From Cladocopium goreaui (Eukaryota; Sar; Dinophyceae; Suessiales; Symbiodiniaceae), in assembly GCA_947184155.2 (NCBI GenBank), contig CAMXCT020003429.1, positions 1 to 64,000 on the forward strand: a DNA stretch of 64,000 nt, in the 5' to 3' direction. A model generated the notes under the pieces. It was not told where the DNA came from. It did no database searches and worked only from the letters and a program-made list of their open reading frames with translations. This document shows, piece after piece, positions 1-64,000 of this stretch (its first letter is position 1; each line of letters opens with the position of its first letter). The translations under genes were made by a program, and so were the position numbers.

Positions 1-56
1 GTGTGTGTGTATATGTATATGTATATGTATATACCCATGCATTGAGTTTGGCAGGC
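1..56. repeat. GT and TATG microsatellite
   Basis: Runs of GT followed by repeats of TATATG. The tract lies just outside the first recognisable structure of the DIRS-like element and is of the same AT-rich alternating type as the tract at 9672-9754 beyond the other end of the element. Confidence 0.8.
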
Positions 57-87
57 TTGGGTGTGCATGTATCATCTTTAAGTGTTT

Positions 88-142
88 CAATGAATGCTAC
101 CATTTTGGCTCAAGTAAACTTGAACCAAAATAGCATTCATTG
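88..142. repeat. long palindrome containing a spliced-leader-like sequence
   Basis: Positions 88-115 pair with 118-142: 24 of 25 right-arm bases match, the left arm has a three-base insertion, and the loop is two A. The left arm contains CCATTTTGGCTCAAG at 100-114, identical to the last 15 bases of the 22-nt dinoflagellate spliced leader; the first seven leader bases are mostly not conserved. Relict leaders in dinoflagellate DNA are known to come from reverse-transcribed trans-spliced mRNAs. That this marks the 5' end of an element transcript is inference. Confidence 0.7.
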
Positions 143-208
143 CTGTTTTCTTTCTTGGTCTTGGTAAGGGGTGACCTTTCCAGACCTTGATTGGGTGGTT
201 CAAATTAT

Positions 209-229
209 ATACAAGGGGCGACCTTGTAT
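209..229 (+). promoter_or_regulatory. GGCGA hairpin at the ORF1 start codon
   Basis: A perfect 8-bp stem (209-216 with 222-229) and loop GGCGA. The last two stem bases are the A and T of the first in-frame ATG of ORF1 (228-230), so folding in RNA would cover the start codon. A translational role is inference. Confidence 0.55.
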
Positions 230-1064
230 GCAGCGCAAACTCCCAGGAATCGATATCCCGCCAGCCACTGAGGCGAAGATCCTTCATGCTGCTGCTTTCC
301 TGGAGTTCAAGAGCCACGTGGAAAGGCTGGCGCGGGAGGGCTCTGATGCTGCAGCATACACATGCTGGATGCATGGTATCGAAGTGTTGCATTCCCCCTA
401 CGTCATCACGACTGGGACAGATTCAGAACTTTTCCCCCCTCTGCCGAAGCTACCCTGTTGCCTTGATGACTGCCAGCGTTGCGCAGCTCATGTGGGGGGG
501 TTCAAGTTCCCGTGGCTCGGCTTGTGGAACAGCCGTGGCGTTGTGTTGCCCGACGATGTGGCGCCTGCGGATGCTTGGGCGTACTACTACCAGCATCAGG
601 ACCCAATGGACCTGCTGCTGGTCGCCGCCTACTCGAAGCTCAAAGTGGCCGCTGACATCGTGCCCCAGGATCTCTACGGGTTGCAGCTCAGGTGCTCAGC
701 GGGCGACGCTGGGCAACTGGGCTTGGGGGAGCTGTTCGACCAATGGAGGAGCTGGCTCAGATGCACAGGCCCTCACGAGCTCCTGCCGGTCTTCCTCGAG
801 CCGCGGCATTTCCCCAGAGCACCTAGGGGGCGACCCTGGGTGGCCTGGGGGAGAGACGGCACCAGGGCACATCGAGCGCTATGTGGATGGCTGGAATGCC
901 AGGACACAGGCATGCTTCAGCTGGGCACCGCCTGCACAGAGTGCGGAGACCCCACCAGGCGCGTGTGCTGGGCATGCTGCGTTGGGATGTGTAGCGACTG
1001 CTTCACCTGGCGTGAGCCATGCAGCACTTGTGGAGGACGTAAGAAGATGTTTGCTGCAGGTTGA
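228..1064 (+). CDS. DIRS-like element ORF1, Cys-rich protein of unknown function
   Basis: A 278-residue ORF from ATG 228; the frame is also open upstream to GTG 171, but no ATG lies there. The N-terminal part is soluble and featureless to me. A central Cys cluster (CCLDDCQRC) and a C-terminal run of closely spaced CxxC pairs (CTEC, CWAC, CSDC, CSTC) look like a zinc-binding or RING-like domain. Four GGYGA hairpins lie in or at the edge of the frame and are read in frame as short Gly-rich patches such as KGRP and RGRPW. It stops at 1064, four bases before the ATG of the recombinase ORF, so coupled termination-reinitiation is possible. The overlapping +1 frame is open over the same stretch but gives Ser/Arg-rich, less protein-like sequence. 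No family recognised. Confidence 0.65.
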   Translation: MQRKLPGIDIPPATEAKILHAAAFLEFKSHVERLAREGSDAAAYTCWMHGIEVLHSPYVITTGTDSELFPPLPKLPCCLDDCQRCAAHVGGFKFPWLGLWNSRGVVLPDDVAPADAWAYYYQHQDPMDLLLVAAYSKLKVAADIVPQDLYGLQLRCSAGDAGQLGLGELFDQWRSWLRCTGPHELLPVFLEPRHFPRAPRGRPWVAWGRDGTRAHRALCGWLECQDTGMLQLGTACTECGDPTRRVCWACCVGMCSDCFTWREPCSTCGGRKKMFAAG

Positions 1065-1068
1065 TTTT

Positions 1069-3540
1069 ATGACAGAGGAGGCACCTCTGAAGTCACCGCA
1101 GCATCTTATTGCTCTCCGCACCTTAGCAATCTTGTTAGGGTGCAGCGCCATGGCATCAGGCGGCAAAGGCTACTATGCAGCGCAAGCGGCAGCCTCGTCC
1201 TCGTCAGGGGGTGACCCTGAACCGGGATGGAGAGCAGCCGACTCCTTGATGGTGATAGCTGCACAGCGGGCGCGTCAATGGAGGGAGAATGAAGGCCTCC
1301 TGGACGACAACGACTTCGCCTATGCCTACACCGACTACGATCAAGTCGTTGGATTAGCTGGCCATCACGTAGCGGATGACTGGCTGCAGACAAGAGCAAG
1401 GGTGGAAGAGCACCTCCTTGCTGCTGGGGCCAAAGTCGTGGAGGACAACCCCAAGGGTTCCGTCACTCTGCGCCCTGTGCGCAAGACAATCTACAAGAAA
1501 AAGCCCAAGGCCGTCAACGTCACCAAGAACCTGGATGAGGCCGTCCAAAAGCGGGTGAACGGCTTGGTGTCGATGTTTGTCGGAATGGGCGCATACAAAC
1601 CAGCTGGCATCTTGACAGACACCCTCAAGGCCGAATGGAAACAAACGTGCAAGAGGATCGCCGAGAAGAAGGTGAAGGACGCGGAGAAGGCGACCATCGA
1701 CCGAGTGGTCAACACCTGGTTGGAGCTGAGGGCCTTCTTGGAGAGTAGGGGGCGACCCGCTCCTCCTGGAATGGTCGACCTGGATCAGTTCCTCAACCAC
1801 ACCCAGGCGCCAGCACGAGCACTCCAAGCCTTGAAATGGATGAACAAGAATGCCGACCAAGACATGGAGCTGGGAAACTTGCAAGTGCCTACAACACCCA
1901 GGGCGACTGGGCAGCGTGGGCAAGCACCGGTGGTGGAGCCGCCATTAGTGCAGGCCTTGGAGGACCGCATCACGGAGTTGCACGCGGTCGGCGATGAGAG
2001 GTGGTCAGTTCTTCTGGCTCCTTGGATCATGTCGTTTGGCTGTTTGAGGTATGCGCACATTGCGCGGTCAGAACCTCGGCGCCTCACCGCTGCATTCCTC
2101 CATTGCAGGTGCCCTAAAGGAAAACAAAAGCATGCCCGCGAAGGTTTCGACTTTGCGGTGCCGGCCACATTCGCCAACGGCTTCTTTTGGGCCAAGGAAG
2201 TGCTGGAGGCATACAGGACGCTGGCACCAGCAAGGCAGAGACTTGCAGGCCTTTGTTTTTCGGACGAAGGGCGCCCATGGACGATCCTAGAAGTGCAAGA
2301 GACGATGCAACAGGAAATGTCCGTGTTCCTCGACAATCCAGAAGATCTGACCACCTACAGCTGGAGGAGGCTTGCACCCACGGTGGCCCAGTTGTTAGGA
2401 TGCAGGCCTGAAGAAATGGCAGCCCTGGGCGACTGGCAAAACAAGAGTGAGCAACCAGAGGTGGGGGCGATGGCATTTCACTATTCTTCGGCAAAATACG
2501 CCGCGTCGGTCAAGGTGAAATCCCTGATCTGGGGCGCTACGGCCAAGCTCGCTAGCAACCTGCTGTGGGAGGCGATCCCGCAGGCAGAGCTAGATGCAGC
2601 CCGAGCTCATGGCCTTACTGAAGCTGACAGGTTGCTGCGACAAGACCGCCAACCTATTTGGGCCTCTGCACATAGCTTCCAGGACGTGAAGAAGAGGCTC
2701 AAGTTGTCACAGCAGTTTGTTGAAGCGGCACAGCAAGCCCGGCAAGAGGCCGAAGCCGCACCGGCACCTCAGATGCCTGATCAACTCAATGGCAAGGTGC
2801 TGACGGCCACTTTGAAGAATGGCAAGGCCATTTGCCCGGAGTTCCAGAAGGACGAGTGCCCGAATCCGGCAGACTCCTGCCCCTTCGGAGTGCACTTGTG
2901 TGCCATTCTACAAAAGTCAGGACGGGCATGTGGTGGCAAGCACGGTGCAGGCGTCTGCAACATCAAGCGGGCGGTGTTGGCCGCAACAGCAGTGCCAGCG
3001 GCACCCAAGCCATCGGCCACCTTGGTGCCGGCAGCCGTGGGGGAGAAGGCCACTTTTGGCCGGAAGAGGACCGCGGCGAGCGGTGCCACTGACGACGAGA
3101 TGGCCGAGGTGATGCGCGCAGCTGTCAAGAAAGCCCGAGGTCAGGCTGCACCCAAGACTCCGCCCAAGGCGCCAGCCATTGCAGCCCCCAAGACACCTCC
3201 GAAGGCTGCAGCCACTACACCTAAGCCACCGGCCACAGCTGCGAAGGCCAGGGCTACAACCACAACGCCGAAGCGCTTGGCCGCTCCTGGGAAGCCACAG
3301 ATCAAGGCCATGCCAAAGAAAGGCCATGGCAAGGCAGCAGGAGACACCTTGGACCTCCACTTGGAGCGGTTGGGTGTGGGCTCAGGGACAGCCCAGGCCC
3401 CGACTTGCATCTGGACATCCCGGAAGGGTGGTGGCATCTACCTGGCAGGACTTCCAATGAGGCAGACGGTGGACAAGTTCCCCAAGACAGCGTTGCAGAT
3501 CTGCTGCTTCCCGAATGGTCCTGAGAGCCGGGGGGGGTGA
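1069..3540 (+). CDS. tyrosine recombinase with CCCH-type tail and start of a phosphatase-like domain
   Basis: An 823-residue ORF from ATG 1069 (a second ATG is at 1150). Residues about 290-480 look like a tyrosine recombinase catalytic domain: first Arg about R327 (CLRYAHIARS), a basic KGKQK patch, box II as Y430-S-W-R433-R with Tyr in the usual His position, then GDWQNK and the C-terminal tyrosine region FHYSSAKY (Y472 or Y477). Such enzymes insert DIRS, Ngaro and Crypton elements through a circular intermediate. Near residue 590 follows a Cys/His module (C-x7-C-x6-C-x4-H then C-x9-C-x3-H-x4-C), then a Lys/Pro/Ala-rich linker. The last 50 residues include GIYLAGLP and ALQICCF, which read as the first strands of a dual-specificity phosphatase whose active site is in the -1 frame (next entry). 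The stop TGA 3538-3540 is the loop of a GGTGA hairpin. Confidence 0.8.
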   Translation: MTEEAPLKSPQHLIALRTLAILLGCSAMASGGKGYYAAQAAASSSSGGDPEPGWRAADSLMVIAAQRARQWRENEGLLDDNDFAYAYTDYDQVVGLAGHHVADDWLQTRARVEEHLLAAGAKVVEDNPKGSVTLRPVRKTIYKKKPKAVNVTKNLDEAVQKRVNGLVSMFVGMGAYKPAGILTDTLKAEWKQTCKRIAEKKVKDAEKATIDRVVNTWLELRAFLESRGRPAPPGMVDLDQFLNHTQAPARALQALKWMNKNADQDMELGNLQVPTTPRATGQRGQAPVVEPPLVQALEDRITELHAVGDERWSVLLAPWIMSFGCLRYAHIARSEPRRLTAAFLHCRCPKGKQKHAREGFDFAVPATFANGFFWAKEVLEAYRTLAPARQRLAGLCFSDEGRPWTILEVQETMQQEMSVFLDNPEDLTTYSWRRLAPTVAQLLGCRPEEMAALGDWQNKSEQPEVGAMAFHYSSAKYAASVKVKSLIWGATAKLASNLLWEAIPQAELDAARAHGLTEADRLLRQDRQPIWASAHSFQDVKKRLKLSQQFVEAAQQARQEAEAAPAPQMPDQLNGKVLTATLKNGKAICPEFQKDECPNPADSCPFGVHLCAILQKSGRACGGKHGAGVCNIKRAVLAATAVPAAPKPSATLVPAAVGEKATFGRKRTAASGATDDEMAEVMRAAVKKARGQAAPKTPPKAPAIAAPKTPPKAAATTPKPPATAAKARATTTTPKRLAAPGKPQIKAMPKKGHGKAAGDTLDLHLERLGVGSGTAQAPTCIWTSRKGGGIYLAGLPMRQTVDKFPKTALQICCFPNGPESRGG

Positions 3541-3557
3541 CCCTCCCGGGAGCTCAG
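3521..3557 (+). promoter_or_regulatory. candidate -1 frameshift site: G8 run plus GGTGA hairpin
   Basis: The YR frame reads cgg ggg ggg tga across a run of eight G (3530-3537). G GGG GGG fits the X XXY YYZ slippery pattern. The same bases form an imperfect hairpin (3521-3535 with 3541-3557, CTGAG pairing with CTCAG at the base) with loop GGTGA. Slipping back one base avoids the TGA and enters the frame with the phosphatase HC-x5-R loop. A one-base homopolymer error would give the same picture. Confidence 0.5.
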
Positions 3558-4079
3558 TTGATGACCTTCGCGGCGGCATACAGCCAGGAACGCAACGAAC
3601 AGTGGACAGACGTGTGGCCGGCCGTCAAGAACACTGTTTGGCACGGCGACAACGTCGTGGTGCACTGCATCAAGGGGCGACACCGGGGTGCTTTCTTAGG
3701 CATCCTCTGCCGCGCATTGCTGGCCAGTGAGTCCATTGAGGATGCCAACCACTACGTAGAGAGCCGCAGGGATACAGAGCTGAACAAGGTCATTCGCGAC
3801 CAAGGCATGCGGAAGTGGCTGCACAAGACCTTCCAGGACACCGCGGTGGGAACACAGCACCCCGAGCCGCAGGGATATGCAGCTACGGAGAGGTCCAGCA
3901 CCCATGTCACGGTCGAGGACGGCATCACCTTGTGCCAGCACAAGCAGGCCGATGGGAAGGCGAAGCGCCTGGTGAACCCATACATGTCCACGGACGTCTT
4001 TGAAGCTCTGGCATGGGAGCGCCCCTGGTGTGACCAGTGCCTCCGTCGAGCGCCAGCGTCATGGTGGCCGCCTGCCTAA
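3537..4079 (+). CDS. dual-specificity-phosphatase-like domain, -1 frame extension of the recombinase
   Basis: About 180 codons in the frame one base back from the YR ORF, ending at TAA 4077-4079. It has VVVHCIKGRHRGAFLG: catalytic-type Cys codon 3666-3668 and Arg codon 3684-3686, i.e. HC-x5-R, the P-loop of Cys-based protein/lipid phosphatases, preceded by a hydrophobic strand and followed by a helix. The earlier strands of that fold (GIYLAGLP, ALQICCF) are encoded just upstream in the YR frame, so the domain makes sense only if both frames are joined. There is no good ATG before the motif; the frame begins with GTG inside the G run. No general-acid Asp loop is obvious, so activity is uncertain. 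A phosphatase domain in a YR retrotransposon is not something I know of. Confidence 0.6.
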   Translation: MTLPGAQLMTFAAAYSQERNEQWTDVWPAVKNTVWHGDNVVVHCIKGRHRGAFLGILCRALLASESIEDANHYVESRRDTELNKVIRDQGMRKWLHKTFQDTAVGTQHPEPQGYAATERSSTHVTVEDGITLCQHKQADGKAKRLVNPYMSTDVFEALAWERPWCDQCLRRAPASWWPPA

Positions 4080-4600
4080 GATGCCCAAGCCGAATCTTTG
4101 GCCTTTGCGCTGATCAGCAGCACTGGCCCGTTCCGGCCATGGAGAGCCGAATTCATCAGCTCGGGGCTTGGATAAGAGCTTCAATCCAGCCTGCATGACC
4201 GCCCCCAGCAGTAACATCATGCGCGAGAGGAAAATAGTAGAGCCAGGTGACTTTCAGTGGGGTGCCCACTGAGCAAGTGCCGTGCCCTCATGTCCTTTCG
4301 TTGTGTTTTTCAAGTTTTTCTTTTCATGACAACGCACAAGACCATCTGGGAGGGGGACCTCAGATAGTCTAGTGTACCATAGCTCTGTGGCGGCATGAAG
4401 GTGATGTCATGTGAGGTCGCAACATAGCTGTGCGTTGTACACATGTCCAGATTTCACATCAGTGTATGTCAGGGTCCATTTATTTCATGCCACGCCAGGC
4501 TGTTCCAGCACAACGCACGGGGGAGACCCGAGGCGCAGTTTTCAGTCAAAGGGAGGGGATCCCTGGGCCTTAGCTAGAGGGGTGTCCTCGAGAATAGGCC
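4080..4600 (+). other. 521-base inter-ORF spacer of the DIRS-like element
   Basis: No ORF of note. It contains several short hairpins related to the GGYGA set: 4254-4272 (TCAGTGG/CCACTGA, loop GGTGC), a bulged one at 4344-4365, 4518-4530 (loop GGAGA) and 4577-4589 (loop GGTGT) just before the ATG at 4601. It may be a leader or internal promoter for the downstream ORFs, but no promoter motif is clear. Confidence 0.5.
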
Positions 4601-5800
4601 ATGGAGACTGATAAAGTCCCACTGGAAAAGGGTTCCCCAGAGGAAATCCTAAGGAAGTTGGGTGACAACTTCTCGTTGGATGATGGGGTAATTACAGCCC
4701 TGCTCCGGTTGGGCGTCGAAAGTTTGCAAGAGTTTCGTTTCCTCTGGGCATCAGAGCAAGCCATTGAGCCCTGGGTTGCTAAGCTGGGCCTGGGGGATAA
4801 GGCACTGCTGATGACGGCTCGAGTCCGCAGAGCATGGGCCGCAGTGGGACTCTACTATCGTCAGGTGGAGCAGGATCGATCCAAGATTGCACGGTCGGAC
4901 TTGGACACCATGCTTGGGGAGACCGAGCTGCGCGACACCAAGCAGCAGTTTTGGAGACGCTACAAGATGCGCTTCCCCCCAGAGATCCATCCAGCAGATA
5001 CCACCATCTCCAGAGTCGCCAGAGAGATGCAGAAGCGCATGCTTTGCGTGTACAACATATGGAGAGTGAAAACCCTTCAATTCCAGCTCACTACATCGCA
5101 GAAGAAGCGCAAACTCAGCGAAGGACTGTTCTTGGAAGATGGCGACGATGAGGAGGTGGTTACCCATGATGTCGACAACTACCTGGACAGGTTGTTCACC
5201 CTGATGTTGGCTTATGCCATGGCAGGGTGCTCTGGGGTGACCGGAGCACCAGATGCCGCGCAAGAGCTCAACTTAGGAGCCGATACAGTCAAGTTTGTCA
5301 ACGTCCCCATGGACATCGTCTACAAGTACTACTTCAGAGCCAAGCGCAGTGTGGCAGGTTTGCCTACATCACGGCGCATGCAATGGCTCCAGGCCAAAGA
5401 CGTGGAGGAACGCAGTGAGTGGGTGTCCAAATTTCGTGAGTCTACGATGAGCTTGGGACAGGTGATCAGCGAGATCTACACGTCCAGGGACGCACATTGG
5501 TCTGCACCAGGGCCCGCTACCCCGGACAGGAAGAGTGCAGCCCCCACCGCAGCCTCTACTGCAAGTCCATCTAAGGTGCCGCCAAGCATATCACCCTTGA
5601 AGTTGGGCAAGCCGATCAATGGCAAACCCGTGGCGACGGCAATGAAGGATGGTACCAAACTTTGCCCGCAATTTCAACGAGGCGGCTGTAAGGCCAAACC
5701 ATGTCCTCAGGGAGCCCATCGATGCGGAGCAGTTGTCAGGAAAGATCGGGTATGTGGAGCGTTCAACCACGGTGCAGCCAATTGCACTGGTAAGCGTTGA
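4601..5800 (+). CDS. gag-like protein with CCCH-type zinc module
   Basis: A 399-residue ORF from ATG 4601. The helical N-terminal two thirds (several amphipathic stretches, a KKRK patch near residue 168 followed by an acidic DGDDEE patch) would fit a capsid-like domain, but I recognise no family. A Ser/Pro/Ala-rich linker (about 305-340) leads to a C-terminal module: C-x7-C-x4-C-x4-H, then C-x9-C-x4-H-x4-C. The same two-part module, with the same lead-in NGK-x5-K-x-G/NGK, ends the recombinase region of the YR ORF. Position between YR and RT and the nucleic-acid-binding tail suggest Gag. It contains GGYGA hairpins at 4654-4672 and 5226-5250. Confidence 0.65.
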   Translation: METDKVPLEKGSPEEILRKLGDNFSLDDGVITALLRLGVESLQEFRFLWASEQAIEPWVAKLGLGDKALLMTARVRRAWAAVGLYYRQVEQDRSKIARSDLDTMLGETELRDTKQQFWRRYKMRFPPEIHPADTTISRVAREMQKRMLCVYNIWRVKTLQFQLTTSQKKRKLSEGLFLEDGDDEEVVTHDVDNYLDRLFTLMLAYAMAGCSGVTGAPDAAQELNLGADTVKFVNVPMDIVYKYYFRAKRSVAGLPTSRRMQWLQAKDVEERSEWVSKFRESTMSLGQVISEIYTSRDAHWSAPGPATPDRKSAAPTAASTASPSKVPPSISPLKLGKPINGKPVATAMKDGTKLCPQFQRGGCKAKPCPQGAHRCGAVVRKDRVCGAFNHGAANCTGKR

Positions 5801-5855
5801 CACGCCCCAGAAGAGGAGGCGGCTGCCTCTTTTGGGTCAGATGAGCTAGAGCCGC

Positions 5856-5872
5856 AAGAGGGGCGACCTCTT
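5856..5872 (+). promoter_or_regulatory. GGCGA hairpin abutting the RT ORF start codon
   Basis: Perfect 6-bp stem AAGAGG/CCTCTT with loop GGCGA; its last base, 5872, directly precedes ATG 5873. With the hairpin at the ORF1 ATG this is the second start codon touched by the family, which points to translation control or RNA binding. This is inference. Confidence 0.5.
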
Positions 5873-8800
5873 ATGGCAGATCTCATGGCAGGTCCCAACG
5901 CACCCCTCACCAAAGCATTCATCAGTTGCGGGTGGCAATGCATTACAGTGGATTGGTTGTTGGATGACAGCCATGACCTGTCAGATGAGCGCCGGCAACA
6001 CTCCCTGAGCAAACAGCTTGAAGAGGTGATCTTCATAGCGGCAGCTATCGACTGTTCGACAAAGAGCAGGGCCAGGGAGATCCCCAGGAAGTTTGAAGAC
6101 GGGCGGCCAGCCCCTGGTCCTCTTCGATCCGAGGTCTACCCTGATGGCCTGCCTCACCTCAACAGCCGGGATGCCCAAAGAGTCGACCTTGACAACAAAG
6201 CCTGCAACTATGTCTTGGGAGAAATTCAGAAGTTGCGGGATAGGGGGGGAGGCAGTGTGCGTGAAAACCCTGCCCGCTCCTTGCACTGGTGGACGTCCAC
6301 AGAGGTGACCATGTGGGAATCGGGACAATGGTTCGACACAGCCTACGCGGCATGTACGTTGGGTGGGGCGCGTTGCAAGCATCAAGTGCTACGACACAAT
6401 GTGGAGGAGATCCAACGCTGGCCCCCAGCCAATTGCCACCATGTGCACGACCCACAGGAATGGACCCCCTACACCTCCGACGGCCAGCGGTTCTACCCAT
6501 CCAAAGAAGAGGCAGAGTACACAGCAGTCCTTGCCTTTGCCATTGCAGTGTCGGCTAGTTGGTGGGCAGTCCGCACAGGTCTAGCCGTCCTGCATGTCCC
6601 ACGCATGCCCACGTTCATGTCAGTCGGACGCCGTGAACATTGGCTGGATATGGACCCGCGCGCAATGCGGGAGTGGGCAATGGCACCACTGGCGGTGACG
6701 CTGGGCCTCACAGAATCCTTGAGGGCTGAACGATCGGGGTTACCGGTCCGAAGGCTCGTCAAGGAGGTGATGATCGAGAACAACAAGCTACCACGCAAGA
6801 CCATCTACGTCGGCCGAGGCAGCTTTCATCATCGCCTATCGACGACCAAGTGGAAATCGCCATGGACACCGGGCCACAACTGCGAAGCCGGTGAATGGCC
6901 GGCCAGGTACATTGTCCATATTCGAACATCACCTTTGTGGGACGCCTTGCATGAGCTTAGCAATATGGAGCTGGCGTGCGACTGCCCCATGGAGCACCTG
7001 TGCGAAGCGGACATGCTCATTGGCCTCTTCTTCGATGCCACCGCCCCTGGGGGTGACCCAATGCAGCGGGGCACCGATGGCCGATGGAGTAGGACTGTGG
7101 CATTGTTGCAAGGGATCCAGGCTATTCCCAGGGGGGTAGCCCTACCCATGATGAGCCAAGAAGCACTGGTATTGGCATTCCAAAAGCTTTTCCCCGAGCA
7201 CTGGTTCAAGAACTACAAGTTTGCAATGATTGAAGACCTCATCAACAGCCCGCCCTTCTGCTCATATGCCACTTGGCTTGCAGAGCGAGGAGAAGCTTGG
7301 GACGGGCCCCTAGTCCCGCATCTGGCTGCCGGGTCAGTGAGGCAGCTTGCACGGATTGGGGACGGGTGCCAAGTGGGTGCGATGACACACCGTGCCGCTT
7401 TGCCCCCACTGCTGCCGTTCAACTTGGATCCTGAGGACCACTTCAACCAAGCAGTCCAACGAGCCCAGCACCCGTTGCCCTACGAAGACCTCCCAGTCGT
7501 CGACTTAGACCTGGAGTTCGTAGCAGATGCCTATGTGGCACATGGCCAGCAGTTGCGCACGTGGCGACAGCAGGCAGTCGGGGCCATGCGAGAGCTGAAG
7601 AGACGCTGGGAGGGGGTGACCCGCCACTTGCGATCCTTCCAAGAGCCGGCCATCCAGCAGGTAACACGGCACCGCGATGTGGGGCTCATCGCATTGCTGA
7701 TGCTGCTGACATCATGGGCAGACACCAGCTTTCCCTATGGTCTGATCCGTGGGCTGCCTGCAGTGGGCTACGCACCACCTTATGGGATCTTCCCCCAACA
7801 GCCAGCTGAGGTGATCAGCATGGCAGATGTGTTGGAGGGATGGCAGGAACACAATCAGCACATCTTGGGCCAGCTGAGAGCAGGCAAGGATGATGAGTTC
7901 CTCCTGCAGCAGTCATTGGAGGACGCAGCGAATGGTTTCTGCACCGAGCCCTTGCGACGGACAGATTTCCTGCGGGCCATTGGCAACAAGGCCCATCGAT
8001 TGATCCCGCGTTGCGTGATCACACAGAGCTCAGGCAAGCAGCGTGTGATCGACAATGGGGACACCGGAGGACAATCAGCCTTGTCATCTGATGCTAACAA
8101 GCTCACATTGTGCAGTCCATTGCGTCCTGCCCAGCACATTCGCCTTGCAATGCATCGTTGGACAGAGGATGAGATGGCCGATTTCTTCGCGAACGATGCC
8201 TGGGAAACAGGACAAGAAGATCTGCCTTCAGCATACAGGTATTGCCCTATGGCATTGCAGGAAAGTCTGGGCTGCGTGGTGGTGTGGTACCATCACGAAT
8301 GGCAAACCCCTGCATACCAAGTCTACGCTGGGCTACTCTTCGGACTGCCGCTGGCGGTTACATCATTCAACCGTTTTTCCAGACTATTGGAGGCACTAGC
8401 CAGGCGTTTTTGCCGAGTTTTGACATCCCTGTACTTTGATGATGCGACCATTACAGACTTGCAATCCTCAAAAGGGTCAGGCCAATGGGCCATGAATCAA
8501 TTGTGTTCTCTTATCGGCTCCCCCTTCGCAGAGGACAAGAAACAACCAATGCAGAGCACCGGAACCTTTTTGGGATTGACTCATGATCTCAGCTCCATCA
8601 ACCAAACAGGGCATGTACAGTTTTGGGCTCGAGAACGGCTCCATGACAAAGTACGTGACATGTTGGCAACAGCCAGGGTGACTGGCCATTTTAGCCGAGG
8701 GGCAGCATCGAAGCTGTACGGCTTGGCCAATTTCCTGGAACAGGGAATCTACGGTCGAGTGGGATATGGCGGCCTCATGGCCATCAAAGCCAGGCAAGAC

Positions 8801-9442
8801 GAGACAACCTCGACCATCACTCCCGAGATTGAAGCATGCTTCGAGGTGATCGAAGCGGTTATGCGCTTTCAGCCAAAGCGGGAATTTCCCGTTCTGCACC
8901 TGGATCATCTGCGCTTTTTGGCAGCCTCCGACGCAGCTGTCGAAGCAGACAATCCTGGTTCAGGAGGTTTTCATCTGATCTTTTTCCAGCCTGACGGATC
9001 ACAAATTCGTCACAGTTTTGTCGCGACCAACTGTGCAGAGCTCCGAACACTTTGGCAACCTGCAGAGACGCATATCGCCCAATTGGAACTATCTATGGTG
9101 CTCTACGCCCTTGTCGAAAGGCCTGATCTGTTTCGAAACCGACACGGCCTATGGTTTTTGGACAACGTAGCAGCCGTCATGACGCTAGTGAGAGGACGTT
9201 CTAGCAATGCCGACTTAGCGAAGCTAGGTCATTTGATCCATCTAGCTCTGTTTGCACTGCGAGCCCAAGGATATTGGGAGTACGTCCAGAGCAAGAGCAA
9301 CTGGGCTGACGATATCAGCCGACTTGGCGTCAATGATCCATGGTGGCGATGCCATGGTTTTGAATTTTATTCGTCGTACCTCCCTACAATCTTGTTCCAG
9401 CTACCCTTTGCAGCTGTCATTCTCACCTTCGAATACCTTTAG
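5873..9442 (+). CDS. methyltransferase-like / reverse transcriptase / RNase H polyprotein (DIRS type)
   Basis: A 1189-residue ORF. Residues about 10-230 match the layout of the methyltransferase-like domain of DIRS-type elements: a GW-x4-VDW start, AAIDCSTKSRAREIP at 57-71 (the position normally Pro-Cys is Asp60-Cys61), GLPHL, ENPARS-x-HWW and GGARCKH. The reverse transcriptase runs from about 670 to 1000: RLIPRCVITQSSGKQRVID, LLFGLPLAVTSFNR and the catalytic LYFDD with D856-D857. RNase H follows: ASD1020, QLE1072, LD1097-N and NWAD1146. No integrase or protease is present. Together with the YR ORF this supplies cDNA synthesis and integration. Six GGYGA hairpins lie in or next to it. The long open frame and the intact FDD and RNase H acidic residues suggest recent activity. 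Confidence 0.85.
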   Translation: MADLMAGPNAPLTKAFISCGWQCITVDWLLDDSHDLSDERRQHSLSKQLEEVIFIAAAIDCSTKSRAREIPRKFEDGRPAPGPLRSEVYPDGLPHLNSRDAQRVDLDNKACNYVLGEIQKLRDRGGGSVRENPARSLHWWTSTEVTMWESGQWFDTAYAACTLGGARCKHQVLRHNVEEIQRWPPANCHHVHDPQEWTPYTSDGQRFYPSKEEAEYTAVLAFAIAVSASWWAVRTGLAVLHVPRMPTFMSVGRREHWLDMDPRAMREWAMAPLAVTLGLTESLRAERSGLPVRRLVKEVMIENNKLPRKTIYVGRGSFHHRLSTTKWKSPWTPGHNCEAGEWPARYIVHIRTSPLWDALHELSNMELACDCPMEHLCEADMLIGLFFDATAPGGDPMQRGTDGRWSRTVALLQGIQAIPRGVALPMMSQEALVLAFQKLFPEHWFKNYKFAMIEDLINSPPFCSYATWLAERGEAWDGPLVPHLAAGSVRQLARIGDGCQVGAMTHRAALPPLLPFNLDPEDHFNQAVQRAQHPLPYEDLPVVDLDLEFVADAYVAHGQQLRTWRQQAVGAMRELKRRWEGVTRHLRSFQEPAIQQVTRHRDVGLIALLMLLTSWADTSFPYGLIRGLPAVGYAPPYGIFPQQPAEVISMADVLEGWQEHNQHILGQLRAGKDDEFLLQQSLEDAANGFCTEPLRRTDFLRAIGNKAHRLIPRCVITQSSGKQRVIDNGDTGGQSALSSDANKLTLCSPLRPAQHIRLAMHRWTEDEMADFFANDAWETGQEDLPSAYRYCPMALQESLGCVVVWYHHEWQTPAYQVYAGLLFGLPLAVTSFNRFSRLLEALARRFCRVLTSLYFDDATITDLQSSKGSGQWAMNQLCSLIGSPFAEDKKQPMQSTGTFLGLTHDLSSINQTGHVQFWARERLHDKVRDMLATARVTGHFSRGAASKLYGLANFLEQGIYGRVGYGGLMAIKARQDETTSTITPEIEACFEVIEAVMRFQPKREFPVLHLDHLRFLAASDAAVEADNPGSGGFHLIFFQPDGSQIRHSFVATNCAELRTLWQPAETHIAQLELSMVLYALVERPDLFRNRHGLWFLDNVAAVMTLVRGRSSNADLAKLGHLIHLALFALRAQGYWEYVQSKSNWADDISRLGVNDPWWRCHGFEFYSSYLPTILFQLPFAAVILTFEYL

Positions 9443-9671
9443 TGCTTTGGGAATTGAGTGCATTGGGTGATTCCTGCAGAGCAGGTTCCAGCCTGGGTTG
9501 CCAGGCAGCTGACCAGTGGCGAAACTGGTCTGGGGCTATGTACGTGTCACATCGTGACAACCCAAAGCAAACCTGAGGATTGCAGGTGAAATTGACTGAG
9601 CATAGGCATAGCTGTGGAAAAAGAAAGCTGCGGGAGCGCGAGACAGTATCTGTTTCATATGACACTTTGAG

Positions 9672-9722
9672 ATGTATATATATATATGTACGTACGTACG
9701 CACATACATACGCACACACATG

Positions 9723-9753
<31 letters not shown>

Positions 9754-9754
9754 C
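9672..9754. repeat. TA / ACGT microsatellite
   Basis: Alternating TA runs around a TACGTACGTACG core and CACATACATACG repeats. No function inferred. Confidence 0.8.
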
Positions 9755-9874
9755 TGCAAAACCCACATGTGCCAAATTTTTGGCCCCTTACAACCAGCCC
9801 CTTAAAATCAAAGCGCCTTTCTTGCTGTTTTCGCTTGAGCAGAGTGTCTTCAGAAGATCATCCCTTAAGGATGG

Positions 9875-9965
9875 TACCCTCTGGTAAACAAACATAGCTA
9901 TTAAAAATGGTCATTTACAGTTGATTTACCCATAAAAAATGGTGATTTCCCATAGTTATCCAAGT
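9875..9965. repeat. MITE family B, truncated copy
   Basis: Starts TACCCTCTGGTAAAC, then the ATAGCTA...AAAATGG body typical of this family (best copy 43772-43877). The right inverted end is degraded (CCATAGTTATCC). Confidence 0.6.
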
Positions 9966-10239
9966 AGTTTTGTTCCAAGTTATGATTCCGCTACAAATGT
10001 TGGTGCCTGCTATTAGCGCAAGTTGCCAGAGCAATATGAAAAAGGGCAAAGCTGCTTAAGACAAGAAAACCCATGAAGCCAAAAAAAGGTGAAGGGGAAG
10101 CCATGGTCCCAGTGTCAAAGAATTCAGAACAGGATTTTTCAATTTCACTGTGTGCGTTGTGTACGCCCATGGTTTGTGACCCATATCATACCCGAAAAAC
10201 CTTGAACTTTTGAAAGTGGGTGGTTGCCCAATTACGCAT

Positions 10240-10302
10240 AATTACGCCTTTTACACGGCAAATTATGCCTTTTACACGGCAAATTACGGCTTTTACCCCG
10301 CG
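10240..10302. repeat. about 21-bp tandem repeat, three copies
   Basis: Three imperfect copies of AATTACGCCTTTTACACGGC in a row, the third diverged. Non-coding. Confidence 0.7.
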
Positions 10303-10800
10303 AATGACGCCTCTTAAAAGCGTAGGATTTTGACAAGATGAGTAGTTTGTTATACGATAGCTCATGATGCGAGTAGTTGCAGTAGATGATCCGGGATTTG
10401 TGGTCAGCAATTGATCATGCCAGAAACAAACTTGTCATGCGTCTTATCATTTGATGCTAGGCCTATCATGCCATGATAAATGCGTCGTGCCATGAAAAGC
10501 CCTTCACGCGAAGAGAGTATTTGAAATATGATACATACTTTGCGCAACTGCTTCATGCAGTAGCAGCGAATGAGCACAGCTTCACCCGGTAACCAAGGTT
10601 CTCGTTAATTGCTCAGCCTTGCCTCCTGAAACATCTTCGAACTTTATCAGGAAACTGACGTCAAACCTACTAAAAGACATCTATAACTACGTATAATTTA
10701 TAATGATAGAACCCTCCAAAAGTCAAAAAAACGCCCCTTAGATACAAAGGCAGATTATGGCTAAGAGGCTTAAAAACGAGACCCTCAGGAACATGTAGCA

Positions 10801-10838
10801 CACACACACATATATATATATATCTCTCTCTCTCTCTC
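10801..10838. repeat. CA-TA-TC microsatellite
   Basis: Consecutive short runs of CA, TA and TC. Confidence 0.8.
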
Positions 10839-11408
10839 TGTCAATATTGTGAGAGATGCGTATGTACAGTACAGATATGCGTGTGTAGAAAGATTAATTT
10901 AGTGGTTTAATGCTGGCGGCGTATCACAATAACCAACTCAATTCAACCCAACCAAAATCCAAACGACCAAGATAATCACACCTCGAAAAATAGAGGGCCC
11001 CACAATAAACAAACAAATCCAGCACTACTTGGGCTTCCACCACAGAGGCAAATCAACCATCAACCCTCGAACATGTAAGTAAATATGCAGGGTTGGGTAT
11101 CATGGTACAACCACCTAAAATGCATGGTACCATGGCAAATATCACCCCTTGATACCCCTTGCCGATTGGATTATTTGCGAAATCATTTTATTTTGGGAAC
11201 CACCATTTTTTTCCCCAGCCTGGCACGCGATCTGATTGATCTTGATTGGTTATTGGCACATCAGCACTATGACTATGTCCCGAGGTGCGGTCTGTGACTC
11301 TGGAGCAACGCAGCACTTCAAGTTGCTTGGCGATGTCGTGATGTCGTGATGTCGCCATGTCGGAGATTGTGGGGCGACAGAAAATCGCCATTTCAGAAAC
11401 CGATTGAT

Positions 11409-11510
11409 CGGAGCTACTTACCATATGTAAGGCCTATGTAAGGGCTACTTAAGGGGATGTACCCCCAACATATGGATTTATATTATATGGTACAGTACCT
11501 CGATTTTAGG
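11409..11510. repeat. MITE family A, left end degraded
   Basis: Shares ACTTACCATATGTAAGGC and the right end ACAGTACCTCGATTTTAGG with the copies at 17565-17688 and 45174-45284. Confidence 0.6.
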
Positions 11511-13026
11511 ATTTGAGCGTAGATTTTCCCGGAAACCAATCCAACAAATAGGGATTTCTAAGTTTTGTTTGTCCAGTTTCACCTTCTGTAACTAAAGGCG
11601 TGCGAAGTCCTATGCGTCGGGAGCTTGGAAGATCGCAGCAGTGGTCGCCGTTGATCTCTGGCTGCGGATGAGGCACTTCCGGTGCTTGGAAGCTCATTGT
11701 GGGAAGGAGACCCGTTGGACCGAGTGAGTCGAGATTCGCGGGGAAAAAAGACAAGGATGTGCAAAGATATAAGCAAAGATATGTCAGATGAATATAGATG
11801 AATGTTGTTTTTTGCCTGAGTCCTGCGGTTCCATTTGCAACTTGCAACATCTTGCAACTAGTGCTTGTCGCTACTCTGGGCTCTAGCGTGGTGGGTGCAA
11901 GTAGGGAGGAACATTGATCCACAGGGTATCTAAGGAGTTCAGACAGTTTCAACAAACGGCTGAAGAACTTTGAACTTCGAACGCTGACCCGCCGCACCCC
12001 TCGGGTAGAGCGCAATTTTGTGCTAAACAAAATGGCAGGTTTGGGGCCCAGAAGACGGCGACACATATTGAATCCCCAGTCGAAACGGTGGTTCAATACT
12101 CTATTGATTTTGGGGTCTCTTAGTACACTTAAGTCACTTAAGTTAACTTAAGGATCTTAGGGCATGGCAGCATGACTAGAGGCATTTCATTCTGAATTAG
12201 GGGGCGGTCATCGGAGTCATCGGAGTCATCGTGGTATCGGTGTGCGAAACGAAACGCGAGGTCGCGACGGTGCCTTTGCTGGTGCCTGGCAGGATGATGA
12301 GGGCACAGCCATGGTCCAAGATGTTGGATACATTCCAGGGGATTCCAAGAGGGCATTCCACGCCGCTTTTGTATGCTCTTGAAGAGCTTGTATGATCTTG
12401 TGTATTTTGTATTATTTTGTGGCTTTGCACACCTGGCAGTTCATTTTTTTGGCATTCTGGGGGCTGGCAAATTCCCAAGAATTCATCAAATTGCATGGCA
12501 ATTGACTGGATTTGGGGGACACATCAGTTTGATCTTGAGCTGTTGCTCGGCCATGTCACCATGCCCAGGTGGTGGTTGTCAAGGACGACCCAGTGGGCAG
12601 CACTGGGTGCAGCATTTGAATGTTTGCATCGGATGCAGTGGCATGTGGTGTTCTCCTTTTCCTTCCAGGACTCGCGAATGTACGGCCCAGATGGTGGTCA
12701 GTGTCGAAGCTGCAAGATCCCAAACTGGGTTGTTTTTTCTCGTAGGGTGCCCTGCTACAATAGTGGCTCCTTAGAAGAAATATACTGCTGCAGCTCCCTA
12801 TATTTGGATTTGCGACACGATTGAGAACACATTCCATTTGTCATGTGATCCCTGTGAGCTTCTCAGCCCACTGAGCCTGAATGGTAGGCTTGACCTCAAG
12901 ATCACCAGCAGGACAGAATGCTCTTTTCAGATGGGTCTTGGCCTTGGCTTCTGTCCGAGTCAGATGACATGGTTGCTATTTGGGGTGCATTCAAATTTTG
13001 GAACTCTTGGAGGTTCAGTTTCAAAG

Positions 13027-16000
13027 GTCAGACGACGCAGCCAAGGTAGCGAAACGTACCATGGAACTCTCACGGATGGCAAGTTGGTGTGGGATGATGG
13101 TGCTGTGTGGGTCCGAGTCGGTATCTCAGATCAAGGAGGCAGGGAGAGGACGATAAACAGAGAAGAGTCTCCGAATCAGACTTCATAAGGATAACCGGAT
13201 AACCACCGAGGTGGAGAGCGAACATTCACAGCCTCGAACTGCTGAGCAAACCTTGATGCCGCAGACTAACGGCCATAGCCATACTGTTCCGAATGGCAAG
13301 GAACCCGACGCTGCGAGTGACAGAGCCAGGAAGGCCTTCGAAGAGGAAAAGGCTCGCAAGGCAGCTGCTTTGGAGCGTGCCCGAGCTGCAAGGGCTGCTG
13401 CTGCAGAACCAGCAGAACCTCAGCCAGACGCTAAGGCCGCAAGTGAAGCAGGAATCGACAGAGCAAGGAAGGCCTTTGAAGAGGAAAAGGCTCGCAAGGC
13501 AGCTGCCTTGGAGCGTGCCCGAGCTGCAAGGGCTGCTGCTGCAGAACCAGCAGAACCTGAACCAGATGCTAAGGCAGCAAGTGAAGCAGGAATCGACAGA
13601 GCAAGGAAGGCCTTTGAAGAGGAAAAGGCTCGCAAGGCTGCTGCTTTGGAGCGGGCCCGAGCTGCAAGGGCCGCTGCTGCAGAACCAGCAGAACCTGAAC
13701 CAGATGCAAGAGCGGCAAATGAGGAAGGAATCGACAGAGCAAGAAAGGCCTTTGAAGAGGAAAAGGCTCGCAAGGCAGCTGCCTTGGAGCGTGCCCGAGC
13801 TGCAAGGGCTGCTGCTGCAGAACCAGCAGAACCTGAACCAGATGCTAAGGCAGCAAGTGAAGCAGGAATCGACAGAGCAAGGACGGCCTTTGAAGAGGAA
13901 AAGGCTCGCAAGGCCGCTGCTTTGGAACGTGCCCGAGCTGCAAGGGCCGCTGCTGCAGAACCAGCAGAACCTGAACCAGATGCAAGAGCAGCAAATGAGG
14001 AAGGAATCGACAGAGCAAGGAAGGCCTTTGAAGAGGAAAAGGCTCGCAAGGCAGCTGCTTTGGAGCGTGCCCGAGCTGCAAGGAACGCTGCTGCAGAACC
14101 AGCAGAACCTGAACCAGATGCAAGAGCAGCAAATGAGGAAGGAATCGACAGAGCAAGAAAGGCCTTTGAAGAGGAAAAGGCTCGCAAGGCAGCTGCTTTA
14201 GAGCGTGCCCGAGCTGCAAGGGCTGCTGCTGCAGAACCAGCAGACCCCGAACCAGATACAAGAACATCAAATGAGGAAGGAATTGACAGAGCAAGGAAGG
14301 CCTTTGAAGAGGAAAAGGCTCGCAAGGCAGCTGCTTTAGAGCGTGCCCGAGCTGCAAGGGCTGCTGCTGCAGAACCAGCAGAACCTGAACCAAATGCAAG
14401 AACATCAAATGAGGAAGGAATTGACAGAGCAAGGAAGGCCTTTGAAGAGGAGAAGGCTCGCAAAGCAGCTGCCTTGGAGCGTGCCCGAGCTGCAAGGGCT
14501 GCTGCTGCAGAACCAGCAGACCCTGAACCAAATGCAAGAACATCAAATGAGGAAGGAATTGACAGAGCAAGGAAGGCCTTTGAAGAGGAAAAGGGTCGCA
14601 AAGCAGCTGCTTTGGAGCGTGCCCGAGCTGCAAGGGCTGCTGCTGCAGAACCAGCAGAACCTGAACCAGATGCAAGAGCAGCAAATGAGGAAGGAATCGA
14701 CAGAGCAAGAAAGGCCTTTGAAGAGGAAAAGGCTCGCAAGGCAGCTGCTTTGGAGCGTGCCCGAGCTGCAAGGGCCGCTGCCGCAGAACCAGCACAACCT
14801 GAACCAGATGGAAGAGCAGTCAACGAAGCAGGAACGGATAGAGCAAGGAAGGCCTTTGAAGAGGAAAAGGCTCGCAAGGCAGCTGCTTTGGAGCGTGCCC
14901 GAGCTGCAAGGGCAGAACAAGGGAGTGACAATGTGTCTGCAGATTCTGGTGTGGATCGTGCGCGGAAAGCGTTTGAGGAGGAGAAAGCCAGAAAGCAAGC
15001 GGCACTGGAGCGTGCGAGAGCCGCTCGCATGGATGGCCAAAGTCAGCCAGAGGATACCAGAAGTGAGGAAGAGAAAGCAAGAAAGGCAGCTGCCCTTGAA
15101 CGGGCACGGGCTGCCTCTGGGGTTGACAGGGCCCGGAAAGCTTTTGAGGAGGAGAAGGAGCGCAAAGCAGCTGCTTTGGAGAGGGCCAGAAGAGCGAGCA
15201 GCGATGCCTACCCAGGCGCCGACCCTATCATGCAACGTACTATACTAGTGGCACTAATGTATGCAATCTTCCAGTTCCATTTTTCCACAAAGCCTTCCAG
15301 CAGACCAAAGGCATAATTGGACAATTCTCGATGAATCAGCCACGAGGTGGATTACGTAGGGTTGCCTCCCAAGACATTGAAACTAGAGAAGCTGTTTGTG
15401 CCTGTGCCATCAACTGGAATGAGCTCACCCTTCAGAGGTGCAGCCAACGGCACATCCAGATCCGAAGCTGGTCTGGATCGAGCTAAGCAAGCCTTTGAGC
15501 AGGAGAAAGCCAGAAAAGCTGCAGTCCCAAGCTTAGGCCGTTGCGTTTCTGATGAATCCATAGGAAAGACATGCAGTTCCCATGTCTCGTCTCACCACTG
15601 GTTTCATGTGCTAATTCTGAATCCATTTTCGCAAAGCACATTTGGCACATCCATTGCAAGAAATTATCATCCTCGTTGATTGTGCTGTATCTATTTTATT
15701 TCATTTTCATTTATATGCGACTCCTGGACTTGAAGCAACATAGACAGGAACGCCATATTTTCAATGGTCAAGCAAAACGAACGGCAGAACCAAGCCCCCA
15801 CTCATTTTTTCCCGATCAATTTCGTTGATGTCCCCCCCTATGTTTTCGCGGCATTAATGTTTTGCTTTCCCAAGCCACCAGTGAATCCTGCCCCAAAATC
15901 TCTTTAAGATGATAGTTTTCCCGCATCGCCCCCATTCTATTACTGTACATTCCATCCCCATGGTTTCTCATCATTTTCACCAATTAAACCAATAGAAACC

Positions 16001-19000
16001 CAAAGTGGGGCAAATTTCCACCATATCATACCATTTCCCAAGATTTTCCCTGAATCATTGAAAGCATCGGCGAGTTTCCATGGACCCTGCGCCGGTTTCT
16101 TCGAGGCCTTGGAACGTGCCCGCGCCCGGGCGCGTGCCGCAGGGCAGGCAGAAGCAGCTGAGGAGTTGGGCCTTGGACCGAACGTGCGGCGCCCAGTCGG
16201 GGGATCCCGGGGATCAGGATTGTTTGAAAGCTGCAGGCCACAGTCCTTATTTGTGTTACCAGAGAGTACGGTAGGGGGAGCAGGCTGTCACGAGGGATGC
16301 ACGGTCTCGGGCAGAAAGACAGTCTTATTCTATTCTTATTCTATTCTTATTCTATTCTATTCTATTCTTATTCTATTCTAATTCTATTCTAATTCTCTTC
16401 TATTCTAATTCTCTTCTCTTCTCTTCTATTCTATTCTAATCTATTCTATTCTATTCTATTTTATTCTATTCTATTCTATTCTTTTCTATGCTATTCTACT
16501 CTGTCTACTCATCTAACCTATCTAATCTATCTAATCTATCTAATCTATCTAATCTATCTAATCTATCTTGTCTATTCAATCAATCAATCTATCTATCCAT
16601 CCATCCATCTATCTATCCATCCATCTATCTATCTATCTATCTAGCTATGGTGATTCCCCAGTTCGCTATGATAGCAAACTGTGTGAAATGACCAGGGCGT
16701 AAAAGATAACAAACAGCTGCAGGAGTTTAAACCATCAATTTCTGGCATCAGATGCGGTGGATTTGGTCGAAGACGCAAGGGTCATTCAAGATTGAACCCT
16801 GCTTTGGGACCCCTGTGTTTTGGTTCCCCGGTTTTTGACCGACATTTTAAGCACTTCGTGAGTGTGCCACTATCGCCTGAAATCGGTGCTTCCCATGTAT
16901 CCCATGATTGCGTCGCTGGTTTAGGAATGGAATTGACATGTGATTGGGGGTCCCTGAAAGATGCATGAAGTTCGGTTGTTCGTACATTTCTTTGGTTGCA
17001 TCATTAAGTTGCATCACCATTTTGCCCCCAACCAATATCTTACATAATTGTTCCCATCACCATTTTGCCACCAATATCTTAGTGGTTCCAACCCTGCTTA
17101 GTTCGCCCCTCATGTTTCGTTCTTGGGCCCCAATTGCCGTAACTCAGGCTGGCAGGGGTCGAGGGCGAGGCTTAGGAGGCCGGAAATCGGTGTGTAGCGA
17201 CAAGATGACTGCTTTGTGTGGATGAAAACCGGGAAGCCCCTGTGGGTTTTGACACTGGACATGCAGGGTTAATCATGGTTAATCCAAAATGATCCAAATG
17301 GGTGGTATATGATATGGAATAAATTTGACGACCTCACTGCGATGGCACTGTTAGCAAGGGAATTATCCCCAAATGGCTGCGCTTTCAGGTTGCATCCACG
17401 GGGGGTTGGGCGGCAGAACGAAGTCGTGTGGCCGAAGTCTTCAGGTGAGTGAATGATGATGAGATTTGAATCCAGATATTTCTCAGATATAATCCAGATA
17501 TATATCTCAGATATATCGTGATATATTTCGGACATATCCATTTCATATATGAATGGGAATTTCAGGATCCTAAATTAGAGGTACCTACCATATGTAAGGC
17601 TTATTTTTCAGGCCGAAAATTCAGGGGATATCCCAACAATATATGGTCAAAATATGGTACTAAGTTAGTACCTCCATTTTAGGATCCTTTTTGATCCCCA
17701 TTGAATATACCATCTGGTTATTTAACATAGCTATGGAAGCCATGGCCCATTAAAACAGATGATTTTCCCAGCGAACGAAACCTCCATAGTATAATGGATC
17801 CGATATCCTCTCATGGATAAATCACCAAAGAAAAAAGAAAAACAAAAACATCACCATTAAATCCCATTAAATCACCATTAAATCACCATTAAATCCCATT
17901 AAATCACCATTAAATCACCATTAAATCCCATTAAATCACCATTAAATCACTATTAGATCTACCCCTCATGGATCCGTCCTTGGTTCTGCCAGGTTTTGGG
18001 AGTTGGCAGTTGGGTCGGGGTGGGCTCGGTGCCCGCGGCCTGGGAGGTGCCCCTTTTTCAACGGTCACCGAAATGGGACTGAAATGGGACCAAAGAAAAA
18101 AAACAACATGGGGATTTAATGGTGGTTTAATGGTGGTTTAATGGGATTTAATGGTGATTTAATGGTGATTTAATGTTTTTTTAAATGGATTCATCTTCAA
18201 GATTTTCATGACTTAGGGAACTAAGTAATCTAAGCCTCGTCTAAGTCTAGCTTTTTTTTAAAGAACTATCCGAATTTTGAAATTTGGGTACTGAATTTTA
18301 AGACCCATACCCATGGGGGTATGGGTCAAAAAATATGTCATTACCCTTTGGTAATTTAACATAGCTATTCAACATGGCCATTTATAGTGACTTTTCCCTT
18401 TCAAAATGGTGATTTTCCATGGCTATGTTAAATAAGCAGATGGTACCAGTTTTTGGAAAGAAAGATCCTATAAATTCCAGCTCACCATTTGGGTCCCAGG
18501 GTTTTGATGAACATAGTCATGTGATTTTCGTGGGATTTTAGATGGAATTTTTGATAACTCTAAACACAATGCCATCCATATATCTATATCTATATATAAT
18601 AATATATATATATATAAATAAAAAAAAATAATAATAGTATATATATTTATTTGTTTATTTATTTTGATGTAAACTATATATAATTTGCAACCAAGAAAAC
18701 ATGGGGTTTTATCAAGGTACATTGGGATTTTTGCTTATCCGCTGGTTATATAAGAGGCAGCCGCTCGGAGCTTTTGGTCGCCCGAACAATTCTGCAGTAA
18801 ATGGGGAGCCGAGCGGCTACTGAGAGTTTCCCAACTACATGCCTGATAGATATTTGATGTCAATAGATATTTCTATTTTCTATTGACATCAAATATATAT
18901 TGACATCAAAATAGTAGAAATATATATTGACCCAATATGTAATTTTCTATTTTCAGAGTATATTTTCTGATAGTAGAAATATACATAAATATACCCTTTT

Positions 19001-19103
19001 TTGTAGTAGCGAAGTAAGAAGGTGATTGTTCATGAAATCGTGTACCAACTGAATGATGTATTTCTATTCGCCCCGCCCCAGAAGACGGTGGATCAACTGC
19101 TAG
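13027..19103 (+). CDS. helical-repeat protein gene, at least seven exons (46-residue repeats)
   Basis: Model exons: 13027-13116, 13211-15200, 15438-15523, 16106-16183, 17148-17189, 17993-18046 and 19082-19103, joining in phase; the last three are tentative. Exon 1 encodes GKLVWDDGAVWVR, a WDDGD-VW-type motif I associate with many dinoflagellate proteins. Exon 2 is mostly about twelve copies of a 46-residue unit (DRARKAFEEEKARKAAALER plus an Ala/Pro/Glu linker) and shorter copies. Exons 3 and 4 split one more unit exactly at KARKAA/ALERARA, which strongly supports the join. The E-K/R-A composition predicts long single alpha-helices or coiled coil, possibly a spacer or cytoskeletal role. Later exons give Gly/Arg-rich AGRGRGRGLGG and hydrophobic segments. 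Donors are GT except GC at 15201. Start codon and true end are not seen; function unknown. Confidence 0.6.
13319..14920 (+). repeat. 138-bp coding tandem repeat, about 11.5 copies
   Basis: In-frame direct repeats of 138 bases inside exon 2 of the helical-repeat gene. The helical half (FEEEKARKAAALERARAA) is almost invariant; the linker half falls into sub-types (DAKAASEAGI, DARAANEEGI, NARTSNEEGI) that recur out of order, as expected from unequal crossing-over or gene conversion. The array can be expected to vary in copy number. Confidence 0.9.
16319..16650. repeat. TATTC / CTAT pyrimidine-rich microsatellite
   Basis: More than 300 bases of TTCTA, TCTAA and CTAT repeats in the intron after the exon 16106-16183. 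Confidence 0.9.
17565..17688. repeat. MITE family A copy
   Basis: Inverted ends GGATCCTAAATTAGAGGTAC and GTACCTCCATTTTAGGATCC enclose about 85 bases. Same family as 45174-45284 and 11409-11510. No coding capacity, so it would need a transposase from elsewhere. Confidence 0.75.
17708..17795. repeat. MITE family B, left half
   Basis: TACCATCTGGTTATTTAACATAGCTATGG then body sequence; the right end is missing. It sits 20 bases from a family A copy. Confidence 0.55.
17850..18178. repeat. foldback of CACCATTAAATC tandem repeats
   Basis: The left arm (17850-17948) is a 14-bp-type tandem repeat of CACCATTAAATC/CCCATTAAAT; the right arm (18112-18176) is the same repeat in reverse orientation (GGTGATTTAATG). 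The 160-base loop holds GC-rich DNA that includes the tentative exon 17993-18046 of the helical-repeat gene. Confidence 0.8.
18342..18446. repeat. MITE family B copy
   Basis: TACCCTTTGGTAATTTAACATAGCT at the left, GGCTATGTTAAATAAGCAGATGGTA at the right, imperfect inverted ends. Confidence 0.7.
18757..18812. other. 10-bp stem hairpin with 30-base loop
   Basis: AGCCGCTCGG near 18762 pairs with CCGAGCGGCT near 18800; a TTATATAAG box lies just upstream. It has no tRNA T-loop or anticodon layout, so it is not a tRNA. It may be a small RNA gene or an old inverted repeat. Confidence 0.3.
18849..18898. repeat. palindrome around ATATTTGATGTCAATAGA
   Basis: An 18-base arm repeated in inverse around a TATTTCTATTT centre, followed by further partial copies of TTGACATCAAA. 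AT-rich, non-coding. Confidence 0.75.
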
Positions 19104-19243
19104 GTGCACGCGGTGTCGGCCGCGGCATGTTTGGTGGCTGGGCTGGTCCCAAGCTCAGATCACACCTTGCAAAACTGATTTGCAAAACTGATATGGAAAG
19201 GGGTCATAGCTGCTATGGGACCATTGGGGGGATTACCATGAAC

Positions 19244-19324
19244 ATCGGCGATATTTAAATTATTTATTGGCGAATACTGGATAAATAATTCGCCAATCAA
19301 TATTCACCAATATTGGCGATATTT
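19244..19324. repeat. nested inverted repeats of TTGGCGAATA
   Basis: ATTATTTATTGGCGAAT pairs with ATTCGCCAAT around ACTGGATAAATA, and GGCGATATTT occurs at both ends. Probably a degraded foldback element. Confidence 0.6.
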
Positions 19325-20945
19325 GTATCATTTTGTATCCATTGGCTTATGTTCACTAAGATGCACAATTTTGACCCTCATCATATGGAAATGTCTCCAC
19401 ACCGGCTTTCACGGCCATGGTCCGAGGTGGTGCCCAAGCGTTGACGCCTGGTGTGCTGGTGTTCCTTGGCCGAAATGGTACGGCTTGGCCATTCCTTCCA
19501 GATGGGGGACCTTTGGGGATCTAAACTGCAGAGATTTACCAGGGTTTCTCCCGGCTGTTTATGGCTGGTGAATTGCTGACATTTGAAAACCCATTCCGCT
19601 GACAGGCGGCTCTATGGGCTGAAGGTGAGACAGTGGGTTTTGGATTTGCACCCCAGTTGACAAGAGCAAAAACCCATACATTCCGGCGCAAACACACCAT
19701 ATAGATGGGCAGACGGATAGATCGATCAATCGATAGACAGAGATAGATGGATTTAATCTATGTGCACATGTATATACATATGCATTATATATATATATTT
19801 GCACATATGTATAAATACGTTCTATTATGTTATATTAGATGCATATGTTTGCATAGATATGTGCATATAGGGTAAGCTAACCATTGAAATACCTACTCAG
19901 CAGATACTGGACAACTGCGCTCTGTTTGCAAAACGGTGTGTTTTGCAAATAGAGGCGGAAACAGTGTTTTTTTTTAAAATCAGCTTCAAGCGTTCGAGAC
20001 TCAGGGTCATAAACGTTCCAGCCTTTTCCAGCCTTTTCCATCGCGTTGCCGCAACTGGGAAACCATGGCTAAATCCAATCCCGCAGGATTTGACCAGAGG
20101 TTTCTCCAGATTTCATGGGGATTTCCAGGGTGAAATCCCCCATGGCAAAATCTCGCAGGCAAAACCTGAGCTGAATGGCATGATTGGGAACTGCATCGCC
20201 TTTGACAAGAGTCCGCGCACCCAATTAATACCTTCAAAGATTTTCGAAATCGCCCCACATATGATGCGTGCCCAAAATGGGGATGACCCCCAAATCCCAT
20301 GGTTAATGATATAACACATTTCATCCATTCAATCAGGTTCCTGGTATTCAGAAATGGCGTAACTTGGGGTTTCCACCATTTCGAAACAACCTGATTGGTA
20401 GTTGCAAGTTGGCTTCCAGTTGGCCAAAAATCCGAGGCAAGGGAAGATGGCAGGCCAGAAATCTCGATGTTGGCCATATTAAGCGATGACTTGGATCATA
20501 CGTCTACGTGTTTTGCTCCACCTTTATTTCCGCATGGGGACATCAATTGAAATTCGCCTTACTTTGGGAAGGCACTTGACCCAAGGATCATCCCATTCGC
20601 CAGGTGCGGCTGGAAGAGAGACCTCAAGCAGATATGCTCTTTAAGGAGGACAATCTGCAACCGGCAACTTGACCTCGAGATTTCTGTGCGAAAGACCAGG
20701 AACATCATCATGAACTACACCCAAGTTCTAAAGGCCAAATGCCATACCATCCCCATTTTTGGTGTATGAAATTGGGTGCACCACTCTCGATGCAACATGG
20801 TTACTGAGATGATTTCTTATTGGGTGTATTTGGGTGTACCTCATTACCCATAATCGCTTTGTTGATATTTTCTGGGTCGAGTTGATGGGTACCTTGACAG
20901 CCAGCCATATGTGCACCTTCCATGTTGTGCCCCATGGCTGCCCAG

Positions 20946-23888
20946 GTAAGTGTGGACGAGTACGAGGCGGGCCATCGCAGTCAGCAAGGTTTGGTGACAG
21001 CTGAGGAACTCTTGGGCCCTACGTTCAGGTTGTGTGCATTGCTAGATCCGCATTTTCAGGGATTTAGGGTGAAGGTAATGGGTGACACGATACACAGAGC
21101 CGTTGAACCCCAAGGTTTGGACGGAAGAACTGGATTTTCATAGCCAGATCTGGGCGGTCCACGAACATTTGGGGCGCCTTTGATAAACCATCGGCACCCC
21201 AAGCTCTCCGTTTGGCCGAAGCAAAGTCCTCTCCTTTTTTTGGGGGTGATGCCCGAGTGTTGAAAGGACGCCTTCAAGGCTCCAAAGGTTGAGATTTTCT
21301 GGTCGCAGCGTACTGGCCAGGCAGCACAGGCTGCAGCCGAAGGAATGGACTCCAGACTAGCTGTCATCAACTGAGAAATCACACTTCAATTGGCACCTGC
21401 GATTCATTCGAACGATGTCGAATTGTGAGGTTAACATATTCCTCACATTGTTTTTTGGATAAATATCATCAATGGATTGATATCCAACAATTGCTTCACA
21501 CATCCAAACCTTTCTGAAGACTAAGTGCCGTTTCCCTTCAAGTCTGGGAGAATTGGGATATCATTCATTCAATGGATTGGCTTAAGGGAAAACCTACAGG
21601 AAACCATCGATTTTCCCATGGATTTTCCTATGACATATGGGTCTTAAAGGGGTCCCAGGGTGTTTCCTGTAATTTTTCCCTTAAACCAATCCATAGCTGG
21701 ATGGTAGTTTGGAACCATGGAATTTTATGACTTTCCATCTATTGGGAATGTCATCATCCCAACTGACGAACTCATATTTTTCAGAGGGGTAGGTATACCA
21801 CCAAGCAGCCCTGCCATGGAATCCTCACCTCGAGCTATGCGGAGCTTCTCAGGATCGGTTGAGATGTCCTGCAGAGCATGGCATGGCAGTGGAAGTGGCC
21901 GCGGAAGTCTACGAATGCGATGTGCAACCGCGATGTTTGTCGTTTAATGTCGTTTATTATGGTTGTTGTCATTACTGTATATTACCCATGATTGCCATTG
22001 CTCCTCTTCTTTTCTTCTTCTTTTCTTCTTCTTCTTATATTAATCATGACTATTATTTTTGTTATTAGTATTCTTAAACTCATCAAATGAGAAAAACAAA
22101 ACACCTACACCACTTCGGAGCGCCGCTCCAGGTGTGCGAGGCGGATATCGAAGTGAGCACCAAGTTGATGTACTGCGAGCGTCCCTTGTTTCCTTGGGAA
22201 GGTATTGATCAACCGGAAACCGAAACAAACTGTGGATTGAAACCAGATGGAAAGCATGAAATGACTGGGGTAGTTTTTAGGTTTCAATAACCATCAGTAC
22301 CACTGGGCCAATATGTTTCATTAACCATTAACCATCAATATGTTTCAATTCTTTAACCAATCACTTGACGAGGTGGGCCAAACGCATACAATTTTTATGA
22401 CTGGGATTTCAACCATTAATCCATATGGGTGGTTTATGGCATTGCTTTACTAGCAGCACCGGAAATATGTGGATCTGATGGCTGCTACGCAGAGCCTGCA
22501 AGGTTGCGACTATGCCATTTGTGAAGCATGCTCAGCCTGCAACTCAGATCGCTGGACGTTTGAAAAGCTTCGCTTGGCCCTGAAAAATTGCGAGGTTGAA
22601 ATGCTGAAACGTGAAGCTTTGAAAGCCTGAGGAATTTTGACAAATTGCTGGCACTGCCCTTTAAAGCTAGAGACAGTTGCTTTGTTGCCGCACTTCTGTC
22701 GAAGCATCACAATGTTGACATCTCTTGACTGAACTTAACGGCACTAGATATTGCTTACCTGTTCACGGGCGATGGCCCATCATCTCGTGGATTTCACGAT
22801 ATTTTTGTGGCAGATGTGCGGTTCCGCAGGAGATTTAAATCACCCGGTTGTAGCACCAACTCCGGCGCTGAAAAGCTTGTGTTGTGGAGCGACTAGGCAT
22901 TGCTAAGCATTGCTATGCATGCTGAAATCATGTAAAATCCGATGGTTTTACGCAGGCTTCTCTTAAAGCTGTGGGTTATATAAGATATACAATTATATAA
23001 TTATATAATTATATATGCATATATATAATTATAATGATATTGAAATATAAGTATGTATATACATATATACATATATTCAAGTTTGGATCAATCTTGTGGC
23101 AAGATTCTTGCAGAGGAGCTTCTTCTAGAAACAACACGGCTTGTCTTCTGGGACTCACATCACTTGTGGGAAAAGTTAAGCCTGCTGATTGGCTGATCAT
23201 AGCATTGACCATCCAATTTCCGGAGGTGACTCTAGAGGAGAGGTTTGATAGCAAAAGGCCACAATCGTGGCCTGGGTGCCTTCGGCTAGAAGGATGAGGA
23301 AGACTGAGATTGGCCCAATTCTATGATTTGGATTCGTTTAGGCCTTATGTTCAATGATACCAAATTGATCCAAATCGAGGAATGAACCAATAGGGCAGAG
23401 GTCAAACGGTCGTATCGCGGGGACCCCTTCCACATTACACCAATTTGAATCACTATCGCGACGATCCTTAGAAACAGCCCCTATCTACAGTATCCGCCAA
23501 AAACGTCCACGACAAATTCCTGGCTCAAACCAGCAACGGTGGAAGATGTGCACCATGCCTGCCATGCCCTGATGGTTTCGGGTCGTCACTGCTGATGAGC
23601 TGCACCAGAGCGGAAGAACGTAAAATGCTCAGAATCAGCGATGAATCAGGGATTCGAAACCATCAAATCTCAGGGCTCAACCGGTCAACCGCTTTGAGCA
23701 TTCGAAAGCGTTTTGAAGCACTTTGAAAGTTTCAAGCTTTGATGATTTTTGATGTTTGCCGCTCCCCATTTTGTCAGCCAGGTGAGCAGCTCTTGCCCGA
23801 AGCTGAGAAATCGGCCGCATCCATCCGCACAGAGTCCCGAAGCTGGGTGGCTTTTGGGCTTCTCCTTGGTCTTCTATCCCTCGGATTG
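20946..23888 (+). CDS. unrecognised split gene with a C-proximal membrane segment
   Basis: Likely exons 20946-21028 (possibly starting at an ATG at 20934), 21309-21362, 21793-21921, 22132-22201, 22454-22502 and 23782-about 23888. Exons 21309, 21793 and 22132 join in phase 0 at AG/G acceptors and GT donors, and 22502 to 23782 joins in phase 1; the first-to-second and fourth-to-fifth joins do not, so small exons are probably missing. The encoded pieces are ordinary soluble protein (AEHGMAVEVAAEVYECD, EADIEVSTKLMYCERPLF), then LPEAEKSAASIRTESRSW followed by a hydrophobic segment (VAFGLLLGLLSLGLVTIWF) that should span a membrane. I recognise no family. A MITE (21572-21694) lies in the second intron. 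Confidence 0.4.
21572..21694. repeat. MITE family D
   Basis: About 33-base inverted ends: ATGGATTGGCTTAAGGGAAA... with ...TTTCCCTTAAACCAATCCAT, then a short AT-rich centre. Single copy in this window. Confidence 0.8.
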
Positions 23889-23995
23889 GTCACCATTTGG
23901 TTTCGCTACGGATGGCTCACGCGAGGCCTGCATTGGTCGAACCGGGAAAGCACCGGGAAAAACAACTTAACTACTTTCTGAAGTGATCCCACCAT

Positions 23996-24165
23996 ACATT
24001 CTGACATTTCTGACATTCCACCATATCCTGACATACTATCTGACTATTTGACATGTATTGGCATACTATCCGACTATATCTGACTATCATCTGACATATA
24101 TTCTGACATTTTGCCTAGCAGAGTCAGTCTATCTGACATTTTGTTTGGCATTCTATCCGGCATAA
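23996..24165. repeat. TGACATAYTATCTGACT minisatellite
   Basis: Degenerate tandem units of about 12-17 bases based on TCTGACAT. Related units recur at about 25385-25600. Confidence 0.6.
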
Positions 24166-24842
24166 GCTTTGGGTCCGGTGCGCCAGAGAGATACTGCCGG
24201 GTGTGGTTGGTAGCTGGGTTCGCTCGTTTGTCCGAGATGTCTTGCTACTGTAAAATCTAGAGGCTCTCACCTGGCAGGTGAGGAACGACTATCTCGAATG
24301 TGAAGTACCGTCCCTCAATTGGAGCAAAAGCGGTTTCAAACAAAATCCTAACGTAAGCTGTCTTTGGCTCAGAACGATGCTTTCCACTGGGAGGGCGGAG
24401 TGGAGAGGTTTCCCCATGACCAGGCCTAGAAGATATACCACACGAGCTTCAGAAGTACGAGGGGTATGCCAAAGACGCCTCTCATTTGATGCTCGGCAAC
24501 ACACGGCGCGCACAGACACAGAGCACTGGAAAAAACACAACACGGCAATTTTTCAAAGCTTTTCCACCCATCGCTGGGCAAAAACTGAGGTTTTTGAAAC
24601 AAAGAAAAGGCCCCGAGGGTCCCAGTTTGTTCTGCTGGGCGCTCATCATGGCCAACTCTGGCGAGTGCGGGAGCCTGGGTTTCTGCTGAAACATGTTGGC
24701 TCCTGGGCCATCGCACATGTGCTGTATGAACTGCCCCCAGGCAGCTACAATTCCGATTAGACAAAGCGCCTCATATGAATCAACATAAAATACATAAATA
24801 ATCATAAATATATAGGTGAATCAACACTAATCTGGGGTTGAT

Positions 24843-24960
24843 TGTCACGAAAGCTAGCTTCTGCTAGCTGAAGTTCCTCTTTCTTTGGCACTGTATTGGG
24901 GGGATGGAATCTCCGATCGCGTGAAATTTTACAGTTAACTCGCCCCCCCTCCCCCGGGCT
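24843..24960. repeat. dispersed repeat with AGCTAGC hairpin, copy 1
   Basis: CACGAAAGCTAGCTTCTGCT and the bases after it match 58884 onward (CACGAAAGCTAGCGTCAGCT), including an internal hairpin (AGCTAGC/GCTAGCT), a Cys/Tyr-rich spacer of similar length and a C/G-homopolymer end. Family unknown. Confidence 0.5.
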
Positions 24961-25384
24961 GGTTCACAAGCAGTTTGGCCGTGGCTCAACCCGGGTGGAT
25001 ATCGTCGGCATGTCGCCACCGGCACCAACATCGGCAGCATCCGCATCTTCTGCATCATTGTGTTTTCATGCTAAGCTCCCTGCCAATCTAGCTTTCGTCC
25101 TTACCCCTAGGCCTCAAGTGTGCAATGTCCTGTGACGTCCTGTGGTTGGATTCTTCATTGGTCTATGCACAGCAGTCTCCAGCAAAGATCTTCATAGCCA
25201 GACTGGGGCTAAGGTCAAGCCAGATTCAGTAAGGGCAGGGGTGAAAAGCCATTCAGACGGTCATCCTGCCCCCAGAAAAGGTTTGACTCATGCACTGATA
25301 TGCACAGAGACGGAAAATTACTAGCTTGGCCACATTATATCTTGGCACAACTACTGGCATATCCAGTGGCATGCATTCTGAAGC

Positions 25385-25600
25385 ATATGATTTCTGATTC
25401 TTATTAATTCTTATGACATTTGACATGTATTCTGGTGTATGTATTGAAATATATTCGACATTTTATTTGACATTGTCTGGCGCATAACATGTTGCGAAAT
25501 CACCTGACACTTTGTCCGGTCTATATTTTGATCTTTCATCTGCCATTTTTGGTATTTGCTTTGGCATACATACATTTGGACATTCTATCTGGAACACAAT
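25385..25600. repeat. TTGACAT-type degenerate repeat
   Basis: Loose repeats of GACATTTGACATGTATTCTG type, related to the minisatellite at 23996-24165. Confidence 0.45.
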
Positions 25601-25751
25601 TCTACAGCAATAGCGCGCAAGTCTTCAGACACACATGCAGTGACTGCAAGCATTGCCCAGCATTAGTGACGTATCTCAGCACCAACCCAACTGTGGATCC
25701 ATCGTGCATGCATTCTACTGATCATGGTTTTCGGTGGGTTCCACCCTGCAA

Positions 25752-28700
25752 GGACAGCGTGTTTGTGCCATCGTTCCTGTCACTGAGGGAAGAGTTGATG
25801 AGACAGCATCGCCAGAGCAACACTAACATCTTCAGGTGTGATGCGTGGCGCCTCGCTCCTATTTCGGGCACACAGATGGAGATACGACTGAACTTCTGAA
25901 ACCGCAATTTGGTGGATCATTTGATAAAATGTCTGAGCCATCATTGCTTGTCTCGTGCTAGGAAGGTAGGTTCAAGTTGCTTGAAAGAATCACGGGTGGA
26001 AATGCTAACCTGGTCCGTGTTTACTTGTAAGAGTATCGCTCGTGGTCCCGGAAACTACGTGATTGTTCCAGATTTTAGGATGTGACGTACAAGTAACTGA
26101 GAAGGCGGGCCCAGATCAAAGTGCTGGAAGACAGAAACGTGGCACACCATATGCACCGAATAGTAAAATTCAGGAAGTGGGGCACGGTCTGGTTTACAAG
26201 TATATAGTGCCCGGGCAAGCTTCGGGCGGAAACAATCGGAGGTAGGAGCCTACCAAGGAAAAAAACATGTGCCTACAGGATGTATGCCAGAACGTCTGTG
26301 CGCTGAGAGCTTTCTTTTAACATCCCTTTCTCTTGACATCTCACAGACCAAAAGCCACCTTGACATTGAATTTTGACTGCACTAAGCAACCCCCGGGTTG
26401 CAAGACACTTAATTAATTAGTGGCACCAGCGCACGGGCATGCATCAGGAGCCACCTTGACTCAGCAATTCCACAGCGCCCAGCAGCCACGGGATTGCTGA
26501 ACACAATGGAACCGCGTGCGCAGCCGCAGCAGGCGGCGACATTGATGCAGCCACCCCGATGCTATTTGCAAACACGGAGTTGCCAAACATAGTAGAACTA
26601 TGTGCGCAAGAAAATGCCGCAAACGGACTGAAAAGTCAGTTCCACTGTGCGCTCGATCCGAGGCCTTTCCAATAATGATCCCAGAATTTTGCGAGACCGT
26701 TTAGCAACTGTCCCGCGGCAGGCCTTGCAAATTCCATCAGACTTACTGCCCCCCAAAATGCAAGTTGAAGTTGTGAAACGGAGGCTTTCAAGCGAGACTT
26801 CCTTCCAAAAATGAAAGCCTCTCTTCTCTTCTCTTCTCTTCTCTTCTCTTCTCTGCTCTGCTCTGCTCTGCTCTGCTCTTCTCTATTCTTCTCGACTACT
26901 TCTTACGCTCCTCTACTCTGCTCTCCTCTTCTGTGCTCTTCTCTACTCGTGTCTAGTCTTCTCTCCTCTTGCCTATTATTTTCAGCCCTCTCCTACTCTC
27001 CTCTCCTCTCCTCTCCTCTACTCTACCCTACTCTACCCTACTCTGCTCTGCTCTGCTCTGCTCTACTTTACTGCACTCTACTCTACTCTTCCCGCCTTTC
27101 TCTACTCTTCTGCTTTTCTTTCCTCTTCTCTACCCTCCCCTTTTTGGGCCCTAGTCTTTTCTACTCTTTTGTGCTCTTATGTATTCCATTCTTCTGTATT
27201 ATATTTCCAAAGCCAGCCAAAGGCTGAGCGAAGTTGTTCCCTATGCGAACGAAGTGAGATAAGGGTGTGTGGGGGTAGTGGCTGACGTGGAGGCCTCCAA
27301 TCCCTCAGGTAGCTGGTGAGTAGGGTGTGTCTTTTTTTTGTCCGTTTTACCCTCTGGTGATGGTGGGTATCGGTGCCCCCCCGGTCCGCTCGGTTGGGGT
27401 TGGGTTGTGGCATGGCGGGCTGTGCGAGCTAACATGTTGTGTGTGGCGTTCTGTATCCGGGTTTGAGGGGGTTGTGCAGTTCTATATGCCGGTCTTGGGA
27501 GGGATGAGTTTGGAGGTGGAGTGTATTTCATCAGATAGGGAGGTTGAATTGAATGGCTTATCAGAGCATGATGGGAAGTGTCAAGTGTCAATGCAGCATA
27601 TGGTTTGCGAGGGTTGATCGCAGGTGTCCTTTTTTGGAGAGCGTGGTTTAGATGGGAGTGTGGTTGTGGGAGTTGGAGCATGAATCTGCGGGCAGATATG
27701 TGTGGGTTCGCTTCCAAAGCATTTCAGCCTTCGGAGCGTAATGGGGCCATGGTGTCTATATTAAATAGATCGTTTGAGCGTAATAAATACGCCCCATTGG
27801 AAAGGGTGCTTTTGGGGATGGGTGTGTCTCCAAGAGTTTTAACATGCTGTGCGAGCTAACATGTGGTGTGCGGCGTTCTATATGCCGGGTTTGAGGGGCG
27901 GTTCTATGTGCTGGGTTTGAGGGGGTTTTACAGTTTTTGGAGAGCGTGAGTTTGGTGGAGTGTATTTCATCGGATAGGGAGGTTGTTCGAAGTATCAACA
28001 CAGAAGGGTACGAAAATGGAGGTGGAAAAGATGACAAAATGCAGCTCAAAGGTTGCAGTCTCTGGGAGCACATCTTCCGCTTTGGATAGTATGAAATGCA
28101 TGATAGATCAGTGTGTGCGTGTATAAATGTAGGTGTGTCTACAGACATATGTAGGGGGAGCAAAAAGAGATTAAATGCGGTTTGTGTAGACACAGAGAGG
28201 TATATAGCATATACTGAGTTGTGAGGGTGTTGACCATGCAAGGCAGACCCCAGGGACGGGGGGGTGGGGCAGTTTGTAAAATAGAAGGAAACGATGCAGA
28301 AAATTCATCTACCGACCGACCGGTCGATCCATCGATGGATTCATCGATCCTGTCCATTTGTGTGCGTCAATTTACTCATCCATTACTCTTTCCGTCTATC
28401 TATCGATCTATCTCTCGGTCCATCCATCGATTTATGTATCCGTCTGTCAATCCATCCATCCATCTACCATTGATCGCTTTATCTCTCCATTTTTCCATCT
28501 CTCTAGCTCTCCATCTGTATATCTATCTGGCTATATCTGGTTATCTATGTAATCGTTTGTCTGTGTTTGTCTATCTATCTATTGATCGATCTATCCATCG
28601 ATCTATCTATTTAGCTATCTATCTATCCATCTCTCCGTCCCTCGATCCATTTATTGATCTATGGATCTATGTGCCGATCTTTAATCTATCCATCTACCCA

Positions 28701-31700
28701 TCTAGCTGTCTATTTATCCAGCGATGTCTGCATCTATCCATCCAGTCAATTCTTCTGAAAAAATCCGATTGCATTCTTCAAACCAGCCCTTGTTGGGCGG
28801 AGAAACTCTTTTTTTTTTGTCGTCGCAGGGCATGTCGCTTGAGACTGGCACACAATGACTTTGATGCAGTGTGGACTTATGATTCAGTATTTTGCTCATT
28901 GTTAGTTAGGATAAAGAATATGGCACGCATATTAAATTCACATGTCGTACCAAGTATACATCTTTTTTGTCCGTAGGTATGTAGATATCCATGTGGGTCA
29001 TTTTTTTTGCACTTGCCAAAAAAAAGCCTGCCGCTGGCTTTCGTTCCTACCTTCTCAGATATTCTCCGGTCTTCTCTCCCATACTCTTCTCTACTCTACT
29101 TGTCATGTCTGCTCTGTTCTTCTTGCTGTAATTTCCCATGGCTCGTAAGCTTCCGTTGGCCCTTGAGTTTGCCACATTGCACGGGCATGCAGGCCAGCTC
29201 TTCGTTTGAAAGAGAATGTATCATGTTCACCAAGGAAGCAACTCTGTTTGGAACGGGTGCACCAGATTTATGCGCATGCCACTGAAATTGATCAAAAACC
29301 ACCGTCTTTGTTCAGTTGTCGCATTTCTTCTTGTTTAAAGTGCGGCTGCAGTGAACGCCATTTGAGGCTTTTGCTCAGTGACTTTCCAGTGAGCTTCCAA
29401 GATGTGAAGTCGATCAGCATTGGCGCTTTCAACTCCAAAAGGGCACCGTGGAACTCATGGCTCTTCGGTTGCCTCGGGACGCTGAAAGATCTGAAAGTGG
29501 GCCTTGAGAATCCTGAAACGATTTCTGCTTCAAAACATGGGGAAAATCGCCACAATGCCCACAATTTAAAGAGCGAACGTCATTGTTTCGAACGCTCAAT
29601 CTTGCACACTGTCATGTTCTTTCAAGGTCCCGGTCAGGCGGGTGATTTCAGGTGCCTGGCTGGGGGAAGTTTCCGTTCGATGCACCGGCCTTTGAGGTAC
29701 AACGTCCCAGTTTTTCTCAGAGCTTGGAACAAGGTACTGGAAGACAAACGGTTCCTGTTATATGATTGGACCGTGAAAGCAGACATGGACACCTGGCTAT
29801 TGGGTATTTTTTTTGGGCTGGGTTTCGAAATTTTCAGCTCTTGCAAAGATGGATTAAGATAGCACCCCACAGTAAATTTTTCAGGGCCCTAGATGAGTGG
29901 CATAAGGGGGATGATTCAAGCGGCGCATCCAGAAGTGAAGATGGAAACGGGCAATGTCCTGCAAATTGCATCACCTGAACGGAAATCAAATCACGAGTAA
30001 CAATACAGAGGTTAGGAACCAGAACATGAGATGAGCTACAACCTGCATTGCCATTTTTATTGGCAAATGATGGCAAATGGCAAATGATGCTTTAGTGCCT
30101 CAGGAGCCTCTAGAGGCTTGCTCGTTGGACAAGCAAAAATACGCAGTTTCCGCTTCAGACCGCGCACATATGCATATGAATTCACAACAATGCATGTATA
30201 CAATGTGAATTATATTCAGAACCCACACAGAGAATTTGAACATATAAAAAATCAAATGCTCGAGCACAGAACTGTCAACATTGACCTATTTGCAGTGTAT
30301 GTAGTGTATGAGATGTATGAAGTGTTTGTCACGTGCGTCATCGTTGTAATGCAATGCAATGTAATGTAATGTAGTGTAGTGCAATGCAATGCAATGCATT
30401 GCAATGTAAGTAGGTACGTATGTAGGCATGCCCATGTCACTACGTATATTTATAGATTTGCATCTGTACAGTCTGTACATGTACATTTACATCGGTGTTC
30501 TATGTGTGCAAGGAAAACAATCGCAAACTAGGTGGTTCACAGTCCTGCTTTCAGCAAAAAGGCGACCGCGAATTTGCAGCAAGTCACCAGCTGTGCTGCC
30601 CGCTGTGGCGATGTTGATCTCTTCATTTTACAGGATCTCAGCAAAGCCTGGACCCCCAAAATGAGCCCATGAGCATCGTGTGACCGACTCTCTCGCACAA
30701 CTTAGAGCACAAAAACACTGATCATCAGCAAGCACGCACGCACGCACGCACGCGCACACACACACACACACCCACACCCCCACGCGCACACGCACACGCA
30801 CACGCACACGCACACGCACACGCACACACACACGCACACGCACACACACACACCCACACCCACACCCCCACGCACACGCGCACGCGCACACGCACACGCA
30901 CACGCACACGCACACGCACCCGCACACGCACACGCACACGCGCACACACACACACGCACGCACGCACACACGCACGCACGCACGCACACACACACACACA
31001 CACGCACACACACACAGACACACACAGACACACACACACACACCCACCGAACATTCTTTGGAACCTACATTGCGTTTTCCATGCATCAACTCTGCCCTAG
31101 CCAGTGGTGTGTTGTTGACTGTCCCGCACAAATTGAGAACACATCAATCGTGATTCCCTTTGCTAATGGTGTTTTTGCTTTGGCTGAACGGGAGCTTTGT
31201 ATTTCCGCCAGCCATCAACCATGCAATCAGGATAGCCAACGGAACAGTCATCCCCTGTGACATTTGAGTGTGATTTTACAAGTCTAAGGACACCTTCTTC
31301 TGCCATCAAAGGCTTCGAGAGCGGCTTGGAAATGCCCATGTGCCGAAAGATGAAGCCTGCATTTGGCTGAATTATGATGCATCTTAACTGCATTTGATGC
31401 AGCTTTGGAACCATGTTGCACTTGCATGGTTTGATGCAGGGAATGGCTGATTTGAAATGAGGCTGACAAGAATCCGGGTCCTTTGGACTTCTTGGGGCCC
31501 ATTGAAATCTTTTCAACGGGAGCTGTTCCTTGACTGCAATGGCGCGAAATGTGCAGGTCTGCACGGTGTCAAGTTTTGTTGCTCAACTGGTGCGGTGCCC
31601 AGATGAAGCTCTACCAGCGATCGCATGCGAAGGCCTGATGCAGGACATGGCAGTCATTTCAAAGTCCAAAATGCGAGGGATTGTGAGCATTGTGGTAGGC

Positions 31701-32408
31701 ACAACATCAACTCCCTTTTTCCGGGTGTGGTTTTTGGTCCCCGGATGGACATTTAAAGATTGGGTAAGCCGGGTAAGAGGAGGTTGTTTGTTGTTGGGTT
31801 ACCAAGTTAGGTCTTCCTCCCTCGATCTGACACAGCCTGGCACGTGGAAGTGTGTGAATTTGGTGGGAATGAAGCGCGATGAAGCGCGCACACCTAGCGG
31901 GATTGTTCCTCAATCGAGTCCGAGCAGCTTGAACAGTTTCCGCTGAACTTCTCTTTCGGTCAGCTCAGTATGCGTCAAAATCCTCCAGGGTATGCAGACT
32001 ATTCAGCTGCGGGTGTGATCTGCGCAGGTCTGTCCACGGCCACATCCTCAAACACAGGGTGAGGATGCGTTCATGCTGCTGAGCTGCAATGGAACCAACT
32101 CATGCGTGCCCATGTTCAACATGTAAAAAGGGTCAGTCGACTCAGCACATGGACTTTTCGTGTGTGTGTTCCGAACATTTGAATTTTTAGCAATGTTTTG
32201 TGGGAACCATTTCTGTAAACTACTCAATTTTGATGCCCCTGTCTGCAGGAAGGATTGCATGCTGAAGTTGGGGGTAAAGACTCGCATGGACTATAGCCTC
32301 CTGCAAAATGCATGTGATTGGTGCGAGCCGCTCCATCCCAAGCAATGCGCCGACAGCCACCTGGACAACATCCGATTTTTGTTTCAGATGGGATGTAGGA
32401 ACTTGTAA
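25752..32408 (+). CDS. exons of a dinoflagellate family with DWTVK-x-D motif (fragmentary gene)
   Basis: Three separated coding blocks on + resemble, in order, successive parts of a family I know only as an expanded, mostly unannotated dinoflagellate family: about 25752-25898 (LREELMRQHRQ then NIFRCDAW), 29697-29793 (VFLRAWNKVLEDKRFLLYDW then TVKADMD) and 32249-32408 (KLGVKTRMDYSLL then Cys-rich, ending at TAA). The DWTVKxDxD stretch resembles the DxD metal site of GT-A glycosyltransferases, so a glycosyltransferase is a guess. The expected middle part (an AVFFP-RL block and a GPIE-type block) was not found; a 320-base CA tract lies there. Either exons are missed or this is a decayed copy. 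Exon ends are approximate. Confidence 0.35.
26818..27135. repeat. CTCTT / CTCTG pyrimidine microsatellite
   Basis: About 300 bases of CTCTT, CTCTG and CTACTC repeats, all pyrimidine on the + strand. Open frames over it encode only Leu/Ser runs and are not genes. Confidence 0.95.
27418..27990. repeat. two-copy direct duplication about 430 bases apart
   Basis: TGTGCGAGCTAACATGTTGT and following bases at 27420 recur at 27850, and GGAGTGTATTTCATCAGATA at about 27515 recurs at about 27957, with point changes and a TGCCGGGTTTGAGGGG block repeated within. GT-rich and non-coding as far as I can see. Confidence 0.7.
28350..28740. repeat. TCTA / TCCA / TCGA tetranucleotide repeats
   Basis: Degenerate ATCTATCC, ATCGATCT and similar tetramers. 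The long Ser/Ile-rich open frame over it (28221-28976) is a product of the repeat. Confidence 0.9.
30341..30412. repeat. TGCAA / TGTAA pentamer tandem repeat
   Basis: Alternating GTAATGCAATGCAATG type units. Confidence 0.85.
30722..31045. repeat. CA / CGCA dinucleotide tract
   Basis: More than 300 bases of alternating purine-pyrimidine CACGCACA, interrupted by CACCC. Of Z-DNA-forming type. Overlapping Val/Cys ORFs on the - strand are artefacts. Confidence 0.95.
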
Positions 32409-34751
32409 TAACTTAACTGTTTAATGTGGTTAAAACAACAATAAACCATTCCCATCACCATAAATGGGTGGTAACCATAAACATATGGGTGGTTTATTGT
32501 TTTTTTTGTACCAACAATAATAAATTGATATAACTTGTAGCTGCAGATTTCCATCGCTGAGGAGGACATGTTGCGTTTCATCCTTTCAAGAAGGTGGAGC
32601 ATCTTGGTTGCACTGGCGCGAGCGACGCTGGCCGCACCCCGTTCTCCCCGTTGTCCCGTAACGGCCCCCGTAACGCCCGGTTGGGAGGCTGTACTCCGAA
32701 TGCCTAGCGCACGCGGACGACTGCATTGGTCCCAGTCCATGGCGGTAACGATGGGCGAAAACGAACGCGACGTGTCAAAGACATTCGCGGCCATCGCGAA
32801 GGGCGATGGTGTAGAAGTTGGGTGTTTCTCATGGTTCTCATGGAACGAAGATTCAACAGAACAACACGGTGCAAGCTGCTTGGAAACGAAAGAGAAACAC
32901 AAAAAATGTTCCTAGCAATAGTCGCATTGTACAGACGTGAGAGCACCAGAGATGCCCACAAGTGAATGTGTCTCTGGCCGTGGTTTATTGCTATGGGAAA
33001 GGCTGAAAAAGCGGAGCAACAGCTGGTCCAGCTGCCGTGCTCCGGAACTTGGGATAGTGATGGCCCCAGTGATAGGCACCCAGTGAGGGTCACCAGTTGA
33101 ATGGGGATGAATAGGGGCTCATCAATGGTTTTCTTGCTGGAGGTGTGTCATTCTGTGAGTGCCAAGTGGTACCATGTGGTACTCATCTTCAAGGTGCTGT
33201 TCTCATGTGCATTGTGTGCATTGCACAGGTACACAAGGTAGTAACTATTGAGCATGAAAAAATCTCCTTCGCAGACGCTAATGCCAGCTGATTTGGTGGG
33301 CATGACTAGAACATAATAAGATATTCATAATAGAACTAATAGGAGGATGGAGTATGGAAAGGCCTTCGGCTTTTGGACCAGCTTTATTTCAGATGGACCT
33401 GTGTAAGATTTGAACCTGTCTTGCCATGTCTTGCCCTGTCTTTCAGATCTTTCAGAAGCCAACACAGGTTTTCTTCTGATGCTTGCTTTGCTCATGGTCT
33501 GCGCAGGCTTCTTGAGTCCATCTGGCCATGGTGCTTGGATTCGTGGCTCATCCCAGGAATCCTATCTGGCTCATAAACGTAGTTAGACAGTCCCCGAAGT
33601 GGGACATGGATATCCCGTATATCAATGGGTGGTGTAACTACTCACGCCAGTTAGTTTCTTCGTGTGATCCTCCAAGTGCAACCGCAGGGTTCGCCACAGC
33701 CCTCTGGTAATTAAACCTGGCTTGCTGAAAGATTCCTCATTTATAGGTGATTGACCCAGCGGACTAAACCTGCAGTTATAGGGATTTTCCCCTTGCCATG
33801 GGAAACACGTAACCTAGACATGTACAGAATAGTTACCCAAGGACACTTGCCGCAGGAGATTCTGCATGCATTCCTTATTGGGATTAAGTGGGAAACTGCC
33901 AACACTGCCAACAGGGCTGCCAACAGTGTTCATTGGCGCCATGGCTCGACGTTTGGCGAAGGTCCCCGGATGTCCCCGGATGTCCCCGGCCTCCCAAAAA
34001 CACAGAAACACTGCAGCTGGGAGCTCTTTGGACTCCAGGCCTTGGGGTGCCTGGTACTCCTTCGATGGGAGCCTTGGAAGCCCTGGGTTGGCATGCCAGA
34101 AACTCAGCTCAATCCTCCACACCTGGATTGAAACGTGCTAGACATGGGGAATTTCTGGCATCGCTGCATTTTGGGAGGCAGCCATGTTGCAAGAACCCCA
34201 GGCTTATCTACAAGGCCGGTGTACCACCTCCAGTCTCGGTGTGTTTTATAATCCCAATGCCAAACAGAACTAGCATTTGGGGATGGTTTCGATACCAGCC
34301 ATTTATGGTGATATAATATTATTTGGGATAGTTATAGATTCTATTGATATTATAATATTCCCATTATTATAATATTATAACATCTATTATATAGATTCTA
34401 TTCTAGATGTTATATGGCTTTGGGTTTGCCACATCTGGAATTTCGCGAACCGCGAATCTGATGGCATTTTTCATGGAGTTGTGGAGACCAGTGGGACGTC
34501 TCAGGCTGGCAGATTGGCCAAAGGTTTCGGAGAGGATCGGGCCTTTTTTTTGACAGGTCAGCAAGCTTTCGGAACTTGAAGGAACTGAGAATAGGCTTGA
34601 ACTGAGTAACTGAGTAACTGGCTTGAACTATCTTCAATTCAATTTCATTTTTTTTCTGTAATTTTCTGTAGTCACATCATCAACATCCATCAGCTATCAA
34701 CTGATCATCAACTTCTTTTTTGCCTCTGAGAATCTCAAGAAGTGACCTTAG
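32409..34751. other. interval without an assignable gene
   Basis: An open + frame (32568-32915, LHWSQSMAVTMGENERDVSK region) and GC-rich open frames at 33880-34140 could be exons, but more than one frame is equally open and no family is recognised. 34319-34410 is an AT-rich inverted repeat (TAGATTCTAT...ATAGATTCTATTCTAGATGT). Confidence 0.35.
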
Positions 34752-37700
34752 GAGGTGCGAAAAGCGAAGACGCACCAAGAACAGCCGGGCGCCTGAAGAA
34801 ATGCCACTCCGGAGTAGGGTCTGACCGAAGTATGTTGTATAATGTTGTATATATTTTAAGTTATTTTTATATCAATTAACATCTATTTATATGTCAATAA
34901 CATACCATACCATACCACATATATATATAACACATACATACACACAACAATATATATATATATAGACATATAGATGTATATAATATCACCTTCTATTTCA
35001 GATGAATTTCTTATCCATGAACGTGAGATTCAATGCAGATAAATGCAAAGAAGTGGGTTGTTGGCCAGCAACGTGGCCATCAATCCTAAGAACTGGCATT
35101 TAGCATCATTTAGCGTGGTTTAATATAAGATATGGTTTAACATCAATATATTACTGTTTAACATCATCTAAACATATATCACTATTAACTGATTCAACAT
35201 CATCTAATATATGATTTCATATCTGATTCCAAGCTAGTTTGGTGTTTTAAACCTAGGTCTCTCCAATGAAAACCCAGCTTTTCCGCAGTTTCCGCCCAGG
35301 TATAAGTCCAAGAAGGGTCGGAAGAGCACGGAGGATGCGGTGAGGTTCTTCGAGGAGGACGGGGCATAGGGAAAAATAACGAACCTTCCAGGCGGGTCAT
35401 CGGCCAACTTTGGCCAACTTTGGGGGCAGTTAGTAAGCGGTTAAAAACAAACACATGAGTTCTATAATATAGTATAGTATTAGATAGTTATATATAATAT
35501 ATATATACACATGCATACACATACATATAATTATACACACATGTGTGTATATATATATATATGTATATGTATACACACACATAATATATATATATATATT
35601 CTATGTGCATGTTTAATCAGATGTACGTGTTACATCATGTTACCGGATGGGCGAATTCCCGAGACTGAGCTTGGAGGCCCGCAGCCTGCGCGAGCGCGGT
35701 GACTTGGAGAAAGTCGGAGGCCTGGTCAGTGATCATTGGAACCATTGGGCAGTGATCATAACACCATCTTTTGGGTGGACTCCTTGGATTTTTTGAGGAT
35801 TTAGTAAAGTTGAGTAGAATCCGGGAGGGAAAAACATAGCATGGCAAATAATTATCATTCTTATCGTTCATGATCATAAGTATCCCACTTAAAAGGTTTT
35901 AAAAGTATCTAAAAGATTCTCAAAGTCTCTAACTTGGAAGAAGGAGTCAAGCACAAAGAGGAGAGGTGCTGAATTTACGGAGATGGCCATGGAACTGGTC
36001 TTGAGCCAAATTGTGGGCGTAGCTATCTATGTCTTCGAGATCATTTCCCCATTTCAGCATTTGACCAATGAAAGGGCAAGACCCATTTCAGCATCAATTT
36101 CAGCATGCCAAATGGGTTTGTTTGAACATGGGAACCCCCAATTCCAATGCATTATCATTTCTTTTCTCATATTCTATAGCAGATTTATTGGTATTTCGGG
36201 TAGGGGCCCCGATTTCAGACACACACACAAGAATCACATTAAGTTGGTTCTATATATACCCCATGATATTTCCATTATACCGCCAATACATATACACACA
36301 CATAGATATATATGAATAAGTATATATCCCTGTTATACCCCCAGTGTAGCACGACAAGATATCCCAATCAAATATGCATTACTTAGCGGTGGCTTCCAAT
36401 GCTCTGGAGAGAGCTATTCCGAGGCCCTACAACCGTATCGCAAGGCGCGGATGGCGGACATTCACGACTTGCTGTGGATTGGGAAAAGATTTGGCAACTG
36501 TAAACTACAATCCACAGATGGAGGTTTCCTAAGTCATGGGGGTACCCCGAAATCATCCATTTTATGTTCCGATTTTCCATGAAAGAAACCATCCAGCTAT
36601 TGGGATCTCCCCATTTATGAAAACCCCGACAATGTGTACCGTGTAAAACCACAGCCGCGGTACAGTACAATGCAGAGATTGCAAATCAGCGCGCCTGAGC
36701 TAAGGGGTGGCCTTGGGGCCGCTACATGCAGAGTGCATATGGACATACAATTTCAATAGCCATAAATGGGTCACTGGGAAGATGATTGAAATAGACCGCT
36801 GGCCGATTGGCGGATGAATGTTGAAGCGATCAATCATTTTAGGTGTCGCAAGAAACTCTGATAAGCAATGCAACATGGTTCAGTCAGACTTTCATGGCAG
36901 GGCTACTCCTATTAAGATAGGACCCCAATCCATGCCCTGTCCAAGGCCAGTGTGGCGATTTCAAAGGCTGCGGGGAAAGGCAGTAAAGATTTCGCACGTG
37001 CCGGGGACCCAGACCCAGGGTATATCCTCCGGCTGGCCTAGCCATGGAAGCTATGGGTTACCGTCATGCTCCGTGGGTGCTATAATGTTGTATATGGGCC
37101 ATGTTACAGACATGGTGGTTGCTGTGGTGCTGCATATGGATGTCGCTCACATGGTGTTGCATCCTGGTCTTGAGGTTGCGTGCAATGCTGAATACACAGC
37201 CAAAAAAAGATGAGTTGAATAGAATATTTCCGTCCCGCCTTGGAATTTGACATGGATAATTAACAGGTTTTAAAAAAAGACCGACATTTTGGGCAATGCC
37301 TGAGAGGGTCTATCCCTGCTACTATCCAAGGAGCTTGGGGTAGGGAATTCATTGGGATGATAGCCATACCATACCATTTGTTGATGTTGAAATTCCTGGT
37401 TTATGGGCCGTAAAGGTTCCCCCGCCATGGATCACCACAGTAGCGCCCCTTGAGGTTTGCAATGACCTTGCACAAACCTATTTCGAGTTGGGTCAGCACC
37501 AGCGTGCCGCGGAGCTGTTTGAAGAGTAGCTTGGCAGCCCATTTTTGGGCCAAGTTGAACCTTATTTACTATTGAACAATGTCAACCTGGGATTGACAAA
37601 CTGGGCTGTTGATCATTGGGGAGGTAGCATTTTAGCAGCAGATGAACCCACTATTTGTGGGTAACTCGCTTAAGTAATCAACCGGGGTTTGTTCATCCAG

Positions 37701-39157
37701 AGTTGATATTTCTCCCCCTCATGCTCCCTCCCTCAAAAGCAGCAGCAAACAGCAGTTCAATATAGAAAATTCAACCACGGCCATGCCGGTAGATCCTCTT
37801 TTCACCACTTACCAAGGTCCAGACTGTCGTTTTCAGTCGCTGTGGGCGAACAACATGAAGAGTCTGGCACTGAGCACAGCTAAGTGCTGAGTTTGGCACA
37901 CACACGAGCCAAGATGTGACTGTGGGAAGTGCCAAGGTAAGTCATTGCTAGGTAGAAATATCATGTTCCCTGTGGATGGGTGTATCATGGTGTATCCATA
38001 ATTCGGTGCTCCGATTGTCCCACGCGGTCAAACCAGTTCGAACCATCCTAGCACCCAAAAACCAAAAACGCTGCTCTCCGAAGTCGCTTCCCAAGGTATG
38101 CAGGTTGCCTGCAGAATTTGGCCCGTGCCAAGTTGAAGTTGCAGCATGTGGCTGATGCAGAGGCGTGGCAGGGGTATCCCGATCGTCCCACTGGGGATGC
38201 TTCGGTGCTTCGCTCAAGCGCTGGCATTGGGATCATTGTCGGAGAAATCTACTGGAAATCGTGGCTTAAGGAATAGCGTTTTCATGTAGAAAAGTCTTTC
38301 AATTCTCCCATGGTAAATGGTTTGAAGGGTTGGGACAAGAAAGATGCGGCCTTTCTTCCCACACACTGGAAATAGCACAACAACCTGCAGGATCAGCAGT
38401 CTGCACCAAGCCCTCTGATTCTGGCCAGTTTTTTTTTTGGGGGCGAACTTGGGCCAAAAAGGAACGGCCAAGACATCCCAAGACAAGAGGCGAACCAAAA
38501 ACAGGTGCCCTGTCCATCAGTCGCCCATTGACTGTCGGACACAGCTCTTTTTTCTCTACTGCTTCGGGTAGAAGCGTTTCATCCAATCCCAGCAACTGCC
38601 AATTATTGTTGGGTCCCCCAAGAACGCTCCTGCTCCGTGCTCATGCTCTCTTCGAACACTTGCCTTTTGAATGAACCACGGACTTCACAACATGTTTTTC
38701 TTCCTAAAGTTGCTTGCAAGTTTGTTTGTAGCATTGTGCAGCTGTGGAAGTGCAAGTGGCTTCAAGTAGCGTAGCATGATGTAGCATGATATAAATGTGC
38801 GAGTGTGCTAATGAACTTCAAGCAGCGTAGCATCAAGTAACTGAGGAAGTGTCATCCGACGTTGAGCCCCACCTCACCCCACCCACACATCATGATGATG
38901 AAAATCCGCACGCCTACATGGTTGTGAGAAACCCGTGACACCAAAAACATTGAGCTTTTCAGCCCCCTCTTCTTGCATGGGGTCTATTGGTCTATTTTTC
39001 CTGTGGACAGTTGGGCTTTCTGTGGCGCATCCAACGCATCGAACATCAGGCTCTGTACAAAGAGGCCTGGTGCGACGCTAGCAGAGCATCGGAACAGAGA
39101 CTTGGCAGTGGATCAGAATGTCGTCGCGCCACGGCACGACGAAGACTTGGTGTAAGT
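34752..39157 (+). CDS. TPR-like protein gene (six or more exons)
   Basis: Exons 34752-34811, 35300-35363, 35677-35724, about 36407-36460, 37455-37525, 38096-38173 and about 39000-39157 (frame of the last uncertain). Joins 34811/35300, 35363/35677 and 37525/38096 keep phase and use GA, GC and GT donors with AG/G acceptors. The encoded pieces look like tetratricopeptide helices: AVRFFEEDGARSLRERGDLE, SYSEALQPYRKARM, LAQTYFELGQHQRAAELFEE and LQNLARAKLKLQHVADAEAW, with the small/large residue spacing of TPR A and B helices, preceded by a basic stretch (RTKNSRAPEEMPLR). TPR proteins are protein-binding scaffolds; partner unknown. A degraded family C MITE (37577-37711) lies between exons 37525 and 38096. 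Confidence 0.5.
35461..35600. repeat. TA / CACA microsatellite
   Basis: Alternating TATATA and ACACAC runs in an intron of the TPR-like gene. Confidence 0.8.
37577..37711. repeat. MITE family C, diverged copy
   Basis: Left end AATGTCAACCTGGGATT and right end ATCCAGAGTTGATATT align with the perfect copy at 54605-54740, as does the middle (GGCTGTTGATCATTGGGG). Confidence 0.6.
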
Positions 39158-39936
39158 AGACTTCAAAAAAAGTAACAAACTCAAAGGTAAACCCAAGAAA
39201 GAGGACTGGGTGTGGTTTACAATGGCCCCAAGCGCCACAAAAAAAGCGGACAGAAGCAGTGTCTTGGGCAGGCATCTCAAATCTATGCCATGGACCTGTC
39301 TGCCAACCACGTGGCTTATGTCCAAACACTCAGGTGGCTGGGCAGTTGGGCATGATTCAAAGTTACCATCCCCACAATAAGACGCTGAAACCCGCTCACC
39401 CCAAGAGTAAAGTAGTCTTCCAATTCGCCATTTGGCAGGGTCAATGCTAGTTAGAGTGTGTTGGCAACCGGAGTTTCATGGCTTGGGAGACGCGCTTTGG
39501 TGCCATCAGGAGCCTTGCTAGCCTGTACCAAAGTGTCGGGCAAGTACACATGGCTTGAGCCTGAGAACATCTGGCCAATAGGTTAGGTGGTTGGTGTTTT
39601 TTTTGGCGATGAATGAACATCTACGATCCCCCGTACAGATGAACCTTTCTCGGGGGTTGGTTGTGCACATGATTTGTCACGGTGAGGTTCAACCACTTCT
39701 GCTTGAGGTGGGGCCACTGCGCAGCATATCGCATTTTTCTGCCACTTGTGACCACTTCTGTCACAAATTCCAAACAATCCCTAGTCTTCTGCAAGAACGG
39801 GCCTTTATGGCCTTTATGACTTTCAATGGCGTTTTGACCACCAGTTACTGCAGTTGCTAGGATGAACAGCAGCTGGGCTCGACCCGGCCCGACCCGACCC
39901 CGGTCCCCGGTACCCGGTGAGCCCGCCCGGTGCGCA

Positions 39937-41600
39937 ATGCAGTGGCTGCTGTCCCTTGGGGCAGCCTCGGTGGCCTCGGTGGCGGCGCTGAAGACCGATG
40001 CGTCGATCCAAACCTCCGTGCCATGGGACCCACTGGGAACCCATTGGGAACCCATTGGGAATGGGGTGGAACATGGTGGAACTGTTTTTTTAAAATGAAG
40101 ATAGCCTGTTTATTAAGCATCCCTGGAGGTTTATGATTGGGTCATTGGGTGCAGCCACAGCCCTTTTCCAGTGGCACGTTGCTGTTGCCGCTGTGGAGGG
40201 TTCCATCCCAGGTTGGCTTCAGCGCGCCGTTGCCCCCAACCGTCTACAGAACCGGCACGGCGTTGCTGCAACAGTGGCAGGTAGAGGCGCTTGCCACCTG
40301 GCAACACCGTGGAAAGGAACATGGAAACTATCTAATCTATCACCTGTCAGGATGTTTTTGTTCAGATGTGTCAAGTGACATCCGAGTGTCATGGAAGTAG
40401 TCAATCTGTAGCCTTACTGAACCACTGGGATTATCATTGGCGCTCCAAGGCCCGAAGGGAGCAAACGGCAGTGACAGCTGTGCAGTCGCAACAAAAGGCG
40501 ATTGAGGCGATTGCAACAGAACAGAAAAACCAAAATGACCAGCAGGCGACATTCCAGTCTCAGCTCCGTCAAGTGGATTCCCGGCGGCCTACTGTAGGAT
40601 GCCACTGCGAACACACAAAAGGTGTGTTTTTGGATATTCTCTTGTAGTTCTAGCATGTTCTAGCGGTCTTTGATTTCTTGAACAGTTCCTCCAGCAGTTA
40701 TCCATAAGTTGTTTGATAGTTGTTGTGTCAAGCCAGCAGGAAAAACGTGCTCTTTGCCCATGTGTTTCCAAGGAAGTCAAGGAACGACAGTTGGAAGATT
40801 TGCTCCAGCGTCAGACTGAGGTGGGCTGGGAACCAACATGGGGCTCCATCCATTGGTGTCTCATTCAATCAGTCCCATCAATCCATGCGAATCATGGATC
40901 AAACACTTTCTGGGTTGTTTGGGTATGGGGAGGCTTCCATATTATTCCTGGATATGGATCGCAATGACCTCCCCAAGTAGTGGGACCAGTGGGACCAGTG
41001 GGACCAGTGGGACCAGTAGATAGTGGGAGGCAACCTGAATCCAAGGTTGACACATATTGATGCATATTGACACATGACCCTTGAAGGATCTTGAGGGAAA
41101 CAGCCGCTAACAGCGAGCCCGAGGAGTTGCAGGTGGCGCAAGCCGAGAAGAGAAAGGCAGAGGTGATGCTGCAGGAGGGGTTGTTTCAGACGGCTTTTTG
41201 TGGACACCCCCATAGAAAACTGGCAGGAAAAAGATATACCCTCTGGTAAACTAACATAACTATGGAAAATCACCATTTTTAATGGGAAAATCCACTATAA
41301 ATGGTCATTTTCTACGTTAAATTACCAGAGGGTAGAATGATAGTATCAATGATAGTGTCTCCAAGCATGATGGTCCGAAGTCCAAGCATGGTTGGTGTCT
41401 TTGTCTGCTAGCATGGAAGCGTGAAGGGTGTCCACAACTATCTGAGCTTTATGTAAGGCTAATTTTTGAACCCCAGTTTTTTTCAAATACCCATGCCATG
41501 ACGAGCCTTTTGGGCGTAGTCTTGTAGGGCAGCAACAGCTCATATACTGATCCCGTGACAGGAGCAATCGCAAGCTTTTCTTCGGGCAAGAAGCTTACAG
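39937..41600 (+). CDS. secreted coiled-coil protein gene (six exons seen)
   Basis: Exons 39937-40017, 40212-40280, 40450-40572, 40773-40820, 41133-41174 and 41562-41600. Every exon is a whole number of codons (27, 23, 41, 16, 14, 13), every join is phase 0, and the acceptors are AG/G; donors are GT except a possible GA after 41174. ATG 39937 opens a signal-peptide-like start (MQWLLSLGAASVASVAALKT). Then VGFSAPLPPTVYRTGTALLQ and a charged helix (QSQQKAIEAIATEQKNQNDQ, EVKERQLEDLLQRQTE, AEKRKAEVML) that should form a coiled coil. The 3' end of the gene was not found before the PLAC8 gene at 42227. A family B MITE (41237-41334) lies in the last intron. Function unknown; extracellular or vesicle-lumen location is inferred. 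Confidence 0.6.
41237..41334. repeat. MITE family B copy (intronic)
   Basis: TACCCTCTGGTAAACTAACA at the left and TACGTTAAATTACCAGAGGGTA at the right; it lies between exons 41133-41174 and 41562-41600 of the coiled-coil gene. Confidence 0.8.
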
Positions 41601-42226
41601 GTAGCAGTCAACAATGCCCTGGAATTTGGTACCTTGACAATGAATTGATCTGTGAGTTTAGGGCTTGGGATCAGCTGTTGGTTGGTGTTTGGCTTGCAGA
41701 TGAAGAGACGCCAGAATCAGCTATATATTTTTTCTGGCTTTCAGGCACTTCCAGGTCGTTTTTGTTGTTCTATGACCTTCCTCTTCCGTGAAGTTCACAC
41801 ATTTTCGCGGGGAAACAGTGAAGCCGGTCTGCTGGCTCTCCTGAAATTCCCGCCAGCTATAGAGAGACCTGAGGTAATGATATCCTCCGAGATCAACTGT
41901 TGGGTGCTGCCGTTTATTTCATCTTCATGATGATCATGGCGAAAGTTTATGGCATGGCTTTCACCTATCCCTATCCCAAGCTTCACCGTGAGCCCACGGT
42001 GAACCGTGACCACTTCACTTTTAGCCTCTTCGAATGTTGCAACTGGGATCCCTGGATCTTCAACCGCAGATTTTGAAAGACATGGTTCCTATATGTTCCT
42101 AGTTTCCCATTTTCCCATATTTTCCCCATATTTTCCAGCTTTTCGCCCAACCTGGAGCATTTGAACTTCGATACCCAGAACTTCGGGATCTAAGGGATCT
42201 TCATCTTCCAAATCTTCCAAGATCCC

Positions 42227-43176
42227 ATGGAAATTTCCGAAAAATCTCAGGATCCCGATGCTCCCTCCCGCGAAGCGATGCGCGATCGGCGCATCCCCTG
42301 CTGCTCCTGCTGCTGCGGCCCCATCCGTTGGGCCGACACTGCCAGCAGCGGCAAGACGAAGGTGGTGGCCTTCTGGCCTGCAGCCATCCTTGCAGTCGCC
42401 ATGAACGCTCTGGCAGGATGGAGAGACGAATGGTAAGACAAAATGGTTGTTGTTTTTGACGCATGTAACGATCTACGAGATGATCTACACAATTTTTAAG
42501 TTTATGAAAGTTATACTGTTATACTGTTATACTGTATAAGTATACAGGCATATCCATGCATATCCACCGATCTATTAATCAAATCCATGAATTTAGTCCT
42601 TTTTCCCGCCTTCTCTGCACACTAGTCCTGCAGGCGTCTCCTTCTTCATCACCGGCTTCATCTTCATCCTGATCGCCACCCTGCACAGGCAGCAAATCCG
42701 CAAGGTCTACGGCATGCCCCATGGCAGCTGTGGCAACTGTACGGAAGATCTCTGCACCTGGTTCTGGTGCTCTTGCTGCGCCACCATGCAGGAAGCTCGG
42801 AGATCTTGGAGCAGATTTCTGGGTGATTTTTTGGCACTTTCCCAGGGCTAAATCCACCAGAAACGGGACATCTATGGGGAACATGCGTGTTTTCTTTTTT
42901 GTTGGGGGGACCATATGCAACGAATATCAGGAAGCTATGGAGATCGAATACATCGATCCTCCCAGCAAACCATGGCAGCAGAGCATGGTGGAATCTTTAA
43001 TGCCATCTGCCTTGCAAACATCGCCTAGCTCAAGTGGAAGGCAGGAAAGGACTGCTTGTTGCTGACATCGACGCTGACCATGGCAGAAAAAAGCTGCGAG
43101 AAATGCCGAAAAGTCAGATGCCCAGACATTACCCAAGCGTTTCGACATCGTGGGGCTCGGCAGGAGCAGCGCGTGA
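42227..43176 (+). CDS. PLAC8-family Cys-rich membrane protein (four exons)
   Basis: Exons 42227-42432, 42626-42791, 42931-42987 and 43087-43176, giving about 170 residues from ATG 42227 to TGA 43174-43176. PLAC8 proteins (plant FW2.2/CNR/PCR, animal PLAC8) are small membrane proteins linked to organ size control and to metal or calcium transport. Seen here: N-terminal RRIPCCSCCCGPIRWADTAS, a hydrophobic segment (VVAFWPAAILAVAMNALAGW), a second (GVSFFITGFIFILIATL), then IRKVYGM and the signature region CGNCTEDLCTWFWCSCCATM followed by QEAMEIE, the usual Q-E-x-x-E end of the domain. Intron 1 is GT-AG; intron 2 begins GA (CAG/GAAGCT) and ends CAG/GAAGCT, with a near-identical 17-base block at both ends; intron 3 is GT-AG. 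The last exon reads into LPKRFDIVGLG before the stop. Confidence 0.75.
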
Positions 43177-43771
43177 AAACGCTGGCGGCGCAGATGGCTC
43201 GAAGCGGCTCATAGCCTCAGGTGGGCGGTGGCACTGCATTCTTTCAGACTTTGGAGATGATTGATCATACTGTGGTATGTGGTGCCTCGTTTCTGGGTCG
43301 TCGTGCCCTATAATATATATATTATATATATATATGAATATATACATTATAAATTATAAATTATATATGTATGTAATGTATCATTCCCGAACACATTTGG
43401 GCGCGAAATTGACTGGTCCGATTTGTTCAAAGTATGGCAATCCAATTAATATGCGGTAGGTAGGGCTTTCCACAAGTTCAAAGTGACACGTGGTGTCTAA
43501 AAGGACCACCCCCGATCTTATTTGGGTCTTGATGGTTTCAAGCCTGTGCGATTTCTTTCTAGTGCTTCATACCTCAGTTTACCGGTTTCAGGAGGAAATC
43601 TACCACTTGAGTCACTTGGGGTTCCCCTTGGAAGGACAATTGCTGGCCTTGTGAGGGAAGTAGGACTAGGAGCTCCTTCCTGTGAGATGTATTCCAGTGG
43701 TCCACAGCCATCCTGAATGGCATAGTATCCCAACTCCAACCGGCTGAAAAAGAGAGGTATCCTATTCACAT

Positions 43772-43877
43772 TACCCTCTGGTTATTTAACATAGCCATGG
43801 TATAGATGGCCCATTTATAGATGGTTTACCTATTAAAAATGGGATTTTCCATGGCTATGTTAAATAACCAGAGGGTA
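43772..43877. repeat. MITE family B, best copy
   Basis: Nearly perfect inverted ends of about 27 bases: TACCCTCTGGTTATTTAACA (then TAGCCATGG) and (CCATGGCTA) TGTTAAATAACCAGAGGGTA. 106 bases long, no coding capacity. Other copies: 41237, 18342, 17708, 9875. Confidence 0.85.
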
Positions 43878-44539
43878 GACACCCAGAAACCATGAATGAT
43901 ATGGATGTAGGGGACAAAGCCACAAATGAATCAAATGACTGGGACCATTCAGGGCGTCTCATATCAATGGGGGCTGGGATTACTATGGATTACTGTTCCC
44001 CCAATTTTGCTGGCAGCCAGCAAGAGATGATCAACGTTTGCGCTAGGTGTTCTCTATGGCACAGGTCTCAGATCACAAAAGGAATTCCACAAGACATGGA
44101 CAATTGGGAGTTTTTTTTGTGTCATGTTACCTTTCTCGTGATTCTTAAATTGAGTGGAACAACTCAATTTGATCGCACAATGCCACAATGGTGATTCCCT
44201 GGACAGAAATTCATCTTTTCAGATTTCTCTGCAGTCTTGGGCTTATCAGCTTGGTGGCCAACCGTGAGAGCCACTCATGTCGGGACTTGAGCTCGCCTTT
44301 GTGCCGTTGAGTGGGCGACCTGGGCTGCGGCAAGCCTGGCCCTTGGGCGCTGCACCAAGTGCGCGGCCGGAGGTGGCCCAGCGATTTTCCGCCGGAACCT
44401 CGGAACCCCAGAGCTTTTTCCGCACGGACTTCCCTGGCCAACGGTAGCGATGGGTGGGGAATCACTTCAAGAGTATTCAAGAATTACATATTTGTTCTTA
44501 TTTGTAGTCATCTCACGTTGGTGATTATCTATATACTAT

Positions 44540-44570
<31 letters not shown>

Positions 44571-45173
44571 TTATACATGTGCACACACACACATTATATT
44601 GAAAAATTGTAGAACCCCACGCAAATCCCATAATTTTGCATCCAGATGCCCCTGTTGGCATCGCTACCAGGCCATGTCCATAGGCATCGGCGCCCTTGTG
44701 GCACTGCGTGCGGTACCGTACCTGCAGGTGGAGCTGGGCCATGTTGGGCGGTGTCCTGTCACTGCCCCCCCTGCCACTCAATAGTTTGCAATTTAAGAGG
44801 TTCTAAACAATTTTTGACCAACAAGTTGTTTATTCATTCAAAATGATTGGGTATACTGCTTATTGGTAAAATCATTTAGCACATCTGATTTTTCAGCTTC
44901 CATACTCCATAACTAGGGGGATATGACCACGGTGTTGGAAACCAACATGGCAGTGGATGGATTGTAGCAGCGGATCAACAGCCACAACTCTTAGGGCAAT
45001 CACCCAAATACGGGACGGAACTGCGAACGTAGTGATTTAATTCTCATAGTATCCCATCCAGAAAATCAACCTGTGAATCCTTGTGATGTTTGACAGGCCT
45101 TCAGGTGGCCTTATTCGAATCATTGTGGGATTCACCCAATTTCAGAAAGCATCCCCAATCAATGGCCATTTCA

Positions 45174-45284
45174 GGAACCTAAATTGGAGGTACCTACCAT
45201 ATATAAGGCCTATGTAGCCAATGTAAGGGAATATCCCCACAAAATATGGCCTTATATGGTACAGTACCTCCATTTTAGGGTCCT
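45174..45284. repeat. MITE family A, best copy
   Basis: GGAACCTAAATTGGAGGTAC at the left and GTACCTCCATTTTAGGGTCC at the right. Subterminal ACCATAT...ATATGGT is also inverted. Other copies at 17565 and 11409. Confidence 0.8.
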
Positions 45285-46847
45285 GGAATTCCCATTGACC
45301 CAAGTCGTCACCATTTTGCCTGGGATTTTAACCCGATATTCATCGAAGCAGCCAGACCAGCCTTCGGCGAGCGAAGCCGCTTGCTTCGCTTCGCTCGCAG
45401 CGCCTGGCAGGTGGGATCAAGCCAAACAAAGAAATAAAATGAAATAAAGCAACTAACCAACGACATCAACATCCATCAGCATCCCATTTTGAGAATTTAA
45501 AATATTTAAAGAGATTCCAGATTCTGAAAGACATTCAGCGACATTTCTGGGCGACCTGGACCTCAATCCAGTTTGTCTACTGAAGGCGTCGATTTCTCAC
45601 TGTCTCAGTTTAGGAACAATGTCTAGAATGAGTCTGTTTGACATTTGGGGGAAACATATGGGTCTGTCTGACAGGCTAAGAGGAATTTCTATATATTTCT
45701 ATATCATTTGGTTTCCGGGTACGTCAGTTTCCAGAATTTCCAGACCCAAATTAGACATAGATGGTTGATGTTAGCGTCATATCCCATGATCTCGCCATTT
45801 CCCATGAATCCATCATGAATCAGGGTATAACGTGGGAAGTTTCCGTAGAGACTTTAGAACTTCCAAGGTCATGGCGTGAGGTGCCAGGTTAGGGGCTGAG
45901 ATATGCTGGTGAGCTGTTCGGAGCGATCGGATATCCAGGTTACCTACATTTCACGACTGGGGGCCACTTGGATATGAAAAACAAATAGTCTCCAAAATGA
46001 TAGCATAGAGATGTAAGATATGTAAGACATGCAAGTAAAGCCTGGAATGATGGTTTTATGGGGAACCATCCCCAAACGGATGTATCTGTTGAATATAATT
46101 CAGCCAGATAGATGTCCCTTTCCCACTGGTTGGTAAAAAAATACATTCGAGGGTCCCCCGCATGAAAACCAACCTCTTTTGGTAGATGATCATAAGAGGC
46201 GTCAGTTGTAAGTTATATGATGTTACACGGTATATAAATTGGAATTCATAAGTTATGAGTTATAAGATGTTGTAAGCATATATGTATATATATATCCGAG
46301 TTGTGTGTGTGACTACATACAGCATATACATACACATATACATGTCCTTCCGTGCATTCATGTTGAGTGATTGGTTGCAAGATTTTTGGCTGAAGTTGAT
46401 GTGGCATAGATATCTTGAATCCATTGTGTTTGCTTTGACCTCGGCTAGCCATAGACCTACACCTGGTTTAGCTGAGCGGATCCTGTTTGGCTTGTTTTGC
46501 TACATCATTGGGGTGTGCTGTGGCTGCATCGCAACCGCTTTGTGCTGCTCCAGCCGATTGCACAGACTTCTAGTGGCTGTACTGGTGGAAGGGCATACCA
46601 GTACTGCCTTGGATCGCCCCCCTAGGGAGGACCGATTGGCTGGATTTCGGTTACATAGGTTCGTCACGTTTGGATTTCACTGACCCCAGGGTATACTTCA
46701 TTCTGGCGCTGGTTAGCCGCCTTTCCATATTCAATATATACCTCTTGTCGTTTCGGCCAATGGGCTGGTTGTCTGGGGCCCGCTGCTTGAAATCTAGGGC
46801 ATGCCGTCGCAGCTTGTGACTGGACTGTCCATTCATGATTTTCGCAG

Positions 46848-49800
46848 GAAAACCCTGGGTTTTCTGCGTCGTTCCCTGAGGCCACCGCCGTGGAACAGGC
46901 GGTACAAGCAACGCTGGTGGCTGACAAGGAGGCAGTGGTGGGTAAATAGTCACCACCTGTGACGTCACTTTTCAAGGAGGGTTAGGATATTTTAGGACTG
47001 GGGTACGGATCCCAAAATGAGCTTATTTAGGGTTTATGAGTTATTTTGATTTATCCAGGTGGATGTTTGGGGATTTCGCCAACCAAGATCAGTGATTCAT
47101 CAACGACTAGATGGGGATTGAAGTTCATTTCACCAGCAAAACTGGGGATGTAGTCATCACGAATGTCAGTGTTCTCCGAATTTATATTTTTCCAGTTTTT
47201 TTGGGCGCAGAGCTGATTTGGCAGTGAGGAAAGACAGAAAAGATGACCCCGAAATCCGCTAGGTGCGAAGGCCCCCGAGTGATCCTCGCACCTATCGTGT
47301 TCTTCAGCTGGAGAATGGCCTGCAGGCGACCGCGGCGACAGAACCAAAAATTGGCCTGGCTCAAAGATGCTCAAAATTGGTTTAGTAATTCCAGGGATGG
47401 AAATGGTGGGAACTATATGGAACTATGGGATGGATTTTCTGATTGGTGGGTTTCACGGATGATCCCCGCTAACGATGGTGAAACCAGAGGTTCTACAGTG
47501 GGAATGATGGGCAAACCCATGAACTGTCGATTCTGAAATCAATCAAGGGATAGACCGGGTGGAACCAATCTATAAAACAGTGAGGTTGTCACTTATCACC
47601 CGATTCACTCTTGTTGGTTAGTATATCATCCCATATTTCCGTCGTATCTATGTTTGTTGGTGAAATCCTTATTTTTTGTTGGTTTTCTCCGGTGTTTGGT
47701 GGCGAAATCCTACTGTAATTGTTTTCTTTGGCTGAAGTCTCGATTCTGAAGATGTTTGAACGTTTCCAAATGTTTCAACGTTTCGACTCACGACCCTGGG
47801 TCTGGGGACTGGACACACGCTGGAAAAAAAGAGGTGCTGTTGGCTTCCGACCCCACCGCCAGCACTGCCGCAGCTGCGTTGACTGCCCGGGGCCGAGATG
47901 CTTGTGGGGAGCATGGTGATAGCAACATGATATATGATTAACCGACAAAATTAGCGGAAGACTAAAGGGAGTGGACTTGGGAAGTTCAAATTTGTGTGAA
48001 AACCTTCACAACCGATAGAGGACCACCCACTTACCGATACCGTATTTTTACACATAGCATGGAACTACAAGCCTTCACAACCGATAGGGGACATACACAT
48101 ATACATAATACATATTACATATTACATATTCCATACTACGTATTACATATTACATATACATATATAGATATGATTGGCGGACAAAATTCGAATTCATTCC
48201 TCCAGCTCTAGGAGAATCATACCACCACCACGCCAAGAATGATGAGCCCCATACTAGTGGAGACCAGTGGAACAGCATCCCAGAGCCCGAGGTCCAATGC
48301 GGCACTTTCCAGGAGTTGTGACACTGCAGAGATGGGTCTGACCAGAGCTGGTTGATGGTTTCATGGAACTTGATCCCACGGTATTGGCATCCCAGCACTT
48401 GGGCGATTCCAGGACCCCTTGGAACGCTTGGGCTTGGCCCATTTTCACGAGCACATGCTCTTCCTAGGTGCCGATCCTCCTTTTTTTTAAGGCCTTTGCA
48501 GCGCATGTCACAGCAGGTACGGAGAAATATCCCAAGGAGGACGAGTACAGTTTGGCCGCTGAGAATCCTTTGATTCTGCAGACTCCGCCCCCGGTGGCCC
48601 CCGGACTTTTGGTCGACCTGGCCCAGGTCGATATTTAAGCGAACATGGTGGCGACAGCAACGCGCCGGGATCCCACCGAAATGGCAGTCTTGCAGCTATG
48701 TTCGTCCTGGGGTGGCAACTCGGTGCACCAGAGGTTCACCATGTCAGAATATACCACCTACTACTTCAAGGCCCTTTGGTTTTGATGGTGGCATGGCGAG
48801 GTATGTTGAGGGTCACCTGACGCTCGCAGCAGGTAGGGTCTCCCTTCTTGGAGGGGGCGTTGGACCGATTTGCGGAGCGGCTCGGTTCGATTGTTCGGCA
48901 GTTCGGCAGTTTGGCGCTGGCTGCGGGAGGCCTTCTGAGTTTAGAAGTTTAGAACATCATGAACTGACCATGACCTCACCATGAACATCATGAACTCATC
49001 ATGAATATCTAATAATCTAATTGGAGATTCCTGGTGGCTTTGAGGAAAGGATCCCAGAACCAAAAAAAACAAATCATCCCTACACTGCTCGGCCGAAGTA
49101 CAAACCATATGCGGCTTGGTTTGTGTCTGTGTGTCTGTGTGTGTGTGTGCTAGGCTGTACAAAGGTGGACATGTTGTCACATCCACTCAGGTTTTTCATC
49201 AGCCCAACTTTTGACCCATCTGGCATCGAGCGAGAAATGAAGGCGCTTTGCGTGGATCGAGAATTTAGCACCCTCTGCAGACCTCCTAAACCAATGGTTT
49301 CCTGTAGATTTTTTGTGATCTCCCCTTGAAACTGTCACGTTTTCCACAACCTTTCACATTTTCCGCAGCATTTTTTCGTATTTTCGCCATTAGGCTATCA
49401 CATAACTCTGGCGCCGGTCGAGGCCGTGGACTCGGAGAGCACCAACTATTCCACAGAGGATGGCTGGCGTCTGCTGCAAGTGCTCAAGGCTTGGATATCG
49501 ACTCGTGACTGGGGATCCCCCATGACGCCCACATATCTACTGTATCACTTGGATGTCTTGGATGATGGTACGAAATAGGACGATTCATATCATTTCCCCC
49601 ATCCAGTATAGACAGTAGGACGAGGTGACACTACTGAGATTACTGCCCCTGATATTCTCCTCATGAAAAAGCGCTAGTAACTACAAAGTATTGGAGATGT
49701 ACATGCTTGGATAACTTGGAGCATACATGTCCATCCCAGACTAACACTGGTATGGAATAGCATGTGACTCCACTTGGAGATGATTATGATCTGATGACTG

Positions 49801-52800
49801 ACAATCAATGAACATCCACTTTTTTGCGGTTCATTGCCACCTTCTTTTTGAAATCCCAGAAAGCCACATGGGAGGTGTTCGCATCAATTTTCCAGAATTC
49901 TTTGGGAATTTCCAGTGTTACAGGCCCTGTCTGACCTCCATTTAGGGATTTCCTACGATGTGTTTCCTCCAGGGTTTCCTCCAGGCTACGGCGGCGGAAG
50001 AGCACCCCTTTTTCCGCTTTGACGTGGGAAACCTCGACACCCTCGGGGCGGAGGTGCTGAACAGGTCATTTCTTACAGGTTGGCGATGGTTTTATAATGT
50101 TTTATAGATGATGCATGATGATTCATATTTTACCGTTTGAAAAATGGTGAGTTTCCAAACTTGTTTCGAGTTCGCAAACTCTTAAATTCGCAGCAGTTAC
50201 TCTTAGGGATCGCCCAGAAGATTCACAGGACTTGCCTGGTACTCGTGAGCAACTGGTGGCGGGGGGCCCTCAGTCGACGCAGTTGGAAGCCTCGGGGAGG
50301 ACAGATTTGGGCCATTTTCATTGCCATGTCATATTTTTGGGTGCATACCCACATGGGGAATGAATAGGATATATGATGATATACTATGTATGATATGTAT
50401 ATTTGATACAACTAGCAAGACATGGGGCAAGAATGCGGAAGCTGCCTCACAGAAAATGTGGAGTGAACAATGGAAGACTACGGATTTAAGTGATTTAAGC
50501 AAAAGGAATGACCTTGATGCGGGGTTCCCCATTGCATCTGAGGATTGGAACAAGAATCACTATCAGGCTGGTGCAATGAAGCTGGCAGTGGTGGGTCTTT
50601 GCCTTAGCCCTTTTGGCGGTGGAAACTTCGTGGTATCAAAGATTTGATCCAATACCCGCCAGGGCGAGAAACTTGCCCATTGTTTTTTCACGGTTTCCAA
50701 AGGGGTCGGTTCCTTTCGGGGGGGACATTGATGCGAGGCCAACAGCCACTGGAGGAGCTGGAAAAGATGGCCCTGTCCCGCTTCAGCCGAGTGAGGGTTG
50801 GCAAGGGCCAGGCTGGGTGCAAAAAGTTGGCGAAAAGACCCAGCTCGCTGCCCGGTGCGAGCCCGGCGTTCCGGAGGAGCCGAGCTATCCCACTTTGCCG
50901 TGGCCAAAGGATCAAGTGGGCTGGCTGCTCAGTGGAACTGCACCGTCCTGCATGGGTTGCATGGGTCCCTGTCACGGGTTCCCGTGCTGACCGTCCCCAC
51001 GCAGGGCGTATTGTGAAGAGTGTGCCGTTGAAGGAGGTGCGGGTGACCCATGGCGACCCTTCATACAGCGAGCATGGCCCAAAAATATCCAAAAACCAAG
51101 GACCAAGTGGCCTTCAAGTAGCTGGACATGTTTGGCATTGAATAATGTTGAGCCATCCAAATTTTAATTTTCATGACAAGTTCCGACTTCTGACGTGTAA
51201 TTATATGTATATATGTATATATTAGGTATATATATATAATATAATATTATGTTATACATGAGCTCATGGGAGCTAGGGTCGTAATGCCAGGCCCGTTCCA
51301 TCTCAGCATACTGGCCTCTACCTCCCGTGCTCCGAGCTAAGCGCCCGCATGCGAAGCCAAGATTTTCCGAAGGTTTCTGACAGTTTCTGAGTGATTCTGA
51401 GTCAAATTATGTCAAATTGATAGATTTGAATAGATTTGATAGAACTTGTTACAGTTTGTACTTGGCTTTGTGACAGGGAAGTTAAAATGGTAGATGACAG
51501 CGTTTGCTCCAAAGATTGGAGGTGGACGCCATGAGACCCTCCAAGATGCTGAACACAACTCCGAGATACTCCGAGATCTCCGAGTCTCCAAGGCAAAAGC
51601 ACCTCTTCGCAAAGCCGGAATTGTACATCGCCCACATGCTCGGCCAGAAGCAAAGCTCGCCATGATGGCCTGGCTATGGCTATGTCTGACCTGACGTGTT
51701 CCACTGTTCCAAGTCAGAAAGTTTCAACTGCCAAGCACAAGGTGGTCCCTGCAACAGAACGGGCTCAGTAAATCCATCCAATCACGGTTTTTGCGGTGGT
51801 TCCGTCCAACATTTCCTAAAAGGTCAACCCCAATGACCAAGGTCACGAAGGGAAAGGCTCTTTGCACGTCAGGTTCTCATCTTTTCGCCTTGCCTGCTTT
51901 TGTGCTCACTTGGTGCTTTCTATGGGGTGAAAGGTGACTGGAAATTTTCGTTAGAAACTGGACGATGCTGGTCAACCCCGCCAAAAGAGGTGAAAGCACC
52001 CCTTGTGATGTTTTTTTTCGTGATCTCTAAGGATGTTCTCAATCAGCCTCCGGCCTAGCACACCTGCTTTGTTGCAAGGGATGACTGCTGGTTTAGCTTG
52101 GGGGCTTGCAGTCCTTTGAGTGAACATGCCACAATCACAAGGGTTATCTACCACAGAAATTGGCTCGTTTTAACGCCACGACCCCATCAACAAGCCGTTG
52201 CTGGTCCCCTCCAAAAAAGATCAAAAAAGGGCTGTGGGGACTTGCCATCCATGGCCATGTGTTTACGAGGTTTAGCTGGGTTGACCAACTCTCAGCTGGA
52301 ACTGCTCAATCTTTTACTGACGTAGGGGTCTCAGGTGAATGGGGTGGCTTTTGGAGTTTCTGAACATATGACGGGTCAAAATGAAGCACCCTAAATTGGG
52401 CAAATCGATGGGAAGCGAGAGAGAGGGAGAGAGATGGGGTAAACAAACGTCCCATCAAACAGTTTGTTCCGGCATCATTGTTTGTTTTTTTGGGTATGGT
52501 TCTGCCTGGGTATGGTTATGGTTCTGCCCATTTGATCTGAAAAATGTCAATCTTGTGGGCCGTCAACTGTCAATACCTGGGCTCAAGGAATTAGCGGGGT
52601 TCCACAGAGTGACCATTTGCTACTTGAACAAGCCAAAGGTTCTAACAACCTCTTGAGTTGACATTGGCTGATGTTTCTTACATCTTTTCAATATTTTTCA
52701 ATGACCTTTGATTATGATCCTTTTTTCGGATCTATGTGGCTTTGTGAAGACATCGGGAAGCGACATCCAATGACATCGGCCCTGAAAGCCAGAGACAGAT

Positions 52801-55800
52801 CTCAGGAGCAGCTCTTCGCGGTGAACATCACCTTGACGCCCGAGGGCGATCTTCACCGCGAAGAGGTTTTGGCGCTGCTCTTTGAATCTGTGGGACACTC
52901 AGGACTGTGGCTTCACCATGGTGAACCATGGTGAAGCATGGTTAAACTTGAGGTTCACGGCCTGACTTGACTTTCCTGGTTTCTTACGCTTGTTGACTTT
53001 TAAGTATACATAGTAACATAGTATAACATAGTATACTTTTGTGACTTGTAGTCGCCAATTTGTACGCTTTTCTTGTTCAATGACATTTCATGACATCTTT
53101 GTTGTGGTGAACCCGACTGTGAAGTACTATGAGCAAATCCCAATAATATTGCCACACATGGGCGGAAAAGAAGACACATGGTAGTTTATCATTACGTCTA
53201 CAGCATTAAGGAAAAACATGACCCTAGAAGCATGGGCTCTCAAAAGCTAAACCTATCGGGTGACAATAGGATTCATGGTGGACACACACATACATACATC
53301 CATGCATACATACATAACTTAACATAACATAACATTGCATTACCTTACCTTACCTTACCTTAGCTTACCTTGCATACATACATACCTACATACCCACATA
53401 CCTACATACCTACATACCTACATACGTACATACGTATGTACGTACATACATACGTATGTACGTACATACAGACAGACAGACAGACATACATACATACCTT
53501 TGGTTGGGTCGGTGTATAAACCCATTTAAAACTTGAGGGGCTGCTGGAATGCCTATGATTTCCCTGAATTAGTAGGAGTTCACCAACCCAAGCATCAATT
53601 GTGTTTTTTCTCTCCTCTGAAGTGACCCCAGAATGTGTTCTTGTTTGGGGGGCCACAGGGGAAATCATGAAGAAATGGCAGGCAAACATACAACCAGAGA
53701 TTTGGGGTGATGTATATACCTATTATATAATAAATATATATATATATATTATGTCCAGGATTCATGAAATCATGGCATTTTTATGATGAAATTGATGAGG
53801 TTGAGCAGATCAGGGCTGCAGGCCCGCAAGAAGAGATCTTCAAGGTGCCAAATTTGTTTTTCCTCAGCGGAGATTTTGGGCGGGAAAGATGCGGAAAGAA
53901 CAGAATTTTCCAACTAGTTCTGCAGGCATTCGACCATCTCTTAGGAATTTGACCATCTCTTAACATTGTAAAACGTAAGATAGCATGTTTAATATCTTCT
54001 GTTGTTAAAATGGGTATTTTCCCCATCGACCATGTCCAAGGTGATGTTGTTTAAGATGGTTTCCAGCTGCCCAGGAGCTGGCGGCACTGCAAGAAATCAG
54101 CCGCCTGGAAGTCATCCAAGGGGATCACATGGGCTGAGAAAATCGTCTGATTGGGGGCTTGAACCAATCATTTATAACCAATCCAAAGTAAATCAGCATG
54201 GATTTTGGATGATTTTGATCTTCCAATCTTTGCCGATTTTGATTTTGATGATTTTGGATTCAGGATACCATTTGGACCAATATACTAATCTTGTTCGATC
54301 TGATGCCTAAGGTTTCGCCCACAAAGAGGACTCTCCGATGCCAGATGACTTCGCCGCTTCTGCCGCCATGGCCCATGGGCTCAGTTCAAATCTGCCAGAT
54401 GTTGCCAGATGCCAAGAAGGGATGAGGTGATGACGACTCTACTGAGGCCATGCACCGATATCCTGCAAAGGAGGCGGGCCATGTAATTGGGCACTAGCCA
54501 TAGTGAGCCAAAGATGGGCCCTAACATGCATCCAGATGCACAGTATCGGGTACTACGCATCACATGTGAGATTTCGTAGTGTCATGCAGGACGGGTACGC
54601 CTATTAATGTCAACCCCGGATTAATAAACCTCTAGGCTGTTTAATTGGGGGGGTACCATTTAAGTGGCATTTTATGACTATTGGAGGAGTACCCCCCTAA
54701 TTAATAAACCATGGTTTAGCAAAATCCGGGGTTGACATTAGCCTATTACTCACCATTCCTCAGCGATGTTGGATGACTTGCACCGTGCGTCGAATGGAGG
54801 TTCTGCGTGGCCCATTTGCTCTCGATGAGTGGCGCGCAGACGTCGTGGCCGAGTGAGCCATGCCCAGTCCGCCGGGCCTTGGCGCACTATTTTTCCTACG
54901 TATTTTTTCCACCTTCCCTGGGGATTTTTTTTTCCCTGATCATCCTTTCACAATGAAGCCAGCAGGCAAGCAAGCAAGCAAGCAAGCCAGGCAGGCAGGC
55001 AGGCAGGCCAAGCAAGCACGCCAGCCAGCAAGCAAGCAAGCCAGGCAAGGAAGCAAGCAACTGAGCAACCGAGCAAGGCAGCAGGCAAGCAAGCAAGCAA
55101 GCAAGCAGGCAGGCAGGCCGGCCGGCCGCCCAGCCAGCCAGCCCAGCCAGCCAACCAGCAAGCAAGCAAGGAAGCAAGCAAGCCAGCCATGCAGGTAAGC
55201 CAGAGCAAGCAACCACTTTGCATGCAGGCAAGCAAGCCAGCCAGCCAGCCACCACAAGTAAAGTTTTGAGCCAATCGTAGAGCCAACGCTTCGGAAAAAC
55301 TATAAACCAACTTTCAATAAAACAAAGCAACCCTGAACCAACCCTAAATAAAGTTCTACACCAACTGCAACCCAAATCCAACCTTACTTATCCAACCCCT
55401 AAACGATTTTTAAACTGCAAACTAATTGGCACTAAACAGTAAATAACGCTTTAAACCAATGTTTGACCAACCCAAGGGAAAAATCAACATAAAAACAACA
55501 CCAAAGCTTAGATCTATTTTAAATCAACCATAAATAAATGTTGAGCCAACTCTAAAGAAAAACCTTGACCAACCTGAAATAGAAAGATAAACTGACCCTT
55601 AGTAAAGCACCAACAATTTTGAAATACAACCTGAAACCACCTCAAATAAACTTTCATTAAACCTTGAACCAATCCTCAATAAACCACAAATGTCCACAAT
55701 CAACCCTAAATAGATTTCTAACCATCCCCAAACCAATTCTAAACCGAACCGTAAACCAATTTAAAACATAAAGTGCGCCGACACTACATTGACCCTAAAC

Positions 55801-57297
55801 CAACTTGAATTAGCCATTCAGCCAATTTTAGCAAAACCCTCAACAACCTCAAATAAATTTCCGAACTATATTCAATAAGAATTTAAACCCAAATTCCATG
55901 TCCACAAACCAGCTCTAATCAAACCTTACTTAAACCAACCCCAAATCAACCCTAAACCAACCTTAAATTTAAATCGATTATAAAGAACCCCTTAATCCAG
56001 CCCGAAAGAACACCTTAAAGCAAACTATCTGTATATATATATATAGATTTAAAAAACCTAAAATCCTCACGAAGGAAACTGCAGGCGCACCTTAAAGTCA
56101 ACCCAGAAGCCAACTTTGAATTTTCAACCAAGCTCAAATAAGCCTTGAAACGAATGCCAAATAAAGGTTTAACCCAACCCAAAACAAACCCAAATCCCAT
56201 TGGAATTTTCGACAAATTCCGAATCAAACCCTGAACCGATTTCAGATAAAACTTTGCACCAACCAGAGCCAATCAGCAATAAACCACTGACCCAACCCTG
56301 AATCAACCCTAAACCAAACCGGAATAAAACTTAAACACATCTTAACACTAAGCACACCAGAAATAACACCCGTAAAATGTTGAATAAGCATTACGCCAAC
56401 ATTAAATAAATCCAGAGTAAATTTTAAGCTAACACTAAGCCCACCCAAATTAAACCCTAAATCAATTTTATCTACAATTTCAAAGCGGCCTTGGAACACA
56501 ACCTTAAACCAAATCTAAACGAAACCTTACACCACACCTAAACCAACCTTGAAGATATCTTAAAAGATAAGATGCATTCCAAAATACCTTCACCCAAGCC
56601 GAAACAAATCCTACAGCAGCCCTAGCACCATGCTCTTTGAACCAACCCTAAAACTAAGCGGACTCCTATCCAAACCGCAAACTAACCCTAAACATTGCAC
56701 CAACACTAAATTTACGCCAAACAGAACAAGCGCTACACAAACCCCATTTATGAACCAACTTTAAACCGACCTGGAATAACTAACCCAACCCACGATACAG
56801 ATACCTTTACCCAACCCCAAGCACACACCACAGCAGCCCCAACAACACTTCTAGCTGAACCAACCCCAGATTGCTGCTAGCTCCAAACAATTCCGATTCC
56901 GGCAGAAATAAGAGTTTCCAGCTCCAAAATGCTTGATTTACCGTCAGTTTCTAGCTCCAAAATGCTGCAATTACCTTCTAGTGGTTCCAAAATGTTGCAA
57001 ATATGGCAGCTTCGAGGTTTAACATGCTGCAAATAGCGAGGGAATTGATGCGGCATTGGGGAAAAAATCCCCGGGGAGGGCCAGAAAAAATCCTGACGCC
57101 AACCGGGCCGGGCCTTGCCATGCTTGCCATGCGCCTCAGGTACTTGGCAAGGCTGACGCCCGAAAACTGCCTGATTTTCATCACCAGCGATGGATTCAAC
57201 GAGGAGAGTTGCCGCAGCCAACTGCTCAGCGCACAGCGGCGGAACCGGCGGAAATGGATCGGTGGATCCTTTGGAACTCACTTGGAGAGTCAATGGG
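46848..57297 (+). CDS. insulin-degrading-enzyme-like M16A metallopeptidase, N-terminal half (22 exons)
   Basis: Exons: 46848-46937, 47263-47325, 47834-47915, 48413-48467, 48517-48549, 48688-48770, 48833-48879, 49191-49242, 49423-49488, 49985-50064, 50506-50594, 50738-50790, 50862-50931, 51005-51052, 51307-51340, 51593-51642, about 52752-52889, 53800-53844, 54075-54132, 54312-54400, 54800-54852 and 57140-57297. Nearly all joins keep phase. M16A peptidases cut small peptides in a closed chamber with a zinc site HxxEH plus a distal Glu. Here: TYRVLQLENGLQ/VLLASDPT, then LGLAHFHEHMLFLG/TEKYPKEDEY, YYFK/VGSPFLEGALDRFAER, MK/AVDSES with the distal Glu, SVPLKEVR, FAVNITLTPEGDLHREEV, EQIRAAGPQEEIFK and LTPENCLIFITSDG. 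Zinc ligands are intact. Exon 47834-47915 is one base out of phase. The C-terminal half is not in the window before the next gene, so it lies further on or is lost. Confidence 0.85.
53330..53500. repeat. CCTTA / TACA / ACGT / GACA microsatellites
   Basis: Successive short arrays of TTACC, CATACC, TACGTACATACG and GACA units in an intron of the M16A gene. Confidence 0.9.
54605..54740. repeat. MITE family C with 8-bp target duplication
   Basis: Ends TAATGTCAACCCCGGATT and AATCCGGGGTTGACATTA are perfect inverted repeats; GCCTATTA occurs at 54599-54606 and 54741-54748, as an 8-bp target-site duplication would. Eight-base duplications are typical of hAT-type transposition (inference). It lies in an intron of the M16A gene. 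Confidence 0.85.
54957..55245. repeat. AAGC / GGCA / CAGC degenerate tandem array
   Basis: About 290 bases of four-base units AAGC, AGGC and CAGC (Ala-Ser-Lys-Gln read on one strand, Leu-Ala-Cys on the other). All frames are open because of the repeat; none is a gene. Confidence 0.9.
55260..56870. repeat. 1.6 kb AACCCTAAA-rich degenerate tract
   Basis: The + strand is A/C-rich throughout, with repeated ACCAACCCTAAA, AACCTTAAA and AAATAAA phrases; exact ACCCTAAA occurs about eight times. CCCTAAA is the complement of the TTTAGGG telomere repeat reported for dinoflagellates. No periodic array is left and there is no ORF of note. It fills most of the 2.3 kb intron between exons 54800-54852 and 57140-57297 of the M16A gene. 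Confidence 0.75.
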
Positions 57298-57489
57298 GTA
57301 TACGGACGGTATACGGACGGTATACAACCATATAATAACCATATACAACTTGCATACCAGATATAAAATGATATAAATATATACATGCATTTTTTTCAAC
57401 CATTTTGATCTGGAAAATGATCCCTATTTTCAGAGAACCCTCCCCATTTTTACCAGGCAAAAAAATATTTATTGCTATGGCGTAGTCCA

Positions 57490-57654
57490 GGCGACGCAGA
57501 AGAGAATGGATGGAAAAGAGAGGAGTGGTACAAGGTCATCAGAGCCATGCGACTTGCCGATGGTTTTGACATGTTTTCCACCTGGGGATTGAAGCGTGCC
57601 GCGAAGCTGCTGGTTGTCCTTGAAAGGCAGCACATGGCATGGCATGCCGAGTAG
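57490..57654 (+). CDS. possible further exon after the M16A model
   Basis: After CCAG, the frame DAEENGWKREEWYKVIRAMR runs to TAG at 57652-57654. It could follow exon 57140-57297 in phase 1, but it does not look like the next M16A segment, and a stop follows. It may be an alternative end or chance. Confidence 0.25.
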   Translation, partial: GDAEENGWKREEWYKVIRAMRLADGFDMFSTWGLKRAAKLLVVLERQHMAWHAE

Positions 57655-57909
57655 ACTAGATCACCAAGCACAAGAGAGTTTCGATATTATGAGAAAGTTG
57701 AGGGTTCAGCGATTGGCAATTGGGATGCAACAAAACAACGCAAAATCATGCACAAAACAATGCAACAACTCCTAATCCTTCTGCTTAGATTATCTTAGAA
57801 TTCAGAAGTGGCAACAGGGCCAACTTTCTGCTGCGATTTTTTCTCAAGACTTCTCCGTCTTTTGCTTCGATCATCTTTGATCCGAAAACACGTCTCCGAT
57901 CACGACTGA

Positions 57910-58479
57910 ATGGAGCCGCTCTTGACCAGCGAATCCCCTGAATCCCCTGGGTCGAGGCCCAAACAGCGGTGGTTCATTGCACTTCTGCTGGTTTTCCTGG
58001 TGATGCTGGGCGTGGCCCGCTGGGTAGAGGTAAGTGACAAGAATGATAGCGACCTGAGCGACGTGAAGGTGATCATGAAGATGTATACCATGTTTGGTGA
58101 AGGAAAGTTTCAAGGAAGCTCTTACCCTGCTGCAGCTAGGGAGGTGGCTCTTGAAAGTGTGGTTTATGATGCGTCCTCAGATGCAATGCCACATGTGTCG
58201 GGTGCCAGAGTCTATCATGGAATTCAAGGTATTTGTGACTTCGGCCAATTTCTGTCAACCTTCAAGCAGCCAGACTATCATCTCACCAAGATGTTGCATG
58301 GGAATGGCACTGTGATTGTGAAGGAGGTTCTGACGCCATCAGTGATTGCCACCAAGAAAACGGCCCCGCATCCCTTGGCGAATTTAGTGGAATATGAGGT
58401 GAAAGACGGCAAGATCGCTTCGATGAAGGTCTTTTGGGGCGAGCCCCATTTGTTCGACAGCCTCTTCGTGGCCGATTAA
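57910..58479 (+). CDS. membrane-anchored NTF2-like / SnoaL-like protein, intronless
   Basis: A 189-residue intact ORF from ATG 57910 to TAA. Residues 1-20 are cytosolic-type (MEPLLTSESPESPGSRPKQR), followed by one membrane segment (about 21-38, WFIALLLVFLVMLGVARW). The remainder has the pattern of the NTF2-like/SnoaL-like fold: helix DVKVIMKMYTMFGEGKFQ, then VVYDASSDAMPHVSGARVYH, GIQGICDFGQFL, YHLTKMLHGNGTVIVKEVL and a closing strand pair LVEYEVKDGKIASMKVFWGE. The family holds isomerases, dehydratases and ligand-binding proteins in a cone-shaped pocket; which applies here cannot be told. Its lack of introns beside a 22-exon gene suggests a retroposed gene. Confidence 0.7.
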   Translation: MEPLLTSESPESPGSRPKQRWFIALLLVFLVMLGVARWVEVSDKNDSDLSDVKVIMKMYTMFGEGKFQGSSYPAAAREVALESVVYDASSDAMPHVSGARVYHGIQGICDFGQFLSTFKQPDYHLTKMLHGNGTVIVKEVLTPSVIATKKTAPHPLANLVEYEVKDGKIASMKVFWGEPHLFDSLFVAD

Positions 58480-59203
58480 TGCACTAGGCCACAACAGGCT
58501 CCCCGATCCTTGGCCAAAGGATGCTATGGGACGGTCTCGAACGAAGCGAGCGAGAACATGGAGAAAAGATGTGAACATACCAAGATGTACCAAGAATTCC
58601 AACACACCTAATGGATCCGAATGGATGAAATAAGATGAAATCGGTGGCTTGCAGCAACCATGCTGGTTGATCAATTTCTAAATGGATCAACACGATTTGC
58701 CGATCAATTTGGACCAATTTGATCCAATTTGGTGGTTCCGTTGGCACCTCATCTAGGGTCGTCAGTACCCAACGGGCACTGCTTTTTTCTAGCGCCTTCT
58801 TAGGTGACTTCGTGGTCGATTGCATTTCCCCTGACAAGAGACCTGCACCCAAATTTCAAAGATTGGTGGGATATTTTTTCATGATTTCACGAAAGCTAGC
58901 GTCAGCTAGCTGGAGTCTTCTTGCTTTAGCAAGTATTGGTGGGGCTGCTCAAGGACATCACGTGATTTTTCACGCGAAAGGGGGGGACCCCCCCCCCCTG
59001 TTTTTGTTTCGACCTAATACCTACATAGGTACATGCATGAGTATTGAGCACATTTATATGCGCCTTCAAGGCTCAAGAAAGAGGTATATAGAGTAACCCT
59101 GTAGACAAGCACTGACCGGCAACAGGCTGAGAGTAAAAGAGTGCTGTCATTGGGGAAGACGCCTTAGCTGATCTTGAAGTAGACGCTAGGGCCCCTCTTC
59201 AAG
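58480..59203. other. interval holding the probable 5' LTR of the copia-type element
   Basis: 58880-58990 is the second copy of the AGCTAGC-hairpin repeat seen at 24843, ending in a G8-A-C10 run. A TATA-like box is at 59085-59090, and TTCA at 59198-59201 could be the end of the LTR two bases before the primer-binding site. The LTR start cannot be fixed without the 3' LTR, which is outside the window. Confidence 0.4.
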
Positions 59204-59221
59204 TGGTAGCGGAGCAGTGAT
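59204..59221 (+). promoter_or_regulatory. candidate primer-binding site (initiator Met tRNA type)
   Basis: TGGTAGCGGAGC at 59204-59215 begins TGG, the complement of the tRNA CCA end, and closely resembles the TGGTAGC/TGGTATC sites complementary to initiator Met tRNA used by copia elements. It lies 43 bases before the polyprotein ATG. Confidence 0.6.
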
Positions 59222-59258
59222 CCCTCATTGAGGGTGAGCTCCAGGTAGAGCCCAAGAA

Positions 59259-62200
59259 ATGGCAAGCCATGGCTATGATGATGATGACTTCGACATTGTC
59301 GATGCAAATGAATGGAACCAATATGACTCTTATGCAATGAGAAGAGCACCCCAGCATACACAGATTCATATGACGCAACAGATGACTACAAAGGTTGCTC
59401 CAGCCTATGATGGGCGAACCAGCTTCTTTGCTTTTGAGGATGCAATTGATGACTGGTGTGACATTACGGAGTTAGAACCAGAGAAACGTGGTCCAGCATT
59501 GCGCAACAGACTGGAAGGAGATGCTCAACAATACAAGAGGCTATTGGATAGAGAATTACTCAGGGATCCCTATGAAGGAGTGGCTTATTTCAAAAGATTT
59601 CTACGACCTCATTTCATCAAAGGTGCCCAGAACGTGTTCTTATACCGTTTCATGCAGTTCATGAAGTTCAACAGAGGAACAATGGATCTTCAGAAGTGGA
59701 TGACTAGATTTCAACTCACTGGCAATAGACTTATTGAGTCTTGGATGGATTTACTTCCAGAAGTAACAGTGACTAGTCCTGAAGCAATTCTGTTTGTTCA
59801 ACAACGACGTCAAGAACATGAACGAGATCAACAAGAGAGAGCTGAAGTAGCAGCAGCCTCAGGAACACCCCATGTAGCTGTTCCTTGGACAGATGAACTG
59901 GCACTAGCGGCATTCAGACAATTTCAGGAAAATCGTAGAGAAGCACAGCGACAAGCATTCCCACTGGGTGAAAATTTGCTAGCATTGATTTTTGTAAGTC
60001 TAGCTGACCTGAGTCAAGATCAGAGAAACACACTCACAAGTATCATGACACATCGTGGACGAACCCTCGATCGACACAGTATTCAAGAACTACGTGACCT
60101 GTTTTTGGAAATGTTTTGCACTACCAAAACAGCAGTTGACAATCCATTGATGCAACCCTCTGGCATGGCACAGAGAAGATCTTTCCTCGTACTGGATGAA
60201 GGTGAATTAGAAGGAACCGACGGCTATTGGGCCGAAGATGAAGAAGACGGCGCAGAAGGATTCCTGGATGCCTTAGAAGATGTTTTCTGGGTTTATGATG
60301 ACGCCAACTTCACATGGTATCAGAGAAGGTTCCAAGGCAAATACATCAGACGAGGCAAAGGTAAAGGAAAGAGAAAAGGAAAAGGAAAAGGCAGAGGAGG
60401 ACGAAGGTTCTTCAAATCAAGAAAAGGAAAAGGCCGAGGAAAAGGAAGAAGAAAAGGCCGTGCTCACATGGTGAGTGAAGAAGGTTATGAAGATGAATGG
60501 CAAGAAGATGAATGGAATGAAAACTATGACGGCTATTGGGCCGATGATCAAACCTGGAATGAAGGCTATTGGGCCTATGATGATCTGTACTACATGGATG
60601 AGTATGGATACTTCCAGAAGAAAGGAAAAGGAAAAGGAAAGAAAGGCAAGAAAGGCAAGGATGATGATGGAAAAGGAGGAAAGCCAGGAGATGGAAAAGG
60701 CAAGTCGAACTATGTTCAACCTCAGACCACATCAGCTCCTGCCATACAGAATCAGCCAACTCAACAAGCTCATTATTCTTCTGCAGCTTCAAGTTCTGGT
60801 CATGGTTTCGTTTCATTTGGAACAACTGAACCAGCACGTGTTGATGTTGCAGAGACAGAGCCAGCACGTGTTGATGTTTTGACATCCACGTATGCAGCAC
60901 AAGATGAACAACGACGTACTCGTCGTGGAGGACAGAACCAACGTGATGCAAGAGCACATCAAAACAGGAGAGAAATGAAGAGATTCCCTGTTCTGGTTGG
61001 AGAAGTTGGTGCACTACGACAAGGTGTACAACAACGTCCAGCTGTAGTGCCCAGGCAAGTTGGTCTTCAAGAAGGTGAGGCTTCATGGAAGCCATTGGCA
61101 GAAGGCACATCATTGTTTTCACATGGATGCTCTACAGAGATAGAGGAACCATCACAGCAGAGTGCTTTTTCATTTCATACTGTACAAACTGATCTGGCAT
61201 GTGAGAATGGACTAGCTTTTCACACAGAGAATTCTGCACCACCAACTGTGTGTATTCTGGATCTTGGATGCACAAGAGCTATGGGCTCTCGACGAGCAGT
61301 TGAAGCATTTTGCAGATATGTTGACTCACATCCCAACAGTGGACTCTGGTATGAAATTCAGCCAACAAGTTCAAGATTCTTCTTTGCAAACTCACAACAA
61401 TCAAAATGTACTGAGAAGCTCGTGATATTCATGTATGAGCATGGATGGAACACTCAGTTTACAGAATTCGACATTGTCGAAGAAGGTGATGTCCCATTGT
61501 TGATGTCACTTCCACAGATGAGAAACCTTGGATTTCAATTTGAACTTACTCCAGAGAAGGCTTATTTGTCCTGTGCACGTATTGGCATGAGAAAAATGGT
61601 TTTGAGGACAGCCATTAGTACTCATCTCATTCTCGACCTACAAGATGTAGCATGGTACATGAGCCAAGTTCATTCCAAGACTCCACAAGTCAAAAGTTTC
61701 TATTCACAACACAATCACTTTGAGTACAGCCAGATTGCTGTCAAACAAGATGATCATGAAGGAGAAGCTTTGGTGACTGGTGACTACTGGCAGGTTGATC
61801 CACTACGTCGTGAACTCATCAGGCACCACAAGGACAAGAGAATGAACTTACATGAGATGACTCGATCAGAGAAAACTCCAATTCCAAAAGATCAACTTCT
61901 TGATGAGAGAGAAACCCACATGGAATTCCAGAAGAGCAAGAAGAAGGTTCTTCACAAGGACAACTGGCGCACTGAGAAGAAGAGGTTTTCTGAACAGAGT
62001 GAAGAGTTCTGGAAGGGCAAGACCATCTACAAGATCAAGGAGGACTACGTGATCCCAGATGACATTGTCAGAAGTGACATTGATCGTGCAAAGCCCTTTC
62101 GTGGAAACATTGATGATCTTTTTCACCCTGAGTCAGCCTCTTCAGTGCCATCAGGTGTACAGAAGAAGAAGCCAAGCTCCTTAAAGAAGGAGGAAGGCAA

Positions 62201-64000
62201 ACCGATTTCAAATGGACCAGGCTCGAAAAAGATTGAGGTAGGTCCACCTGCAGCCAAAAGACACGTAGGTAAGCAGAAACCTCAGGTTGTCGATGACTCT
62301 CAATCAGGTTCATCAAGAAAGAAGGTTGTTGTCTCCTATCCCAAGCTTGATGAAGAAGATGAGCTTGATAAGGTAGCTAGGGAGTTAGGTTTGGACAAAA
62401 TTGATTCAGATGAACCTCAAGTCATTGAACCAAAACATTCTGCACCTGCGCGCAACCGTGGTAAGCAAGATTCAGAAAGTCAAGTTGAGAAACTAGGTAG
62501 TGATGCTCTTGAGCCTAGGCGAGTTTCGATTCCACTGCCTGGTAGTGAAGTGCAAGCCATGACACCAGCATACAGAAAGATGCTCAGGAAACTGGAGGAT
62601 AGTGTGGAACTTTACAAGCTTCATATCAAACACTATCACATGTCTCCTACTCAATTCAGACGAAGGACTTCCATGTTAGGACTTCCTGACTCTGTCTATC
62701 AGAAGTATGAGGAGATGTACAACAAGTGTCGTGTGTGTAGTACTTCCATTGCACCACCGCCGCGAGCCAGAATTTCAGGCATACGATCCACCAACTTTGG
62801 AGATGTTATCTTTGTTGATCATGCTGAAATTCAGTTGAGGAAGAACAAGTACATGGTGTTGCTTGTTCTTGATGGTGCAACCAACTTACTTTGGGCTACG
62901 GCACAAAACTCACTGAACAACAAGGAGACCATTCAGGCTCTAAGGTTGTGGAGTGATGAACACAATTGTATGCCTAAAGCCATTGTAGGTGATGAAGCTT
63001 TCTTTCAAGAAGACTTTCTGACTTATTACCGAACTCATGGTATCAAGGAATGTCCCTGTGGTTCAAGAACCCCATGGCCTAACAGAGCTGAATCAGCTGT
63101 TAGACTTTTCAAACGACAATGGCAAATCATGTCCAAGAACCTTGAAGATGATAGGTTCAAGGGAATCACCATCAGAGAAGCTGTGAAGCGTACTGTTTGG
63201 GCCAGAAACACTCAACTCACTGTTAGTGGTTATTCTCCTTTGGAAATTGCCACTGGTAGAAGACCACCAGATCTTCTGGATATTGAGACTTCTGATCCTG
63301 CTCAACTTAGTGTTGACCCTTTACCTGAAGACAGAACACAACTCGAGTTGCAAAGGTTAGCACTGAGGGCACATCAGGAAGCCAGACAAGCTGCTGACCT
63401 CAGACATGACATGGCCAAACGAACAATGCCATCAGATGGACCTTACAAACCAGGTGACAAGGTTTTCGTTTGGAGTTCCCCTGTCAATGCTAATGCTATT
63501 GCTTCAAAGGCATGGAAGAAGGAAAGATGGATCAGAGGTACTGTTATCTCTCAAGAAGGTGCTATGGTAAATGTTCATGTTGACAACGCAGTCATGCGTG
63601 TCAATCAATCGAAGGTGAGACGTGACCATGATGAATGGCATGATGTTGCTGTTCCTGGACTTGACACATCAGAACCTGTTCCACTTGCAGTTGAAGATGA
63701 AGATGACTATGAACCAGACATAGCTGAATATGCTGAAGCCTACTTAGGTGAACAAGCTCACTGGTTCTGTCAAACTGGCAAGTGTGATGTTGTGGAACTT
63801 TTCAGTAGCAACACTGGTCTTAGTTGGCACATGGCACGATTGAACATGAAGGTTGGTGAACCCATTGACCACAAGCATGGTTGGAGTTTCAACAGTAAAA
63901 AGAAACAAAACCAAGTTTGGAAACAACTTGAGAAGCTTGATCCTGAATACGTGTTGATCACAAATCCTTCACCAAATTCCTGGAAATACTCGGTATTCAA
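59259..64000 (+). CDS. copia-type gag-pol polyprotein, 3' truncated by window edge
   Basis: First ATG (59259, GAAATGG context) after an in-frame TGA at 59235; 1580 codons without a stop. Gag-like helical region about 45-150 (DDWCDITELEPEKRG, YFKRFLRPHFIKG); a basic Gly/Lys tract about 363-405; acidic Tyr/Trp repeats (ENYDGYWADDQ, NEGYWAYDD) and a second Gly/Lys tract about 449-485. Protease-like ILDLGCTRAM with Asp668 (DLG, not DTG). Integrase: HHCC-type start (HIKHYH ... CRVC about 1121-1160), catalytic D1187 (FVDHAE), D1245 (VGDEAFF) and E1278 (NRAESA), spacing DD32E rather than DD35E, then the C-terminal PGDKVFVW and VNVHVDN segments. Function: packaging, processing and integration of the element cDNA. 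RT not reached. Confidence 0.9.
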   Translation, partial: MASHGYDDDDFDIVDANEWNQYDSYAMRRAPQHTQIHMTQQMTTKVAPAYDGRTSFFAFEDAIDDWCDITELEPEKRGPALRNRLEGDAQQYKRLLDRELLRDPYEGVAYFKRFLRPHFIKGAQNVFLYRFMQFMKFNRGTMDLQKWMTRFQLTGNRLIESWMDLLPEVTVTSPEAILFVQQRRQEHERDQQERAEVAAASGTPHVAVPWTDELALAAFRQFQENRREAQRQAFPLGENLLALIFVSLADLSQDQRNTLTSIMTHRGRTLDRHSIQELRDLFLEMFCTTKTAVDNPLMQPSGMAQRRSFLVLDEGELEGTDGYWAEDEEDGAEGFLDALEDVFWVYDDANFTWYQRRFQGKYIRRGKGKGKRKGKGKGRGGRRFFKSRKGKGRGKGRRKGRAHMVSEEGYEDEWQEDEWNENYDGYWADDQTWNEGYWAYDDLYYMDEYGYFQKKGKGKGKKGKKGKDDDGKGGKPGDGKGKSNYVQPQTTSAPAIQNQPTQQAHYSSAASSSGHGFVSFGTTEPARVDVAETEPARVDVLTSTYAAQDEQRRTRRGGQNQRDARAHQNRREMKRFPVLVGEVGALRQGVQQRPAVVPRQVGLQEGEASWKPLAEGTSLFSHGCSTEIEEPSQQSAFSFHTVQTDLACENGLAFHTENSAPPTVCILDLGCTRAMGSRRAVEAFCRYVDSHPNSGLWYEIQPTSSRFFFANSQQSKCTEKLVIFMYEHGWNTQFTEFDIVEEGDVPLLMSLPQMRNLGFQFELTPEKAYLSCARIGMRKMVLRTAISTHLILDLQDVAWYMSQVHSKTPQVKSFYSQHNHFEYSQIAVKQDDHEGEALVTGDYWQVDPLRRELIRHHKDKRMNLHEMTRSEKTPIPKDQLLDERETHMEFQKSKKKVLHKDNWRTEKKRFSEQSEEFWKGKTIYKIKEDYVIPDDIVRSDIDRAKPFRGNIDDLFHPESASSVPSGVQKKKPSSLKKEEGKPISNGPGSKKIEVGPPAAKRHVGKQKPQVVDDSQSGSSRKKVVVSYPKLDEEDELDKVARELGLDKIDSDEPQVIEPKHSAPARNRGKQDSESQVEKLGSDALEPRRVSIPLPGSEVQAMTPAYRKMLRKLEDSVELYKLHIKHYHMSPTQFRRRTSMLGLPDSVYQKYEEMYNKCRVCSTSIAPPPRARISGIRSTNFGDVIFVDHAEIQLRKNKYMVLLVLDGATNLLWATAQNSLNNKETIQALRLWSDEHNCMPKAIVGDEAFFQEDFLTYYRTHGIKECPCGSRTPWPNRAESAVRLFKRQWQIMSKNLEDDRFKGITIREAVKRTVWARNTQLTVSGYSPLEIATGRRPPDLLDIETSDPAQLSVDPLPEDRTQLELQRLALRAHQEARQAADLRHDMAKRTMPSDGPYKPGDKVFVWSSPVNANAIASKAWKKERWIRGTVISQEGAMVNVHVDNAVMRVNQSKVRRDHDEWHDVAVPGLDTSEPVPLAVEDEDDYEPDIAEYAEAYLGEQAHWFCQTGKCDVVELFSSNTGLSWHMARLNMKVGEPIDHKHGWSFNSKKKQNQVWKQLEKLDPEYVLITNPSPNSWKYSVF

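Follow-up and report, generated by a model that had tools for sequence, protein, structure and literature searches.

A retrotransposon at the start of this locus carries, all along its coding sequence, short plus-strand hairpins with unrelated stems and a single five-letter loop, GGYGA. The question is whether these hairpins exceed chance, whether they are kept among related copies and what could read them. In the following, the window is the whole 64,000-nucleotide stretch of the Cladocopium goreaui contig CAMXCT020003429.1 that was analysed, and positions refer to it.

The element and its open reading frames

The element is a tyrosine-recombinase retrotransposon of the DIRS/PAT type (DIRS order, with PAT/Ngaro-like split repeats). 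It encodes a reverse transcriptase and a tyrosine recombinase, the latter being the fold of the ORF2 product, and its direct repeats are split in the order A–coding–B–A–B. The window copy stops after B1 (Table 1) and lacks the A2–B2 end of other copies; the B–A–B end is present in L035 and other copies, where B1 and B2 are about 482 bp apart. A profile search of this divergent sequence detected no RNase H family at E ≤ 10. The two enzyme ORFs, the repeat order and the dinoflagellate host are shared with SymbioDIRS, described among other DIRS, PAT and Ngaro tyrosine-recombinase retrotransposons (PMC5890265) in an account whose main text does not contain the term "hairpin". The window element differs from this group in that no methyltransferase domain was found in the five ORFs searched. 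The model of the ORF4 product had no informative fold match; we call this candidate capsid protein Gag-like, a name given by position. ORF5 has 114 homologues, and the homologue P0037 has a precomputed RVT_1 domain. The proteins P0003, P0008, P0044 and P0082 indicate that other dinoflagellate genomes contain relatives.

Table 1. Features of the retrotransposon in the window.
Feature	Position	Strand	Details
Retrotransposon copy, A1–ORFs–B1	33..9676	+	Limits derived from other copies in the genome
A1 repeat	33..150	+	Internal palindrome at about 88–142, by self-match; recurs 3' of B1 in L035, L021, L022
Hairpin, GGTGA at 170	166..178	+	4 bp inner stem; 6 bp in L032, L037
Hairpin, GGCGA at 217	208..230	+	9 bp with G-U
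Hairpin, GGCGA at 702	693..715	+	9 bp with G-U
Hairpin, GGCGA at 829	820..842	+	9 bp with G-U (824/838)
ORF2	1060..3540	+	Tyrosine recombinase with CCCH-type tail; frame open from 175
Hairpin, GGTGA at 1210	1204..1220	+	6 bp
Weak hairpin, GGCGA at 1751	1748..1758	+	3 bp; 4 bp in L032, L036, L037, L038
Hairpin, GGCGA at 1902	1897..1911	+	5 bp
Hairpin, GGCGA at 2571	2563..2583	+	8 bp with G-U (2566/2580)
Hairpin, GGCGA at 3075	3070..3084	+	5 bp; the sole C-G-closed one of 15; not listed for L032, L037
ORF3	3525..4079	+	HCx5R (HCIKGRHR), phosphatase-like, weak; DSPc E 0.062, below Pfam cut-off
Hairpin, GGTGA at 3536	3530..3546	+	6 bp; ORF2/ORF3 border
ORF4	4598..5800	+	Helical, with CCCH-type tail; "Gag-like" by position
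Hairpin, GGTGA at 4661	4653..4673	+	8 bp; start of the Gag-like ORF4
Hairpin, GGTGA at 5236	5226..5250	+	10 bp with G-U (5233/5243)
ORF5	5801..9442	+	DUF4326 domain (E 4.3e-7) and reverse transcriptase (RVT_1 E 0.0033, under the curated cut-off)
Hairpin, GGCGA at 5862	5856..5872	+	6 bp
Hairpin, GGTGA at 6025	6019..6035	+	6 bp
Hairpin, GGTGA at 7052	7048..7060	+	4 bp; 6 bp in L022, L032, L037
Hairpin, GGTGA at 7615	7612..7622	+	3 bp in the window (one change); 6 bp with intact loop in 10/14 forward-cut loci
Hairpin, GGTGA at 7810	7805..7819	+	5 bp
Hairpin, GGTGA at 8677	8672..8686	+	5 bp; the 82% subfamily lacks it in its four forward-cut loci, no indel there
Hairpin, GGTGA at 8845	8837..8857	+	8 bp
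B1 repeat	9464..9676	+	Second copy at other loci
Relative with hexaloop	9511..9530	+	GACCAGT-GGCGAA-ACTGGTC, within repeat B

Hairpin counts and chance expectation

Hairpins were counted on the plus strand of positions 33–9676, as contiguous stems with G-U pairs allowed unless stated. This region holds 47 GGYGA pentamers, where a sequence-only reading of the window had estimated about 35. Stems of at least 4, 5 and 6 bp flank 17, 15 and 11 of them, respectively, and 11 sites keep a stem of at least 5 bp when only Watson–Crick pairs are counted. Under the strict count, the earlier figure for stems of 5 bp and longer therefore falls from at least 17 to 15, but the loop-capped stems themselves are real, dispersed and one-directional. 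Elsewhere in the element, such a stem was found at 96 of the 9552 positions with another pentamer (1.0%), and GGYGA ranked first among the loops scanned. Dinucleotide shuffling (n = 2000) gave a mean of 0.21 hairpins and a maximum of 3, in agreement with the earlier expectation of fewer than one by chance, and synonymous-codon shuffling within the ORFs (n = 300) gave a mean of 0.79 and a maximum of 4, against 15 observed. The reverse loop, TCRCC, occurs at 20 sites in the element, none with a stem of even 3 bp, so the absence of such hairpins noted previously was borne out. The same was true of the lack of stem similarity, no two of the 15 six-base left arms being alike, and of the three G-U pairs singled out (824/838, 2566/2580 and 5233/5243), all of which are present.

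Across the remainder of the window, sampled as five 9.5-kb pieces, none of 94 GGYGA pentamers had such a stem, and Rfam gave no matches above the gathering threshold in window positions 1–12000. When the loop-enrichment test was applied to two control stretches, one of them (ctrl1) likewise exceeded all 120 shuffles, showing that this test is insufficient alone; the enrichment in ctrl1 was put down to a tandem-repeat ORF inside it.

Conservation among copies and loop rules of sister lineages

Seventeen hairpins were compared between the window element and four copies that are 83–91% identical to it, L036, L038, L032 and L037 (values below are given in this order), the inner stem being taken as the five letters on each side of the loop. 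Overall divergence from the window element was 0.110, 0.089, 0.170 and 0.168, whereas changes were found in only 3/166, 3/170, 9/169 and 10/169 inner stem letters and in 0/68, 0/68, 3/67 and 4/68 of loop letters 1, 2, 4 and 5, fewer than overall divergence predicts (Fisher p = 8e-9, 8e-7, 5e-8 and 6e-7). Loop letter 3, by contrast, varies freely between C and T (4/17, 4/17, 4/17 and 6/17). The inner stem was kept in 15/16, 17/17, 13/15 and 14/16 GGYGA hairpins, compared to 41/65, 50/66, 22/64 and 24/65 hairpins with other loops. There is also turnover, the hairpins at 8677 and 3075 being missing in the 82% subfamily.

The sequence-only reading held that pairing is what is conserved. Inner stems do change far less than the rest of the element, but double compensatory changes that retain pairing are almost absent: none was seen in the four comparisons within the window clade, nor in the five inner pairs of the rule hairpins between the sister copies L031 and L040. 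The one clear case in the alignments, C-G to A-T, is in the sixth and outermost pair of the hairpin at L031:3494 compared with L040. Because such changes are rare, pairing conservation rests mostly on unchanged letters and on one-sided changes that keep the pair. Changed pairs of the full stem were broken or kept in ratios of 8/3, 6/5, 10/9 and 9/11, a tally that counted against pairing conservation in two of the four comparisons.

The same genome contains three further lineages of this retrotransposon superfamily, each with at most one GGYGA hairpin (0/25 GGYGA sites with a stem in L031, 0/27 in L040, 0/31 in L033 and 1/18 in L039). In two of these lineages the loop rule is AGNNA, three copies having 8, 12 and 18 such hairpins; AG..A ranked first in both L031 and L040 without being put in beforehand. 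The rule of the fourth lineage is probably NGAAN, with 12 hairpins in L039, the one copy on which this rule is based and in which GAA could also be a triloop. Observed numbers again exceeded the means of synonymous shuffles (7 vs 0.98 in L031, 18 vs 1.67 in L033 and 9 vs 1.39 in L039). Rule hairpins of L031 were kept in 8/9 cases in L040, a relative diverged by 20%, compared to 6/30 for other hairpins; in the converse comparison the contrast was weak (8/12 vs 10/23). The GGYGA rule thus holds in the window lineage but was too narrow, since sister lineages use the same design with other loops. Family-specific loops within one genome are a new observation. The rules hardly cross, AG..A having a stem at 1/143 sites in the window element, but their privacy is imperfect: the figures are 4/143 for AG..A in the clade copy L036 (0.9 expected), GG..A at 4/156 in L039 (1.1 expected) and CG..A at 5/114 in L033. 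Loop position 2 is G in all four rules. Hairpin positions are mostly not common between lineages, with no clear shared set on the ORF4 and ORF5 alignments, and the leader holds two hairpins in the window element, L031 and L040.

The folded molecule and its possible reader

We infer that the folded molecule is RNA, which is supported by the wobble counts. Allowing G-U pairs added more hairpins of at least 5 bp on the plus than on the minus strand in all nine copies compared, which represent four lineages, with an excess of just one hairpin in L036 and L031; the comparison is biased in that the sister rules came from a plus-strand scan with G-U allowed. Reverse-orientation rules gave 0–1 hairpins per copy in the nine copies tested. 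On local folding in about 150 nucleotides of context, the inner three pairs had a probability above 0.5 in 11/15 hairpins of the window element, 8/8 of L031, 11/12 of L040, 11/18 of L033 and 7/12 of L039; the other 4/15 in the window were not favoured. The sequence-only reading had also proposed that single-stranded DNA folds into substrates for the tyrosine recombinase, much as attC hairpins serve integron recombinases. Single-stranded DNA may arise in the replication of tyrosine-recombinase retrotransposons, and this, together with the recombinase fold of ORF2, counts for the idea. Yet the hairpins run all along the coding sequence instead of being restricted to the ends A and B that recombine; the feature at these ends is a palindrome in A, and the hexaloop at 9518 is the sole listed hairpin inside B. 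Since wobble pairing, moreover, favours folding of the plus (mRNA) strand, the idea is unsupported and we consider it very unlikely.

The packaging-signal idea fares better and is the best remaining explanation; the data support hairpins that are dispersed and directional, with a fixed loop and conserved pairing. Many dispersed stem-loops with one common loop motif are what the element presents, and they are reasonably likely to be RNA signals for an element-encoded protein, akin to the packaging signals that RNA viruses carry at many sites, by which an element's own RNA could be told from that of other families. We infer the protein binding, the element-encoded reader and the packaging step as follows. 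The plus-strand RNA would show about 15–20 short hairpins from end to end, each presenting a pentaloop with lineage-fixed letters: GGYGA in the window lineage, AGNNA or NGAAN in the sisters. The reader would be the element's own RNA-binding protein: the Gag-like ORF4 product with its CCCH tail is the most likely candidate, the ORF2 recombinase with its similar tail the alternative. With many weak sites per RNA, molecules of this protein would collect on the transcript that encodes them and assemble a particle or ribonucleoprotein as the place of reverse transcription, and a lineage-specific loop would let co-resident families distinguish their RNAs. We give about even chances to the more general proposal that each family has a private hairpin-loop password, repeated some ten to twenty times per RNA and read by its own Gag-like protein or recombinase tail, with self/non-self sorting and coevolution of loop and reader (GGYGA, AGNNA and NGAAN so far).

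An element-encoded protein might instead use the hairpins in a step other than packaging: to control translation where ORFs begin, to recruit the reverse transcriptase or make it pause, to export the transcript from the nucleus or to protect it. Hairpins at ORF borders or starts (3536 and 4661 in the window, 4749 and 4875 in L031) and the two leader hairpins would suit such roles, but the majority are inside ORFs and their places are not clearly common between lineages, so a counting or gathering role fits better than control at a single spot, and we regard this explanation as unlikely. A reader supplied by the host, for example an RNA-binding or RNA-cutting protein of the RNase III type that the element exploits or tolerates, appears less likely still. 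Yeast Rnt1p, of this type, recognises AGNN tetraloops, which like the four lineage rules have G at position 2. A host reader would, however, be expected to select one loop everywhere, whereas lineages within one genome use different loops, with few crossings; GGYGA hairpins are absent from the five other pieces of the window, and fifteen conserved cutting sites would presumably be costly for a replicating RNA. An origin of the hairpins as scars left by small hairpin-shaped insertions, or as by-products of codon use or repeats, is exceedingly improbable. Gain and loss between copies and the mimicry of loop enrichment by the tandem repeats of ctrl1 speak for it, but no indel marks 8677 where the hairpin is missing, the six-base left arms are all distinct within each of four elements, and copy-to-copy conservation together with the synonymous shuffles makes it unlikely as a main cause.

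Dispersed packaging signals have been described in single-stranded RNA viruses (MS2, picornaviruses) and hepatitis B pregenomic RNA, where stem-loops across the genome RNA likewise combine variable stems with a short common recognition motif (PMC6281560). Here, by contrast, the bearer is a retrotransposon, the reader is putative, and the loop is near-invariant within a lineage and differs between lineages of one genome. The HIV-1 hairpins SL2 and SL3 are also short, with exposed G residues in G-rich loops bound by the zinc knuckles of the Gag nucleocapsid, but they are few and in the leader, whereas the window element has many sites along the whole RNA and CCCH-type fingers. Pentaloops that a protein recognises while the stem varies are known from lambda boxB (GNRNA) and Smaug/Vts1 (CNGGN). 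Neither rule matches: GGYGA starts with G and its third letter is a pyrimidine, and AGNNA begins with A. In the open-access literature, covered mostly at the level of titles and the start of abstracts, we found no description of a retrotransposon with dispersed loop signals, and RNA choice by DIRS-type elements appears little studied. If the packaging reading is true, the element would provide a clear natural case of multi-site RNA recognition with a signal legible from sequence alone and several independent loop alphabets in one genome. A non-viral, harmless system would then be available for direct tests of how loop and reader coevolve, of cis preference and of the packaging-signal theory for the assembly of RNA viruses, and other retroelements could be screened by a simple sequence test. 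The noncoding A2–B2 spacer also bears a GGYGA hairpin; the scan detected it in 22 copies, and in 15 of these its stem is 9–10 bp long.

Hairpins closing on GGYGA in the window element

Between 33 and 9676, the + strand of the window element contains 47 GGYGA pentamers, of which 15 close a stem of 5 or more contiguous base pairs and 17 one of 4 or more when G-U pairs are allowed; with Watson-Crick pairs only, 11 sites have a stem of at least 5 bp. The sequence-only reading had estimated about 35 pentamers and at least 17 stems of at least 5 bp; its many stems closing on the pentamer are borne out, but both numbers have to be corrected, to 47 and, on the strict contiguous count, to 15. That reading was right that loops of the reverse kind are missing and that the stems share no sequence: none of the 20 TCRCC sites in the element had a stem of at least 3 bp, and the six-base left arms of the 15 hairpins were all different. 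The closing pair was a 5' purine with a 3' pyrimidine in 14 of the 15.

In the shuffled control that it had proposed, 2000 dinucleotide shuffles averaged 0.21 GGYGA hairpins and never had more than 3, compared with the 15 seen; 300 synonymous shuffles of the five ORFs averaged 0.79, with 4 as the highest count. When exact loops of 3-9 letters, and those with a single degenerate position, were ranked by how often they cap a stem in the element, with a minimum of three hairpins each, GGYGA came first (p = 4.5e-20). In five 9.5-kb pieces from the remainder of the window, 0/94 GGYGA formed hairpins. The observation of GGYGA hairpins in the window element stands.

Conservation among related copies

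The 17 window hairpins with stems of at least 4 bp served as the reference for comparison with four copies of the same clade from the same genome. Their loop letters 1, 2, 4 and 5 and inner stem letters changed less than the element as a whole, and stems closing on other loops were lost much more often than those closing on GGYGA. No double change that keeps pairing was found in the full stems across the four copies.

Changes relative to the window element in four window-clade copies
Quantity	L036	L038	L032	L037
Whole-element difference (%)	11.0	8.9	17.0	16.8
Loop letters 1, 2, 4, 5 changed	0/68	0/68	3/67	4/68
Inner stem letters (five per side) changed	3/166	3/170	9/169	10/169
Letters of the two rows above vs whole element, Fisher p	8e-9	8e-7	5e-8	6e-7
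Loop letter 3 changed, of 17 hairpins	4	4	4	6
Pentamer kept, of 17 hairpin sites	17	17	14	15
Pentamer kept, of 30 non-hairpin sites	16 (26 aligned)	20	19	19
GGYGA hairpin stems kept	15/16	17/17	13/15	14/16
Other-loop hairpin stems kept	41/65	50/66	22/64	24/65
Changed full-stem pairs, pairing kept	3	5	9	11
Changed full-stem pairs, broken	8	6	10	9

Fourteen loci cut on the forward strand, each with the 3' part of the element and flank, held 7-9 GGYGA hairpins of at least 5 bp apiece; TCRCC hairpins numbered 0 in 13 of them and 1 in L018. The noncoding A2-B2 spacer also carries a GGYGA hairpin, found by a scan in 22 copies, with a stem of 9-10 bp in 15, 8 bp in one, 4 bp in five and 1 bp in one; the same scan met 13 further GGYGA without a stem. 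The window copy itself stops after B1 (9676), next to a TA-rich microsatellite; in other copies A2, the spacer with its hairpin, and B2 follow.

Loop rules in sister lineages

Among the best 38-39 of 4024-4585 candidates scored for each of six protein queries, full-length reverse-transcriptase ORFs of this genome fell into four lineages: that of the window, one of 1218 residues represented by L031 and its relative L040 (20% diverged), L033, and L039, whose ORF is about 40% identical to that of the window. GGYGA hairpins numbered 0/25, 0/27, 0/31 and 1/18 in L031, L040, L033 and L039, respectively. When pentaloop rules of two or three letters were compared without prior choice, the best was AG..A in L031 (8/132, p = 9e-7), L040 (12/161, p = 1.4e-10) and L033 (18/164, p = 5e-16), and.GAA. 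in the single copy L039 (12/168, p = 4e-9). In each of the four elements shuffled (window, L031, L033 and L039), 0/120 shuffles matched the best rule. In one of two control stretches, too, the best rule outdid every one of 120 shuffles (p = 8e-8). A tandem-repeat ORF lies in that stretch; within each element, by contrast, no two hairpins have the same left arm. The ORFs of L031, L033 and L039 contain 7, 18 and 9 rule hairpins; 300 synonymous shuffles of each averaged 0.98, 1.67 and 1.39 and never exceeded 4, 7 and 5, where overlapping ORFs count twice.

The rules hardly cross between lineages: AG..A was found at 1/143 in the window element, and GG..A at 1/177, 0/185 and 1/203 in L031, L040 and L033. 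Against fully private rules, AG..A reached 4/143 in the clade copy L036, where 0.9 would be expected, and GG..A 4/156 in L039, where 1.1 would be. L033 additionally has CG..A at 5/114. A 5-bp stem was kept from L031 to L040 in 8/9 rule hairpins and 6/30 others; in the reverse direction the figures were 8/12 and 10/23, so rule hairpins turn over too. The L031/L040 alignment contains a compensatory C-G to A-T change at the sixth pair of L031:3494 and a T-G to C-G change at L031:3531. No clear set of hairpin places common to the lineages was found in the ORF4 and ORF5 alignments, where three cross-lineage pairs lie at most 5 columns apart. The window element, L031 and L040 each have a leader hairpin pair, 41-47 bases apart, with different loops.

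Folded strand, possible reader and other features

A DNA hairpin is present on both strands, so loop orientation alone does not tell which strand is read. Counts with wobble pairs were higher on the + strand, a comparison on which it bears that the nine copies represent four lineages and that the sister rules came from a + strand scan with G-U allowed. The stem length gained by wobble was higher on the + strand in 4/9 copies, lower in 4 and tied in 1. On these sequence comparisons, the + strand (mRNA) is favoured as the one that folds.

5-bp hairpins counted without and with wobble pairs
Copy	Watson-Crick	Wobble, +	Wobble, -
Window	11	15	12
L036	12	14	13
L038	12	15	12
L032	13	16	13
L037	12	15	12
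L031	6	9	8
L040	10	12	10
L033	11	20	14
L039	6	14	9

Many sites in any place, in one direction, with one loop on variable stems, and a loop that shifts as a set between lineages, are what one would expect if a protein travelling with the element recognised its RNA at multiple sites, the most likely mechanism. Since the loops are lineage-specific within one host, the reader would be encoded by the element. The obvious candidates would be the CCCH-type tails of ORF4, present in 4/4 lineages, and of ORF2 or the next ORF, where a pattern search found a similar tail in the window, L033 and L031 lineages and none in L039. Within this explanation, the choice of packaging over some other RNA step is the most uncertain point. 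Against the explanation stand the near absence of double compensatory changes, some hairpins that come and go, a capsid role for the Gag-like ORF4 product that is no more than putative, and an L039 rule based on a single copy; local folding does not favour 4/15 window hairpins. The closest analogue is the dispersed packaging signals documented for RNA viruses (PMC6281560). Dispersed loop signals are already known there; the open-access literature, mostly titles and the starts of abstracts, yielded no retrotransposon case.

Other features of the element and window
Feature	Position	Observation
Long palindrome in repeat A	88-142	CATTTTGGCTCAAGT...ACTTGAACCAAAATAG; candidate recombination site
ORF1	168-1064	Cysteine-rich end; overlaps long ORF2 frame; no Pfam match at E <= 10
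ORF3	3525-4079	HCIKGRHRG, a phosphatase-like HCx5R motif
DUF4326 and reverse transcriptase	5801-9442	DUF4326 (E 4.3e-7) in N-terminal half, same frame, ahead of reverse transcriptase
Tandem-repeat ORF	13157-15316	719 residues (RARKAFEEEKARKAAALERARAARAAAAEPAEPEPDA); other long frames overlap it, on both strands

ORF3 matches dual-specificity or tyrosine phosphatases weakly and below threshold (E 0.045-0.26) in 4/4 lineages (window, L031, L033 and L039); a phosphatase-like gene, perhaps an RNA 5'-phosphatase, would be unusual in a retrotransposon. DUF4326 is present in many homologues as well, and L031 and L033 have similar inverted repeats at the position matching the repeat A palindrome.
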